Shown here in pieces: positions 1 to 52,706 of a DNA stretch of 52,706 nucleotides (position 1 is the first letter of the stretch; each line of letters opens with the position of its first letter). Location: assembly GCA_017475005.1 (NCBI GenBank), contig JAFVGI010000043.1, positions 1 to 52,706 of the forward strand, read 5' to 3'. A model generated the notes under the pieces. It saw only the letters and a list, made by a program, of their open reading frames with translations. It made no database searches and was not told where the DNA came from. The DNA is from Prevotella sp. (GTDB lineage: Bacteria; Bacteroidota; Bacteroidia; Bacteroidales; Bacteroidaceae). Both the position numbers and the translations under genes were made by a program.

Positions 1-282
1 GCCATCGACCTGCTGAATGCCGAGATTGAGCATTTCCGTCAGATATTGGCTCGCAAGGGTGTAAGCACCGGCAGCGGAAGTCAAAACGAAAACGGTGGTG
101 GGAACGAAAACGAAAACGGTTCTGGGAACGAAAACCAAAACGAAAACCCTGGTGGCACCGAAAATGGTGGTGGCACCAACGAAAACGAAAACCAAAACGA
201 AAACGAAAACCAAAATGAAAACCAGGGTGGTGGCGGCACAACGCCGGATCCTGACCCCAATGCTGGAGGAACGGAGAATTAA
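1..282 (+). CDS. 3' end of a gene with an Asn/Glu-Gly-rich tail (possibly DUF6261 family)
   Basis: The open frame runs in from the left edge and stops with TAA at 280-282, so only the last 93 codons are visible. The first ~20 residues (AIDLLNAEIEHFRQILARKG) look like a helical, amphipathic C-terminal segment. They are followed by ~70 residues of low complexity built from NEN, NENQ and GGG units, ending in DPDPNAGGTEN. The tail is encoded by hexanucleotide units (AACGAA, AACCAA), so copy-number change would keep the frame. The helical part resembles the end of Bacteroidales DUF6261 proteins, which often end in Gly-rich tails, but this is from memory and weak. No function can be assigned. The start and most of the protein lie outside the window. 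Confidence 0.7.
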   Translation, partial: AIDLLNAEIEHFRQILARKGVSTGSGSQNENGGGNENENGSGNENQNENPGGTENGGGTNENENQNENENQNENQGGGGTTPDPDPNAGGTEN

Positions 283-415
283 GTGAAGAGTGACGAGTGA
301 AGAGTGAAGAGTGAAGAATTTTCGTAAAGACGACCTGAGAATCTTGCGCGACGATGCCCCTGCGGGGAGCGCATAAGATTATGGGAGTATTAAGAGAATC
401 GACGAAGTCAACAAT

Positions 416-455
416 TGGCGCAGAATGCAATGATTGCATCTGCGCCATTATTATT
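416..455. terminator. Bidirectional hairpin between convergent genes
   Basis: The arms TGGCGCAGA (416-424) and TCTGCGCCA (439-447) pair over 9 bp. The stem continues inward through TGCAA/TTGCA with one bulged A. It is followed by TTATTATTC on the plus strand and ATTGTTG on the minus strand. Its place between two converging genes fits a shared terminator. Confidence 0.7.
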
Positions 456-540
456 CGCTAACCGCTAACCGCTAACCGCTAACCGCTAACCGCTAACCGC
501 TAACCGCTAACCGCTAACCGCTAACCGCTCAACGCTAACC
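456..540. repeat. Heptanucleotide tandem array (CGCTAAC)n, about 12 copies
   Basis: A near-perfect head-to-tail array of the 7-mer CGCTAAC starts at 456. It is exact for about ten units, then has one variant unit (CGCTCAA) and a final CGCTAAC. It begins a few bases beyond the DUF4421 stop codon, which is at 547-545 on the minus strand. In that gene's sense orientation it reads (GGTTAGC)n. Shorter arrays of the same unit lie at 5561-5585 and, as a variant, at 27779-27799. The period is 7 and there are no unique spacers, so it is not a CRISPR. Confidence 0.95.
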
Positions 541-544
541 TAAG

Positions 545-1750
545 TTATAATGTTATTCCGACGGTGCCTTTCATGTTCCACTGGAAGACCTTGAAGGAGG
601 TACCCTTGAAGTATGAACGCAGGTAATTGGCCTGTGCAAAGACGCTGAAGACGAAATTCTTGTACCTGTATGCTGCGGCGAGGCGGGCATTGACGTTGAG
701 GGCCACTCGGCCGTAGTCGTTACGGTCGTCGTCGGGCGTTACCGTTACGCCGTTGATTTCCGTCTGGGCAGCGTCCTTGTAATGAAAGTCCCAATTGTAC
801 TTATATAGCTTTGAACTGCTGAAGAATGTGAGCACCGGCATTGCCATCATGTTTATTACGAGGCCCGGCGTGGGCACCCAGTTGTAGGTATATCCGCCAC
901 CGGCGCTGAGCTGGCTCATCTTCACCTTGCCGATGTGGTTGGCCTTGATGAGGAGGCCGATGTTGTCGGGAGAGGAGTAGTCGCACTTCTGGTAGTTGAA
1001 CATCATGCCGGCGATGAATGAACCGGCAGAACGCAGCTGCACTGTAGAGAGGTCGTAGGTGGCAGAGAGGGAGAATTTCTTCTTGTTGAAAATCCAGTAG
1101 CCGTCAAATACGAACGACTCTATCTTGTAGGCATAGTCCTCGCTCTGCAACAGCTGCTCGTATGTCATGCCTTTCTCGGCCCAGCCCTTCAGTTTGTGGT
1201 CGTTTGTAGAGCGTATCCATCTGACGTTAAGGCTATAGTTGGGCGATGCGAAATTCATGGCTACATTGGTGCTGTTCCTGTCGGCCTTGAGGTAAGAAAA
1301 GCCGAATCCGTAGCCCATGTATCCCACCCAAACGCCAGCAGATGCTGACATCGGCGGACGCACCTTCAGGTCGAAGCCCCATGTCTGGTCGCCCTTGTCA
1401 GGGTCATTTTCCACATCAACGGAGATATTGTCGATATCACCAGTGAGCGACACGCGCCACTTGCGCTTGGGAAGACCGATGTAGGTGGGGTCGGTACCCT
1501 TGATGCCCGACGAGTCGAGATAGTTCTTCAGCTTGCCCGTAACGAAATCCTTGGTGGTGTCATAGGTCTTCTTGGCAAGCTCCTTCGTCTTCTCGTCAAA
1601 TCGGAGCTCATCCTTCTTCAGCACCTTCTCGTCATGTTTCAGCCTGCTTTCCTTGGGCTTGGAGGCAGGGATGCTGTCAACGTCGTCAATGTCTGCAGCA
1701 AAAGCGCTGCAAGAAAAAATAAGGGCGAAAAAGAGAAATGTCGTCTTCAT
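545..1750 (-). CDS. DUF4421 family secreted/outer-membrane protein
   Basis: This 401-residue protein begins with a classic signal peptide (MKTTFLFFALIFSCSAFA, cleaved near residue 18). A charged Lys/Glu/Asp-rich linker follows (about 20-75), then a long region of alternating aromatic and glycine residues (YMGYGFGFSYLKA, WVPTPGLVINMM) typical of beta-strands. It fits DUF4421, a Bacteroidetes family of unknown function predicted to form an outer-membrane barrel. A longer frame opens at 1780, but a consensus promoter (TTTG 1809-1806, 20-bp spacer, TATTTTTG 1785-1778) overlaps that start. The ATG at 1750 directly before the signal peptide is therefore preferred. No ligand or partner is evident. 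The gene stands alone and is followed by the heptamer array. Confidence 0.85.
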   Translation of the reverse strand: MKTTFLFFALIFSCSAFAADIDDVDSIPASKPKESRLKHDEKVLKKDELRFDEKTKELAKKTYDTTKDFVTGKLKNYLDSSGIKGTDPTYIGLPKRKWRVSLTGDIDNISVDVENDPDKGDQTWGFDLKVRPPMSASAGVWVGYMGYGFGFSYLKADRNSTNVAMNFASPNYSLNVRWIRSTNDHKLKGWAEKGMTYEQLLQSEDYAYKIESFVFDGYWIFNKKKFSLSATYDLSTVQLRSAGSFIAGMMFNYQKCDYSSPDNIGLLIKANHIGKVKMSQLSAGGGYTYNWVPTPGLVINMMAMPVLTFFSSSKLYKYNWDFHYKDAAQTEINGVTVTPDDDRNDYGRVALNVNARLAAAYRYKNFVFSVFAQANYLRSYFKGTSFKVFQWNMKGTVGITL

Positions 1751-1777
1751 AGTTTTTCCAACTAACGTTTTCCGCAG

Positions 1778-1809
1778 CAAAAATATAAAAAAGAAATCAA
1801 TCCCGCAAA
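1778..1809 (-). promoter_or_regulatory. Bacteroidetes-type promoter for the DUF4421 gene
   Basis: On the minus strand, TTTG (1809-1806) is separated by exactly 20 bp from TATTTTTG (1785-1778), matching the -33/-7 consensus. The predicted start of transcription (~1772) leaves a leader of about 20 nt before the ATG at 1750. Confidence 0.75.
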
Positions 1810-2172
1810 TATTTTCTTATTTATCTTGGTATTGAGGGTATTGGTAAAACTGTGTTCAGCTAGCGCGCAGGGCTTTAGAAAAAAAACCGAAAAAACATCC
1901 TTCCAAAGGCATAAGTCTTTTTAGACTTTTGTAGTCCTTCAAGTTAAAGTGCCATTATAAGTAAACTTCTATGTCGCTTTTCCTTGAACTCCTACACCTT
2001 CCTACGTCAGGTTATGCCTTTGTCAGGCAAAGAACCCCGGCCTGAGCTCAACGCCGGCCTAGAAAACCAAATTTTGCAACTGAGTGGCAAGAGAATATTT
2101 TAAACTCCTTAAACTGTTTAAACCTCTCAAACACAGCCGTCATGGAAATAAAACAAAAAAATTGTTTTTTTA

Positions 2173-2204
2173 TTTGTATTTCTCATAACTTAATCGTACC
2201 TTTG
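2173..2204 (+). promoter_or_regulatory. Bacteroidetes promoter upstream of the DUF1015 gene
   Basis: TTTG (2173-2176), a 20-bp spacer and TACCTTTG (2197-2204) match the consensus perfectly. The surrounding ~65 bp (from about 2138, starting GTCATGGAAATAAAAC) is nearly identical to a module at 5668-5730 whose -7 box has decayed to TACCTCTG. The leader to the ATG at 2373 would be about 160 nt. Confidence 0.8.
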
Positions 2205-2214
2205 CAAACGATAA

Positions 2215-2340
2215 GTCCAAAAGTACGAAGTAGGAGTTACGAGGTACGATGTGTCGCTGATGCGAGTACAAAGTATAAATTACGAAGTACAAAGTAACTT
2301 CCACCTTCCAACTCGCAGCGAAGCGAGAATACATCAAAAT
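2215..2340 (+). repeat. Dispersed leader element, copy 1 (two small hairpins)
   Basis: Blocks shared with 51900-52022 are AAAGTACGAAGTAGGA, CGATGTGTCG, AAGTATA, CCACCTTCCAAC and CTCGCAGCGAAGCGAGAATA. Hairpin 1 here is CGC-TGAT-GCG (about 2254-2263); in the other copy the same place reads CGGC-TTT-GCCG. Hairpin 2 is CTCGC-AGCGAA-GCGAG and is identical in both. Both copies end shortly before a start codon. Confidence 0.8.
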
Positions 2341-2372
2341 ACGTAATTCGTAATTCAAAATTCATAATTACC

Positions 2373-3644
2373 ATGGCAATAGTAAAACCATTCAAGGGCA
2401 TTCGCCCACCAAAGGAGTTAGTAGAAGAAGTAGAGTCACGTCCATACGACGTGCTTGACTCAGAGGAGGCCCGCGCCGAGGCAGGGGATAACGAGAAATC
2501 ACTCTATCACATCATCAAGCCTGAGATAAACTTCGCCCCTGGCACGAGCGAGTATGATCCGAAGGTGTATGAGGAGGCAGCACGCCAGTTCAAGAAGTTC
2601 CAGGACAAGGGATGGCTTGTGCAGGACGACAAGGAACAGTATTACATTTATGCCCAGACCTCGTCACTGCCAGCCAACGGCGGAAAGGAAAAGACACAGT
2701 ACGGACTCGTAGTGGGTGCATATTCCGGCGACTACGAGAAGGGCATCATAAAGAAACACGAGCTGACACGCCGCGACAAGGAGGAAGACAGAATGAAGCA
2801 CGTCCGTGTGAACAACGCCAACATAGAGCCTGTATTCTTCGCTTATCCTGACAACGCCGTGCTCGACAAACTCATCATGCGCTATGCTGCAGGAGAGCCG
2901 GAATATGACTTCGTTGCTCCTATCGACGGCTTCCGTCACAGGCTGTGGATTGTTTCTGACGACAAGGACATCGCCACCATAACAGAGGAATTTGCAAAGA
3001 TGCCGGCACTATACATCGCTGACGGACACCATCGCTCGGCTGCCGCTGCCCTCGTAGGAACAGAGAAGGCAAAGCAGAATCCTAACCACAAGGGTGACGA
3101 GGAGTATAACTACTTCATGGCTGTAGCCTTCCAGGCAAGTCAGCTGACCGTGCTGGATTACAACCGCGTGGTGAAAGACCTCAACGGCAACAGCTCGGAG
3201 GAGTTCCTCGAGAAGCTGCAGAAGAACTTCGTAGTAGAAAAGAAGGGCACGGCAGAGTATCGCCCACAGCATGCTCACCAGTTCTCACTCTATCTTGACG
3301 GCGAATGGTACAGCCTCGACGCAAAGCCGGGAACCTTCGACGATAACGACCCGATAGGAGTGCTCGACGTGGACATCTCGTCGCGACTCATCCTGCAGGA
3401 CATCCTCGAGATTGGCGACCTGCGTTCAAGCCAGCGCATAGACTTCGTAGGAGGACTGCGCGGTCTGGGAGAACTGAAGAGACGCGTCGATTCCGGCGAG
3501 ATGCGTATGGCATTGGCGCTGTATCCTGTTTCGATGAAGCAGATAATGGATATTGCCGATTCTGGTAATATCATGCCTCCAAAGGCTACATGGTTTGAGC
3601 CGAAACTGCGCTCAGGACTCATCATCCACAAGCTGGACAGTTAG
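2373..3644 (+). CDS. DUF1015 family protein (COG4198)
   Basis: This 423-residue soluble protein opens with AIVKPFKGIRPPKELVEEVESRPYDVL, the characteristic start of DUF1015 (an F-G/K-I-RP motif followed by PYDV). It also carries the conserved YIADGHHRSAAA segment near residue 216 and ends in PKATWFEPKLRSGLIIHKL, the usual family terminus (PpKsTwFePKl). Its biochemical role is not established. In Bacteroidetes it is often found next to serine biosynthesis genes (serC, serA), but no such neighbour is visible here. The ATG at 2373 is preceded by a 160-nt repeat-bearing leader. Length and both ends agree with the family, so I consider it intact. Confidence 0.9.
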   Translation: MAIVKPFKGIRPPKELVEEVESRPYDVLDSEEARAEAGDNEKSLYHIIKPEINFAPGTSEYDPKVYEEAARQFKKFQDKGWLVQDDKEQYYIYAQTSSLPANGGKEKTQYGLVVGAYSGDYEKGIIKKHELTRRDKEEDRMKHVRVNNANIEPVFFAYPDNAVLDKLIMRYAAGEPEYDFVAPIDGFRHRLWIVSDDKDIATITEEFAKMPALYIADGHHRSAAAALVGTEKAKQNPNHKGDEEYNYFMAVAFQASQLTVLDYNRVVKDLNGNSSEEFLEKLQKNFVVEKKGTAEYRPQHAHQFSLYLDGEWYSLDAKPGTFDDNDPIGVLDVDISSRLILQDILEIGDLRSSQRIDFVGGLRGLGELKRRVDSGEMRMALALYPVSMKQIMDIADSGNIMPPKATWFEPKLRSGLIIHKLDS

Positions 3645-3732
3645 GAATGAGGAGTTAGGAATTAGGAATTAGGTAATCGGCTTTGCCGCTTATACCTTTA
3701 GGTGTAAGAATTATTCTTCACTCTTCACTCTC
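3645..3732. repeat. Short direct repeats and a small hairpin downstream of the DUF1015 gene
   Basis: Right after the TAG the sequence runs through GGAGTTA/GGAATTA units (about 3646-3672). A hairpin CGGC-TTT-GCCG (3678-3688) and CTTCACT repeats follow, up to the GTG of the next gene. The hairpin is identical to the one in the leader element copy near 51940. Confidence 0.6.
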
Positions 3733-5046
3733 GTGAACAAGCAAATTCTGCATCTGGCAATACCATCGATAATCTCCAACATCACCGTTCCGCTGTTGGG
3801 GTTTGTCGATGTCGCCATCACCGGCCACATGGGTGATGCCCGCTATATGGCGGCCATCGCTGTGGGGTCGATGCTGTTTAATATAATGTACTGGATGTTT
3901 TCCTTCCTGCGCTTCGGCACAGGGGGAATGACAGCCCAGACATACGGCCAGAAGAACAGCGAGGAATGTGCCCTGCTGCTGTTCCGGTCGCAGATTACTT
4001 CATTTGCCGTCGCCCTGGGGCTCTTCGTGATGCAGGTGCCGCTGTTCGCACTTGCCATGTGGGTGATACAGCCGGCGGCAAACCTGATAAGCATCATACA
4101 CACCTATTACGGCATCTGCATCTTCGGAACGTTTCCGTCGCTGGCACTATATGCCTTCACGGGATGGTTCGTAGGGATGCAGAATACGCGGTTTCCGATG
4201 GTGATATCCATAACACAGAATATCATCAACATCTGCCTCAGTTACGTATTGGTATTCTTCTTCGGCATGAAGATTGCGGGCGTTGCCTATGGTACGCTGA
4301 TAGCACAATGGTGCGGCGCATTGATGGCGATAGCATTGATAGTATGGAAATACGGAGGGATGTTCAGAACACTGTCGAACCTCAGGGCGAAGGTGTTAAG
4401 GATGGAGGCTTTCAAACGCTTCTTCATGGTCAACCAAACCATCTTCCTACGCACCATCTTCCTCATTGCCGTAAACCTGTACTTCATAAAAGTCGGTGCC
4501 AGAGGCGGCGCGATAATACTGGCTGTCAACGCGATGCTAATGCAGTTCTTCATCTTCTACACATATGTAATGGACGGCTTTGCCTTTGCTGCTGAAGCAC
4601 TGTGCGGAAGATACTACGGCGCTAAGGACAGCGGAAACTTCAGCCTCGCCATGAAGGGCGTATGGAAATGGGGACTGCTGCTCACCGTGGCATACACCCT
4701 GTTCTATGCCTTTGGAGGTGACTTCATGGTGTCACTGATGACGGACGACAGCGTTATACGCTTTGCATCACGACCATACATGCCTTGGGCAGTGGCAATA
4801 CCTTTCTGCGGACTTGCGGCATTCGTATGGGACGGAGTGTTCGTGGGAATAACAAATATAAAGGGAATGTTGCTGGGCACCTTCGTGGGAGCGATGTTCT
4901 TCTTCGCGATACTGAGTTTCCCATATCCGTTCGACCTGACAACAGCTTCTCGCAACAACATATTGTGGTGCGCCTTTGATGCATACCTGATAATGAGGGG
5001 CGTGACGCAAACGATAGTGTGGAAACGAAAACCTGTAACAATATAA
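3733..5046 (+). CDS. MATE family efflux transporter (DinF-like)
   Basis: This 437-residue polytopic inner-membrane protein has about 12 hydrophobic segments in two homologous halves. The family signature is clear at the start (LAIPSIISNITVPLLGFVDVAITGHMGD), which is the first MATE helix with the P-x-Ixx-I-xxP-L pattern. MATE proteins of the DinF/NorM branch export drugs or metabolites in exchange for Na+ or H+; the substrate is not predictable here. It starts with GTG at 3733, because no ATG precedes the first helix. The stop codon at 5044-5046 directly abuts the ATG of the guanine deaminase gene, so the two are probably co-translated. This raises the possibility, as inference only, that it exports a purine-related compound. 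Confidence 0.9.
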   Translation: MNKQILHLAIPSIISNITVPLLGFVDVAITGHMGDARYMAAIAVGSMLFNIMYWMFSFLRFGTGGMTAQTYGQKNSEECALLLFRSQITSFAVALGLFVMQVPLFALAMWVIQPAANLISIIHTYYGICIFGTFPSLALYAFTGWFVGMQNTRFPMVISITQNIINICLSYVLVFFFGMKIAGVAYGTLIAQWCGALMAIALIVWKYGGMFRTLSNLRAKVLRMEAFKRFFMVNQTIFLRTIFLIAVNLYFIKVGARGGAIILAVNAMLMQFFIFYTYVMDGFAFAAEALCGRYYGAKDSGNFSLAMKGVWKWGLLLTVAYTLFYAFGGDFMVSLMTDDSVIRFASRPYMPWAVAIPFCGLAAFVWDGVFVGITNIKGMLLGTFVGAMFFFAILSFPYPFDLTTASRNNILWCAFDAYLIMRGVTQTIVWKRKPVTI

Positions 5047-5523
5047 ATGATGGACGAGAAAGACAGGAAATTCATGCAGCAGGCAATAGACCTGAGCGTT
5101 GAGAATGTAAAAAAGGGCGGCGGTCCGTTCGGTGCTGTGATAGTGCGCGGCGACGAGGTGATAGCGACCGGTGTGAACAATGTGGTGCCGCATTGCGACC
5201 CGACGGCACATGCGGAGGTGAGCGCCATAAGGAAAGCTTGCCAGAAAGTGAACAACTTCAAACTGGAGGGATGCAGCATATACACCTCTTGCGAACCGTG
5301 CCCTATGTGCTTGAGCGCCATATACTGGGCAGGAATAGAACGCATCTATTACGGCAATACAAAGCAGGACGCAGAGGAGATAAACTTCAGCGACAAATTT
5401 ATATATGAAGAGATAGAACGCCCTGTGTCAGAACGCCACATACCGGCCACGATGATGATGAGAGACGAAGCACAGAAAGCCTTCGAGGCATGGAAGAATA
5501 AGGAGGACAAGACGGAGTATTGA
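5047..5523 (+). CDS. guaD: Guanine deaminase (cytidine-deaminase fold)
   Basis: This 158-residue zinc enzyme of the CDA superfamily is predicted to hydrolyse guanine to xanthine and ammonia. The zinc site is complete: H55-A-E57 (the Glu is the proton shuttle) and P84-C85-P-M-C88. It is not just any deaminase: GGPFGAVIV, PTAHAEVSAIRKAC, SCEPCPMCLSAIYWA, FIYEEI and the FEAWKN...EY terminus closely follow Bacillus GuaD, including the C-terminal Tyr region that caps the neighbouring active site. A tRNA adenosine deaminase (TadA) is the alternative, but the FIYEEI and C-terminal features argue against it. It follows the MATE gene with no gap. Tandem repeats begin immediately after the stop. Confidence 0.88.
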   Translation: MMDEKDRKFMQQAIDLSVENVKKGGGPFGAVIVRGDEVIATGVNNVVPHCDPTAHAEVSAIRKACQKVNNFKLEGCSIYTSCEPCPMCLSAIYWAGIERIYYGNTKQDAEEINFSDKFIYEEIERPVSERHIPATMMMRDEAQKAFEAWKNKEDKTEY

Positions 5524-5853
5524 GAGTTGAAAGGTGAAAGTTGAAAGGTGAAAGGTGAAAGGTTAGCGGTTAGCGGTTAGCGGTTAAAGTTTTGAGTTAA
5601 AAACAATTTTTTTTCGTTTTCGTTTTCGTTTTTTTTTCGTACCTCTGACCTTCGTCGAAGGTACTCCGTCATGGAAATAAAACAAAAAAATTGTTTTTTA
5701 TTTGTATTTCTCATAACTTATTCGTACCTCTGACTTCGTCGAAGGTACTTTCGTTCGAAAATACAAACAAAAATAAAAAAACTTTTCTTTTTGTTTGGTA
5801 TTTTGCTCACTTATTCGTACCTTTGCACACGAATTTAAGGTTTATCACAGAGC
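5524..5853. other. Repeat-rich region with three promoter-like modules before the nif3-like gene
   Basis: From left to right it contains GGTGAAA/GTTGAAA repeats (5524-5560), GGTTAGC x3 (5561-5582), T-rich sequence with TTTTCG x3-4 (about 5608-5637), and two decayed promoter modules. These carry TACCTCTG at about 5640 and 5726, each followed by a palindromic TTCGTCGAAGGTA. The intact promoter is at 5794-5825. I see no gene. Confidence 0.75.
5794..5825 (+). promoter_or_regulatory. Promoter of the nif3-aguAB-holA operon
   Basis: TTTG (5794-5797), a 20-bp spacer and TACCTTTG (5818-5825). The expected leader to the GTG at 5854 is about 22 nt. The surrounding block (TTTGTTTGGTATTTTGCTCACTT) recurs almost unchanged before lptD at 45320-45345. 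Confidence 0.85.
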
Positions 5854-6603
5854 GTGAAGATTAAGGATGTCATTAGTACCCTTGAGCAATTCGCGCCTTT
5901 GCCACTACAGGAAAGCTATGATAATGCAGGCCTGCAGATTGGATTGACAGAGGCGGATGTTTCAGGGGTCTTATTGTGTTTAGATGTCACTGAAGCAATT
6001 GTTCAGGAGGCAATCGACAAAGGGTGTAACATGATAGTGTCACACCATCCGTTGCTGTTTCATGGTCTCAAGCAGATTGGAGACAGCGACTATGTGCAGA
6101 GGGCTGCGGTAATGGCTATAAAGAACGATATCGCTATCGTTTCAATGCATACCAACCTCGACAACATCGAGGGTGGAGTGAACAGCGAGATAGCACGCCG
6201 TCTGGGAGCAGAGGGTGAGGTGACAGAAGGCCTGTTTCTGGGAGAACTGGCACAACCTATTTCAGCAAAGGAATATATATATAAGGTAAAGGAAACCTTT
6301 AATGCAGGAGTGGTGATGACCAACGGCCTGTTGGAACGTCCCATCAAACGCATAGCAATAAGTGGCGGCGCAGGAGCCTTCATGCTGCAAAGAGCAATAG
6401 AGGAGGGGGCTGACGCCTTCCTGACAGGAGAAATGAAGTATAACGATTACTTCGACCATGAGGGAATACAGATAACGGTAATAGGCCACTATGAAAGTGA
6501 GCAGTTTACCAAAGAACTCCTGAAGGACATCATAGACAAAGGATGTCCGGGCATAAGGACTATTGTAACGGAAAATAATACTAATCCAATAAAATATTTT
6601 TAA
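5854..6603 (+). CDS. Nif3-like dinuclear metal centre protein (YbgI/YqfO family)
   Basis: This 249-residue cytosolic protein of the Nif3 (DUF34) family forms ring-shaped hexamers with a two-metal site; its reaction is not settled, and some members have GTP cyclohydrolase I-like activity. The metal ligands are visible: SHHP at 63-66, MHTNLDN near 98-104 and GHYESEQ near 211-217. The start of the family is clear (YDNAGLQIG). The PII-like insertion found in many longer members (about 370 residues) is absent, so this is the short form. GTG at 5854 is chosen because it begins the conserved N-terminus (MKIKDVISTLEQFAPL) and lies just after a perfect promoter. It heads an operon with the zinc-ribbon gene 4 bp downstream, a standard Bacteroidetes pairing. 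Confidence 0.92.
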   Translation: MKIKDVISTLEQFAPLPLQESYDNAGLQIGLTEADVSGVLLCLDVTEAIVQEAIDKGCNMIVSHHPLLFHGLKQIGDSDYVQRAAVMAIKNDIAIVSMHTNLDNIEGGVNSEIARRLGAEGEVTEGLFLGELAQPISAKEYIYKVKETFNAGVVMTNGLLERPIKRIAISGGAGAFMLQRAIEEGADAFLTGEMKYNDYFDHEGIQITVIGHYESEQFTKELLKDIIDKGCPGIRTIVTENNTNPIKYF

Positions 6604-6607
6604 AAGC

Positions 6608-7429
6608 ATGGCAAGAAAAGATCCAAAAGACATGACCGTTGAAGAGAAGCTGAAGACTCTCTTCCAGTTGCAGACAACACTCTCACACATTGATGAGAAG
6701 CGTGCAGTACGTGGTGAACTGCCTCTTGAGGTAGAAGACCTTGAGAATGAACTCGAAGGCCTCAGTGTGCGCATGGAGAAGCTTAACAAGGAGATAAGAG
6801 ACCTTAAGGATGCTATCTCAAAGCGCAGTGCCGACATAGAACAGGCAAAGATGTCTGTAGAGCGTTACAAAGACCAGCTGAACGAGGTGAAGAACAATCG
6901 CGAATATGATACTCTCACCAAGGAGATAGAGTTCCAGCAGTTGGAGATAGAACTGTGCGAAAAGAAAATCCGTGAGGCAGAGATGCGCATACAGGATCGC
7001 CAGGCTGACAGAGAAAAGGTGGAGATGCTCATAGAAGATCGTGAGCGTGACCTTGACGACAAGAGAAGCGAACTCGACGAGATTATGCTTGAGACTCGCG
7101 AAGAAGAAGACCTCCTGAAGATAAAGGCAAAAGACCTGGAGTTGAAGATAGAAACTCGTCTGTTGCAGAGCTTCAAGAAAATCAGAAAGAACGCTCGCAA
7201 CGGCTTGGGTATCGTATATGTAAACCGCGATGCTTGCGGTGGTTGCTTCAACAAGATTCCACCACAGCGCCAGCTGGATGTCAAGATGCACAAGAAGATT
7301 ATTGTTTGCGAACATTGCGGACGTATTCTGATTGACCCTGAATTGGCAGGCGTGAAACTGGTTAAGCCAGAAGAGAAGACAAAGCGTCGCCGTTCTACCA
7401 TTCGCAGAAAAAAGACTGACGAGGAGTAA
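6608..7429 (+). CDS. Coiled-coil protein with C-terminal C4 zinc ribbon (COG1579)
   Basis: This 273-residue cytosolic protein has a long antiparallel coiled coil over about residues 15-190 (heptads rich in E, K, R, L). A C4 zinc ribbon follows, formed by the pairs ACGGC (about 207-211) and CEHCG (about 235-239), and the tail is very basic (KTKRRRSTIRRKK). The family is a predicted nucleic-acid-binding protein (Pfam zf-RING_7, COG1579) of unknown precise role. It is almost always found next to nif3-like genes, as here with a 4-bp gap. The basic tail would suit RNA or DNA contact (inference). It is intact. Confidence 0.9.
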   Translation: MARKDPKDMTVEEKLKTLFQLQTTLSHIDEKRAVRGELPLEVEDLENELEGLSVRMEKLNKEIRDLKDAISKRSADIEQAKMSVERYKDQLNEVKNNREYDTLTKEIEFQQLEIELCEKKIREAEMRIQDRQADREKVEMLIEDRERDLDDKRSELDEIMLETREEEDLLKIKAKDLELKIETRLLQSFKKIRKNARNGLGIVYVNRDACGGCFNKIPPQRQLDVKMHKKIIVCEHCGRILIDPELAGVKLVKPEEKTKRRRSTIRRKKTDEE

Positions 7430-7443
7430 AATAGAATTACCCC

Positions 7444-8466
7444 ATGAGATACAGGCTGCCTGCTGAATGGGAACCACAGAGCCTGGTGATGCTGACGTGG
7501 CCTCACCAGGATACTGACTGGGCTCCGTATCTGGATGAAATCACGAGGACATATGTGGAAATGGCGGATGCCATAACACAATATGAAAAACTCCTCGTGG
7601 TGACACTGAATCCAGTAGAAGTGGGGGCAACCCTGAGCAAACACCTCACCAGTAAACAGATGGCACGAGTGGTCATCAGTTACTGTAAGACAAATGATAC
7701 ATGGGCACGCGATCATGGGCCGATAACACTTGTGGGAACCGAAAATGACGGGCAGCAGAAACTGCTATGCCTGGATTTTCGGTTTAACGGGTGGGGAGAT
7801 AAATTCCCTGCAGAACTGGACAACAAAATCACACGACAGGTTTTTAAGGAACTTATTGATGATGAGGTGTTGAAAGGTGATATCGGGAGCGGCAATGATG
7901 ACTTTGTGCTGGAAGGTGGCTCGATAGAGAGCGATGGAGAAGGAACTGTTTTCACAACAGAGTGTTGCTTGATGGCTCCCAACCGCAACCAGCCGCTGAC
8001 GAAAGAGGAGGTGGAGCAGGAACTGTTGTTGAGGCTGAAAGCGAAACGCATAATATGGTTGCAGCATGGGGCACTCGCAGGAGATGATACCGATGGACAC
8101 ATCGACACAACGGTTCGTATTGCACCGGATAATACGATACTCTTCAGTTATCCCGCTGACAAAAAGGAACTTGAAAACCTCATGACGCTTGATGGCAAGC
8201 AGTATCGCCTGATGGAGTTGCCTCTGCCCACAGTGGAATATGATGGTGAGCAGCTTCCTGCTACATATGCTAACTTCCTCATCATAAATGGTGCCGTAAT
8301 AGTTCCGACATACAATATTCCGGATATGGATGCAAAGGCGTGCGAGATAATACAGTCTGCCTTTCCTGACAGGAAGATAATAGCTATCGATGCAACAACA
8401 ATAGTACGACAGCACGGTTCGATTCATTGCTGCACTATGCAGGTTCCGGCAACAAAAGAAGTATAA
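7444..8466 (+). CDS. aguA: Agmatine deiminase
   Basis: This 340-residue member of the guanidino-modifying (pentein) superfamily is predicted to convert agmatine to N-carbamoylputrescine and ammonia. Visible signatures are LPAEWEPQSLVMLTWPH at the N-terminus, ARDHGPI (about 90-96), LEGGSIESDGEG (about 156-167), DDTDGHIDTTVRI (about 213-225, with the catalytic His) and the catalytic Cys in GSIHCCTMQVP near the C-terminus. Secreted peptidyl-arginine deiminase homologues exist, but there is no signal peptide. The N-carbamoylputrescine amidase gene follows after 13 bp, which fixes the pathway: agmatine to putrescine for polyamine synthesis. Confidence 0.93.
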   Translation: MRYRLPAEWEPQSLVMLTWPHQDTDWAPYLDEITRTYVEMADAITQYEKLLVVTLNPVEVGATLSKHLTSKQMARVVISYCKTNDTWARDHGPITLVGTENDGQQKLLCLDFRFNGWGDKFPAELDNKITRQVFKELIDDEVLKGDIGSGNDDFVLEGGSIESDGEGTVFTTECCLMAPNRNQPLTKEEVEQELLLRLKAKRIIWLQHGALAGDDTDGHIDTTVRIAPDNTILFSYPADKKELENLMTLDGKQYRLMELPLPTVEYDGEQLPATYANFLIINGAVIVPTYNIPDMDAKACEIIQSAFPDRKIIAIDATTIVRQHGSIHCCTMQVPATKEV

Positions 8467-8479
8467 AAACAAAACGATA

Positions 8480-9343
8480 ATGAAACGGTTGAAGATAGGT
8501 GTGCTGCAGCAGCATAATACTGCAGACGGCACAGATAACAAAACACGTTTGGCTGACGGCATTAAAGCGCTCGCAGAAAAGGGAGCGCAACTGATAGTAT
8601 TGCAGGAATTGCATAATACCTTATATTTCTGCCAGACGGAGGATGTGAGAAATTTTGACCTCGCGGAAACGATACCAGGACCTTCAACCGAATTTTTCGG
8701 AGCATTAGCAAAGCAACTTAATGTAGTGATAGTAATCTCGCTGTTTGAAAAACGTGCAGTAGGATTATATCACAATACTGCTGTCGTTTTGGAGAAAGAC
8801 GGAAGCATAGCAGGTACATACCGGAAAATGCATATTCCTGACGATCCGGCATATTATGAGAAATTCTATTTCACTCCTGGCGATTTAGGCTTCCATCCAA
8901 TCAAGACATCTGTCGGAACACTCGGCGTGATGGTATGCTGGGATCAATGGTATCCGGAAGCAGCACGCTTGATGGCACTCGCTGGAGCAGAGATACTTAT
9001 TTATCCGACTGCAATAGGATATTCCGACGAGGACGACGAAGCAGAACAGCAGCGTCAACGCGAGGCATGGACAACAGTACAGCGAGGACATGCTGTAGCA
9101 AATGGTCTTCCTGTTGTAGCTGTCAACAGAGTGGGTAGGGAAGACACAATAAATTTCTGGGGCTCCAGCTTTATTGCAGGACCACAAGGAGAAATACTTT
9201 ATCGTGCCTCAGAAAAAGAGGAAGAAAATGCAATAGTTGAAATAGACCTCGGACATTCTGAAAATGTAAGACGCTGGTGGCCTTTCCTCAGAGACAGGAG
9301 AATAGAGAATTATAGTGACCTGACAAGACGATTTTTGAAATAA
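8480..9343 (+). CDS. aguB: N-carbamoylputrescine amidase
   Basis: This 287-residue member of the nitrilase superfamily hydrolyses N-carbamoylputrescine to putrescine, CO2 and ammonia. The catalytic Glu-Lys-Cys triad is visible as E43 (VLQELHN), K116 (YRKMHIPDD) and C153 (VMVCWDQWYPEAAR). The segment RKMHIPDDPAYYEKFYFTPGD and the end WPFLRDRRIENY are characteristic of AguB rather than of beta-ureidopropionase. It sits directly after aguA and 10 bp before holA in what looks like a single transcription unit. Confidence 0.94.
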   Translation: MKRLKIGVLQQHNTADGTDNKTRLADGIKALAEKGAQLIVLQELHNTLYFCQTEDVRNFDLAETIPGPSTEFFGALAKQLNVVIVISLFEKRAVGLYHNTAVVLEKDGSIAGTYRKMHIPDDPAYYEKFYFTPGDLGFHPIKTSVGTLGVMVCWDQWYPEAARLMALAGAEILIYPTAIGYSDEDDEAEQQRQREAWTTVQRGHAVANGLPVVAVNRVGREDTINFWGSSFIAGPQGEILYRASEKEEENAIVEIDLGHSENVRRWWPFLRDRRIENYSDLTRRFLK

Positions 9344-9353
9344 AATAAATATA

Positions 9354-10382
9354 ATGGCGAAAAAATCCTCTTCTGACGAATTTAGAAAAATAATGACTAA
9401 TCTTGAGATGGGTGAAAGAAAACCTGTATATCTCTTGATGGGTGAGGAGAGTTATTATATTGATAAGATATATGATTATATAGTTTCAAACACTCTGAGC
9501 GAAGAAGAGCGTGACTTTAACCAGATTGTAATGTATGGTTCTGAGGTCACTGCTCAGCAGGTGATGGATCAGGCTCGCCGTTATCCTATGATGGCTGAGA
9601 AACAGGTGGTCATCGTGCGTGAGGCGCAAGGAATGAAAGACCTGGAGCAGTTGGAACGCTATATGGAAAAACCTGTTCCAACAACAGTACTTGTGATATG
9701 TTATATGGGAGGTACCGTTGATGCTCGAAAGAAAATAGTAGGCAAAGCGGCTGCTGTGGGTACTGTGTTCGTAAGTGAGTCACCGCAATATGACAAAGAT
9801 ATCATAGCATTCATCAACGACTATGTAAAGAATCAGAATGCTACTATCGAAGAGCGTGCCGCACAGGTTGTTGCTGCACACATCGGAGGAGACCTGAAAC
9901 GATTGACATCAGAAATCGATAAGGTATTCATCGGAATAGGGGAGGATAGAAAAATCACTCTTGATATCATAGAGCAGAAAATAGGTATCAGCAAGAGATA
10001 TAACGTTTTTGAGATGCGCGAGGCTCTTATCAGAAAAGATGCGCTGAAAGCTCATAGCATTGCAAAATATTTTGATGCCAACCCGAAAGCGGGTGGACTT
10101 TTTGCTTTACTGCCACAAACGTTTTCATTTTTTCAAAATCTCATGCTGTGTTATTATATACCGAAGCCTTGTACCGATAATGCCATAATGGCACAACTAG
10201 GATTAAGAAATATATATGCTGCTCGTGATTATTCGACAGCTATGAGGAACTTCTCAGCAAGGAAAACTTTGCAGATAGTTTCCAAGATCAGAGAGATAGA
10301 TGCAAGGTCAAAAGGCTTAGATAATGTAAATACTACTCCTGGAGACTTGTTGAAGGAGTTAGTAACCTTCATTGTGAACTAA
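9354..10382 (+). CDS. holA: DNA polymerase III subunit delta
   Basis: This 342-residue clamp-loader subunit opens the beta sliding clamp. It has the HolA layout: an N-terminal RecA-like fold beginning near PVYLLMGEESYYIDKIYDYI (residues about 22-41), a small lid domain, and a helical C-terminal collar (GLFALLPQTFSFFQNLMLCYY). It also has the family's GDLKRLTSEIDKV motif (about 182-194) and lacks a proper P-loop, as expected for delta. It is the last gene of the nif3-znr-aguA-aguB operon and is followed by a terminator-like hairpin with a T-run. Linkage of a replication gene to polyamine genes looks positional rather than functional. Confidence 0.92.
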   Translation: MAKKSSSDEFRKIMTNLEMGERKPVYLLMGEESYYIDKIYDYIVSNTLSEEERDFNQIVMYGSEVTAQQVMDQARRYPMMAEKQVVIVREAQGMKDLEQLERYMEKPVPTTVLVICYMGGTVDARKKIVGKAAAVGTVFVSESPQYDKDIIAFINDYVKNQNATIEERAAQVVAAHIGGDLKRLTSEIDKVFIGIGEDRKITLDIIEQKIGISKRYNVFEMREALIRKDALKAHSIAKYFDANPKAGGLFALLPQTFSFFQNLMLCYYIPKPCTDNAIMAQLGLRNIYAARDYSTAMRNFSARKTLQIVSKIREIDARSKGLDNVNTTPGDLLKELVTFIVN

Positions 10383-10427
10383 TTCTGAGTCTTATTTAGA
10401 GCATTTTTCTTCTAAAATGCATCGGAG

Positions 10428-10466
10428 TAGGAGGGGCTTTTTTTAGGCTCTTCCTATTGTTTTTGT
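10428..10466 (+). terminator. Terminator after holA
   Basis: The arms TAGGAGGGGCT (10428-10438) and GGCTCTTCCTA (10446-10456) pair over 11 positions with some G-T wobbles. They are followed by TTGTTTTTG. A second perfect 7-bp hairpin (GCATTTT/AAAATGC, 10401-10420) lies just before it. Confidence 0.6.
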
Positions 10467-11005
10467 GGGAGTTAGGTGATTTTATGCTGCCTGAGAATTA
10501 AAAATTTACAGCTTTCTTGCCAGCAATAAAGGTAAATTAAATTCTCGCAATTCTTGAAAAATTTTAAGCGTTGCTCAACAGTTTACAATTAATAAATTAA
10601 AATTTAAAATCAACAAAACAAAATATTATAGTGTAAAATACCCGTGATTTACAAATCTACATGTAAACAAAACAAAAACACAATGCATAAATTATGCACA
10701 AGGATATTATGGGTATAAATAATTAAAAATGAGTCACTTATATAAGAATATGCGTAGCGACATAACTATAAAATGCCCTAAATCTGCATAATATCGAAAA
10801 AGTAAGCTCATGGTGCCAATAAATACGATATATAAAGTATTTAATATCAATAATATAGCCATAATATATGCAGTAGATTATGTATAATAACAGCCTTTGG
10901 GGAAAGGGGGGTCAACAAAAGTAAAGAATTGGATACATGTATAGATATCTTTACAAAACCAAATTTTAAATATTGATTTTAATTTCTAAAATTTTACAAA
11001 TTATG
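10467..11005. other. AT-rich non-coding stretch before the XRE regulator
   Basis: About 540 bp of very AT-rich sequence with no credible frame. It contains small palindromes such as GCATAAATTATGC (about 10684-10696) and a G-run (GGGGAAAGGGGGG near 10900). It could carry regulatory sites or an RNA, but I recognise none. Confidence 0.5.
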
Positions 11006-11036
11006 TTGTCGGTATCAATTAATTTATTTACCTTTG
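11006..11036 (+). promoter_or_regulatory. Promoter of the XRE regulator gene
   Basis: TTG (11006-11008), a 20-bp spacer and TACCTTTG (11029-11036); the leader to the ATG at 11076 is about 33 nt. Confidence 0.7.
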
Positions 11037-11075
11037 TAGCAGAATTTTAAAGATAAGGAATTTTATTAAGAGAAA

Positions 11076-11534
11076 ATGAAAGACAGAATTCGGCAGCTGA
11101 TGGATGCCCAGCATATGAATCAGCAAACGTTTGCAAATTACATAGGAGTTAATACAGCCTCTTTGAGTAGTATTTTTACAGGTCGCACATCTCCTACCCT
11201 TAATATAGTTAATGCTATAAAAGGGAAATTTCCCAACGTAAATACCGATTGGTTGTTATATGGATCAGGAGGTATGTTTAACCTTCCAAATATGTCTTCT
11301 TCTGGCTCTGCATCCAATAATTCTCCGAGTCTGTTTGATTCTGCCATTGTGGCAGAAATCCCTCGTACAAAAGAAGACTCAGAACCACAAACAACTGAGG
11401 ACAAGAAATCGAGAATTGAATTCGTAGAGGCAGAAAATAATAATGCTTCGAAGGCTATTGTTCAACCCTCGAAGCATATTGTAGAAGTGAAAGTATTCTA
11501 TTCAGACGGTACTTTTGAGACACTCAAACCTTAG
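11076..11534 (+). CDS. XRE-family helix-turn-helix regulator
   Basis: This 152-residue protein has an N-terminal HTH_3/XRE domain (residues 1-62: MNQQTFANYIGVNTASLSSIFTGRTSPTLNIVNAI, ending WLLYGSGGMF). A low-complexity linker follows (about 65-125), then a short conserved tail (IVEVKVFYSDGTFETLKP) common in Bacteroidetes XRE proteins and probably an oligomerisation strand. The targets are unknown. It has its own promoter after a long AT-rich region. It ends 4 bp before the stop codon of the convergent GH28 gene with no hairpin between, so transcripts probably overlap. It is not visibly linked to phage genes. Confidence 0.88.
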   Translation: MKDRIRQLMDAQHMNQQTFANYIGVNTASLSSIFTGRTSPTLNIVNAIKGKFPNVNTDWLLYGSGGMFNLPNMSSSGSASNNSPSLFDSAIVAEIPRTKEDSEPQTTEDKKSRIEFVEAENNNASKAIVQPSKHIVEVKVFYSDGTFETLKP

Positions 11535-11538
11535 TACC

Positions 11539-12909
11539 TTACTTCTTTATTGTATTGATATTTTTATATGTAAAGCCCTCAACTATTTTCGTATCGAAAG
11601 TAGTATCCTTAGCACGTACAGTGATATTCTCGAAATTGAAATTTGAGAGATGGTAAACCTCCTCCTGCTGCTTTGCATTAAAGAAAACGTTGCAGTCAAC
11701 ATCGCAGTTTCTCATTGTGATATGATCTGAATACGACATAGGTTTGTCCTTGCGTCCCTTCAGGTCATAGAACTGTGTCCAGGGAGCGATGAGAATGAAA
11801 TTCTTCACGGGGCCTGTGATATCTTCAACAGTAATATATTCATAGCGTTGTGGAGTGTCTGGACGCATCTTCAACCATAGAAGGTTGTTTGCCTGAGCAG
11901 AGATATTGATACGTCTCAGAATGATATTCTTGCTGTGAACAGATTCTGAACCAAGTGTCAGGCATCCGTGACAGAAGCCATATTCACAATCCTCTATAAT
12001 GATATTCTCGTTGGCTCCATTGCCGATATTCTCTTCTGGTATCTCAATGTCTTTATACTCCTTCTCAAAGGCGTCTGCGTAAGGTCCCTTGCCTCCTTTG
12101 ATGGCAACAGCATCATCGTTAACAGACATATAGCAGTTCTTTATAAGGATATTCTTGCAGGCATCAAGATCTATGGCGTCTGTAGAAGGTCCTTTGCTGT
12201 CGTCCGGCTTTCCAAGAGAGTATATACGTACTCCTAGCACCTTTACGTTCTCACAATTGTAATAATGACTTGTCCAGAAAGCGGAATTCTGTAGTTTTAT
12301 GCCCTCTATCTGCACGTTTTTGCAGTTAGAAACATATAGCAGTCTTGGGCGCTGTTCGTCCTTATTTGTGCACTTTCTGTTCCATTTGCGGCGTAACCAG
12401 AACTGCTGATGATACTTCAAACCATTACCGTCTATTGTTCCCTTACCTGAAATGGTAAAACCATTAAGTCCGTCAGCATTGATGAGAGCACCAAAATATG
12501 TACATGTCTCTCCTTCTATTCGTGTTTTGCCGAGAGGGTAGTCACCAATGAAGTCAGAACCTTGCAGTACTGCACCATCTTCAAGATACAGATGTGTACC
12601 CTGTTTAAAGTGCAAGCCGCCTGTCAGATATACTCCCTGAGGTATGCATATTACGCCACCTCCATCGGCTGCAGCTTTGTCGATGAGAGCCTGAATGGCT
12701 TTCGTGTGTATATGTCCATTGGCAAAGATGCCGTAATCTGTTAACACATAACGTTTGAGTCCTGAGAGGTCAACAGCTTTGGTGTCTTGAAACCATGCAG
12801 AAACAGCACTTCCATCAGGCCAGGTGTCAACTACTTTGGCTTTCTTTGCACCAAAAGAACTTAGTGTTGAAAGAATTGTGAATAGTGTAATTAATAATAG
12901 GTTTTTCAT
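11539..12909 (-). CDS. Glycoside hydrolase family 28 (pectinase/polygalacturonase-like)
   Basis: This 456-residue protein is exported (hydrophobic N-terminus MKNLLLITLFTILSTLS, cleavage near residue 21) and predicted to cleave galacturonide linkages in pectin by inversion. The right-handed beta-helix is evident from the repeated IENC/IKNC-like rungs. The catalytic-site motifs are recognisable but non-standard: STDAIDLDAC for the usual NTDGxD, NDDAVAIK (typical), CHGCLTLGSES for GHGxSIGS, and LKMRP for RIK. This places it among exo-acting or rhamnogalacturonan-type GH28 enzymes rather than classic endopolygalacturonases (inference). The upstream flippase-like gene ends 6 bp before its start, so both probably belong to one transcript. 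Confidence 0.88.
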   Translation of the reverse strand: MKNLLLITLFTILSTLSSFGAKKAKVVDTWPDGSAVSAWFQDTKAVDLSGLKRYVLTDYGIFANGHIHTKAIQALIDKAAADGGGVICIPQGVYLTGGLHFKQGTHLYLEDGAVLQGSDFIGDYPLGKTRIEGETCTYFGALINADGLNGFTISGKGTIDGNGLKYHQQFWLRRKWNRKCTNKDEQRPRLLYVSNCKNVQIEGIKLQNSAFWTSHYYNCENVKVLGVRIYSLGKPDDSKGPSTDAIDLDACKNILIKNCYMSVNDDAVAIKGGKGPYADAFEKEYKDIEIPEENIGNGANENIIIEDCEYGFCHGCLTLGSESVHSKNIILRRINISAQANNLLWLKMRPDTPQRYEYITVEDITGPVKNFILIAPWTQFYDLKGRKDKPMSYSDHITMRNCDVDCNVFFNAKQQEEVYHLSNFNFENITVRAKDTTFDTKIVEGFTYKNINTIKK

Positions 12910-12915
12910 ACGTTA

Positions 12916-13908
12916 TTATCTTGTTTGTACATTAGTAGTCGATAGTCTTATCCATCCATATATTCCCAGCAGTACCACCATCATTGTCTGTATAGCGTGA
13001 ACTATGAGAACAAAGAACAGCGCAGTAGGTTCTGATATTCCATATATAATAAGCACTGTTTTTACTGCGAAGTGCCACGAACCTGCTCCGTTAGGTGTTG
13101 GCACCAATACTGCCATACATCCTACGGCAAAGCTAACGAGAGCACACGACAGTGATAATCCTGATGTCTCTTTGAAACAGAAGAAAGTGAGATAGAAATG
13201 TAGGAAGTACGCCACCCATATTCCCACACTATACACTATGTATAAAGGCAGGTTCTGAACCTCCTTCACCGACAATACTCCTTCTTTTAATCCTTTAAGA
13301 GTCGCTTTTATCCTTCCATAAAATTCCAGCCGTTTCAGCACCAGGTATAGACTTGTTATAAGTGCTATGCCGCATATTGCAGTAACAATATACCCTGTGG
13401 CAGAGAACTGCCCAAGGAATTCTGTCAGAGCATCCAGCCTTGTTCCTGTTGTAGAGAAAAAGGAGAGCACCACAGGTAGGTGTATTAGAACAATACACAT
13501 AATGATAACCAGCAGTACTAAAGTGTCAACGGCACGTTCTGTCACAACGGTGCCCAAGGCTTTTGCAAATGAAACTCCGTCTTTCCGTGTCAGAATGCCA
13601 CAACGGGTAAATTCTCCGATTCTTGGGATTACCAGTGATGCTGCATACGATACGAATACGGCATAGAAACAATGGGCTGTGCGGGTATGTTCTTTCAGCG
13701 GCTCCAAGGTCTGCTTCCAACGCCAGCCGCGAAACATCTGCGCTATAACGCAGAATGGGAAAGATGCCAGCATCCACCACCAGTTCATCTCGTTCAGCAA
13801 AACATCCTTTACCGACTGAAAATCGAAATCACGATACATCCAGTAAAGGATTAGTCCGCCAAGCAAGAGTGGTAAAACTATATTGGATATTCTTCGAATA
13901 CGATGCAT
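12916..13908 (-). CDS. UPF0104 / lysylphosphatidylglycerol synthase-TM-like (flippase-like) membrane protein
   Basis: This 330-residue integral membrane protein has about eight predicted helices. It has the family hallmarks RGWRWKQTL (near 65), a central RIGEFTRCGIL (about 116-126, similar to the P-x-R-x-GE motif of UPF0104/YbhN) and VPTPNGAGSWHF (about 268-279, the P-x-PGG-x-G counterpart). Members include AglD- and MprF-TM-like proteins implicated in lipid translocation; the substrate here is unknown. A promoter lies upstream (CAAAGGTA 13956-13963 on the plus strand). It shares an operon with the GH28 gene, an unusual partner. Confidence 0.85.
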   Translation of the reverse strand: MHRIRRISNIVLPLLLGGLILYWMYRDFDFQSVKDVLLNEMNWWWMLASFPFCVIAQMFRGWRWKQTLEPLKEHTRTAHCFYAVFVSYAASLVIPRIGEFTRCGILTRKDGVSFAKALGTVVTERAVDTLVLLVIIMCIVLIHLPVVLSFFSTTGTRLDALTEFLGQFSATGYIVTAICGIALITSLYLVLKRLEFYGRIKATLKGLKEGVLSVKEVQNLPLYIVYSVGIWVAYFLHFYLTFFCFKETSGLSLSCALVSFAVGCMAVLVPTPNGAGSWHFAVKTVLIIYGISEPTALFFVLIVHAIQTMMVVLLGIYGWIRLSTTNVQTR

Positions 13909-13955
13909 TGAACTTTTTCTTCTAATGACACATGTGTTTTTATGTCATTCGGCTA

Positions 13956-13986
13956 CAAAGGTATAAAATAAATCTCATATCCCCAA
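13956..13986 (-). promoter_or_regulatory. Promoter of the UPF0104-GH28 operon
   Basis: On the minus strand, TTG (13986-13984), a 20-bp spacer and TACCTTTG (13963-13956). A 10-bp palindrome ACACATGTGT lies in the leader (about 13929-13938). Confidence 0.7.
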
Positions 13987-14005
13987 CCATTTTGAGGATT
14001 TTTTC

Positions 14006-15157
14006 TCAGTCCATCCTGCTTTTGTAATCCTCATAGGTATAATGGCGTAGGATGCTGATGCTTCCGTCAAGACGTTTTATTGCTATGTCAGGATGTTGTA
14101 TTCCGTTGAACATCGTTGTCTTTACGGTGGTATAGTGAATCATATCCTCAAAGATTATTGTGTCACCAACAGATAAAGGATTGTCGAATTCCCAATATCC
14201 CAGATAGTCTCCTGACAGGCAACTGTTTCCTCCCAGACGGTAAGCCTTGTCACTATTCTGCTCTATATGATGCGCTCCCCGAACCTCTGGGAAATATGGC
14301 ATCTCCAGACAATCTGGCATATGACAGGTGAATGAGACATCGAGGATAGCGGTGCGGATATTGTGGTTTTCTACTATGTCCACCACATGTGCCTCCAGAT
14401 GTCCTGTCTGCCACGCAAATGCCGAACCTGGTTCCATTATCAGCTTTATGTGCGGATAGCGTTGATGGAAACCGTTTAAGGTATCAATCAGCAATTGCAA
14501 GTCATATCCCTTACGAGTCATCAGGTGTCCGCCGCCAAAGTTTATCCATGAGATGTTTTGCGTAATTGGTGATGAAACGAGAAATTTCTCCTCAAGATGA
14601 GCCATGGTCCTAACAAAAACGTCAGCATCATTCTCGCAATGACAATGCATGTGAAGACCTGTTATTGGCGGTGTCTCGATGTCTGAAGGATTGTAGGCCT
14701 TAAAAAACTCATCAGCAGTAACACCGAACCTCGTGCCAGGAGAACAAGGGTTATACAAGTCGGTGGCAATCTCCGAATATTCGGGATTTACCCTAAGACC
14801 TATCTGTAGTTTATCGTTTGCTTTCTTTGCACGCTTTGCCAAACGTTGATATTGCGAGAGGGAGTTAAATGTCAGATGTGATGACATGCGAGCTATCATT
14901 TCAATCTCCGAATCCAGATATGCTGGGGAGTAAGTATGTGCTGGAGCACCAAACTCCTCGTGCGCCAGACGAGCCTCGTTGAGAGATGAAGCTGTCGTTG
15001 CCGTGATATATCCCTTGAACAGGGGAAAAGTCTTCCATAAGGCAAAAGCCTTAAAAGCAAGAATTATTTGTACATCGGCTTCCTGAGAGACCTTTTGTAT
15101 GATAGACAGATTCTTTCTTAAAAGAGCTTCTTTGAGAACGTAAGTGGGGTTGTTCAT
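14006..15157 (-). CDS. nspC: Carboxynorspermidine/carboxyspermidine decarboxylase
   Basis: This 383-residue PLP enzyme of the alanine-racemase-fold decarboxylases removes CO2 from carboxy(nor)spermidine, the last step of the bacterial alternative spermidine pathway. Visible features are PTYVLKEALLRKN at the N-terminus, the PLP lysine in IILAFKAFALW (about 39-49), HCHCEND (about 144-150), WINFGGGH (about 176-183), EPGSAFAW (about 219-226) and the cofactor/substrate Cys region GGNSCLSGDYLG (about 295-306). An in-frame ATG nine codons upstream exists, but MNNPTYVLKE is the conserved start, and the -7 box would sit across the longer version. It is functionally tied to aguA/aguB at 7444-9343. Confidence 0.92.
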   Translation of the reverse strand: MNNPTYVLKEALLRKNLSIIQKVSQEADVQIILAFKAFALWKTFPLFKGYITATTASSLNEARLAHEEFGAPAHTYSPAYLDSEIEMIARMSSHLTFNSLSQYQRLAKRAKKANDKLQIGLRVNPEYSEIATDLYNPCSPGTRFGVTADEFFKAYNPSDIETPPITGLHMHCHCENDADVFVRTMAHLEEKFLVSSPITQNISWINFGGGHLMTRKGYDLQLLIDTLNGFHQRYPHIKLIMEPGSAFAWQTGHLEAHVVDIVENHNIRTAILDVSFTCHMPDCLEMPYFPEVRGAHHIEQNSDKAYRLGGNSCLSGDYLGYWEFDNPLSVGDTIIFEDMIHYTTVKTTMFNGIQHPDIAIKRLDGSISILRHYTYEDYKSRMD

Positions 15158-15181
15158 GTTTATTATTGTTGAATTTGTGTG

Positions 15182-15189
15182 CAAAGGTA
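15182..15189 (-). promoter_or_regulatory. -7 box of nspC
   Basis: TACCTTTG on the minus strand (15189-15182), 24 nt before the ATG. I see no TTTG at the usual 20-bp spacing, so only the -7 element is claimed. The sequence runs back to back with the divergent promoter at 15263. Confidence 0.6.
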
Positions 15190-15262
15190 CTAAAAAAGAT
15201 TAAAAAAATGGTTTCTTCAAAGTTGAAAGTGAAATAAAAGGACAAGTTGTTATATTTTTTTG

Positions 15263-15270
15263 TAATTTTG
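15263..15270 (+). promoter_or_regulatory. -7 box abutting the GTG start of the ThiE-like gene
   Basis: TAATTTTG is followed by only 5 nt (CAAAC) before the GTG at 15276. If transcription starts the usual 5-7 nt past the box, the mRNA is leaderless. Confidence 0.55.
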
Positions 15271-15275
15271 CAAAC

Positions 15276-15881
15276 GTGAAATTAATAATACAGACATTAC
15301 CGACATATTTTGTAGAGGAGGATAAGATACTAACTGCTCTTTTTGAGGAGGGTATGGATGTTCTCCATATTAATAAACCTGAGTCAGAACCCTTATACAT
15401 GGAACGCCTACTATCGCTTCTTCCTACTAAAGTGTATGGCAAGATTGTGATACATCAGAATTATTATCTGATGAAAGAGCATGATTTGAAGGGAATTCAT
15501 ATTGATAATCCTGATGCCCCTGTTCCTGATGGTTTCAAGAGACACATTTCTCGCAGTACTAATAGAATCAGCGACCTGAAGGGATTTAAGAAAGAGTGCG
15601 ATTATGTGATGCTTCATTCGCTTTTTGATTCTCTGCATGATGATATAAAGGCATCCCTTACAACAGATGAAATACAAGAGGCTCGTCGTGCTGGGTTGAT
15701 AGACAAACACGTCTATGCCCTCGGTGGTATGAGTCTCGAAAACGTGCAGCAGGCGAAAGATATGGGATTCGGCGGAGTTGTGATTTGTGGCGATTTGTGG
15801 AATAGGTTTAGCATACAGCACGAAATAAACTTCCATGAGTTGATAAGTCATTTTAGGAAATTGAAAAAAGTAATCAGTTAA
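15276..15881 (+). CDS. Thiamine phosphate synthase-like (TenI/ThiE fold) protein
   Basis: This 201-residue TIM-barrel protein resembles the thiamine phosphate synthase/TenI group: HINKPES (about 26-32), GIHIDNPD (about 71-78), YVMLHSLFDSLHDD (about 106-119) and a C-terminal ALGGMSLENVQQAKDMGFGGVVICGDLW (about 148-175). The last of these matches the ALGGI...A...Ga.GvAvis phosphate-binding end. The pyrophosphate-binding part of true ThiE (DxD, TxS) is weakly conserved, so a TenI-like or divergent role is possible. No other thiamine gene is nearby. It starts with GTG, apparently without a leader. prs begins 11 bp after its stop. Confidence 0.75.
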   Translation: MKLIIQTLPTYFVEEDKILTALFEEGMDVLHINKPESEPLYMERLLSLLPTKVYGKIVIHQNYYLMKEHDLKGIHIDNPDAPVPDGFKRHISRSTNRISDLKGFKKECDYVMLHSLFDSLHDDIKASLTTDEIQEARRAGLIDKHVYALGGMSLENVQQAKDMGFGGVVICGDLWNRFSIQHEINFHELISHFRKLKKVIS

Positions 15882-15892
15882 CATAACGATAT

Positions 15893-16861
15893 ATGGCAAA
15901 GAAATCTTCTATTAAGATTGACCCAGAAAAGATGGCTGGGTTTATGGTTTTCTCTGGTACAGCAACCCGTTATCTGGCAGAAAAAATATGCAAGAGCCTC
16001 GGTTGCCCTTTGGGAAATATGGTAATGACAAAATTCAGCGATGGTGAGTTCGCTGTAAGTTTTGAGGAGACAATTCGCGGTCGCGATATTTTCTTGGTTC
16101 AGAGCACCTTCCCTAATTCAGACAACCTGATGGAGTTGTTGCTGATGATTGATGCAGCAAAGCGTGCTTCTGCCAAGACCATCAATGCCGTAATACCTTA
16201 TTTCGGTTGGGTTCGTCAGGATCGTAAGGATAAGCCACGTGTCAGCATTGGCGCAAAACTTGTTGCCGACCTATTGAGCGTTGCAGGCATCGACCGCCTT
16301 ATCACGATGGATTTGCATGCCGACCAGATACAGGGTTTCTTCGATGTGCCTGTTGACCATCTGTATGGCTCTGGTGTCATACTCCCATATATCGAAAGCC
16401 TTAAGTTGAAGGACCTGGTTATTGCCAGCCCTGACGTCGGTGGTGCTAAGCGTGCAAAGAGTTATGCCAAGTATCTCGATTGCCCATTGGTATTGTGCAA
16501 TAAGACTCGTGCTCGTGCCAATGTAGTGTCTGAGATGCAGATTATTGGCGATGTGGAAGGCAAGGATGTTTTTATCGTTGACGATATGGTAGATACCGCA
16601 GGAACCATTACCAAAGCAGCTGATATCATGAAGGAGGCAGGAGCAAAGACTGTCCGTGCATGTGCCAGCCACTGTGTCATGTCAGGACCTGCAAGCGAGA
16701 GAGTACAGAATTCTGCTCTGGAGGAGATAATCTTTACAGACTCCATTCCTTATTCCAACAGATGCGCAAAGGTGAAACAGCTCAGCGTCGCTGATATGTT
16801 TGCTGAAACCATCAGAAGGTGTATCAACAACGAAAGTATCTCATCACAATACATTATCTAA
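15893..16861 (+). CDS. prs: Ribose-phosphate pyrophosphokinase (PRPP synthetase)
   Basis: This 322-residue cytosolic enzyme transfers pyrophosphate from ATP to ribose 5-phosphate, giving PRPP for nucleotides, His and Trp. All hallmark segments are present: KFSDGEFAVSFEETIRGRDIF (about 44-64), the flexible-loop region GWVRQDRKDKPRVSIGAKLVA, DLHADQIQGFFDVPVDHLYG (about 141-160) and the ribose-phosphate loop IVDDMVDTAGTI (about 229-240). Length is typical. It is the second gene of the 15276-21632 plus-strand run, whose member pyrC also acts in pyrimidine synthesis. Confidence 0.96.
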   Translation: MAKKSSIKIDPEKMAGFMVFSGTATRYLAEKICKSLGCPLGNMVMTKFSDGEFAVSFEETIRGRDIFLVQSTFPNSDNLMELLLMIDAAKRASAKTINAVIPYFGWVRQDRKDKPRVSIGAKLVADLLSVAGIDRLITMDLHADQIQGFFDVPVDHLYGSGVILPYIESLKLKDLVIASPDVGGAKRAKSYAKYLDCPLVLCNKTRARANVVSEMQIIGDVEGKDVFIVDDMVDTAGTITKAADIMKEAGAKTVRACASHCVMSGPASERVQNSALEEIIFTDSIPYSNRCAKVKQLSVADMFAETIRRCINNESISSQYII

Positions 16862-16883
16862 CGCATAGGAGAGAGAACAGAAC

Positions 16884-17216
16884 GTGGGGAGACTTAACTC
16901 TATATGGGATTATATCGCTCGGCATAAGTACCTGATTACTATTACGCTGGGTGTACTGATTATTGGCGTACTCGATGAGAACAGCGTCATGCGTTTGGTT
17001 TCATTGAATATGAAAATCGATGAAGCCAACGAGACACTGGAGGAATATGTTGAACAGTACAAGAGCGATTCAGCAAAGATACATGAGTATGAAACATCTG
17101 TCAGCGGTGTGCGTCGTATTGCTCGTGAGAAGTTTTTCATGAAGCAGGATAATGAAGACGTTTATGTACTGAGTACAGATAGAGAAGCCGAGAAAGAGCA
17201 TGAAAGAGTTAAGTAG
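16884..17216 (+). CDS. FtsB/DivIC-type septum formation initiator protein
   Basis: This 110-residue bitopic protein has one transmembrane helix (about residues 16-33, YLITITLGVLIIGVLDEN), then a coiled coil (about 37-75) and the conserved tail VRRIAREKFFMKQDNEDVYVLS, the mark of the DivIC/FtsB family. Its partners would be FtsL and FtsQ at the division site. It starts with GTG at 16884; there is no ATG before the helix. It overlaps the next gene by 17 bp, implying coupled translation. Confidence 0.88.
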   Translation: MGRLNSIWDYIARHKYLITITLGVLIIGVLDENSVMRLVSLNMKIDEANETLEEYVEQYKSDSAKIHEYETSVSGVRRIAREKFFMKQDNEDVYVLSTDREAEKEHERVK

Positions 17217-17610
17217 AAATCAGCAAATCATTATGGCAATCGGTGCTACGCTGATGGTCATCGGGGTAGGGTGTTTTGTCTTTGGTTTCATGCCCAAGTT
17301 TTTTTCCGTTGTCTTTATGGTCGGAGCTGTATGCTTTGCCATTATGCAGATGATACAGGCCTCTTATGATGACGGAAAGAGTATTACCCTTCGCAGGTTG
17401 AAGAGAATAATGATAATCGGTGATGTATGCTTCATATTGGCAGGACTCCTGATGCTCGAAAATTCTTTTATGGTACTTTATAAGTTCCTCTCGTGGGAAA
17501 CTTGGCTGAAATACTGCTGGAACAACTGGGTTATCCTTCTGCTCGTTGCAGCTATTTTGGAACTCTATACCTCACATAGAATATCCAGTGAACTGAAAAA
17601 GAACAATTGA
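17200..17610 (+). CDS. Small polytopic membrane protein, unknown function
   Basis: This 136-residue protein has about four predicted membrane helices (around residues 10-30, 33-50, 68-88 and 108-124). It has short charged loops and a Lys-rich end (SSELKKNN). I do not recognise a named family. Its start lies inside the ftsB-like gene and its TGA overlaps the ATG of the DUF4369 lipoprotein gene, so it is the middle member of a tightly coupled trio. That arrangement suggests a role at the cell envelope (inference). Confidence 0.8.
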   Translation: MKELSRNQQIIMAIGATLMVIGVGCFVFGFMPKFFSVVFMVGAVCFAIMQMIQASYDDGKSITLRRLKRIMIIGDVCFILAGLLMLENSFMVLYKFLSWETWLKYCWNNWVILLLVAAILELYTSHRISSELKKNN

Positions 17611-18314
17611 TGAGAAAACTTTCTACCTTATTATATTATGTAGTAATTACAGTATGCCTCATGGCATGCTCACAATATAGTGTTGTCGGCTCATCGGACT
17701 TGAGTGACATCGATGGCAGAACACTTTATCTTAAGACCATAGGCCTTGACTCTTTGACAGCTGTCGATTCCTGCAGTGTTGTGCATGGTAAGTTCAAGTT
17801 CTCAGGCTCTCTCGATTCTATTCGTGTCGTAACCCTTTGCATAGATAATTTGCCCATCCTTCCTGTCGTATTGGAGGAAGGAGAGGTTCGTGTGACACTC
17901 AATGACCAAAAGCAAGAGAGCAAAGGAACGCCTCTTAACGATAGTCTCACAGCCTTCAATAAGCGTTATGAAGCGCTGATGAGTCAATTCGAGGATTTGG
18001 AGCATACACAGAATCAGGGATATATGAATGGTGAGAATATGGATTCCATCAATGTCATTCTCGCGACAAAACAGCGTCAGCTCCTTGTGAAGGAGGATGA
18101 ATTGGTAACATCATTCATCTCTGCAAATTTCGACAATTGCCTTGGTCCCTATGTCTTCCAGCTGGCAACCAGCAATTATAGGTATCCTGTTCTGGTACCT
18201 TGGATTGAAGCCCTGATGGCAAAAGCTTCGCAGAAGTTTAAGGATGCTCCATATGTGAAGGAATATATGGGTGTTGCGAAGCAGAATCAGGATATTATGA
18301 CAGGTGTGAAATGA
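17610..18314 (+). CDS. DUF4369 domain lipoprotein
   Basis: This 234-residue lipoprotein has the signal peptide MRKLSTLLYYVVITVCLMAC, where the lipobox LMAC places the lipidated Cys at residue 20. A DUF4369 domain follows (about 25-130: SDLSDIDGRTLYLKTI, VDSCSVVHGKFKFSG, PVVLEEGEVRVTL). DUF4369 is a beta-rich Bacteroidetes domain often found before thioredoxin-like domains; here no CxxC follows and the rest is helical. A TTG at 17607 opens the frame, but ATG at 17610 is preferred because it overlaps the upstream TGA in the ATGA manner. pyrC starts the same way at its end. Confidence 0.88.
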   Translation: MRKLSTLLYYVVITVCLMACSQYSVVGSSDLSDIDGRTLYLKTIGLDSLTAVDSCSVVHGKFKFSGSLDSIRVVTLCIDNLPILPVVLEEGEVRVTLNDQKQESKGTPLNDSLTAFNKRYEALMSQFEDLEHTQNQGYMNGENMDSINVILATKQRQLLVKEDELVTSFISANFDNCLGPYVFQLATSNYRYPVLVPWIEALMAKASQKFKDAPYVKEYMGVAKQNQDIMTGVK

Positions 18315-19624
18315 AGACGCTGATTAAGGATGGTACCATCGTCAATGAGGGAGTGCAGCAGAAGGCTGACATTCTTGTCATCGACGACAGAATAGCCTCT
18401 GTTCTTCCCTGTGGCACCGCTGCTGATTACGATAATGTCATTGACGCAACGGATTGCTATGTCCTTCCTGGCATTATAGATACCCATGTTCATTTTCGTG
18501 AGCCTGGCTTGACTCATAAGGCTGATATGCAGTCTGAAAGTCTTGCGGCGCTTGCTGGTGGTGTCACATCCGTTTTCGAGATGCCTAATACGCAACCTCA
18601 GACAACGACGCTGGCAGCATGGGAAGACAAGATGCAGATGGCGCAGAGCAGAATGCATGTCAATTATGCATTCTTTCCTGGTGCTACGAATGATAATCTC
18701 GAAGAGTTACGGCATTTTGATGTTCATAAGATTCCTGGCATAAAGCTCTTTATGGGTTCCAGTACAGGAAATATGCTTGTCGATAAGGAACAAGCCCTTG
18801 ATGGCATATTCTCCCTTGCATGTGAGATGTCGCTGCCCTTGATGGCACATTGTGAAGACACTACTCTCATCAATCAGCATGCACAGTATTATAAGCAGCT
18901 GACGGGTTCCGACGACCCTGATGTGAAGCTTCATCCCCTCATTCGTGATGAAGAAGCCTGCCTGCAATCCACAGAACTTGCTGTGCGCCTTGCCCATAAG
19001 CATGATACACATCTTCATGTAGCACATATCTCTACACAGAAGGAATTGTCTCTTCTTGGGGGCAATATTACCGGAGAGGCTACAGTAGCCCATCTGCTGT
19101 TCTCCGTACCCGATTACTGCACTCTTGGGACACGCATCAAATGCAATCCGGCAGTAAAGACAACCCTCGATCGTGACGCACTCCGTAAAGCACTCTCTGA
19201 CGGCACTATCACTACTGTTGCCACCGATCATGCTCCTCATATCCTTGCAGAGAAACAGGGTGGGGCACTGAAAGCTATGTCAGGTATGCCGATGGTGCAG
19301 TTCTCTCTTGTGTCAATGCTTTCATTAGTCGATGAGGGAGTGCTGACTATTGAGCAGTTGGTGAAGCTGATGTGTCATAATCCTTCGCAGTTGTTCAAAA
19401 TCCGCGAACGTGGTTTCCTCCGTGAAGGATACAAGGCAGATATCGTTATTGTAAAGCGCTTTGACACTCCGTGGACTCTTGACAGCAGCAAGATAAAAAG
19501 TAAGTGTGGCTGGAGTCCCCTCGAAGGGCGGCAGTTCCATTGGTCGGTAGTTGAGACTCTCGTCAATGGCGCAAGTGGTGTTGATGCACAGAAAAACTTT
19601 GGACAGCCCATAGAATTCAGATGA
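18311..19624 (+). CDS. pyrC: Dihydroorotase (class I)
   Basis: This 437-residue amidohydrolase closes carbamoyl-aspartate to dihydroorotate in pyrimidine synthesis. The zinc motif DTHVHFREPG (about 57-66, His59 and His61), the segment AGGVTSVFEMPNTQP (about 88-102), HVAHIST (about 238-244) and the catalytic ATDHAPH (about 307-313) are all intact, so it is likely an active enzyme, not a PyrC' pseudo-subunit. Its length fits the class I type. The ATG overlaps the preceding stop (ATGA), and its own stop overlaps the plsC start in the same way. Confidence 0.94.
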   Translation: MKTLIKDGTIVNEGVQQKADILVIDDRIASVLPCGTAADYDNVIDATDCYVLPGIIDTHVHFREPGLTHKADMQSESLAALAGGVTSVFEMPNTQPQTTTLAAWEDKMQMAQSRMHVNYAFFPGATNDNLEELRHFDVHKIPGIKLFMGSSTGNMLVDKEQALDGIFSLACEMSLPLMAHCEDTTLINQHAQYYKQLTGSDDPDVKLHPLIRDEEACLQSTELAVRLAHKHDTHLHVAHISTQKELSLLGGNITGEATVAHLLFSVPDYCTLGTRIKCNPAVKTTLDRDALRKALSDGTITTVATDHAPHILAEKQGGALKAMSGMPMVQFSLVSMLSLVDEGVLTIEQLVKLMCHNPSQLFKIRERGFLREGYKADIVIVKRFDTPWTLDSSKIKSKCGWSPLEGRQFHWSVVETLVNGASGVDAQKNFGQPIEFR

Positions 19625-20328
19625 TATATAAGATTTATCAGATATGTGTTTTGGCTCCGGTGGTGGTAATCGTTTCTGCATGGGCAGGCACCACGATGGC
19701 TGTGATGTGCAGCATCTCGCGTCATCCCGACTGGTGGAGCACTTTTGCCTCCAGATGGTGGGCTCGCATCATCCTTGCTGCAGCCCTCATCCCTGTAGAG
19801 GTGAAGGGTAGGGAGCACATCGTTAGAGATGAGTCATATATCTATGCTGCAAACCATCAGGGAGCCTTCGATATATTCCTTGTCTGCGGCTATCTCAATG
19901 TCCCTTTCCGCTGGATGATGAAGCGTGCCCTTGAGAAAGTTCCATTCCTCGGATGGGGATGCAAGCATGCTGGTTATGTTTTTGTTGATAACAGTAATCC
20001 GGGTGAGTCACGCCGTACCTATCGTGAAGCAGAGCAGATACTGCTCTCAGGCATGAGCCTTATGATGTTTCCGGAAGGTTCCCGCACCCGAACCGGCAAC
20101 CTTATGCCATTCAGAAAAGGTGCTTTCGCCCTTGCTGACGAGATGCATATCCCTGTTGTGCCGATGACTATAAATGGCAGCTATGCAATACTCCCTAAAG
20201 GCGAAAAAATTAAATTCATAAAGCGCCATAAGCTCACCCTCACCATCCATAAGCCCATATATCTCGACAATTCTGACGCCCTTCGTGAAGAATGCTATCG
20301 CTGCATCCTCAGCGACCTAAAAGAGTAG
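19621..20328 (+). CDS. plsC: 1-acyl-sn-glycerol-3-phosphate acyltransferase
   Basis: This 235-residue membrane-bound acyltransferase makes phosphatidic acid. It has an N-terminal hydrophobic anchor (about 4-30), the catalytic NHxxxxD motif as NHQGAFD (78-84), and the acceptor-binding FPEGSRT (150-156) with VPMTINGSY (about 180-188). Its start overlaps the pyrC stop (ATGA). The cysteine desulfidase gene begins about 14 bp after its TAG. Confidence 0.93.
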   Translation: MIYKIYQICVLAPVVVIVSAWAGTTMAVMCSISRHPDWWSTFASRWWARIILAAALIPVEVKGREHIVRDESYIYAANHQGAFDIFLVCGYLNVPFRWMMKRALEKVPFLGWGCKHAGYVFVDNSNPGESRRTYREAEQILLSGMSLMMFPEGSRTRTGNLMPFRKGAFALADEMHIPVVPMTINGSYAILPKGEKIKFIKRHKLTLTIHKPIYLDNSDALREECYRCILSDLKE

Positions 20329-20342
20329 TAATTATAAAGTAC

Positions 20343-21632
20343 ATGAAAGATATGGTTGACAAAGAATTAAGAGAACGTATCATAGCGATGATTCATCGCG
20401 AGGTTGTGCCAGCCATTGGCTGTACCGAACCTATGTGTGTAGCATTGTGTACGGCGAAGGCTACCGAGAGGTTGGGCTGCCGTCCCGAGAATATAGAGGC
20501 ATTGCTGAGTGCGAATATCTTGAAGAATGCTATGGGTGTAGGCATCCCTGGAACGGGAATGCTTGGCCTGCCTATTGCCATCGCCTTGGGAGCCATCATC
20601 GGCAAGAGTGACTATCAGCTGGAGGTGCTCAAGGACTTGACACCAGAGACACTCGAAGAAGGAAAGCAGTTTATTTCTGAGAACCGTATCTCAATTAAAC
20701 AGAAGGAAGGTATCAGTGAGAAGCTATACGTGGAAATCACCTGTTCTGCCGGCGATAAGAAGGCTTCGGCTATCATTGCAGGTGGGCATACACGGTTTAT
20801 AGATAGCGAGGCGTGTTTGTCTATCTCAACTGCTAAAACAAACGCAGCTGACAGCGCAGATGTTCCTCTAAATCTCCGCCTCGTGTACGATTTTGCCACT
20901 TCTGCTCCATTGGATGAAATCAGTTTTATCTTGGAAGCACGCACCTATAATATGAATGCTGCCCGTGATGCGCTGAAGGGCAACTACGGCCACAACCTCG
21001 GCAAGAGCATAGAACGTCCGCTGTCGAAAGGCATCTTTGGCGATAGCATCTATTGTCACATTATCTCCCGGACGGCGTCGGCATGCGATGCCCGCATGGG
21101 TGGGGCAATGATACCTGTCATGTCAAACAGCGGCAGCGGCAATCAGGGCATCTGTGCCACCAATCCCGTCTGTGTCTATGCCAAGGAAAATGAGAATACC
21201 GAAGAGGAACTCATTCGCGCTCTGATGCTCAGTCACCTGACAGCCATATATATCAAGCAGTCGTTAGGAAAGCTGTCGGCCCTGTGCGGTTGTGTGGTAG
21301 CCAGCATCGGAAGCAGCTGTGGCATCACCTATCTGATGGGTGGCGACTACAATCGCATTTGTGCTTCGGTGAAGAATATGGTTGCCAATCTGACGGGCAT
21401 GATATGTGACGGAGCAAAGCCCTCATGCTCCCTGAAGATAACCTCCGGCGTCTCTACCGCCCTGCTGTCAGCGCTGCTGGCTATGGAGGGCAAGTGTGTC
21501 AGTTCGTCGGAAGGTATCGTTGATGACGATGTGGACAAGAGTATCCATAACCTGACCAGTATCGGAGCAGATGCTATGTGCATGACCGATGACATGATAC
21601 TAAACATCATGACATCAAAAGATAATAACTAA
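20343..21632 (+). CDS. L-cysteine desulfidase family protein (UPF0597/CyuA-like)
   Basis: This 429-residue protein of the serine-dehydratase-alpha/CdsB superfamily is predicted to degrade L-cysteine to pyruvate, ammonia and sulfide with a [4Fe-4S] cluster. Motifs are AIGCTEPMCVALC (about 20-32), GNQGICATNPVCVY (about 278-291), the Cys-rich SALCGCVVASIGSSCG (about 326-341) and ISGVSTALLSALLA-like sequence near 380. The frame opens at 20292 inside plsC, but the conserved region begins at the ATG at 20343 (or 20352). A role in cysteine detoxification is inference from family. Confidence 0.87.
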   Translation: MKDMVDKELRERIIAMIHREVVPAIGCTEPMCVALCTAKATERLGCRPENIEALLSANILKNAMGVGIPGTGMLGLPIAIALGAIIGKSDYQLEVLKDLTPETLEEGKQFISENRISIKQKEGISEKLYVEITCSAGDKKASAIIAGGHTRFIDSEACLSISTAKTNAADSADVPLNLRLVYDFATSAPLDEISFILEARTYNMNAARDALKGNYGHNLGKSIERPLSKGIFGDSIYCHIISRTASACDARMGGAMIPVMSNSGSGNQGICATNPVCVYAKENENTEEELIRALMLSHLTAIYIKQSLGKLSALCGCVVASIGSSCGITYLMGGDYNRICASVKNMVANLTGMICDGAKPSCSLKITSGVSTALLSALLAMEGKCVSSSEGIVDDDVDKSIHNLTSIGADAMCMTDDMILNIMTSKDNN

Positions 21633-21658
21633 AATAAACATTAAAAAAAACATCAGAC

Positions 21659-22429
21659 ATGAAAACAGCACGCATTTCATCTACATTAATTGCTCTGTTC
21701 TTCTTTATGATTGGAGTACAGGCACAGTCAATCTTAGAGACAACAGTGTTCGAAGCCCCCAAGAAGTTAGTATGTCCAACAAGTGAGTGGGTGAACATCC
21801 GCGCACGTCCCAGCACCTCTGCCCCAAAGGCAAAAAACAAGTGGGGTTACGAAATGGGAGCTGACAATCATACCCTGCTGGCTGTGGAAGAAGAAAATCA
21901 AGGATGGTATCGCATTGGCAAAGACCAGTGGATAAGCAAGTCAGTAGCCAAGCCCGTTCAGCCCAAGCCTATTACCGACAAAATGATGAACCGATTCTTC
22001 GGTTGGAGCGCAGGCTATGATGACTGGGGCGAATGGACTGTCTCCCCTGCGGGCAAGATGGGCTACTATCTCTACATGAGTGGAAACTCGCTGCGTCTGG
22101 GTAAGATGGTGGGCAATGTACTTGTGTTCAAGTACTGCCTCAGTATAGACAACGTCTATATCAGTGAGAAACCCGAAGAGGCTAAGAAATTCAACATCGA
22201 AGTCAATTCCTATGACGGCGAATTGCGTTGTACCTTCACCGTTGGTATGAACTACACCCGCGAGATGAAGCACGCCCAACTGACCGACCGCTTCATCAAT
22301 CTGCAGTTGTTTAACGACAAGGTGTTGGAACGTCTGTTCAAGGACAAGATTGAGAAGAACGAGACCGACTATCTCTACATCACCAGCGACCTGCTGAGTG
22401 GCGAATATGAGAATTACGAACTGGGATAA
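21659..22429 (+). CDS. Secreted SH3-domain protein, unknown function
   Basis: This 256-residue exported protein has a signal peptide of about 22 residues ending GVQAQS. A bacterial SH3-like domain lies at about 32-95 (VCPTSEWVNIRARPSTSAPKA ... GWYRIGKDQWISKSVAKPV), a fold that often binds peptidoglycan or serves as a spacer. The C-terminal ~150 residues (WSAGYDDWGEWTVSP, LRLGKMVGNVLVFKYCLSID) match nothing I know. It precedes another secreted unknown by 23 bp, so the two probably act together. Confidence 0.75.
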   Translation: MKTARISSTLIALFFFMIGVQAQSILETTVFEAPKKLVCPTSEWVNIRARPSTSAPKAKNKWGYEMGADNHTLLAVEEENQGWYRIGKDQWISKSVAKPVQPKPITDKMMNRFFGWSAGYDDWGEWTVSPAGKMGYYLYMSGNSLRLGKMVGNVLVFKYCLSIDNVYISEKPEEAKKFNIEVNSYDGELRCTFTVGMNYTREMKHAQLTDRFINLQLFNDKVLERLFKDKIEKNETDYLYITSDLLSGEYENYELG

Positions 22430-22452
22430 AATAAAAAAAAACTCGCAACACG

Positions 22453-24558
22453 ATGAGAAGACTGCTCACTCTGTTACTGTTCATAGCAGCCATCAATGCT
22501 TTTCCCCAAAATACGAACCCCATTGGACTAAGTGTTTATGACTTTGTCTTTAAGTTTGATGAAAAGAAACCTGATTTGACAGAAGATGGCTTTGCAGTAC
22601 AATACCTTCTGCAAGGTGCTACATTCTGCGGGTTCAATGACTATGACTTCAAATTCAGCATCTGGTGCGAGAAGGACCCCAAAAACCCTGTTTACCCGGA
22701 TGGCTATGTTACCGACTGGAGCAAGCTGCAGCAAATCACCTTTGCTGTCAGCCCCCGCTTTAAAAACGACTTTTATGTGGTGACGGCTCCTGAAAAGGCG
22801 ACCAGTGACCTCACCATAACCAAGGAGCTAAAGCGCTCAGTAACATGGAGGGGAGGATTTTACATCTACATGTATAACTCTCTCTTTGAAAGCCTGGCAC
22901 CAAAAGACCTCACTGAGATGCGCTTCTATCTGCGCTACGAAATAGACTTTCATTCACAAGAAGGCAATGCACATCTCACTAATGGCCACAGAGGCGAAAG
23001 GACAGCAAGCGTCATTTGGAAGAACAGCAAATACAAACTTGCAGTTAAGAGCTGGCTGACAGAGGTAAAAGGCTCGGAGGGAAATGACGGCGGAGAGACA
23101 GAGAACGGCTACAACCTGAACTTCGATTTTCCTTATCATCCCGTCAATATGCCCTTCGAGGTTACAATATCCTTCTGGCGCGAGAAAGACCCGCTTCATC
23201 CGCTCTACAGCAACGACGTGATAGACGACTTCAAGATGATGGATATGATGCAGTTCACCCAGTCAACCAAATACCCCAACATCATCGGAGCCACCTGGCA
23301 CAACGAGGAGGACTACGAGATGGTTTCGGAATACTCCGTGCAGAAAAACGAATGGAAGCCCTTCTCTATTTTTCTGCCCGATGTGCTATTCCAGAGCTTC
23401 GACCCTCCATACATACCTGATGACGTTGAAGAGGTGCCGGTACGCTACTACATCACCTACCACCTGTCCTTCGGCGGCGACTACGTTAGTAGCGAACAGC
23501 GAAAACTCCCATGGGTGGGGTGGAAATATACCAAACCATACACGCAAAAAGTAGAAAATATTGACACTATTAATCTTGGAGGTTTGTTCGATGAAGAGTG
23601 CACCCACGACTTCCGGTTAATACATGACCCAATTATGTACGTTCATAAGCTCCCTACACCGGAGCCGCCACAGCAACCGGAGCCGCCACAGCCGCCTCGC
23701 AAACACGTTTGCTACTACTACCTCTGGCATACCCCGAGATGCTCCATCTCACCCGAGTATGTGTACGTTGATGTCAATATACTACCCGATGAGTTCTATT
23801 TCGAAGCGGCACAGCACAAGAGCCTTTTCGTACGCAATATCGAAGACCGCCACATCTGCAAGTCCACTGCAGTAGAGGGACTTTGGGCGGCGATGTTCCC
23901 CGAACAGGAGGTAAGTCGTGGGTACTCCTCCGACGACAACACCCCTCTGAGCCACATGAACTTAGAACAAGCCAAAGAACTGATGAGCCGCATGAATGAT
24001 TATGCTAAACACAAGCGACTGCCTTGGGAATTTAGTGTGGCTACGGCATATGAGGCAAAACATGCCGGGCTGGAGTTCAAAGAGACTGGCGATGAAGACG
24101 ATGAGGCATTTACTGCCGACGGATGTTTCTACATCACTGCACAAAGCACTCAGATTCCTACGGCGAAGCGAACGACCTTCAACTACAAAGTCTTCACAGA
24201 CTACTCGTTCTATTGTCGTTTCCCCAACTGCACTACTAAATCATCATCAGCATATCCTAACCATCAACATCGCAACACCGAACGCGCGGCCCAAAGGGCA
24301 TGCGAAAGCAATGAAAACTGGTGCAACATGCGCAATAAGGAAACCGAGGCCAACTTAGCCAAACTGAAGCAGCAGTCCCCTTCGGGCGGAGATGACGAAA
24401 CACCGGAAGCCCAGCCAACTTACATCTGGTACGTGAAAGATGTTTCCTACGAGAAATGCGCCAAATGCGACGAACACAGGAACGGCTCTGATGTCGTTAC
24501 GCTCAAATCCTTCACCACCAAAGAGAAGGCCGAACAATACCTCAATACACTGAAATAA
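22453..24558 (+). CDS. Secreted protein: duplicated domain, Pro-rich linker, degenerate FGE/SUMF1-like C-terminus
   Basis: This 701-residue exported protein has a signal peptide ending near residue 18 (AINAFPQ). Residues about 22-195 and 205-370 are two diverged copies of one beta-rich domain: FSIWCEKDPKNPVYPDG in copy 1 aligns with ISFWREKDPLHPLYSND in copy 2. A linker of PEPPQQPEPPQPP follows (about 402-416). Beyond it, STAVEGLWAAMF, PLSHMNLEQAKELMSRMN and LPWEFSVATAYEAKHAG follow the order of formylglycine-generating-enzyme (SUMF1) motifs (EVT..lW..vm; PV..VsW.dA..f...l; LPtEaEWEyA.r.G). Key positions are altered, however. The end (YEKCAKCDEH) carries a CxxC pair. The function is unknown; the FGE link is my reading by eye. 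Confidence 0.78.
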   Translation: MRRLLTLLLFIAAINAFPQNTNPIGLSVYDFVFKFDEKKPDLTEDGFAVQYLLQGATFCGFNDYDFKFSIWCEKDPKNPVYPDGYVTDWSKLQQITFAVSPRFKNDFYVVTAPEKATSDLTITKELKRSVTWRGGFYIYMYNSLFESLAPKDLTEMRFYLRYEIDFHSQEGNAHLTNGHRGERTASVIWKNSKYKLAVKSWLTEVKGSEGNDGGETENGYNLNFDFPYHPVNMPFEVTISFWREKDPLHPLYSNDVIDDFKMMDMMQFTQSTKYPNIIGATWHNEEDYEMVSEYSVQKNEWKPFSIFLPDVLFQSFDPPYIPDDVEEVPVRYYITYHLSFGGDYVSSEQRKLPWVGWKYTKPYTQKVENIDTINLGGLFDEECTHDFRLIHDPIMYVHKLPTPEPPQQPEPPQPPRKHVCYYYLWHTPRCSISPEYVYVDVNILPDEFYFEAAQHKSLFVRNIEDRHICKSTAVEGLWAAMFPEQEVSRGYSSDDNTPLSHMNLEQAKELMSRMNDYAKHKRLPWEFSVATAYEAKHAGLEFKETGDEDDEAFTADGCFYITAQSTQIPTAKRTTFNYKVFTDYSFYCRFPNCTTKSSSAYPNHQHRNTERAAQRACESNENWCNMRNKETEANLAKLKQQSPSGGDDETPEAQPTYIWYVKDVSYEKCAKCDEHRNGSDVVTLKSFTTKEKAEQYLNTLK

Positions 24559-24585
24559 CTTTTCTTGTGGGAAGTTTTAGTAATA

Positions 24586-24623
24586 AAAACGTGCAACTCA
24601 ACATTGGGCTGCACGTTTTAACT
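24586..24623 (+). terminator. Terminator, copy 1 of the dnaK-type hairpin
   Basis: The 10-bp arms AAAACGTGCA (24586-24595) and TGCACGTTTT (24610-24619) enclose a 14-nt loop. The right-hand flank (TTATTGAGAACTGGAATTAT) repeats the one next to the dnaK stop codon. Confidence 0.8.
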
Positions 24624-24950
24624 TATTGAGAACTGGAATTATCTTCCATCAGCTATCACTTCGCTAACCACAGACCTGCCCCTGTGTTCCACAAAAAAAC
24701 GTCCAATATCTACAAAAAATCACTCATTTTTTATAAAATTTTGATGAAAATGGGCTTTCTAAAAATTACTACTTTTATAGGAAAAACAATCAATTTTAAG
24801 TAAAAAATGGCATTTTTTTCAGTATAATATTGTCTTTCTTCTTGCGGAGCGGGGGCATATTACTTCTTATGAATAATGCAAAAGCATCATTCGCTACTTA
24901 TTGAAGATCAACACTTTATGAGACTTGTATATGATAGTCAATACCCCAAA

Positions 24951-25099
24951 GTGCTACAGTGCTACAGTTAGAATTCCGCATACCGCATCCCCCCCAAATA
25001 GGCCTATATTTATATTATATATATATAATATAAATATAGAAGTTCTGTTTACCCATACAGAGTAGGTGTTTTTGAACTGCAACACTGCAACACTGCAAC
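24951..25099. repeat. Nested inverted repeats around a 34-bp perfect palindrome
   Basis: The centre (25005-25038) is a perfect AT-only palindrome whose left half is TATATTTATATTATATA. Outside it, GTGCTACAGTGCTACAGTT (24951-24969) and AACTGCAACACTGCAACAC (from 25075) are inverted copies differing at 2 of 19 positions. Each arm is itself an 8- or 9-nt direct repeat (GCTACAGT; TGCAACAC). Confidence 0.85.
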
Positions 25100-25192
25100 A
25101 GAATCGACCTCTAAAAACTAGAGCGTGCTTTTTTGCGTGCTTTTTTTCGAAAATAATTCGTATAGTTGTGAAAAAATGAGTAATTTTGTATC

Positions 25193-25398
25193 GTGAAAAT
25201 AAGAACTGAAAAAAGTTCTTCCTCGGACAAAATCCATCGCGTCGGCCGATGCGCAAAATTTCTTCCGCCGACAAAATAAAATCACCTCTACTGGAACGAC
25301 CAGCAGTAAGTGAAGGAAAGGTTGAAAAATTGCAATCCCTAAGGGAAAAAAATAGAGAAAAAGCGTTCTTTAAAATACTGATACAAATTAACTCTTGA
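25193..25398 (+). pseudogene. Possible frameshifted remnant of a small gene
   Basis: A TAATTTTG box (25181-25188) is followed 4 nt later by GTG (25193). It opens a 28-codon frame (VKIRTEKSSSSDKIHRVGR...), which then stops at 25277-25279. A second frame starting with ATG at 25249 gives 49 residues (MRKISSADKIKSP ... VEKLQSLREKNREKAFFK) and stops at 25396-25398. Both frames share an SSxDKI motif, coming from a duplicated ~17-bp segment. The charged composition looks coding. I read it as either a genuine 49-residue peptide gene or a broken gene; I recognise no family. Confidence 0.3.
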
Positions 25399-25430
25399 GA
25401 GTAAAAGCTGTACTTTTCCAGTTAGGGAAC

Positions 25431-25463
25431 AAAAAACGTGCAGCCCGATGTTGAGCTGCACGT
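25431..25463 (-). terminator. Rho-independent terminator of dnaK
   Basis: On the minus strand, ACGTGCA and TGCACGT arms (25463-25457 and 25442-25436) enclose a 14-nt loop and are followed by TTTTTT (25435-25431 region). This is a textbook terminator about 28 nt after the dnaK stop. Confidence 0.88.
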
Positions 25464-25491
25464 AGTAACCTATTGAGAATTGGAAATTATC

Positions 25492-27432
25492 TTACTTTAC
25501 CTCCTCGAAGTCTGCATCCTGAGCGTTGTTCTGTGCTGATGAGGAGCCTGTGCCTTGGTTAGCCTGGCCGTCGGTAGCACCATTCTGTGCACCGCCCATA
25601 TCTGGACCTGCCTGTGCACCTGGCTGAGCGCCTGCCTGATACATCTTCTGTGAAGCTGCCTGCATGACGTTGTTGAGCTCTGCTGTAGCAGCATCGATGG
25701 CTGCAAGGTCTTGTGCCTTGTGAGCATCCTTCAGCTTCTGGATGGCTGCCTCGATAGCTGGCTTGTCTTCTGCAGGGATCTTGTCGCCATTGTCCTTGAG
25801 GAAGTTCTCGGTAGAGAATATCATAGAGTCTGCCTGATTGAGTTTGTCAATCTTTTCACGCTCCTTCTTGTCGTTCTCGGCATTCTGCTCTGCCTCTGCC
25901 TTCATGCGGTTGATTTCCTCTTCTGACAGACCACTTGATGCCTCGATGCGGATTTGCTGTTCCTTGCCTGTTGCCTTGTCCTTTGCGCTTACGTTAAGGA
26001 TACCGTTGGCATCGATATCGAATGTTACCTCAATCTGTGGCACACCACGACGTGCTGGTGCTATGCCTTCGAGGTTGAACTGACCGATAGACTTGTTCTG
26101 TGATGCCATAGGACGCTCGCCCTGAAGCACGTGGATAGTAACGGCTGTCTGGTTATCTACGGCTGTAGAGAAGGTCTCAGACTTCTTGCAAGGGATGGTA
26201 GAGTTGGCGTCGATAAGCTTTGTCATCACACCGCCCATTGTTTCGATACCGAGGGTAAGAGGTGTTACGTCGAGAAGTACGATATCACCAACGCCGCTTT
26301 CCTTGTTGAGGATGGCACCCTGGATAGATGCACCTACTGCTACTACCTCGTCTGGGTTAACACCCTTTGAAGGCTCCTTGCCGAAGTAGTTCTTCACGAG
26401 AGTCTGAACTGCTGGGATACGGCTTGAACCACCTACGAGGATTACCTCGTCAATCTCAGATGTCTGCAGACCTGCGTCACGCATTGCATTCTGACAAGGT
26501 ACGAGACATGCCTGGATGAGGTCGTGAGCGAGCTGCTCGAACTGTGCACGTGTGAGAGTCTTCACGAGGTGCTTTGGCACACCACCTTCTGCTGAGATAT
26601 AAGGAAGGTTGATTTCTGTAGAAGTAGAGCTTGAGAGTTCTATCTTTGCCTTCTCGGCAGCCTCCTTCAAGCGCTGCATTGCCATTGGGTCCTTCGTGAG
26701 GTCAATGCCTTCGTCAGCCTTGAAACCGTTAGCCAGCCAGTCGATGATTACCTGGTCGAAGTCGTCACCGCCAAGGTGTGTGTCACCATTAGTAGAAAGT
26801 ACTTCAAAGACACCACCACCAAATTCGAGGATAGAGATATCGAAGGTACCACCACCAAGGTCGAAGACAGCAATCTTCATGTCCTTGTTTGCCTTGTCAA
26901 CACCATAAGCCAGAGCTGCTGCTGTAGGCTCGTTAACGATACGCTGTACGTTAAGACCTGCAATCTGACCTGCCTCCTTTGTAGCCTGACGCTGTGAGTC
27001 AGAGAAGTATGCTGGTACTGTGATAACGGCATCTGTAACCTCCTGACCAAGGTAGTCTTCTGCTGTCTTCTTCATCTTCTGAAGTACCATAGCAGAGATT
27101 TCCTGTGGAGTATATTTACGACCATCGATATCTACGCGTGGATAACCATTCTCGTTTACAACGGTATATGGTACGCGAGTAGCCTCTTTGGCAGACTGCT
27201 CGTAGGTCTCACCCATGAAACGCTTGATAGAGAAGACGGTGTTCTTTGGATTGGTGATAGCCTGACGCTTAGCAGGATCACCGACTTTACGCTCGCCATC
27301 TTTTACAAAGCCGATTACTGACGGAGTGGTGCGCTTACCTTCTGAGTTTGCAATAACCACTGGTTCGTTGCCTTCAAATACTGCAACACAGGAGTTTGTT
27401 GTTCCTAAATCAATTCCAATAATTTTACCCAT
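25492..27432 (-). CDS. dnaK: Molecular chaperone DnaK (Hsp70)
   Basis: This 646-residue cytosolic ATP-dependent chaperone has an N-terminal ATPase domain ([13 protein letters not shown] 4-16, [17 protein letters not shown] about 138-154, [11 protein letters not shown] about 170-180, [10 protein letters not shown] about 196-205). The substrate-binding domain is at about 390-510. The helical lid and a Gly/Gln/Asn-rich tail end in DADFEEVK, which matches the EEVK-type terminus. It stands alone: dnaJ and grpE are not adjacent. Upstream I find no TAnnTTTG box. Instead there are two tandem TGGCAC-N5-TTG[C/T] elements, suggesting sigma-54 control. A strong terminator follows. Confidence 0.98.
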
Positions 27433-27491
27433 AGTTGTATAATTTTTTTAGTTTAACTTCAATTTGTGAATTTCTTACACCTTTTTATATA

Positions 27492-27536
27492 ACAAGTGGT
27501 GTGCCACGCAAATTCTTTCGGCAAAAGGTGTGCCAA
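27492..27536 (-). promoter_or_regulatory. Two tandem sigma-54-type (-24/-12) elements before dnaK
   Basis: On the minus strand, TTGGCACACCTTTTGC (27536-27521) and GTGGCACACCACTTGT (27507-27492) both fit TGGCAC-N5-TTGC/T and lie 29 nt apart. The nearer one would start transcription near 27480, about 48 nt before the ATG. No housekeeping TAnnTTTG box is present between here and the gene. Sigma-54 recognition is inference from the motif. Confidence 0.55.
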
Positions 27537-27589
27537 AAGTGTCATATTGGCACAAAAATGTTCTGCCACGAAAAAAAATCTCAAAAAAA

Positions 27590-27621
27590 TTTGGTTTTTT
27601 AAGGAAAAGTTACTACCTTTG
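27590..27621 (+). promoter_or_regulatory. Promoter of the tRNA-Gln gene
   Basis: TTTG (27590-27593), a 20-bp spacer and TACCTTTG (27614-27621); the mature tRNA begins 21 nt downstream. Confidence 0.85.
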
Positions 27622-27641
27622 CACCCGAAAACAAAAAGTAT

Positions 27642-27712
27642 TGGGATATGGTGTAATGGTAACACTGCAGATTCTGGTCCTGCCTTTCCTGGTTCGAGTC
27701 CGGGTATCCCAA
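27642..27712 (+). tRNA. tRNA-Gln (anticodon CUG)
   Basis: The 71-nt cloverleaf folds fully: acceptor TGGGATA/TATCCCA with the U1-A72 pair usual for tRNA-Gln, D-stem GTGT/ACAC, anticodon stem GCAGA/CCTGC, loop TTCTGGT, a 4-nt variable loop and T-arm CCTGG-TTCGAGT-CCGGG. The anticodon CTG is at 27674-27676 and reads CAG. The last anticodon-stem pair (27671/27679) is an A-C mismatch. CCA is not encoded (AACAA follows the acceptor stem). Confidence 0.93.
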
Positions 27713-27720
27713 CAAAAAAA

Positions 27721-27750
27721 GACCTCAAGCATTTGCCTGAGGTCTCTTTT
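27721..27750 (+). terminator. Terminator after tRNA-Gln
   Basis: GACCTCA (27721-27727) pairs with TGAGGTC (27738-27744) with inner GC pairs. It is followed by TCTTTTTTTAT. Confidence 0.88.
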
Positions 27751-27778
27751 TTTATATTAACTTTAAACTATAAACTTT

Positions 27779-27800
27779 AACCGTTAACCGTTAACCGTTA
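27779..27800. repeat. Short (AACCGTT)n array after the ddh stop codon
   Basis: About three copies of AACCGTT, reading (GGTTAAC)n in the sense of the minus-strand ddh gene, touch its stop codon. This is a one-base variant of the GGTTAGC unit seen at 456-540 and 5561-5582. Confidence 0.75.
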
Positions 27801-28700
27801 TCACACAAGGTGTGCTATGAGTTCTTCCTTGTCGCCTGGCAGCATGTCGATGACAGGAATCTCGATCATGGTGTAGCAACCTGGCTGCTGCTTGAGAGAA
27901 GCGCGTGCCACATTGACAAGCACCTGTGCTGTGAGGGCAGGGTTATTAATCTTCATATTGAACTCAAAGAGCTGGTTGTGAGTCTTACCGCTGACACCTT
28001 TACGGGTGAGGTTTACTCCGTGACCTACGTCATTGAGAGCATCAACGCTGTCAACAGCGAAGACATGTGTCTCGTCATTAGCGAAGTATGGATCGGCCTT
28101 GATAGCCTTTGTTACTTCTTCGAGCTTTGCGCCTTCCTCAAGTTCTACATATACCATACGGCGATGTATGCCTTCACCGACAGGGATTGTCATAGAGAGT
28201 GCATCCTTGACGCCTGCCTTAGAGCGGACACATACAGAGTGGCCCATAGAACGACCAGGACCGAAGTTGGTGTATGAGAGTCCCTTTGGTGCGAGGCTCT
28301 GCATGAGAGTACGCACGATAGAGTCAGAACCTGGATCCCAGCCGGCAGAGATAACAGCAACAGTGCCATTCTTCTGACATACTGGCATGAGGGCACGACG
28401 ATAGTCGATTATAGAGGTGTGGATATCGAAAGAGTCAACGGTATTGATGCCGAGAGCAAGAATCTTCTCAGCATATTCCTGACATGAGCGGGTAGGGGTA
28501 GCGAGAATGGCTACATCAACATCCTTGAGTTCTGTGATGTCCTTAACAACAGCGTATGGGGCGAGCTCTGCAGGCTTATTCTCTGCTCCATTGCGACGTA
28601 CTACGCCTGCTATTTCAAAATCTTCACTGGCTTCGAGAGCCTCAATAGTAAATTTTCCGATGTTGCCGTAACCTACGACGGCTGCTCTAATCTTTTTCAT
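27801..28700 (-). CDS. ddh: meso-Diaminopimelate D-dehydrogenase
   Basis: This 299-residue NADP-dependent enzyme interconverts tetrahydrodipicolinate and meso-diaminopimelate in one step, serving lysine and peptidoglycan synthesis. Features are the Rossmann start IRAAVVGYGNIGKFTIEAL (4-22), the VRR pair contacting NADP (about 34-36), SAGWDPGSDSIVRTLMQ (about 117-133), GPGRSMGHSVCV (about 147-158) and ending motifs typical of Corynebacterium-type Ddh. It is the last gene of the minus-strand run fabI/PurF-like/ACT/UPF0210, 64 bp after the UPF0210 gene. Coupling to that run is plausible but unproven. Confidence 0.92.
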   Translation of the reverse strand: MKKIRAAVVGYGNIGKFTIEALEASEDFEIAGVVRRNGAENKPAELAPYAVVKDITELKDVDVAILATPTRSCQEYAEKILALGINTVDSFDIHTSIIDYRRALMPVCQKNGTVAVISAGWDPGSDSIVRTLMQSLAPKGLSYTNFGPGRSMGHSVCVRSKAGVKDALSMTIPVGEGIHRRMVYVELEEGAKLEEVTKAIKADPYFANDETHVFAVDSVDALNDVGHGVNLTRKGVSGKTHNQLFEFNMKINNPALTAQVLVNVARASLKQQPGCYTMIEIPVIDMLPGDKEELIAHLV

Positions 28701-28764
28701 AGTTTTGAAATTTGATTTGTTTTTGTTGGTTGTGTTGTTATATATAATTTCTTAAGTTGTTACA

Positions 28765-30150
28765 TTAATTTTTAAACGAATGTATAGGAGCAGGAATTCT
28801 ACCTCCACGATTGATGAAACGGTCGCATGCGAAGGTGTTGACCGGCATTATTGGTGCATAACCGAGGAGTCCACCGAATTCAACTGTATCTCCGACAGTC
28901 TTTCCGATAACAGGGATTATGCGGACAGCTGTTGTCTTTTGGTTTACCATACCGATAGCAGCCTCGTCAGCAATGATGCCTGATATAGTAGTTGCTTTCG
29001 TATCGCCAGGGATGGCAATCATATCAAGACCTACGGAACATACACATGTCATAGCCTCAAGTTTCTCGATGGTGAGGGCTCCAGCATGCACAGCATCTAT
29101 CATGCCCTGATCTTCTGAAACAGGGATAAAGGCACCAGAGAGTCCTCCCACATAGCTTGATGCCATTACACCACCTTTCTTTACTTGGTCATTAAGCATT
29201 GCGAGAGCTGCTGTAGTACCTGGCGCTCCTGCATGTTCCACACCTATGCAGCGCAGGATGTCTGCCACAGAGTCACCAATGGCAGGAGTAGGGGCAAGAG
29301 AGAGGTCTATGATGCCGAATGGCACACCAAGACGTGCTGATGCCTCTTGTGCTACCAATTGTCCAACACGCGTAATCTTGAAGGCTGTCTTCTTGATTGT
29401 CTCGCAAAGAACCTCAAAATTGGCAAGGCCATCGGGCTTTGCGTGTTTATCCATCTGTTCAAGGGCGTATTTTACCACTCCCGGGCCTGATACTCCGACA
29501 TTTATGATGGCATCAGCCTCGCTGACACCATGAAAGGCACCAGCCATAAAGGGATTATCGTCAGGAGCATTACAGAGCACAACGAGTTTGGCACATCCGA
29601 GGGAGTCCTGTGTCTTGGTATATTCTGCTGTCTGGAGAATTATCTCACCCATCAGTTTTACGGCATCCATATTGATGCCTGTCTTGGTAGAACCCACATT
29701 GATGGAAGAGCAGATGCGCTCAGTCTCTGCCAATGCCTGTGGGATGGAGCGGATGAGGAGTTCATCACTCTTCGTCATTCCTTTGGAAACGATGGCAGAA
29801 TAACCTCCAAGGAAGTTTACTCCCACTTCCTTTGCTACTTTATCGAGAGTCTTTGCTATCTTGACATAGTCAGCAGGAATCTTACAGCAAGCACTACCTA
29901 CCAAAGAGATAGGAGTAATAGAAATGCGCTTGTTGACAATAGGGATGGCAAACTCACGGGAAATGGCTTCACCAGTGGAAACCAGATTGCTTGCCAGAGT
30001 TGTTATCTTCTTATAGATATTGTCGCAGGTGGTCTGTAAATCGCTGTCAGCACAACCGAGGAGGTTGATGCCCATAGTGATGGTGCGGACATCGAGATTC
30101 TCCTGCTCGATCATCTTATTGGTTTCGAGTACCTCTGAGATGTTTATCAT
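28765..30150 (-). CDS. UPF0210 / PFL family protein (DUF711)
   Basis: This 461-residue soluble protein closely fits UPF0210: [45 protein letters not shown] (about 73-85), [28 protein letters not shown] and [13 protein letters not shown] at the end. The fold is related to the pyruvate formate-lyase/glycyl radical barrel, but no glycyl-radical motif is present and the reaction is unknown. The ACT-domain gene lies directly upstream (15-bp gap). The UPF0237-UPF0210 pair is conserved in many anaerobes, so the two very likely form a functional unit, with ACT as the ligand sensor (inference). Confidence 0.92.
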
Positions 30151-30165
30151 AGAAATCCTTAATTA

Positions 30166-30438
30166 TCAGATGCGATGCATCTTATCAAAAATATCTTCGA
30201 GCTGGCATTTTACCTGTACTCCCATCTCTTCTCCTATTTTGGAGAGGTCGGCAGAAACCTTGTCGAAGGTGGTGTTACACTTTGACATATCAACAATCAT
30301 CATCATATTGAAGTATTCCTGAACGATGGTTTGTGAAATGTCGAGAATATTGATTTGTTTCTCTGAGAGGTATGTGCATACCTTTGCTATGATGCCGACG
30401 GTATCTTTTCCGACGACAGTTATAATTGCGCGTGTCAT
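30166..30438 (-). CDS. ACT domain protein (UPF0237)
   Basis: This 90-residue single ACT domain (MTRAIITVVGKDTVGIIAKVC ... INILDISQTIVQEYFNMM) belongs to the GcvR-like UPF0237 family of amino-acid-binding regulators. There is no catalytic domain. Its ATG overlaps the TGA of the upstream PurF-like gene (ATGA), and the UPF0210 gene follows 15 bp downstream, so all three should be made together. Confidence 0.92.
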   Translation of the reverse strand: MTRAIITVVGKDTVGIIAKVCTYLSEKQINILDISQTIVQEYFNMMMIVDMSKCNTTFDKVSADLSKIGEEMGVQVKCQLEDIFDKMHRI

Positions 30439-31907
30439 TGTAGAGTGTATGAAGAACTACCATCGAAGCAGTGGGTGCATACTTTGCACTTAGGCAATCC
30501 GATGGCGGAAATAATTGTTTCGAGTTTTGAGAATTTTAAACTGTCGATATTCAGACGCTTGGCTATCTCGTTTACCATACGATTATATTCGGGAGAGTCT
30601 GTCTTAGCATATCTCTTCAGCGTCTCTTCTGGGATACTGATATCCTCTGCCGTCTCAGCATCTGCCAACATAGTAGCATGGTCGGAATTGGTTTCCAAGT
30701 CTTTGATGACGCGACGGGCAATAAGTTCCAGTATATTCTTAGAAGCGGAGAAATTAACGAATGGACAGCTCCAGATTAGTGGCGGGCATGCTATGCGCAT
30801 GTGAACTTCGCGTGCTCCCAATTCCTTGAGTACCTTCGTGTTCTCGCGTAATTGTGTACCTCTGACGATTGAGTCGTCGCAGAAGAGGCATCTCTTTCCC
30901 TGCAGCATTGCCTTGTTGGGGATGAGCTTCATCTTGGCTACGAGGTTACGCATCTCCTGATTGGCAGGCATAAAGGAACGTGGCCAGGTAGGAGTATATT
31001 TGCTGATGCAGCGCTGATAAGGCACTTTGTGACCAGCAGCATATCCCGTAGCCATTCCAAGACCAGAGTCAGGTATGCCGCCAGCATTGTCAACTTCTGT
31101 ATCATCTTCCTGTCCCATAACATAGCCTGTGGTATAACGCATCTCTTCTACGTTTTTACCTTCATAGATAGAGGTAGGGAAACCATAGTATATCCATAGG
31201 AAAGAGCATATCTGCATATTCTCCTCAGCTTTGCGGAGCACTTCCATTCCGTCGGCAGTAAGACGTACTATCTCGCCAGGACCAACGAAGTATTCAATAT
31301 CGAAGCCGAGGTTAGGGAAGGCAGAAGACTCTGACGTAGCAGCCATAGCGCCCTCTTTCTTACCGATGATGATTGGGGTGCGGCCCCAGAAATCGCGTGC
31401 AGCTATTATCTCCGTATCTGTAAGAATGAGCATTGAGCATGAGCCTTTGACGGTCTTATAGACGTTCTCAATGCCATCGACGAATGTCTTGCCCTTGATG
31501 ATAAGCTGGCCAACGAGTTCCGTAGGATTGATGCGTCCGGAAGAAAATTCTGTCAGAACTTTTCCTGAACTAAGCAACTCTTCAGCTATTTCTTCCATGT
31601 TGTTGACCTTTCCGACTGTAACAATGGCAAAGCGTCCGAGATGAGAATTCATCAGCAGAGGCTGGGCGTCAGTATCGCTAATAACACCGATACCTTTTTC
31701 ACCAAAGAATTTCGGCAGGTCTTCTTCAAAGCGTGTGCGGAAATATGTGTTCTGGAGGTTGTGTATAGAGCGCTTAAATCCTCCTGTTTCCACGCTATAT
31801 GTTGCCATACCACCACGCTTGGTGCCAAGGTGTGATTGATAATCTATGCCATAGAAAAGTTCTTCTACGCAACGTTTGTTTTGAATAGTTCCAAAAAAGC
31901 CACCCAT
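30435..31907 (-). CDS. PurF-like amidophosphoribosyltransferase paralogue lacking the glutaminase nucleophile
   Basis: This 490-residue protein has the two-domain PurF layout: an N-terminal Ntn glutaminase fold (1-230) and a C-terminal phosphoribosyltransferase (about 250-490). The PRPP loop is intact (FCDDSIVRGTQ, about 341-351), with FMPANQEMRNLVAKM before it. The glutaminase site is not: MCG is replaced by MGG, the usual HxRYST by ISDTDAQP, and the HNG loop by VGKVNN. It should not use glutamine in the usual way; ammonia use or a different nucleophile acceptor is possible. The PRTase substrate segment (PPLIWSCPFVNFSASKN) also departs from PcfYGID. It is therefore probably not the housekeeping PurF. 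It overlaps the ACT gene. Confidence 0.85.
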   Translation of the reverse strand: MGGFFGTIQNKRCVEELFYGIDYQSHLGTKRGGMATYSVETGGFKRSIHNLQNTYFRTRFEEDLPKFFGEKGIGVISDTDAQPLLMNSHLGRFAIVTVGKVNNMEEIAEELLSSGKVLTEFSSGRINPTELVGQLIIKGKTFVDGIENVYKTVKGSCSMLILTDTEIIAARDFWGRTPIIIGKKEGAMAATSESSAFPNLGFDIEYFVGPGEIVRLTADGMEVLRKAEENMQICSFLWIYYGFPTSIYEGKNVEEMRYTTGYVMGQEDDTEVDNAGGIPDSGLGMATGYAAGHKVPYQRCISKYTPTWPRSFMPANQEMRNLVAKMKLIPNKAMLQGKRCLFCDDSIVRGTQLRENTKVLKELGAREVHMRIACPPLIWSCPFVNFSASKNILELIARRVIKDLETNSDHATMLADAETAEDISIPEETLKRYAKTDSPEYNRMVNEIAKRLNIDSLKFSKLETIISAIGLPKCKVCTHCFDGSSSYTLQ

Positions 31908-31925
31908 TGATGTAAATAGAGATTG

Positions 31926-32789
31926 TTATCCGTATATAATTTTACCTGTTTCCTTGTCTGTGTTTTCAGGAATGAATGATTTATTGTACTGTGTCATACC
32001 TCTGAGTGACATACCCATGTTGCTGAATCCTCCATCGTGGAAGAGAGTTTGCATAGTAACCTTTCTTGTGAGGTCGGAGAATAGCGTTATGGTATAGTCA
32101 GCACAATCGTCAGCAGAGGCATTGCCCAGTGGTGACATACGGTCAGCGAAGTCGAGCATACCGTCGAAACCCTTTATGCCGCCGCCAGCGGTAGTGAGGG
32201 TAGGAGACTGAGAGATACAGTTTACTCGAACATGCTTTTCGCGACCATAGATATATCCGAAGGAACGTGTGATGGACTCAAGAAGAGCTTTAGCATCTGC
32301 CATATCGTTATATCCGAAGAATGTGCGATGGCTGGCTACATAGGTGAGTGCTACAATAGAGCCCCATTCAGAAATGGCATCCAGCTTCTTTGCCACCTGT
32401 ATCATCTTGTGGAAAGAAATAGCAGAGATGTCGAGAGTCTTATCCAGGAATCCGTAGTCAAGGTCGTCGTAAGTGCGCTTCTTACGCATATTCATAGACA
32501 TTGCACAAGAATGGAGAACAAAATCTATCTTGCCTCCGAGAGCTTTCTGGGCTTCTGTAAACAGATTTGTGAGATCTTCTATGCTTGTAGCATCAGCAGG
32601 AATTACTGTGGCATTGGTCTTTTCTGCCAATTCCTTTAGTGTTCCCATACGGATAGCTACCTCTGTGTTTGTTAATACGATTTTGGCACCTTCTTCATAA
32701 GCACGTTCTGCTACCTTCCATGCTATGGATTGGTCGTTAAGAGCTCCAAAGATGATGCCACGCTTTCCTTTCAATAAGTTATATGCCAT
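31926..32789 (-). CDS. fabI: Enoyl-[acyl-carrier-protein] reductase (NADH), FabI
   Basis: This 287-residue SDR-fold enzyme catalyses the last reduction of fatty-acid elongation. FabI features are GIIFGALNDQSIAWKVAE (about 11-28, the modified nucleotide-binding motif with SIAW), the catalytic Tyr-x6-Lys as Y160-NDMADA-K167, VNCISQSPTLTTAGGGI (near 205) and HDGGFSNMGM (near 255). Triclosan-type inhibitors normally target this site. It is divergent from the PPTase gene over a 156-bp gap. Its -7 box lies next to a 16-bp palindrome, so it is likely repressor-controlled. Confidence 0.94.
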   Translation of the reverse strand: MAYNLLKGKRGIIFGALNDQSIAWKVAERAYEEGAKIVLTNTEVAIRMGTLKELAEKTNATVIPADATSIEDLTNLFTEAQKALGGKIDFVLHSCAMSMNMRKKRTYDDLDYGFLDKTLDISAISFHKMIQVAKKLDAISEWGSIVALTYVASHRTFFGYNDMADAKALLESITRSFGYIYGREKHVRVNCISQSPTLTTAGGGIKGFDGMLDFADRMSPLGNASADDCADYTITLFSDLTRKVTMQTLFHDGGFSNMGMSLRGMTQYNKSFIPENTDKETGKIIYG

Positions 32790-32824
32790 AGTGCGTATGT
32801 GTATTGTAATTTAAATACTGGGCG

Positions 32825-32857
32825 CAAAGGTACAAAAACACTAACTAGTTAGTGCAA
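32825..32857 (-). promoter_or_regulatory. fabI promoter with 16-bp palindromic operator in the spacer
   Basis: On the minus strand, TTG (32857-32855) and TACCTTTG (32832-32825) are 22 bp apart. Between them lies the perfect palindrome CACTAACTAGTTAGTG (32839-32854). A dimeric repressor bound there would block polymerase. The regulator is not in the window. Confidence 0.7.
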
Positions 32858-32926
32858 GTAGAAAAGTTTTTTTGTGTGCGCGTACAATATTTTGTAGTTT
32901 TCTTCTTATTTTTCATTTTTTTTTTG

Positions 32927-32934
32927 TACCTTTG
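32927..32934 (+). promoter_or_regulatory. -7 box of the PPTase-M64-carbonic anhydrase operon
   Basis: TACCTTTG is followed 11 nt later by the ATG at 32946, giving a predicted leader of about 5 nt. No TTTG is found at 20 bp; the upstream region is T-rich. Confidence 0.65.
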
Positions 32935-32945
32935 AGCCCTAAAGT

Positions 32946-33536
32946 ATGTTTCAATACCGTATTATAGATAACCTTGACCTTAGTCCTGAGGAAATAGAAG
33001 AACTGATAAACTCTCTTCCAGAATGGAGAAGAGAGGAGGCAAAGAAGTTCAAGCGTATTCAGGGGCAAAAAGAGAATGCTATGGCATATGACTTGCTTAG
33101 GAAAATGCTTGGATATGAACCGTATTTTGAATATGGCTCGCATGGGAAGCCTTATTCAAGTAAGAGTGAGAAATGTTTTAACATTGCTCATTGTAAGAAT
33201 GCCATAGGGGTTATAATCGGCGATAAAGAAGTAGGCATTGATGTAGAGTGTATGGGACGTTATAAGTCCAATCTAGCAGAATATGCCATGAGTGAGGCAG
33301 AACTGAAAGAAATAGAAGAGGATGGAGACAAAGCCTTTACTATGTTATGGACAAAGAAGGAGGCACTGTTAAAACTGACGGGAGAGGGCATTGTTGATGA
33401 CCTTAAGAATGTACTCACCTCTGAAAGAATGAATAATGTAAAAATAATAAGTGGATATGATGAAGAAAAACAATATGCATGGAGTGTTGCCTATACTAAT
33501 GATGATGGTAATGGTGATGCTGACGGGATGCTCTAA
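32946..33536 (+). CDS. 4'-Phosphopantetheinyl transferase (Sfp-type)
   Basis: This 196-residue enzyme moves phosphopantetheine from CoA to a carrier-protein serine. The superfamily motifs are present: EYGSHGKPY and CFNIAHCKN (about 62-85), VGIDVE (96-101, Mg2+ binding) and WTKKEALLKLTGEGI (135-149). The window shows no NRPS or PKS genes, so the likely substrate is the fatty-acid ACP, in line with the divergent fabI. It overlaps the next gene by 77 bp in another frame. Confidence 0.9.
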   Translation: MFQYRIIDNLDLSPEEIEELINSLPEWRREEAKKFKRIQGQKENAMAYDLLRKMLGYEPYFEYGSHGKPYSSKSEKCFNIAHCKNAIGVIIGDKEVGIDVECMGRYKSNLAEYAMSEAELKEIEEDGDKAFTMLWTKKEALLKLTGEGIVDDLKNVLTSERMNNVKIISGYDEEKQYAWSVAYTNDDGNGDADGML

Positions 33537-34815
33537 TGACGATGACTATCGTGCACCTTATACTCCAGATACTTCATGTGATTTCTCCTTCACGTATAAA
33601 GACGGTACCAGAGGCGATGTCTATATCGTTCAGCAACACACAAAGGGTAGCAACGGATTCCCTGTTGTGATAATGGGTGATGGATTTAGTCAGAAAGATA
33701 TTGATGATGGAGAATATAAAGAGGCTGTCAGCAATGCTATCAAAGCATTGACAATGCAAAAGCCAATGAAGGATTTGGTCGAGTATCTCGATATCTATAG
33801 TGTTGTTGTCGTTTCAGAGGAAAGTGGTATCGACTATAATAAGCATAATACAGCATTCAAGACATATCTTGAGAGCAAAGAAAATACTAACGTAATAGGT
33901 GATACTACCAAGATTCGTATTTTCACATATTGCTCACTAAGAGAGGATTTAAATCGTTTCCATAATGCTTTGACCATTATGCTGCTTAATTCTGCAGATT
34001 ATGCAGGAGTGACCCTTATGTCAATAGATACGACTGTTGTTGATACAATACCACAAGGATGGTCTTTGTCCTTCATCCCTGCCTATGCTACAGTATCTAA
34101 TGGTGAGAATGTGTTTAATGAACTCGTTTTGCATGAGGCAGTGGGGCACGGCATAGGAAAACTGGGTGATGAATATTGGTACAATAAACCTCTCCAAAAA
34201 CAAAAAGAGGATACTGTTTTTTATAAGCAAAGCAGAAAATCCGGATGCTTGACAAACATAAAATATTTTCATAATGAAGAAACTGGCTCATGGGACCCCA
34301 AATACATATATAAAGCGGACAATGTGGAGAAATATTATATTCAACGTTGCGTAGATGCTGAAGATGATATATTGGTTCCTTTTGCCAATGACAGCCGTTA
34401 TGCCAGTGAGGAGCATAAGTGGATACAAGGCGGTTATACATATATAACGTTGACAGATTCTCCATGTGGCAAACAATATGAGTACACAGACGAAAAAGGT
34501 AAAAAGAAAGTCATAGAACCAAATAAATGCAAGGCAATTTTCTACAGAAGCTCTAATGTCAGCATGATGGGCGATGTAGTTAATTATGTAGATTTGCAGT
34601 TCAATATTCTGTCCCGACTGGCTATATATAAACGCATAAACAGGGTAGCAAATGGGGCAGGATGGAAGTATGATTTTGAGACATTTGCCAAGTTTGACAA
34701 GGGAGAATCAACAACAAAGTCTGCTAATACTTTTAAAATGCCTTCAACAACAAAGCAAAGAATAATAAGGGAAAGCGAAAAACAACTGACAAGACCAAAA
34801 ATAATACTGGAATAA
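33460..34815 (+). CDS. Lipoprotein metallopeptidase, M64 (IgA peptidase-like) family
   Basis: This 451-residue protein is exported and lipidated: its signal peptide is MKKNNMHGVLPILMM..., with lipobox LTGC giving Cys25. Features of M64 are VVIMGDGFSQKDIDDG (about 66-81), FFxTYCSLREDLNRFHN-like sequence near 150, and the zinc region LHEAVGHGIGKLGDEY (starting at His225). The zinc motif has one residue more than the classic HExGH spacing (H-E-A-V-G-H). The frame opens at 33451 with GTG, but ATG at 33460 (or 33457) starts a good signal peptide. That places the first 77 bp inside the PPTase gene. The substrate is unknown; 'IgA peptidase' is only the family name. Confidence 0.85.
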   Translation: MKKNNMHGVLPILMMMVMVMLTGCSNDDDYRAPYTPDTSCDFSFTYKDGTRGDVYIVQQHTKGSNGFPVVIMGDGFSQKDIDDGEYKEAVSNAIKALTMQKPMKDLVEYLDIYSVVVVSEESGIDYNKHNTAFKTYLESKENTNVIGDTTKIRIFTYCSLREDLNRFHNALTIMLLNSADYAGVTLMSIDTTVVDTIPQGWSLSFIPAYATVSNGENVFNELVLHEAVGHGIGKLGDEYWYNKPLQKQKEDTVFYKQSRKSGCLTNIKYFHNEETGSWDPKYIYKADNVEKYYIQRCVDAEDDILVPFANDSRYASEEHKWIQGGYTYITLTDSPCGKQYEYTDEKGKKKVIEPNKCKAIFYRSSNVSMMGDVVNYVDLQFNILSRLAIYKRINRVANGAGWKYDFETFAKFDKGESTTKSANTFKMPSTTKQRIIRESEKQLTRPKIILE

Positions 34816-35339
34816 TGGCTATAATAAAAGAAGCATTTGGAAAAGCTCCAAAATGGGGCAAGGATTGTTATTTTTCAGAGACAGCATCTGTTGTCGGCGA
34901 AGTAACGATGGGTGATGAATGTTCTGTATGGTTTAGTGCTGTAGTACGTGGTGATGTTGCTCCTATCACAATGGGAAACAGATGTAACGTTCAGGACTGT
35001 GCCTGTGTTCATGTGACAAATACTACAGGTCCGACCATTATGGAGGATGATGTGACGATAGGTCATAATGCTACTGTTCATGCATGCACTCTGAAAAAGG
35101 GATGTCTGATTGGTATGGGAGCAACAGTATTAGATAAGGCAGTAATTGGCGAAGGCGCTATTATTGCTGCAGGAGCTCTCGTATTGGGAGGTACCCAGGT
35201 TGGAGACCATGAGATATGGGGTGGGGTACCGGCAAAATTCATAAAGAAGACTGCACCAAATCAGGCAGAAAGCTATGCTGCCCATTATGCTGAATATGCA
35301 AAGGAATACCTTAAAGCGGATCAACATCAAAATAAATAA
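34815..35339 (+). CDS. Gamma-class carbonic anhydrase-like protein
   Basis: This 174-residue left-handed beta-helix has hexapeptide repeats over about residues 20-145. The metal ligands are visible: His in CVHVTN (about 69-74) and two in IGHNATVHAC (about 86-95); NVQDCACVH and GMGATVLD are typical of the YrdA/PaaY/gamma-CA group. Members hydrate CO2 or act as acyltransferase-like proteins, so activity is not certain. Its ATG overlaps the TAA of the M64 gene by one base, and its last 29 bp overlap the end of the convergent priA gene. Confidence 0.88.
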   Translation: MAIIKEAFGKAPKWGKDCYFSETASVVGEVTMGDECSVWFSAVVRGDVAPITMGNRCNVQDCACVHVTNTTGPTIMEDDVTIGHNATVHACTLKKGCLIGMGATVLDKAVIGEGAIIAAGALVLGGTQVGDHEIWGGVPAKFIKKTAPNQAESYAAHYAEYAKEYLKADQHQNK

Positions 35340-37605
35340 GGACACTCTTTTTATAAGGGTCTGAAAGCAATGCATTCATGGTTTCATGGATGCATTGTCT
35401 TGTTTTCTGGATACTTAGTGAAGGCTCCAACTTCAGTACAATCTTTCTGATATGGAGCATCTTGACTCTTCCAATAGAAGGCTTGTCAGGACCAAGTACC
35501 CTTTCCTTAAATACCTGCCTCAGACGGGATGCATATTCAATTGCAGCACTATTGACAATGTTTTCGTCCTTATGTTTCAGGAAAATGTATATAAGACGGG
35601 TGAAAGGAGGATAGTGGAATGCCTCTCGCTCCTTCATGAGGGAAGAGAAGAATGCCTCAAAATCATTGTTTACGATATGCTGTATTACGGGCAACTGAGG
35701 AAGCGATGTCTGTAGTATTACCTGTCCACGATGATTCTTCCTTCCTGCTCGTCCTGCTACCTGTGTCATCATAGCAAACGAATGTTCATAGGCTCGGAAA
35801 TCAGGTTGGTTCAGCATCGTATCGGCATTAAGAATGCCAACAACTCTGACATTATCGAAGTCCAGTCCTTTGGTAACCATTTGTGTTCCTATTAGGAGGT
35901 TGGTCTTGCCTGCTGAAAAATCAGAAATAATACGTTCGTAGGCATTGCGGGTATGTGTAGTGTCGAGGTCCATACGAGCAATACGGGCACTTGGAAACTC
36001 GTCTGCAATAATATCTTCAATCTTCTCTGTTCCTGCACCAACATCCTTCAGTTCAGGATTCTTACAGTCAGGACATTCATTAGGCATGTGATAGGAATAT
36101 CCACAATAATGGCATACGAGAGAAGATGTATTCTTATGATATGTAAGAGAGACATCACAGTTAGGACATTTAGGTGACCAACCACATTGATGACATTGCA
36201 CTATAGGAGAAAAGCCACGTCTGTTCTGGAAGAGTATGGCCTGTTCCCCATCATGTAAGGCATGTGATATGGCTTCCTTTAATTGTGGAGACAAAAAACC
36301 ACGCATAATCTTACGATGACGCAGGTCCTTGACATCGACAACCTGAATATGTGGTAGCTTGATAGCCTTATAACGTTCTGTCAGTTTTATGAGATGATAC
36401 TTTCCCTGTGTGGCATTATAGTAACTCTCAGCTGAAGGCGTTGCTGTTCCCAAAATAACCTGTGCCTTAGCCCATGTAGCCATCATCATGGCTACAGAAC
36501 GGGCATGATATCGTGGTGATGGATCTTGCTGCTTGAAACTTGTCTCATGTTCCTCGTCAATAATGATGAGGCCTAGTTTCTTAAATGGTAGGAAGACAGA
36601 GGAACGGGCACCAAGAATAACATCATAAGGTGTATCCGACAACTGCTTCTGCCATATTTCAACACGTTCAGCATCAGAGTATTTGGAGTGATATATTCCC
36701 AGATGGTTCCCGAAGATTTTCTGCAGACGATTTGTTATTTGTACTGTCAGAGCAATCTCAGGAAGAAGATACAGCACCTGTTCCCCACGTTTGATAGCTT
36801 CTTTTATTAGGTGTATGTATATCTCTGTCTTTCCAGATGATGTAACACCATGCAGCAGTATTGGCTTACTGATATTGTCCTCTCTGTATTCTGCAATCTT
36901 ATCAAAAGCAGCCTGTTGTGCAGGAGAAAGCGGATTGATGTCCTCAAGATGTGAGATTCCTCCATTGTTCAGTCGCCCAACCTCTGTATCATATAAGGAA
37001 AGAACTTCTCTTACTACAAGATTACGAATAACAGTGGAGTTGCAATGGGTAACATTCATCAGTTCCTCACGAGTAATCTCTTGTATAGATGAAATGTCTG
37101 ACGGATTGATTCCATTAAAAAGTTCTTTCCATCCACTCAACTCCATATATACTTTGAATACCTCCTGTTGCTTAGGAGAACGCACGAGAAGGTTTTCAGC
37201 ATCCTTTATAGTGTTATTGTTTCTATACTGTTCAGCAAGTGTTATATATGTTTCTGTGCGTGGACGATAATTCTCTTCTTTCCTGATGCCATTGGGAAGA
37301 GATGCCTTCAGGATGTCACCAAGGGGAGACATATAGTAGGAAGAAATCCATTCCCATAACCTGTATTGCTCAGGCAAAAGAACAGGTTCTTCGTCAATGA
37401 CTTCTTTGATATCCTTGAGTTTTACGTCGGAATTGCTTTTGGGAAGAGTCGAAAAGCTGCGCACAACCAAGGCTGTATGTGTCTTGGTTATGCCAAATGG
37501 TACTTTTACCCTTACAAAAGGTTGTATCTTTCCTTCCAGCGCTGTTGGGACAGAGTAGGTGAATAGCCCATCAAGGGGCACTGGAAGAATAACATCGACG
37601 AACAA
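35311..37605 (-). CDS. priA: Primosomal protein N' (replication restart helicase PriA)
   Basis: This 764-residue DNA helicase reloads the replisome at stalled forks. Its domains are an N-terminal 3'-OH-binding region (1-110: VDVILPVPLDGLFTYSVP), a Walker A (LLHGVTSSGKTEIY, about 248-261), DEEHE (about 341-345), zinc-binding pairs CHQCGWSPKCPNC and CHYCGY...CPDC (about 470-515), and late helicase motifs TKGLDFDNVRVVGILNADTMLNQPDF (about 577-602). It is intact. Its start lies 3 bp after the stop codon of the membrane sulfatase gene, so the two are likely co-transcribed. Confidence 0.96.
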   Translation of the reverse strand: MFVDVILPVPLDGLFTYSVPTALEGKIQPFVRVKVPFGITKTHTALVVRSFSTLPKSNSDVKLKDIKEVIDEEPVLLPEQYRLWEWISSYYMSPLGDILKASLPNGIRKEENYRPRTETYITLAEQYRNNNTIKDAENLLVRSPKQQEVFKVYMELSGWKELFNGINPSDISSIQEITREELMNVTHCNSTVIRNLVVREVLSLYDTEVGRLNNGGISHLEDINPLSPAQQAAFDKIAEYREDNISKPILLHGVTSSGKTEIYIHLIKEAIKRGEQVLYLLPEIALTVQITNRLQKIFGNHLGIYHSKYSDAERVEIWQKQLSDTPYDVILGARSSVFLPFKKLGLIIIDEEHETSFKQQDPSPRYHARSVAMMMATWAKAQVILGTATPSAESYYNATQGKYHLIKLTERYKAIKLPHIQVVDVKDLRHRKIMRGFLSPQLKEAISHALHDGEQAILFQNRRGFSPIVQCHQCGWSPKCPNCDVSLTYHKNTSSLVCHYCGYSYHMPNECPDCKNPELKDVGAGTEKIEDIIADEFPSARIARMDLDTTHTRNAYERIISDFSAGKTNLLIGTQMVTKGLDFDNVRVVGILNADTMLNQPDFRAYEHSFAMMTQVAGRAGRKNHRGQVILQTSLPQLPVIQHIVNNDFEAFFSSLMKEREAFHYPPFTRLIYIFLKHKDENIVNSAAIEYASRLRQVFKERVLGPDKPSIGRVKMLHIRKIVLKLEPSLSIQKTRQCIHETMNALLSDPYKKSVLIYFDVDPL

Positions 37606-37608
37606 TTC

Positions 37609-39582
37609 TTACTCTTTCTCTTTGACTCTAACAATCAATTCGTTGTCTATCATGCGTTGCATATAACTCTGGATTATGGCTTTCAATTCTTTCTTCATCT
37701 CTTTGAATTGCTTTCCATCACCAATGATGTTGTGTTGCATCATCCAATCGTCTTTATAGTTATATGCAGCAAGTACGTCACTTCCGTCGAATTGTATTAC
37801 ATAGTCACCCTTAACATACTGGTATATGCCACCACCTGTATGATTTACAGCCCATGTGTTGTTTGCCGGAGTATTGAGCAAATCTATGCCAAATGCAACA
37901 TAAGGTTTGTTATAACCCATATATTGTAGCAATGTAGGCATAATGTCAATTTGCTGCGCTACACAATGCATACGTCCGCGAGGCATCTCACCAGATGGGT
38001 CAAAAAATATGATCGGAACCATGAAGAGTCCTAAGTCAGTTGCATATTCCGGATGATCCAGAATATTAGTGTGGTCGGCTGTAATGACGAAAATCGTATT
38101 ATTATACCAAGGCTGTTTGCTTGCTGTAATAAAGAAGCGATGTAGCGCCATATCTGTATATCTTACACACTTGTGTATAGGATTATTTCCCTCCTCTGGG
38201 AATTTTGACTGATATTCCTCAGGGATGACATAAGGATGATGACTTGAAGCAGTAAACAATGTTGTACAGAATGGCTGCTTCATTGATGTCATAGTCTGTG
38301 CATAGAACTGCATGAATGGTTCATCCCATATAGCCCATGTGCCATCATAGTCGAGGTCTCCACGGAAGCGTTTGTCCTTGTTGAATTCTGTTCTGCCGTA
38401 GTAATTCTTATACCCTGTAGTACGTGCAAAAGCCTCAAATCCCATGCTGCCGTTTTCTGCCCCATGGAAGAAACCTGTCTGATATCCGCACTTACATAAT
38501 TCTCCTGCTATGCCACTGACATCGTTAAGAGACGATGGGGTGAGGAAGAAAGGTTCAATGAAACGTGGTATTGATGACAGAATAGATGGCATAGCATCTA
38601 TACTTTGGCGACCATTGGCAAAGGTGTAATCAAAAGTGAGCGACTTGCCAATGAGTTCATCAAGGAATGGGGTATACCCTTTATATCCAGACTCCAATAT
38701 ACCATCATTATATTTTCCGATATATTCACGTCCCATGCTCTCAATGATGATGATGACAACATTCTTCTTCTTTGTAACAGAAGCCTTTCCTTTGATAGGA
38801 AATTTGTCATTCCTTACAGGAGAATAAATCTTGTCGAGTTTTCTTTGAGAGAAATATCCAGGGTCTTCAAAAACATTCTTGCCAATAGTTCTTATAAGTG
38901 AGAAAGGAGTATTTAATACAATACCCGCCTCAATGGGGTGGTTAACGTATTGATTGGCATGACTGATGGTGATAGGACGTGTAGCCACAGTTGCTCCACC
39001 ACGTATTCCGATTACACATATTGTTGTATAGAATACCAGAACCATGATGTTGGCAACGTAATAAAGTATATAGTTCCATGCCCTCTTCTTTCCAAATGAA
39101 TACAACTTAGGCTCTGTGTAGAAGCGGCAAAGGAAGAATATCATCGCAATGGCTGCGAGTATTAGATACCAATGCTTTGCCAATTCTAGGAAGATTATAC
39201 CAGCGAGATTGTTTTCATGAGAGAACTCGCTGAAAACACTGGTTGTAGTGCGATGTCCTGTGTATGTGAAATATACAGCATCAGCCAGGTTCAGTATGAT
39301 ATTGAAGCTGTTGAAAATAAGATAAACGTATTTGGCAGCCTTAAACCATTTACGTTTCTCTGCCAAATGATAAGGCAGCAATAACATCAATGCGTACAAA
39401 GCATTAGTATATAATATACCTGATGTATCGAAAAGTAGCGAGCCCTTTATGAGCAACCATATTGATAAATCATTGAAATGGGTTCCAAGAAGAGACCAGT
39501 TTTCAATGACAAACAATATGCGGCATACCATAAAGACAACGTATGCCAGCAACAGATTATATATAAGCGTTTTTAATTTCAC
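37609..39582 (-). CDS. LTA-synthase-like membrane sulfatase (phosphoglycerol/phosphoethanolamine transferase family)
   Basis: This 657-residue protein has five N-terminal membrane helices (about 8-190) and a periplasmic alkaline-phosphatase-fold domain (about 270-600). Motifs are VVIIIIESMGREY (metal-binding Glu), FANGRQSIDAMPSILSSIP (nucleophile region, where Ser takes the place of the Thr of Staphylococcus LtaS) and ITADHTN with the Asp-His metal pair. Gram-negative bacteria lack lipoteichoic acid, so it more likely modifies a glycan or lipid A-like molecule (inference). It starts with GTG at 39582, only 5 nt after a TACCTTTG box, so the mRNA appears leaderless. priA follows. Confidence 0.85.
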   Translation of the reverse strand: MKLKTLIYNLLLAYVVFMVCRILFVIENWSLLGTHFNDLSIWLLIKGSLLFDTSGILYTNALYALMLLLPYHLAEKRKWFKAAKYVYLIFNSFNIILNLADAVYFTYTGHRTTTSVFSEFSHENNLAGIIFLELAKHWYLILAAIAMIFFLCRFYTEPKLYSFGKKRAWNYILYYVANIMVLVFYTTICVIGIRGGATVATRPITISHANQYVNHPIEAGIVLNTPFSLIRTIGKNVFEDPGYFSQRKLDKIYSPVRNDKFPIKGKASVTKKKNVVIIIIESMGREYIGKYNDGILESGYKGYTPFLDELIGKSLTFDYTFANGRQSIDAMPSILSSIPRFIEPFFLTPSSLNDVSGIAGELCKCGYQTGFFHGAENGSMGFEAFARTTGYKNYYGRTEFNKDKRFRGDLDYDGTWAIWDEPFMQFYAQTMTSMKQPFCTTLFTASSHHPYVIPEEYQSKFPEEGNNPIHKCVRYTDMALHRFFITASKQPWYNNTIFVITADHTNILDHPEYATDLGLFMVPIIFFDPSGEMPRGRMHCVAQQIDIMPTLLQYMGYNKPYVAFGIDLLNTPANNTWAVNHTGGGIYQYVKGDYVIQFDGSDVLAAYNYKDDWMMQHNIIGDGKQFKEMKKELKAIIQSYMQRMIDNELIVRVKEKE

Positions 39583-39587
39583 GGGTG

Positions 39588-39595
39588 CAAAGGTA
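39588..39595 (-). promoter_or_regulatory. -7 box immediately before the GTG of the LTA-synthase-like gene
   Basis: TACCTTTG on the minus strand, then CACCC, then GTG. The spacing is the same as at 15263-15276. Confidence 0.65.
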
Positions 39596-39711
39596 ATAAA
39601 AAAAGTTGTAAGTGAGATAAGTTTGCCAAGTTTTTTTTATTTTTTCCTTTGGAAAGTGTTGTTTTTTATGAGGCCAATAAGTCTAATAGGGCCAATCAGG
39701 TTCCTATAAAA

Positions 39712-39748
39712 TGAAAAATACACTGCGAATCTCACGACTTGCAGTGTA
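39712..39748 (-). terminator. Terminator of the candidate small RNA
   Basis: The 8-bp arms TACACTGC/GCAGTGTA (39748-39741 and 39726-39719) are followed on the minus strand by TTTTTCATTTTAT. Confidence 0.85.
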
Positions 39749-39905
39749 CTTAAAGTATGTTTAACTATAAAATCTCTTTCTAATAAAGAAAAGCCTCACG
39801 GTTTTTCTTTGTTATCCAAGAGTTAAACAATCTTTTCTAACCTAATAACTAAAACCTAAATCTATTATATATCTACTAACCTAAACAATATCTTTCTTGT
39901 TTGCG
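39712..39905 (-). ncRNA. Candidate small RNA (~190 nt) with own promoter and terminator
   Basis: A perfect minus-strand promoter (39941-39910) predicts a start near 39905, and a strong terminator ends it near 39712. There is no open frame of note. The 5' half is A/G/U-rich with repeated UAGGUUAG. The middle folds well: GUUUAAC (39828-39822) pairs with GUUAAAC (39765-39759) and UCUU with AAGA. An 11-bp stem AAAGAAAAACC/GGCUUUUCUUU (about 39810-39785) is closed by the GNRA tetraloop GUGA, which exists only on the minus strand. I do not recognise an Rfam family. A leader of the LTA-synthase gene is the alternative, but that gene has its own promoter downstream. Confidence 0.65.
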
Positions 39906-39909
39906 ATTG

Positions 39910-39941
39910 CAAAGGTACGGACTTTTTTCTGTGTGCGCAAA
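39910..39941 (-). promoter_or_regulatory. Promoter of the candidate small RNA
   Basis: TTTG (39941-39938), exactly 20 bp, then TACCTTTG (39917-39910) on the minus strand: a full match to consensus. Confidence 0.85.
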
Positions 39942-40102
39942 CAATTTTCGAAAAAACTTTCAAAAAGATACGTTTTCTTGATATTTGTCAAGAGGTTGTG
40001 ATGTTTTCCTTGTATTTTTGCCTCAAAATACGTGTAAAAAATCATAAACATAAGAATTTACCCTCAAAAATGTCATTTTTTGATGATGTTTTATGCTATT
40101 TA

Positions 40103-40134
40103 TTTGGCAGTTTTCTAACTTTTTTATATTTTTG
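40103..40134 (+). promoter_or_regulatory. Promoter of the AsmA-like gene
   Basis: TTTG (40103-40106), a 20-bp spacer and TATTTTTG (40127-40134). The leader to the ATG at 40154 is about 13 nt, which fixes that start. Confidence 0.75.
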
Positions 40135-40153
40135 TGGCAATAAAATCATAGAT

Positions 40154-42298
40154 ATGAAAGAAAAATTGATTAGAATAGCAAAAATACTATTAAAGTTTTT
40201 CTTGGGTCTTGCCCTGACAGTTGTTTTGATTGTGGGAGGTCTTTATATAACCCTTTCAACAGATTGGGGACAACAGAAACTGTACGAATATACTTTTGAT
40301 GCTCTGCAGAAAACTCTTGATACCAGATTGGTGGTAAAAGAGGTAGAGGCTGATATTATAAGAGGTAGAATCATGCTGCATGGTGTGGAGATAGATGATA
40401 GAGATGGTGTCACTATGCTGCAGGTAGATTCTGTAGGTACTCAGTTAGGCTTAGGAGGTATCTTTAATCGTGAAATATATGTAAACAAATTGTTTCTGAA
40501 AGGTGCAAGGATGGTTCTTTACAAGAAGACTCCAACGTCAGAACCCAATTATCAGTTCGTCTTAGATGCCTTTAAGAAGAAGTCTTTGCAAAAGAAAAAG
40601 ACTCCCAAAAAGCCAAAGAAAGAGCCTTTCTTCCATATTGCAGGAAACATGACCACATTATATATTGGCAGGACAAGTTTGAAGTGGGATATTCTCTCTG
40701 CTCCTAGAAAAGGCAAGGATACTATTGATGTCAACCATCTTGACATACAAGATTTCGGAGTGAGGGTGACAGGTAAGATGGCAGATGAGAATATTGCGAA
40801 TCTTGCATTGAAAGACCTGGCTGTAATTGAGAAGAAGTCTGGAATGACATTCTCACTTAATCGTATAGAATTCCGTGCTATGCTCCAGAGGAGTCTGGAT
40901 TTAATAATCAGTGGTCTCAAATTCAAGTATCAGGACAAGCGGCTTTCAATGAAAACTCTCCATGTAGAGCAACGCAAGGCCAGTCTTGATTTTACAAAAC
41001 CTTTTTCTTTGAAGATTGATTCCATAACATTCAAGAATGATAACCACAAGCCTCGTAAGAATACGGGCAAACCAAACAGAGGATGGTTCGATCAAGGACA
41101 TCTTGATATGGTAGCATCAATGCAGGCCACAGTAAACTATATTTCCAAGGATAGCCTCTATGCACAGATTAATCATCTTGAATTACTTGATAAGCCTAGT
41201 GATTTGGATATCAGACACTTCTCGTCATTTATCAACCGAAGTGGCAAAAGGATAACAGCTACCAACATCTTCATCGCTATGATGCACACGCGCGTACGTA
41301 TGAATAAGGTGGATATTGATATTCCTAGAGTGCAAGTACATGATTTCCCACTTGAGGCTGATGTATATCTGCAAGACCTTGCAAAGCCGTTTGCCACACC
41401 TTTGAGCAATTTTACTACTCCACTGAAGTTACGTCTTGTTTGTGGAGGAGATATTGATAGATACCTGTTCAAGAATATCCATATAACAACTCTGGATAAT
41501 CGCTTGGTGATAACAGGTGAAGGAGACTTGTGTGATGTGACAAAGAAACGTGACTTGACTCTGCATTTCTGGGACTTGAAGATGAGTGCTGTAAAGGGTG
41601 TCAAGGAACAGATCGTTAACCATTTCGCCAAGAAGGTAAATCTGAAGATGACAAAACAGTTGAAGGCTCTTGGTGATATAAGTTATACAGGTAAGGTAGG
41701 TATTGCTTTCCGCCGAGAGGATATCGCAGGTACGCTGTTTACCAAGTATGGCAATCTGAATTTTGATTTCACCCTCGATGGTAATACCCGTCACATGACA
41801 GGTACGATGAGTACTGACAGTATGGACCTTGGTTCGATAATGAATATCAAGAAACTCTCTATTGCACGCACAAGAGCCACCTATGACTTCGACATCACCT
41901 CGAAACGCAAGGCTGAAGCCCTTGGTATAAAGCGAAAGGGGCGTCTGCCTATAGGATCCCTGAAGGCCAATGTCGGTTTTGGCAGCTATGGATCGTTCAA
42001 AGTGAAGAATCTGGCTGCTGATATGGTAAGTGATGGTAGAGAAGCAAAAGGCCATATAGACCTTCCAGGTAATCTTATTGATATAGACGTTGACTTCTCA
42101 TACATCCAGACAGATTATGAGCAAGGGTTGAGAATTCATCCGAAGATGAAATTTACAGATAAGGTAAAGAAATTCTTTGGATTACATAAGGACAAGAAAA
42201 ACAAACAAGACAAGCAAACTAATCAAGACAAACAAGATAAACAAAATGAAAATGGTGACAATGACAGCAACAAAAAGAAGAAGAAATGGTTTAAGTAA
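40154..42298 (+). CDS. AsmA/TamB-like envelope protein
   Basis: This 714-residue protein has one N-terminal membrane helix (about 10-35, LLKFFLGLALTVVLIVGGLY) and a long beta-rich periplasmic region. The TDWGQQKLYEYTFDAL opening followed by amphipathic strands (VEIDDRDG, LDIQDFGVRVTGKMAD) is characteristic of AsmA-like proteins, which are proposed to move lipids between membranes or aid outer-membrane assembly. The tail (about 670-714) is a Lys/Asn/Gln/Asp low-complexity run. The frame opens 52 codons earlier at 39998, but the promoter at 40103-40134 lies inside that extension. The beta-galactosidase gene starts within its last 53 bp. Confidence 0.78.
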   Translation: MKEKLIRIAKILLKFFLGLALTVVLIVGGLYITLSTDWGQQKLYEYTFDALQKTLDTRLVVKEVEADIIRGRIMLHGVEIDDRDGVTMLQVDSVGTQLGLGGIFNREIYVNKLFLKGARMVLYKKTPTSEPNYQFVLDAFKKKSLQKKKTPKKPKKEPFFHIAGNMTTLYIGRTSLKWDILSAPRKGKDTIDVNHLDIQDFGVRVTGKMADENIANLALKDLAVIEKKSGMTFSLNRIEFRAMLQRSLDLIISGLKFKYQDKRLSMKTLHVEQRKASLDFTKPFSLKIDSITFKNDNHKPRKNTGKPNRGWFDQGHLDMVASMQATVNYISKDSLYAQINHLELLDKPSDLDIRHFSSFINRSGKRITATNIFIAMMHTRVRMNKVDIDIPRVQVHDFPLEADVYLQDLAKPFATPLSNFTTPLKLRLVCGGDIDRYLFKNIHITTLDNRLVITGEGDLCDVTKKRDLTLHFWDLKMSAVKGVKEQIVNHFAKKVNLKMTKQLKALGDISYTGKVGIAFRREDIAGTLFTKYGNLNFDFTLDGNTRHMTGTMSTDSMDLGSIMNIKKLSIARTRATYDFDITSKRKAEALGIKRKGRLPIGSLKANVGFGSYGSFKVKNLAADMVSDGREAKGHIDLPGNLIDIDVDFSYIQTDYEQGLRIHPKMKFTDKVKKFFGLHKDKKNKQDKQTNQDKQDKQNENGDNDSNKKKKKWFK

Positions 42299-45191
42299 AC
42301 TGCTATGTTCTGCAGCAATGTCTTTAGCCTTTCTCCCTGTAATGGGACAGACCTTTACAGAATGGCACGATTTTAAAGTTAATGAGGTAAACCGTTACCC
42401 AGTACACACAGATGTTCTTCCTTCTACGTCAGAGAAGGTTTCTCTCGATGGCGTATGGAAATTCAAAGGAGTGATGAATGCAGACGAACGTCCTACAGAT
42501 TTCTTCACTCTGAAGTACGACGACTCTTCATGGGGCACTATGCCAGTACCCGGTTGTTGGGAGCTGAATGGCTTTGGTGAGCCGATATATGTTAATATGG
42601 GCTTCGCATGGAGTGGACATTTCAAGAATGACCCACCAAATGTTCCTGTGAAAGACAATCATGTAGGCTCTTATCGTAAGACTGTCACTATTCCTGCAGA
42701 TTGGAAGGGAAAGCAGGTAATAATCCATTTCGGCTCTGTTACCAGCAATATATATTTGTGGGTAAATGGCAAGTATGTCGGTTATACAGAAGATGCAAAG
42801 ATAGCATCAGAGTTTGACATCACCAAGTTCGTAAAGCCAGGCGACAACCTTATAGCCTTCCAGGTGTTCCGTTGGTGTGATGGCTCGTATGACGAAGACC
42901 AGGATTTCTGGCGCTTCTCTGGTGTGGCACGCTCAAGCTATCTCTATACTAAAAATCCAAAGAACCAGATTACAGATATTCGTGTAACACAAAATCTTAC
43001 AGACGATTACAAGGATGGCATCCTGACAGTAAAGGTAAAGACCAAGGGATCTTCTAAAATTACATATTCCCTGAAAGATGCTTATGGTAAGGAAGTTGCC
43101 AATGTAGTTGGTAAGGGCGAGGAGACAGAGATAAAACTTGCCAATGCCAATAAGTGGAGTGCTGAACAACCATATCTCTATACCCTTACAGCAACACAGG
43201 ATGGTGGAGAGATAATAACCCAAAAGGTAGGTTTCCGCAAGGTGGAGATAAAAAATTCTCAGATGCTCGTCAATGGTCAGCCAATACTTATCAAGGGTGC
43301 TAACCGTCATGAGATGGATCCTGATGGAGGATATGTGGTTTCGCGTGAACGCATGATAGAAGACATTCGTCTTATGAAACGTCTCAATGTCAATGCTGTC
43401 AGAACATGTCACTATCCTGACGATCCTATGTGGTATGACCTCTGCGACGAATATGGCATATATATGTGTGCAGAAGCCAATCAGGAGTCCCATGGATTCG
43501 GATATGGCGACGAAGGAAAACGTGTTGCTCCATTGTTCCATGAGCAGATAATGATGCGTAACAAGAATAATGTCGCAACAAAGTTCAATCACCCTTCTAT
43601 CATAGTATGGAGTTTGGGTAATGAGACATGTATGTCAGACAACTTCAAGGATGCCTATAATTGGATAAAGACTCAGGACCTCTCACGTCCTGTACAGTAT
43701 GAGCAGGCTCATGGAGGTGAGGGAACAGATATCTTCTGTCCTATGTATTTCTCACAACACAGCTGTGAAGAATACTCAAAGAATCCAAAGAACCTCAAAC
43801 CGCTGATAGAGTGTGAGTATGCACATGCTATGGGTAATTCCGGTGGTGGATTTAAGGAATATTGGGACCTCGTCAGGAAATATCCGAAGTTCCAAGGTGG
43901 CTTTATATGGGATTTCGTTGATCAAGCCCTTCGTGATAAGCGTGACAACACTAAATTCCTTTATGGAGGAGATTATAATGACTATGATGGGTCAGATAAC
44001 AACTTCAACTGTAACGGTTTTGTCACAACAGACAGAAAGGTTACTCCTCAAGGCTATGAATATGCCTATTACTACCAGAATATCTGGACGGAAGGTGTCG
44101 ATTTGTCAAAGGGAGTAGTGAGTGTTATGAATGAGAATTTCTTCCGTCCCCTTGATTATGTTGACATGAAATGGTGCGTTACCCTGAATGGAAAAATAGT
44201 AAAGGAAGGCATCGTTTCTAATCTTAATATCGCTCCACAGCAGAGCAAGGAAGTGACTCTTCCATTCGATGCAACAAGCATAGGGCAAAATGGAGAAGCT
44301 ATCCTCAATGTCTCTTATGTTATGAAGAATAACGAACCACTTCTCAATGCAGGTCAGGAGATTGCCCATCAGCAAATTATCATAAATAGCTATGACTATG
44401 CAGCAGAGGTAGAAAGCAGGACAAGTGGTGCAGAGGCAAAAACATTCACTCCATTGCCATTCACCTTGCGTCCAAACTTCTGGCGAGCAATGACCGACAA
44501 CGATTTCGGAGCACATCTGCCACAGCGACTCAAAGCATGGAAGAATCCTCGTATGTGGTGTGAGTCAAGAACCCTCGATGGCAACCAAATTGTTGAGAAA
44601 TATCGCATAGATGCTGTTCATGCAAACTTTACCCTTACATACACTTCTATGTCCGATAATACATGGAAGGTGGAAGAGAGTATTGCCTTTGATGCAGATG
44701 CCAAGGATGTTCCTAATATGCCACGTTTCGGTGTTGTCATTCTCCTGCCATATGATATGGACGAGAGCACATGGTACGGACGTGGACCTATAGAGAACTA
44801 TGCAGATCGTAAGATGTCACAGAACATAGGTATTTATACCGCAACAGCCGACAGTCAGTTCTGGCCATATGTTCGTCCACAGGAGACAGGCTCTAAGTGT
44901 GACATTCGCTGGTGGCAGCAGTCAAAGGGTAGTGAAGGCTATGAGGTATTCTCAGATGATAGTTTCTCTGCCTGTGCTCTCCATTACGAGGTGCGTGACA
45001 TGGACGAAGACAGTAAGAAGCAACGTCATCCTCAGGATATTAAGAAGTCATACTACACCAATCTCTACATCGACCAGCAGATGGCTGGAGTAGGGGGCAC
45101 AGACTCATGGAGTGGCAATGCAGAAGCCCTGAAACCATATCGAGTGGAAGCAAAAGACAGAACCTTTACCTTCTACATCAAGAAGAAGTAA
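42246..45191 (+). CDS. Beta-galactosidase, glycoside hydrolase family 2
   Basis: This protein of about 981 residues is exported: a basic stretch and hydrophobic helix end at LPVMGQ. The GH2 sugar-binding, immunoglobulin-like and TIM-barrel domains are in order, followed by the Bgal_small_N-type C-terminal domain (FWRAMTDNDFGAHLP, GRGPIENYADRK). The acid/base Glu is in WSLGNE (Glu460) and the nucleophile is in CEYAHAMGNS (Glu524), as in LacZ. The frame opens at 42177, but that part reads the Lys-rich tail of the preceding gene in another frame. ATG at 42246 is preferred and 42261 is possible. The role is cleavage of beta-galactosides from plant or host glycans in the periplasm. A clear terminator follows. 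Confidence 0.93.
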   Translation: MKMVTMTATKRRRNGLSKLLCSAAMSLAFLPVMGQTFTEWHDFKVNEVNRYPVHTDVLPSTSEKVSLDGVWKFKGVMNADERPTDFFTLKYDDSSWGTMPVPGCWELNGFGEPIYVNMGFAWSGHFKNDPPNVPVKDNHVGSYRKTVTIPADWKGKQVIIHFGSVTSNIYLWVNGKYVGYTEDAKIASEFDITKFVKPGDNLIAFQVFRWCDGSYDEDQDFWRFSGVARSSYLYTKNPKNQITDIRVTQNLTDDYKDGILTVKVKTKGSSKITYSLKDAYGKEVANVVGKGEETEIKLANANKWSAEQPYLYTLTATQDGGEIITQKVGFRKVEIKNSQMLVNGQPILIKGANRHEMDPDGGYVVSRERMIEDIRLMKRLNVNAVRTCHYPDDPMWYDLCDEYGIYMCAEANQESHGFGYGDEGKRVAPLFHEQIMMRNKNNVATKFNHPSIIVWSLGNETCMSDNFKDAYNWIKTQDLSRPVQYEQAHGGEGTDIFCPMYFSQHSCEEYSKNPKNLKPLIECEYAHAMGNSGGGFKEYWDLVRKYPKFQGGFIWDFVDQALRDKRDNTKFLYGGDYNDYDGSDNNFNCNGFVTTDRKVTPQGYEYAYYYQNIWTEGVDLSKGVVSVMNENFFRPLDYVDMKWCVTLNGKIVKEGIVSNLNIAPQQSKEVTLPFDATSIGQNGEAILNVSYVMKNNEPLLNAGQEIAHQQIIINSYDYAAEVESRTSGAEAKTFTPLPFTLRPNFWRAMTDNDFGAHLPQRLKAWKNPRMWCESRTLDGNQIVEKYRIDAVHANFTLTYTSMSDNTWKVEESIAFDADAKDVPNMPRFGVVILLPYDMDESTWYGRGPIENYADRKMSQNIGIYTATADSQFWPYVRPQETGSKCDIRWWQQSKGSEGYEVFSDDSFSACALHYEVRDMDEDSKKQRHPQDIKKSYYTNLYIDQQMAGVGGTDSWSGNAEALKPYRVEAKDRTFTFYIKKK

Positions 45192-45218
45192 GAGAAGGCT
45201 TCGGACTTAGTAATAAAG

Positions 45219-45256
45219 AAATCCTCACAATCCCTTGTGAGGATTTCTTGTTTTCA
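45219..45256 (+). terminator. Terminator after the beta-galactosidase gene
   Basis: The 12-bp perfect arms AAATCCTCACAA/TTGTGAGGATTT (45219-45230 and 45235-45246) have a TCCC loop and are followed by CTTGTTTTC. Confidence 0.88.
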
Positions 45257-45322
45257 ATCCTGCTTATAAATTAACCTATAACGCTTGAAAATACAAGCAA
45301 AAAAATAAAAAATATTATTTTG

Positions 45323-45354
45323 TTTGGTATTTTGCTCACTTTTTTGTAACTTTG
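45323..45354 (+). promoter_or_regulatory. Promoter of lptD
   Basis: TTTG (45323-45326), a 20-bp spacer and TAACTTTG (45347-45354). The spacer and upstream block nearly repeat the promoter at 5794-5825. The TTG that opens the longer frame (45352) is part of the -7 box, so translation must start at 45367. Confidence 0.85.
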
Positions 45355-45366
45355 CCGCGATTTTTT

Positions 45367-48312
45367 ATGCGTGCACGTACGACCATCATCATATTGTTCC
45401 TTGCCATCATATTTGTGATGGCCGGTAATGTGATGCAGGTGGCGCAGAGGGGGAATGATAACGAAAACCAAAACGAAAACGAAAACGAAAAAGTTAACGT
45501 TGACAGCTTGTTAAAATCGGACTCTGTCGGTGGCTTGGATTCTCTGTTGAAAAGAGATTCTTCCATCATTGACAGTCTTGACTCTATCAATCCCCTTGAT
45601 ACATTGGATTCGCTCCATAGGGCCATCTATCTTAGAAACAAGCACCTGGACGATTCTATTGCTGCCGACTCAGCAAACCGCAAAAAAAAGAATGGTATTG
45701 ATTTTCCCGTAAATTATACTTCCAACGACTCTCTGGTATATTATGCCGACTCCCGTAAGGCATTTCTCTTTGGTAATGCTAATGTGAAGTATGACAATAT
45801 GGATCTCACCGCAGAACACATTGATGTGCAGATGGATTCGTCATTGGTGCATGCTGCCGGTGCAGAGCGCTATGTGAAGGATGATTTGCCACCATTGCCT
45901 AAAGATTCTGGTCGCATTGACTCTTCCAAGATGCGGAAAGAACGATATGGTCTCCCTATCTTCCTTATGGGGTCTGACAAATATGAGACGGACACAATGT
46001 CTTTCAACTTCAAGACAAAGAAGGGCCTCATTCAGAATGCCTATACCGAGCAGCAGGATGGTTTCCTGTTGTCAGAGAAGTCGAAACGCGACAAGGACGG
46101 CGTCCTATACCTGAAGCACGGAAGATATACCACCTGTGATGATCCGGAGCCTGATTTCTATCTGGCCCTTACCCGTGCCAAGGTGCGTCCGGGTAAGGAT
46201 GTAGTGTTCGGACCGGCATACCTCGTGGTGCAGGATGTTCCACTGCCTTTGGCTATCCCATACGGTTTCTTCCCATTCTCAAAGAGTTACAGCAGCGGCT
46301 TTATCATGCCGACATATGGTGATGAGCAGGCTCGCGGCTTCTATTTGAAGGATGGCGGATATTATTTTGCTATTAGTGACAACATAGACCTGAAGCTTCT
46401 TGGCGAGATATATACCAAGGGTTCGTGGGCTTTCTCGGCTGCTTCAAACTATAACTTCCGCTATAAGTATGCAGGACAGTTCTTCTTCTCTTATCAGGAT
46501 ACCAAGAATGGTGAGAAGGGTTTTCCTGACTATACTAAGACAACGAGTTTCAAGGTGCAGTGGAGCCATCGTCAGGATGCAAAGGCAAATCCGTATCGTT
46601 CCTTCTCTGCAAGTGTAAACTATGCATCGACATCATATGAGAGGGATAACCTGAATTCTATGTATAACCCTACCACGATGACACAGAGTACCAGAACATC
46701 ATCTGTATCGTGGGGAACAACATTCAGCAGCATCGGCATGACTCTCTCTGCAACAGCCAATGCCACACAGAATATGCGTGACTCATCGGTTGCTCTCACC
46801 TTGCCTGACCTGAATATCAACATTTCACGTTTCTATCCATTCCGTCGTTCAAAGAAGGTTGGAGAGGACCGCTGGTATGAGAAAATCTATATGAGCTATA
46901 CCGGACATATTTCCAATTCTATTTCTACAAAGGAGGATAAACTGATGAAGTCAAACCTCATAAAGGACTGGAGAAATGGCTGGCAGCATAGTATTCCTAT
47001 CGGTGCTACATTCTCGTTGTTCAAATATATCAACATAACACCGAGCGTCAACTTCACTGACAGGACTTATATGAATAAGATTTATCAGTCCTGGGATCAG
47101 GAGAATCAGAAGGTTCGCAATGATACTGTCTATGGCTTCTACAATGTATATAACTGGAGCAGCAGTGTCAGTGCCAACACAAAGATATATGGTTTCTTTG
47201 TTCCTAATAGAAAGTTGTTCGGCGAAAAGATACAGGCCATACGTCATACCCTGACCCCAAGTATCAGTTTCTCGTATGCTCCTGACTTCGGTGCCAGCCG
47301 CTATGGATATTACAAGACATACCAGAAAACAGACCTCTCAGGTTCTCCTATCGGGCAGCCTGTCAGCTATTCTCCATACAGCAGTGGTATCTTCGGTGTT
47401 CCTGGAAAAGGAAAGACTGGAAGTATCTCCTTCGACCTTGACAACAATATCGAGATGAAGGTAAAGGCATCGGACAATGATACTGCAGAATACAAGAAGA
47501 TAAGCATCATCGACCAATTGGGTGCTTCTATGTCGTACAATATGGCTGCTGAGACACGCCCGTGGAGTGACCTCTCTACACGTCTAAGGCTGAAGATTAC
47601 CAAGAGCTACACCTTCTCAATGAATGCTGTCTTCGCCACCTATGCATACGAACTCGATGAGAATGGACGTCCGTATATCGGTACCCATACGGAATACAGC
47701 AAGGGACGCTTCGGACGTTTCCAGGGTATGTCGCAGAACGTCTCATACACCATCACTCCTGACAAGATAAGAAATCTCTTCAAGAAGAAAAAGAAAAAGG
47801 ACGACGAGGATACACCGGCAATGGGAAATGAAGACACTGGTGTAGAGTCCAACGTTGACCCTACTATGGAAGCAGCAAAACACGGTGCTACAAAGAAGAA
47901 TGCAGGAATGGCAGAGGTGGATGATGACGGATATATGAAGTTCTCTATGCCTTGGAGCCTCACATTCTCTTATGGTATCACTATGCGTGAGAATACTTCT
48001 GGAGAATTCAACAAGGACAAAATGCGCTATCCGTATAAGTATAGCCAGAATCTTAACTTCTCAGGAAATATACGCATCTCCGATGGCTGGAACATTGCCT
48101 TCACTTCGGGCTATGACTTTGACTACCATAAGCTTTCAATGACCACTGCATCGCTGGCACGAGATCTTCACTGCTTCTCAATGTCATGCTCTGTAGTGCT
48201 TACTCCATATACATCATATAACTTCTCATTCCGCTGTAACGCAGCAACACTGGCTGATGCCCTGAAGTATGACAAACGCTCTGGATACAGCAATGCTGTG
48301 AAGTGGTACTGA
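45367..48312 (+). CDS. lptD: LPS-assembly protein LptD (Bacteroidetes type)
   Basis: This outer-membrane protein of about 981 residues, predicted to insert LPS into the outer leaflet, has a signal segment (MRARTTIIILFLAIIFVMAGNVMQV). A low-complexity NENQNENENEN stretch and Ser/Asp-rich linker follow (to about 110). The OstA-like N-terminal jelly-roll is at about 110-270 (YYADSRKAFLFGNANVKYDNMDLTAEHIDV), then a large beta-barrel with alternating aromatics to the C-terminal Tyr. The linker carries hexanucleotide repeats like those in the gene at the left edge. An insertion of Lys and Asp (KKKKKKDDED, about 815) is probably a loop. The leader is only about 5-7 nt. Confidence 0.87.
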   Translation: MRARTTIIILFLAIIFVMAGNVMQVAQRGNDNENQNENENEKVNVDSLLKSDSVGGLDSLLKRDSSIIDSLDSINPLDTLDSLHRAIYLRNKHLDDSIAADSANRKKKNGIDFPVNYTSNDSLVYYADSRKAFLFGNANVKYDNMDLTAEHIDVQMDSSLVHAAGAERYVKDDLPPLPKDSGRIDSSKMRKERYGLPIFLMGSDKYETDTMSFNFKTKKGLIQNAYTEQQDGFLLSEKSKRDKDGVLYLKHGRYTTCDDPEPDFYLALTRAKVRPGKDVVFGPAYLVVQDVPLPLAIPYGFFPFSKSYSSGFIMPTYGDEQARGFYLKDGGYYFAISDNIDLKLLGEIYTKGSWAFSAASNYNFRYKYAGQFFFSYQDTKNGEKGFPDYTKTTSFKVQWSHRQDAKANPYRSFSASVNYASTSYERDNLNSMYNPTTMTQSTRTSSVSWGTTFSSIGMTLSATANATQNMRDSSVALTLPDLNINISRFYPFRRSKKVGEDRWYEKIYMSYTGHISNSISTKEDKLMKSNLIKDWRNGWQHSIPIGATFSLFKYINITPSVNFTDRTYMNKIYQSWDQENQKVRNDTVYGFYNVYNWSSSVSANTKIYGFFVPNRKLFGEKIQAIRHTLTPSISFSYAPDFGASRYGYYKTYQKTDLSGSPIGQPVSYSPYSSGIFGVPGKGKTGSISFDLDNNIEMKVKASDNDTAEYKKISIIDQLGASMSYNMAAETRPWSDLSTRLRLKITKSYTFSMNAVFATYAYELDENGRPYIGTHTEYSKGRFGRFQGMSQNVSYTITPDKIRNLFKKKKKKDDEDTPAMGNEDTGVESNVDPTMEAAKHGATKKNAGMAEVDDDGYMKFSMPWSLTFSYGITMRENTSGEFNKDKMRYPYKYSQNLNFSGNIRISDGWNIAFTSGYDFDYHKLSMTTASLARDLHCFSMSCSVVLTPYTSYNFSFRCNAATLADALKYDKRSGYSNAVKWY

Positions 48313-48349
48313 GTATAGTTTATAGTTTAAAGTAATCCATATAAAGACG

Positions 48350-49762
48350 ATGAATGACATCTTGAATTACATATCAGACCTTCTTTGGGGGTATCCGATG
48401 ATAATACTTCTGTTTGGTACGCATATTTATCTTACCATTCGTCTGAAGTTTCCTCAGAGGAAGATTTTTACGGCCATTAAGCTTTCTGTTACGAAGGATA
48501 AGGACGGCGATGGCGATGTGAGCCAGTTTGCTGCTCTTGCCACAGCTCTTGCTGCCACTATTGGTACAGGAAATATTATCGGTGTCGGTACCGCTATCGC
48601 TCTCGGTGGTCCTGGTGCTGTGATGTGGTGTTGGCTGACAGGTGTCTTCGGTATCGCAACAAAGTACAGTGAGGGCCTTCTGGCAGTGAAGTATCGTCAG
48701 AAGTCTGAGAAAGGCCACATGATTGGTGGTCCGATGTATGTTCTTCAGGAGGGCTTGCATTCCAGATGGGCTGGTATGCTCTTCGCTATCTTTACCGCTA
48801 TTGCAGCCTTCGGTATCGGTTCTACGGTACAGGCAAATGCCATCTCTTCCCTTGCCAGTGATGTCATGGGAATTAATCCTTGGGTGTCAGGTGTTATAAT
48901 AACATTCCTTGTTGGATTGGTTCTCATCGGTGGTATCAAGAGTATAGCACGAGTATGTTCCGCATTGGTGCCGTTTATGGCTCTTGTTTATGTAGTGGGT
49001 TGCATTGTAATCCTTTGTATGGAAAGTGCTTATGTATGGCCGGCAATAAAACTCATTGTATCATCTGCCTTCACAGGGCATGCTGTTGGTGGTGGCGTTT
49101 TGGGTAGTTCTATTATGATAGCAGCCCGTTATGGTATCGCCAGAGGTTTGTTCTCTAATGAGTCAGGTCTCGGTTCTGCTCCTATCGTGGCAGCATCGGC
49201 ACAAACCAGTAATCCTGTGCGCCAGGCATTGGTATCGGCATCAGGAACATTCTGGGACACCGTCGTTATATGTGCCGTAACAGGTATCGTGATTGTCAGT
49301 TGCGTACTGTCATACGCAGATGTCTCGATGATTGAGAACGGTGTTCTCCGTCATGTTTTCGAGAGGGTACTTCAGGAAAAACTCCAGGTTCTTGATGGTG
49401 GAGGACTGACAAGGATAGCCTTCAACCAGATTCCGTACGTGGGCGCACCATTGCTGATGTTCGGTCTGTTTACCTTCGCCTTCTCTACCATCCTCGGATG
49501 GAGTCTGTATGCACAGCGTGCCGTAGAGTATATTGGTGGCTATAAATGGTCAAAGGTATATGTATGGCTGTTCGTCGTTGCTGTGTTCCTCGGCTCTGCC
49601 ATAAACCTCAACACCGTATGGACAATGGCAGACATCTTCAATGCCCTCATGGCAATTCCTAACCTCTGCGCACTCATACTGCTCAGTAAGGTACTGGTAA
49701 AGGATACAGACTACTATCTTTGGAACAATCGCCTGAATGAATCAGGGAAGAGTGATGAGTGA
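48350..49762 (+). CDS. Alanine/glycine:cation symporter (AGCS family)
   Basis: This 470-residue inner-membrane carrier takes up alanine or glycine with Na+ (or H+). The signature LAATIGTGNIIGVGTAIALGGPGAVMW (about 66-92) and NESGLGSAPIVAA (about 271-283) are family hallmarks, and about 11 helices are predicted. Directly after its stop, GTGATTA-type repeats begin (49757-49790). The sodium-pumping decarboxylase genes follow, so a shared sodium gradient is plausible (inference). Confidence 0.93.
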   Translation: MNDILNYISDLLWGYPMIILLFGTHIYLTIRLKFPQRKIFTAIKLSVTKDKDGDGDVSQFAALATALAATIGTGNIIGVGTAIALGGPGAVMWCWLTGVFGIATKYSEGLLAVKYRQKSEKGHMIGGPMYVLQEGLHSRWAGMLFAIFTAIAAFGIGSTVQANAISSLASDVMGINPWVSGVIITFLVGLVLIGGIKSIARVCSALVPFMALVYVVGCIVILCMESAYVWPAIKLIVSSAFTGHAVGGGVLGSSIMIAARYGIARGLFSNESGLGSAPIVAASAQTSNPVRQALVSASGTFWDTVVICAVTGIVIVSCVLSYADVSMIENGVLRHVFERVLQEKLQVLDGGGLTRIAFNQIPYVGAPLLMFGLFTFAFSTILGWSLYAQRAVEYIGGYKWSKVYVWLFVVAVFLGSAINLNTVWTMADIFNALMAIPNLCALILLSKVLVKDTDYYLWNNRLNESGKSDE

Positions 49763-49811
49763 TTAGTTGTTAGTGATTAGTGAAAGTAAGAATATCAAAA
49801 CAAAATAATAA

Positions 49812-50045
49812 ATGATTACAACAGGAATAACATTAATGGTTATCGGAATGGTGACAGTATTCTCTGTACTGCTGTTCATCATCTTTGTCAGCAAGGGATT
49901 GATATTCATTGTCAATAATGCAATCCCTGACACCTCGGAGAAAAAGTCGCAGATACCTGATGACATCTGTGAGGTTATCAACAAGACAGTATTCCAGATA
50001 ACCGGCGGCCGGGGAAAGGTTGCAAATATTCAAGAGGTAAAATAA
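49812..50045 (+). CDS. oadG: Oxaloacetate decarboxylase gamma-type subunit (OadG family)
   Basis: This 77-residue protein has a single N-terminal membrane helix (about 7-34, LMVIGMVTVFSVLLFIIFVSKGLI) and a short soluble tail, the typical layout of OadG/MmdD. The subunit holds the soluble carboxyltransferase to the membrane subunit. The alpha-subunit gene follows 11 bp downstream, which makes the assignment secure despite weak sequence conservation. Confidence 0.85.
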   Translation: MITTGITLMVIGMVTVFSVLLFIIFVSKGLIFIVNNAIPDTSEKKSQIPDDICEVINKTVFQITGGRGKVANIQEVK

Positions 50046-50056
50046 CAGTACAATAT

Positions 50057-51892
50057 ATGGGTAAAGAGATTAAATTCAGTTTGGTATTTCGCGATATGTG
50101 GCAGAGTGCCGGCAAATACCAGCCACGTGTAGATCAATTAGTAAAAGTAGCTCCTGCCATCATCCGTATGGGATGTTTTGACAGAGTCGAGACCAATGGT
50201 GGCGGCTTTGAACAGGTAAACCTCCTCTATGGCGAGAACCCCAACAAGAGCGTCCGCGAGTGGACAAAGCCTTTTCATGAGGCGGGCATTCAGACCCACA
50301 TGCTCGACCGTGCCCTGAACGGCCTGCGTATGAGTCCTTGTCCAAAGGACCTGCGAAAACTCTTCTACAAGGTTAAGAAGGCGCAGGGTACTGACATCAC
50401 ACGTATCTTCTGCGGACTTAACGACCCCCGTAATGTTATTCCTTCTATACAATATGCCCACGAGGCTGGCATGATAGCACAGGCAGCACTGTGCATCACT
50501 CATTCTCCAATACATACCGTAGAGTATTACATCGACCTCGCAAAGACCTTCATCGATGCCGGTGCTGACGAGATATGTCTCAAGGATATGGCGGGCATCG
50601 GACGTCCGGAATCCATTGGCAAGATATGTGCCGGCATCAAAAACTATAAGAAGGATATCATCATACAGTATCACTCTCATGCCGGACCTGGTTTCAATAT
50701 GGCTTCTATCCTCGAGGCTGCTCGTGGCGGCTGTGACTATATCGACTGTGGTATGGGACAGCTGGCATGGGGCACAGGACATGCCGATGTCATTGCCGTA
50801 CAGGAGATGCTGAAGGATGCCGGCTTCAAGGTCAAGGAGATAAATATGGAGGCATACATGGATGTCCGCACCCAGATGCAGGAGATGATGGACGACTTCC
50901 TCGGATTCTACATTCCTTCTCTCAACCACCTCAATAACTCACTGCTCGTGAAACCGGGATTACCTGGTGGCATGATGGGTTCGCTGATGACAGACCTTGA
51001 GGACAACCTCCGCTCCCTGAATATATGGAAGGAGAAACACGGCGAGGCACAGCTGACTACCGACCAGCTTCTCGTAAAACTCTTCGACGAGGTGGCTTAC
51101 GTATGGCCGAAGGTGGGTTATCCTTGCCTGGTGACACCATTCTCACAGTATGTCAAGAACCTTGCGCTGATGAATGTCATACAGATGGAGAAGGGCAAGG
51201 CTCGCTGGTCTATGATAGCAGAGAATATATGGGACATGATTCTCGGTAAGTCAGGAAAACTGCCTGGCAAGGTGGATTCAGTTTTCAAGGATATGGCAAC
51301 GCGCGAGGGCCGTAAGTTTATTACTACCGACCCACAGGACAACTATCCAGATGAGCTCGACGTCTATCGTGCTAAGATGGCAGAGAAGGGTTGGGACCTT
51401 GGCGAAGACGATGAGGAACTCTTCGAATATGCCATGCACCCACAGCAGTACGAGCTTTACAAGAGCGGTGCTGCGAAGGCTGCCTTCGAGAAAGACCTTG
51501 AGGAACGCCGCACAGCAAAGGCTGCTGCTTCTGCTGCATTGCCGGAGAAGGTGAAGGTGGCTGTTCACGGAAAGGTTTATGAGGTGACAGTATCATACGG
51601 TGACGATGCTCCTGCTGCCAGTGAAGCACCAAAGGCTGCTGAAGCTGCCGCTGCCGGTGAGGGCGTTGAAGTCCTCGCTCCGCTGGAGGGAAAGGCTTAT
51701 CTCGTGCAATCTACGTCAGAGACACCGAAGAAGGTGGGCGACTACGTAAAGGAGGGTGATGTGATATGCTACATCGAGGCCATGAAGGTGTTCAACCGCA
51801 TCAAGGCAGAACAGTCGGGCACCATCACGTCAATACGCTTCAACAGCGGCGACTCCGTTGCAGAGGACGATGTGCTGATGACGATTAAGTGA
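50057..51892 (+). CDS. oadA: Oxaloacetate decarboxylase alpha subunit / carboxyltransferase with biotin carrier
   Basis: This 611-residue protein has a carboxyltransferase TIM barrel (about 5-270: FRDMWQSAGKYQPRVDQ, DEICLKDMAGIGRP with the metal-site Lys, IQYHSHAGPGFNMA with metal His). A PYC_OADA domain follows (about 290-480), then an Ala/Pro-rich hinge and a biotinyl domain (about 535-611). The biotinylated Lys577 is in EAMKVFN; the usual AMKM is AMKV here. It transfers the carboxyl of oxaloacetate to biotin, and OadB then releases it with Na+ export. PycB is a close alternative, but oadG and oadB next to it favour the sodium pump. It is followed by the leader element. Confidence 0.92.
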   Translation: MGKEIKFSLVFRDMWQSAGKYQPRVDQLVKVAPAIIRMGCFDRVETNGGGFEQVNLLYGENPNKSVREWTKPFHEAGIQTHMLDRALNGLRMSPCPKDLRKLFYKVKKAQGTDITRIFCGLNDPRNVIPSIQYAHEAGMIAQAALCITHSPIHTVEYYIDLAKTFIDAGADEICLKDMAGIGRPESIGKICAGIKNYKKDIIIQYHSHAGPGFNMASILEAARGGCDYIDCGMGQLAWGTGHADVIAVQEMLKDAGFKVKEINMEAYMDVRTQMQEMMDDFLGFYIPSLNHLNNSLLVKPGLPGGMMGSLMTDLEDNLRSLNIWKEKHGEAQLTTDQLLVKLFDEVAYVWPKVGYPCLVTPFSQYVKNLALMNVIQMEKGKARWSMIAENIWDMILGKSGKLPGKVDSVFKDMATREGRKFITTDPQDNYPDELDVYRAKMAEKGWDLGEDDEELFEYAMHPQQYELYKSGAAKAAFEKDLEERRTAKAAASAALPEKVKVAVHGKVYEVTVSYGDDAPAASEAPKAAEAAAAGEGVEVLAPLEGKAYLVQSTSETPKKVGDYVKEGDVICYIEAMKVFNRIKAEQSGTITSIRFNSGDSVAEDDVLMTIK

Positions 51893-51899
51893 TTGACAA

Positions 51900-52022
51900 T
51901 GCAAAAGTACGAAGTAGGATGTAGGAATTACGATGTGTCGGCTTTGCCGAGTACGAAGTATAAAGTACATCCACCTTCCAACATCAACCTTCTAACTCGC
52001 AGCGAAGCGAGAATACATCAAA
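51900..52022 (+). repeat. Dispersed leader element, copy 2, between oadA and oadB
   Basis: This is the second copy of the element at 2215-2340. Hairpin 1 is CGGC-TTT-GCCG (51946-51956 region) in place of CGC-TGAT-GCG, and hairpin 2 CTCGC-AGCGAA-GCGAG is unchanged. Simple TTCAAAA repeats follow up to the oadB start. Confidence 0.8.
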
Positions 52023-52059
52023 CTTCAAAATTCAAACTTCAAAATTCTTAACTGAATAA

Positions 52060-52706
52060 GTGGAAATACTACAGAATATATGGAACATGACCGCCTTTGC
52101 GCAGACAGGTGGTGATTATACGTTCCTCATCATGATAGTTATTGCCTGCATCCTGCTCTATCTGGGCATCGTGAAGAAGTATGAGCCGCTGTTGCTCATA
52201 CCAATCGGCATGGGTGTGCTGCTTGCCAATTTCCCTGGCGGCGGCATGGGGGTGTCACAGGCAACATCAGAGGGTCTCGTAACCTTGCCTGACGGTACGC
52301 AGGAGGTGATATGGGATATGCCTCTGCATAAGATAGCGCACGAGCTGGGCTTGATGAACTTCATTTATTACATGTGCATCAAGACGGGTTTCATTCCGCC
52401 AATCATCTTCATGGGTGTCGGTGCGCTGACAGACTTCGGTCCTATGCTGCGCAACCTGCGCCTGTCTATCTTCGGTGCCGGAGCACAGTTTGGTATCTTT
52501 GCCGTACTGCTCTGCTCCCTCGCAATGGGATTCACACCGCAGCAGGCTGCCTCCCTGGGCATTATCGGCGGTGCTGACGGACCGACGGCAATCTTTACTA
52601 CAATAAAACTGGCGCCGGAACTGCTCGGACCTATTGCCATCGCGGCATATTCATACATGGCGCTCGTGCCGGTCATCATACCGCTGGTGGTGAAGCTGCT
52701 GTGCAC
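52060..52706 (+). CDS. oadB: Sodium-pumping oxaloacetate decarboxylase beta subunit (5' part)
   Basis: The reading frame is open from GTG at 52060 to the window edge (215 codons). The protein begins VEILQNIWNMTAFAQTGGDY, then a hydrophobic helix (FLIMIVIACILLYLGIVKKYEP). It contains MGVGALTDFGPML and GIIGGADGPTAIF, where the Asp of the GADGPT motif binds Na+ in the characterised family. The subunit decarboxylates biotin-CO2 and drives Na+ out. It is cut by the window, not visibly broken. The 167-bp gap from oadA is filled by the repeat element. Confidence 0.93.
   Translation, partial: MEILQNIWNMTAFAQTGGDYTFLIMIVIACILLYLGIVKKYEPLLLIPIGMGVLLANFPGGGMGVSQATSEGLVTLPDGTQEVIWDMPLHKIAHELGLMNFIYYMCIKTGFIPPIIFMGVGALTDFGPMLRNLRLSIFGAGAQFGIFAVLLCSLAMGFTPQQAASLGIIGGADGPTAIFTTIKLAPELLGPIAIAAYSYMALVPVIIPLVVKLLC

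Follow-up and report, generated by a model that had tools for sequence, protein, structure and literature searches.

The stretch of DNA analysed here, called the window, comprises 52,706 nucleotides from Prevotella sp., and it carries a short intergenic unit on its minus strand (table 1). The next gene downstream encodes a sulfatase-fold (PF00884) protein, read as LTA-synthase-like, while the divergent upstream open reading frame (ORF) has only a sub-threshold match to DUF748. From the letters of the window it had been proposed that this place holds the gene of a structured small RNA, complete with promoter and terminator, and the comparative evidence supports that proposal; we consider the locus almost certainly a genuine small RNA (sRNA) gene. 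The proposed minus-strand promoter, TTTG and TACCTTTG separated by 20 bp, was confirmed. Shuffles predict 0.02 copies of the exact pattern in the window, which contains four. The promoter is of the sigma-ABfr type, as are those of the FopS RNAs discussed below. Among the 92 family members with enough upstream sequence, 75 carry TAnnTTTG within 70 nt upstream, and in 51 of those 75 it lies exactly 20 nt before ATTGTTTAGG. The three further exact copies of the promoter pattern are on the plus strand (2173-2204, 5794-5825, and 27590-27621), and the last of them precedes a tRNA at 27642-27712.

An RNA of about 190 nt ending in an 8-bp terminator hairpin with a T-rich tail had also been predicted on the minus strand, and the sequence bears this out: the stem is TACACTGC/GCAGTGTA (39748-39741 and 39726-39719), the T-run reaches 39714, and the terminator covaries among homologs. 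Neither the sRNA promoter nor the terminator was reported by a simple sigma-70/terminator scanner. The promoter was missed because its type differs from sigma-70, and we attribute the missed terminator to the inner loop of its stem.

Table 1. Features of the sRNA locus and the observations attached to them
Feature	Position in window	Strand	Observation
Promoter -33 element TTTG	39938-39941	minus	Sequence and exact-pattern count in the window
Promoter -7 element TACCTTTG	39910-39917	minus	Spaced 20 bp from TTTG
Predicted sRNA, about 192 nt	39714-39905	minus	5' end inferred from the promoter
Seed block 1, AUUGUUUAGGUUAGUAG	39873-39889	minus	Near-invariant in alignment A1
Seed block 2, GAUUUAGGUUUUAGUUAUU	39844-39862	minus	TTTAGGTTT+AGTTA in 29 of the same 30 covariance-model loci as in the text
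Small hairpin UUGUU...AACAA	39809-39830	minus	4 scored pairs; 91.3% of cells paired
GUGA-capped hairpin	39785-39810	minus	Compensatory changes in 8 of 8 scored pairs
Conserved GUUAAACAUA	39756-39765	minus	Possible partner of the 5' end UGUUUAG, not of the middle GUUUAAC
Intrinsic terminator	39714-39748	minus	Compensatory changes in 12 of 14 pairs, 49 members

Conserved Structure and 5' Domain

From 93 members, 80 with 165-193 bases were retained, 50 of these were non-redundant, and 49 were aligned (L052 was left out); a covariance model, R1, was built from 28 of the aligned sequences without the terminator. Members of alignment A1 had to contain ATTGTTT+AGGTTAGTA and TTAAA[CA]A[TA]A, and 22 places without the 3' motif were set aside when they were chosen. 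Loci from the initial sequence-pattern search had to contain the seed-2 pattern, and the matches listed include chance ones in unrelated taxa. Because these motifs were demanded at selection, their invariance in A1 and in the pattern-search loci is partly imposed. A BLAST search of 60 relatives gave matches in 36, many over the promoter stretch alone; those outside the genus (G038 and G043) span query bases 14-52, which is the promoter stretch, and were excluded from the family.

Absence of stem conservation in related genomes had been named as one ground for refutation; in the 49 aligned homologs both the hairpin and the terminator stems covary. The GUGA-capped hairpin scored 0.546 for covariation against 0.247 in shuffled alignments, a value reached by none of 500 shuffles, and the observed structure exceeded all 500 shuffles and every slid version on each of five measures. 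Its GNRA tetraloop (39799-39796) is present only on the strand of the promoter, as had been stated, and the hairpin is kept by compensatory changes. The rest of the proposed inner architecture fared less well. The stem described as 11 bp long exists but holds one A-C mismatch, and therefore has 10 pairs. The long-range stem GUUUAAC/GUUAAAC lacks compensatory changes, its pairing is no better than that of shuffles, and the UCUU/AAGA stem requires a CUCUU segment that was found in only 8 of the 49 aligned members. In the small UUGUU...AACAA hairpin the changes are one-sided (G-U) only. The conserved GUUAAACAUA pairs with the 5' end UGUUUAG in 98.8% of cells, with no variation between standard pair types; covariation is uninformative here because the pairs are invariant and both sides served as selection anchors. 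A possible peptide encoded in the hairpin region (an ATG follows AACA in L004) was considered and rejected, the frame being lost in other members as judged by eye.

Promoter, tetraloop, and terminator had been said to agree on the strand. The three do agree, and conservation sides with them, but folding energy prefers the other strand (z = -4.97 for plus, -2.71 for minus). Energy thus cannot pick the strand, and promoter, terminator, and conservation do.

Upstream of the hairpins lies a 5' domain with two seed blocks. When one covariance-model locus was examined from each of 30 of the 37 matching genomes, TTTAGGTTAGTA of the first block was present in 29 of the 30. The UAGGUUAG repeats that had been noted in the 5' half are indeed present. 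The accompanying suggestion of a single-stranded binding region holds in part: the domain is near-invariant and matches susC starts (see below), but its predicted single-strandedness is modest, with a mean unpaired probability of 0.43 against 0.33 for the rest of the RNA.

Other seed-bearing elements were observed. In the genome of the window, a second putative sRNA (G000:C66:9891-9915; L031, L150) contains seed block 2 exactly (ATAATAGATTTAGGTTTTAGTTATT), shortly 5' of a strong hairpin that resembles a terminator and has a CGUGAG loop, and its -7 box is one base off TAnnTTTG. Modular paralogues (L213, L217-L229, and L232) have seed motifs and AGATTG...GGATAACA units repeated or rearranged and, by reading, usually their own TAnnTTTG promoter and terminator.

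Distribution and Gene Neighborhood

The covariance search for relatives that had been advised was run. Among 40 genomes of the window's GTDB genus, model R1 matched 37 at E <= 0.01, three of them weakly (E > 0.001), including all 22 genus genomes that are at least 90% complete. Under stricter filters, by which weak matches are lost, 22 of 301 family genomes matched, all from the window's genus (1 of 30 genera), and no match was found in the 29 other genera sampled from the family. The search with BTnc231 described below, apparently on the same draw of genomes, listed 22 genomes of the window's genus, so that the contrast would be 22 of 22 genus genomes against 0 of 279 others. Hosts among the matches listed include Prevotella bivia, P. 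denticola, P. jejuni, P. veroralis, Segatella copri, Hallella multisaccharivorax, Hoylesella marshii, and Leyella stercorea. The number of R1 matches per matching genome ranged from 1 to 6, with a single match in 23 of 37, more than one in 14, and four to six in four genomes; the window's own genome has one, together with the seed-bearing short putative sRNA mentioned above. The phage collection yielded no match, or short matches only at E 0.7, and one exact seed pattern did not occur in IMG/VR. Another seed pattern was seen in two IMG/VR contigs classed as viral (L347 and L348), these being seed-bearing copies, either prophage cargo or host flank.

An association with AsmA-like or LTA-synthase-like genes, which had been suggested as a guide for the search, is not general, since an LTA-synthase-like neighbor was found in 6 of 131 contexts. 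The commonest neighbor was a divergent group-1/4 glycosyltransferase, upstream in 52 of 131 contexts; its one representative examined matched Pfam PF13692/PF00534, and its N-terminal motif occurs near 19 of 30 covariance-model loci. In 21 of 131 contexts the closest ORF encodes a small protein that looks DUF559/endonuclease-like by unaided reading; it lies downstream on the opposite strand in 17 of them and upstream on the same strand in 4.

Complementarity to susC Start Regions

In Bacteroides thetaiotaomicron, FopS, a family of paralogous sRNAs with 12-15 copies, represses susC translation through a 5' seed and is bound by RbpB, according to the parts of the report available (PMC11697453). 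The 5' domain of the Prevotella RNA was therefore tested against susC start regions. We counted perfect complements of at least 9 nt to the 54-nt consensus 5' domain within -60 to +15 of the start; susC was defined by TIGR04056, start codons were picked by rule (two rules were compared), and L268 and L270 (no start found) and L407 (cut by the contig end) were dropped. The first 43 susC starts gave a marginal result (11 with a site vs. 4.9, 21 of 1000 shuffles), and for that reason 57 more were fetched; this second batch alone gave 15-16 against 5.6-5.7 (4 of 2000 shuffles). Of all 100 starts, whose leaders are not independent because susC genes are homologous, 26-27 had a 9-nt site against 10.5 (SD 4.1-4.2) for dinucleotide-shuffled seeds, a count reached by 0 of 2000 shuffles and, in a rerun, by 1 of 2000. 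Sites of 8 nt were weaker (39-40 of 100 vs. 27, 19-30 of 799 shuffles), and those of 7 nt were not significant in the first 43 starts.

No excess was found in the adjoining window of susC from -135 to -60 (5 of 100 vs. 4.1-4.4) or in 477 other gene starts (13 vs. 16.6). The GC of susC start regions is 0.29 against 0.36 for other genes, and the subset of other starts with GC of at most 0.36 gave 12 of 311 against 14.6. The 69 susC starts from four genomes of four genera without the RNA had 6 sites against 5.1, and the genus differed from this outgroup (Fisher P = 0.003). When 7-mers enriched in genus over outgroup susC starts were counted blind to the seed (P uncorrected for the number of k-mers), the top ones, AACCTAA (20 of 100 vs. 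2 of 69) and TAATAAC (15 of 100 vs. 1 of 69), both lay inside the reverse complement of the 5' domain. The matches of different susC start regions begin anywhere from position 1 to 46 of that domain. By genome, the signal was carried by G016 (11 of 29) and G012 (11 of 48), with 2 of 10 in G028, 2 of 5 in G008, and 1 of 8 starts read in the window's own genome, where the target signal is weak and the susC gene L263 has an 11-nt perfect match, ACTAACCTAAA, at -17.

Predicted duplex energies of the consensus with the 43 susC starts averaged -18.9 against -17.2 for shuffled seeds (2 of 60 shuffles as low) and differed from those with 500 other starts (Mann-Whitney P = 8.6e-6), while 700 gene starts showed no general excess. 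For the window's own 5' domain, the mean with susC starts was about that of the shuffled consensus. Near-perfect targets in the same genome were also sought: five antiseed 16-mer matches with at most two mismatches were obtained (two in a backward control), of which two are seed-bearing sRNAs and three are not convincingly at start codons, so these candidates were set aside.

Possible Role and Alternative Explanations

We think it likely that these RNAs are a trans-acting, base-pairing sRNA family of the Prevotella lineage that represses SusC translation, and pairing with susC mRNAs would probably be their main role. Transcription would begin near 39905. At the ribosome-binding region of susC mRNAs, UUUAGGUU-type seeds would pair with sites of the ACCUAA/AAUAAC type and so block translation. 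Many sugar-uptake loci (PULs) could thereby be held down together or ranked, and the hairpin and terminator may stabilize the RNA or serve as a docking site for a protein, which in most cases would be neither RbpB-like nor CsrA. Judged from its complementarity, the sRNA probably helps gut and oral Prevotella choose which sugars to import. A wider proposal, which we regard as evenly balanced, is a genus-wide, RbpB-independent nutrient-uptake RNA regulon, in which a near-invariant seed cassette is present in essentially every Prevotella, susC mRNAs have acquired start-region sites, and paralogues reshuffle seed modules for different sugar-uptake loci.

The seed repeats could be read in another way. 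If the UUAGGUU/AGGUUAG repeats titrated a single-stranded-RNA-binding protein, the RNA would be a CsrB-like decoy and its susC complementarity secondary; seed-type motifs repeated up to four or five times per fetched region in the modular paralogues would suit such a function, as would the GGA-type loop AACAGGAU that several members carry in their small hairpin. We consider it unlikely. The RNA-binding families searched were CsrA (PF02599), with no match in 20 genus genomes, 12 of them of good quality, and RRM_1, with matches in 3 of 60 (all three among the 32 good ones) and none in the window genome as assembled (81% complete), which makes both RbpB, an RRM_1 protein, and CsrA unlikely as the usual partner; moreover, a decoy would not predict an antiseed specific to susC and to the genus. 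A rather improbable alternative is that AACCUAA/AAUAAC in susC leaders is a translational or regulatory element read by something else, with the sRNA pairing elsewhere, for example, with other envelope genes. The homology of susC leaders is in keeping with this, as are the 13 of 477 non-susC starts that match, some of them secreted or lipoprotein-like by reading of the N-terminus, but the part of the 5' domain that is matched varies from one susC leader to another, which pairing would predict and a single fixed motif would not.

Two further explanations seem to us very improbable. It ends about 130 nt upstream of the LTA-synthase-like gene on the same strand and could be a cis-acting leader or attenuator of that gene; however, the terminator intervenes, the gene has its own TACCTTTG at 39588-39595, and homologs adjoin other genes in every combination of orientations. 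A housekeeping RNA not recognized by Rfam, such as 6S RNA, would be expected to be genus-wide and is consistent with the single match in most matching genomes, but by reading the consensus has no 6S-like long rod with a central bubble, no 6S family matched at threshold in the window or appeared among the 15 matches up to E = 10 at 39650-40050, and the four genomes with several matches speak against it.

Relation to Known RNAs

An Rfam scan, which had been advised for this unannotated RNA, gave no family at threshold for the sRNA, the only match in the window being the tRNA. Among known RNAs, FopS is similar in having canonical sigma-ABfr promoters, a conserved 5' seed, an intrinsic terminator, and complementarity to the translation-initiation region of susC; FopS is multicopy, as the Prevotella family may also be, and by this analogy the Prevotella sRNA may work like FopS. 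As far as FopS is described in the parts of its report available, its consensus is a single-stranded 5' stretch plus terminator, whereas the Prevotella family adds the covarying GUGA hairpin, and its RRM_1 partner is rare in the genus, as given above. We did not file the family as FopS, with which it was compared by description and not by sequence, because its architecture and, probably, its partner differ. GibS of B. thetaiotaomicron, also compared by description from the available parts of its report, resembles the RNA in its intergenic position, extended 5' seed, middle hairpins, terminator, and start-codon pairing, but it has a non-canonical promoter motif (PM2) and, instead of susC, it directly targets BT_3893 and a gene for a glucan-branching enzyme (PMC7366714).

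BTnc231 (RF04180) shares a CGUGAG-capped hairpin followed by a terminator. At the sRNA, this model scored 20.9 bits in the window and 28.3 bits in L019 (only one of 20 sources), against a gathering score of 80.4. The genomes above that cut-off, 15 of 301, all belong to one other genus, with 0 of 22 in the window's genus. Sub-threshold matches of up to 42.9 bits occurred in 12 of the 22 genus genomes, similarly weak ones in 27 of 30 genera, and the strongest three genus cases (G181, G222, and G064) lie elsewhere than the listed R1 matches.

Prevotella and Segatella dominate many human guts and rumens. Among the papers listed by the literature searches, some of which gave only the best 20 of more, we found neither a description of this sRNA family nor a characterized regulatory sRNA for Prevotella/Segatella. 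Candidate noncoding RNAs have already been published, however: a human-microbiome RNA screen gave 3161 candidates, two of them Prevotella-specific and mostly near uvrC (PMC8040213), and a periodontitis metatranscriptome gave further putative noncoding RNAs (PMC7160235). The family may therefore have been listed computationally among them, as far as the descriptions in the available parts of these papers allow comparison. If the susC reading is true, one conserved RNA family coordinates the translation of SusC uptake proteins in the Prevotella lineage, mostly without a Bacteroides RbpB-type protein, which would mean either convergence or common ancestry followed by a change of partner; a concrete seed, target sites, and compensatory mutations are supplied for testing.

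In the first 1.2 Mb of G314:C1, from another genus, no FopS-like multicopy RNA was recognized. The same 1.2 Mb contains 12 intergenic segments with a common palindromic repeat of about 90 bp (AAACTATAAACGCAAGCTTT...), possibly MITE or REP-like.
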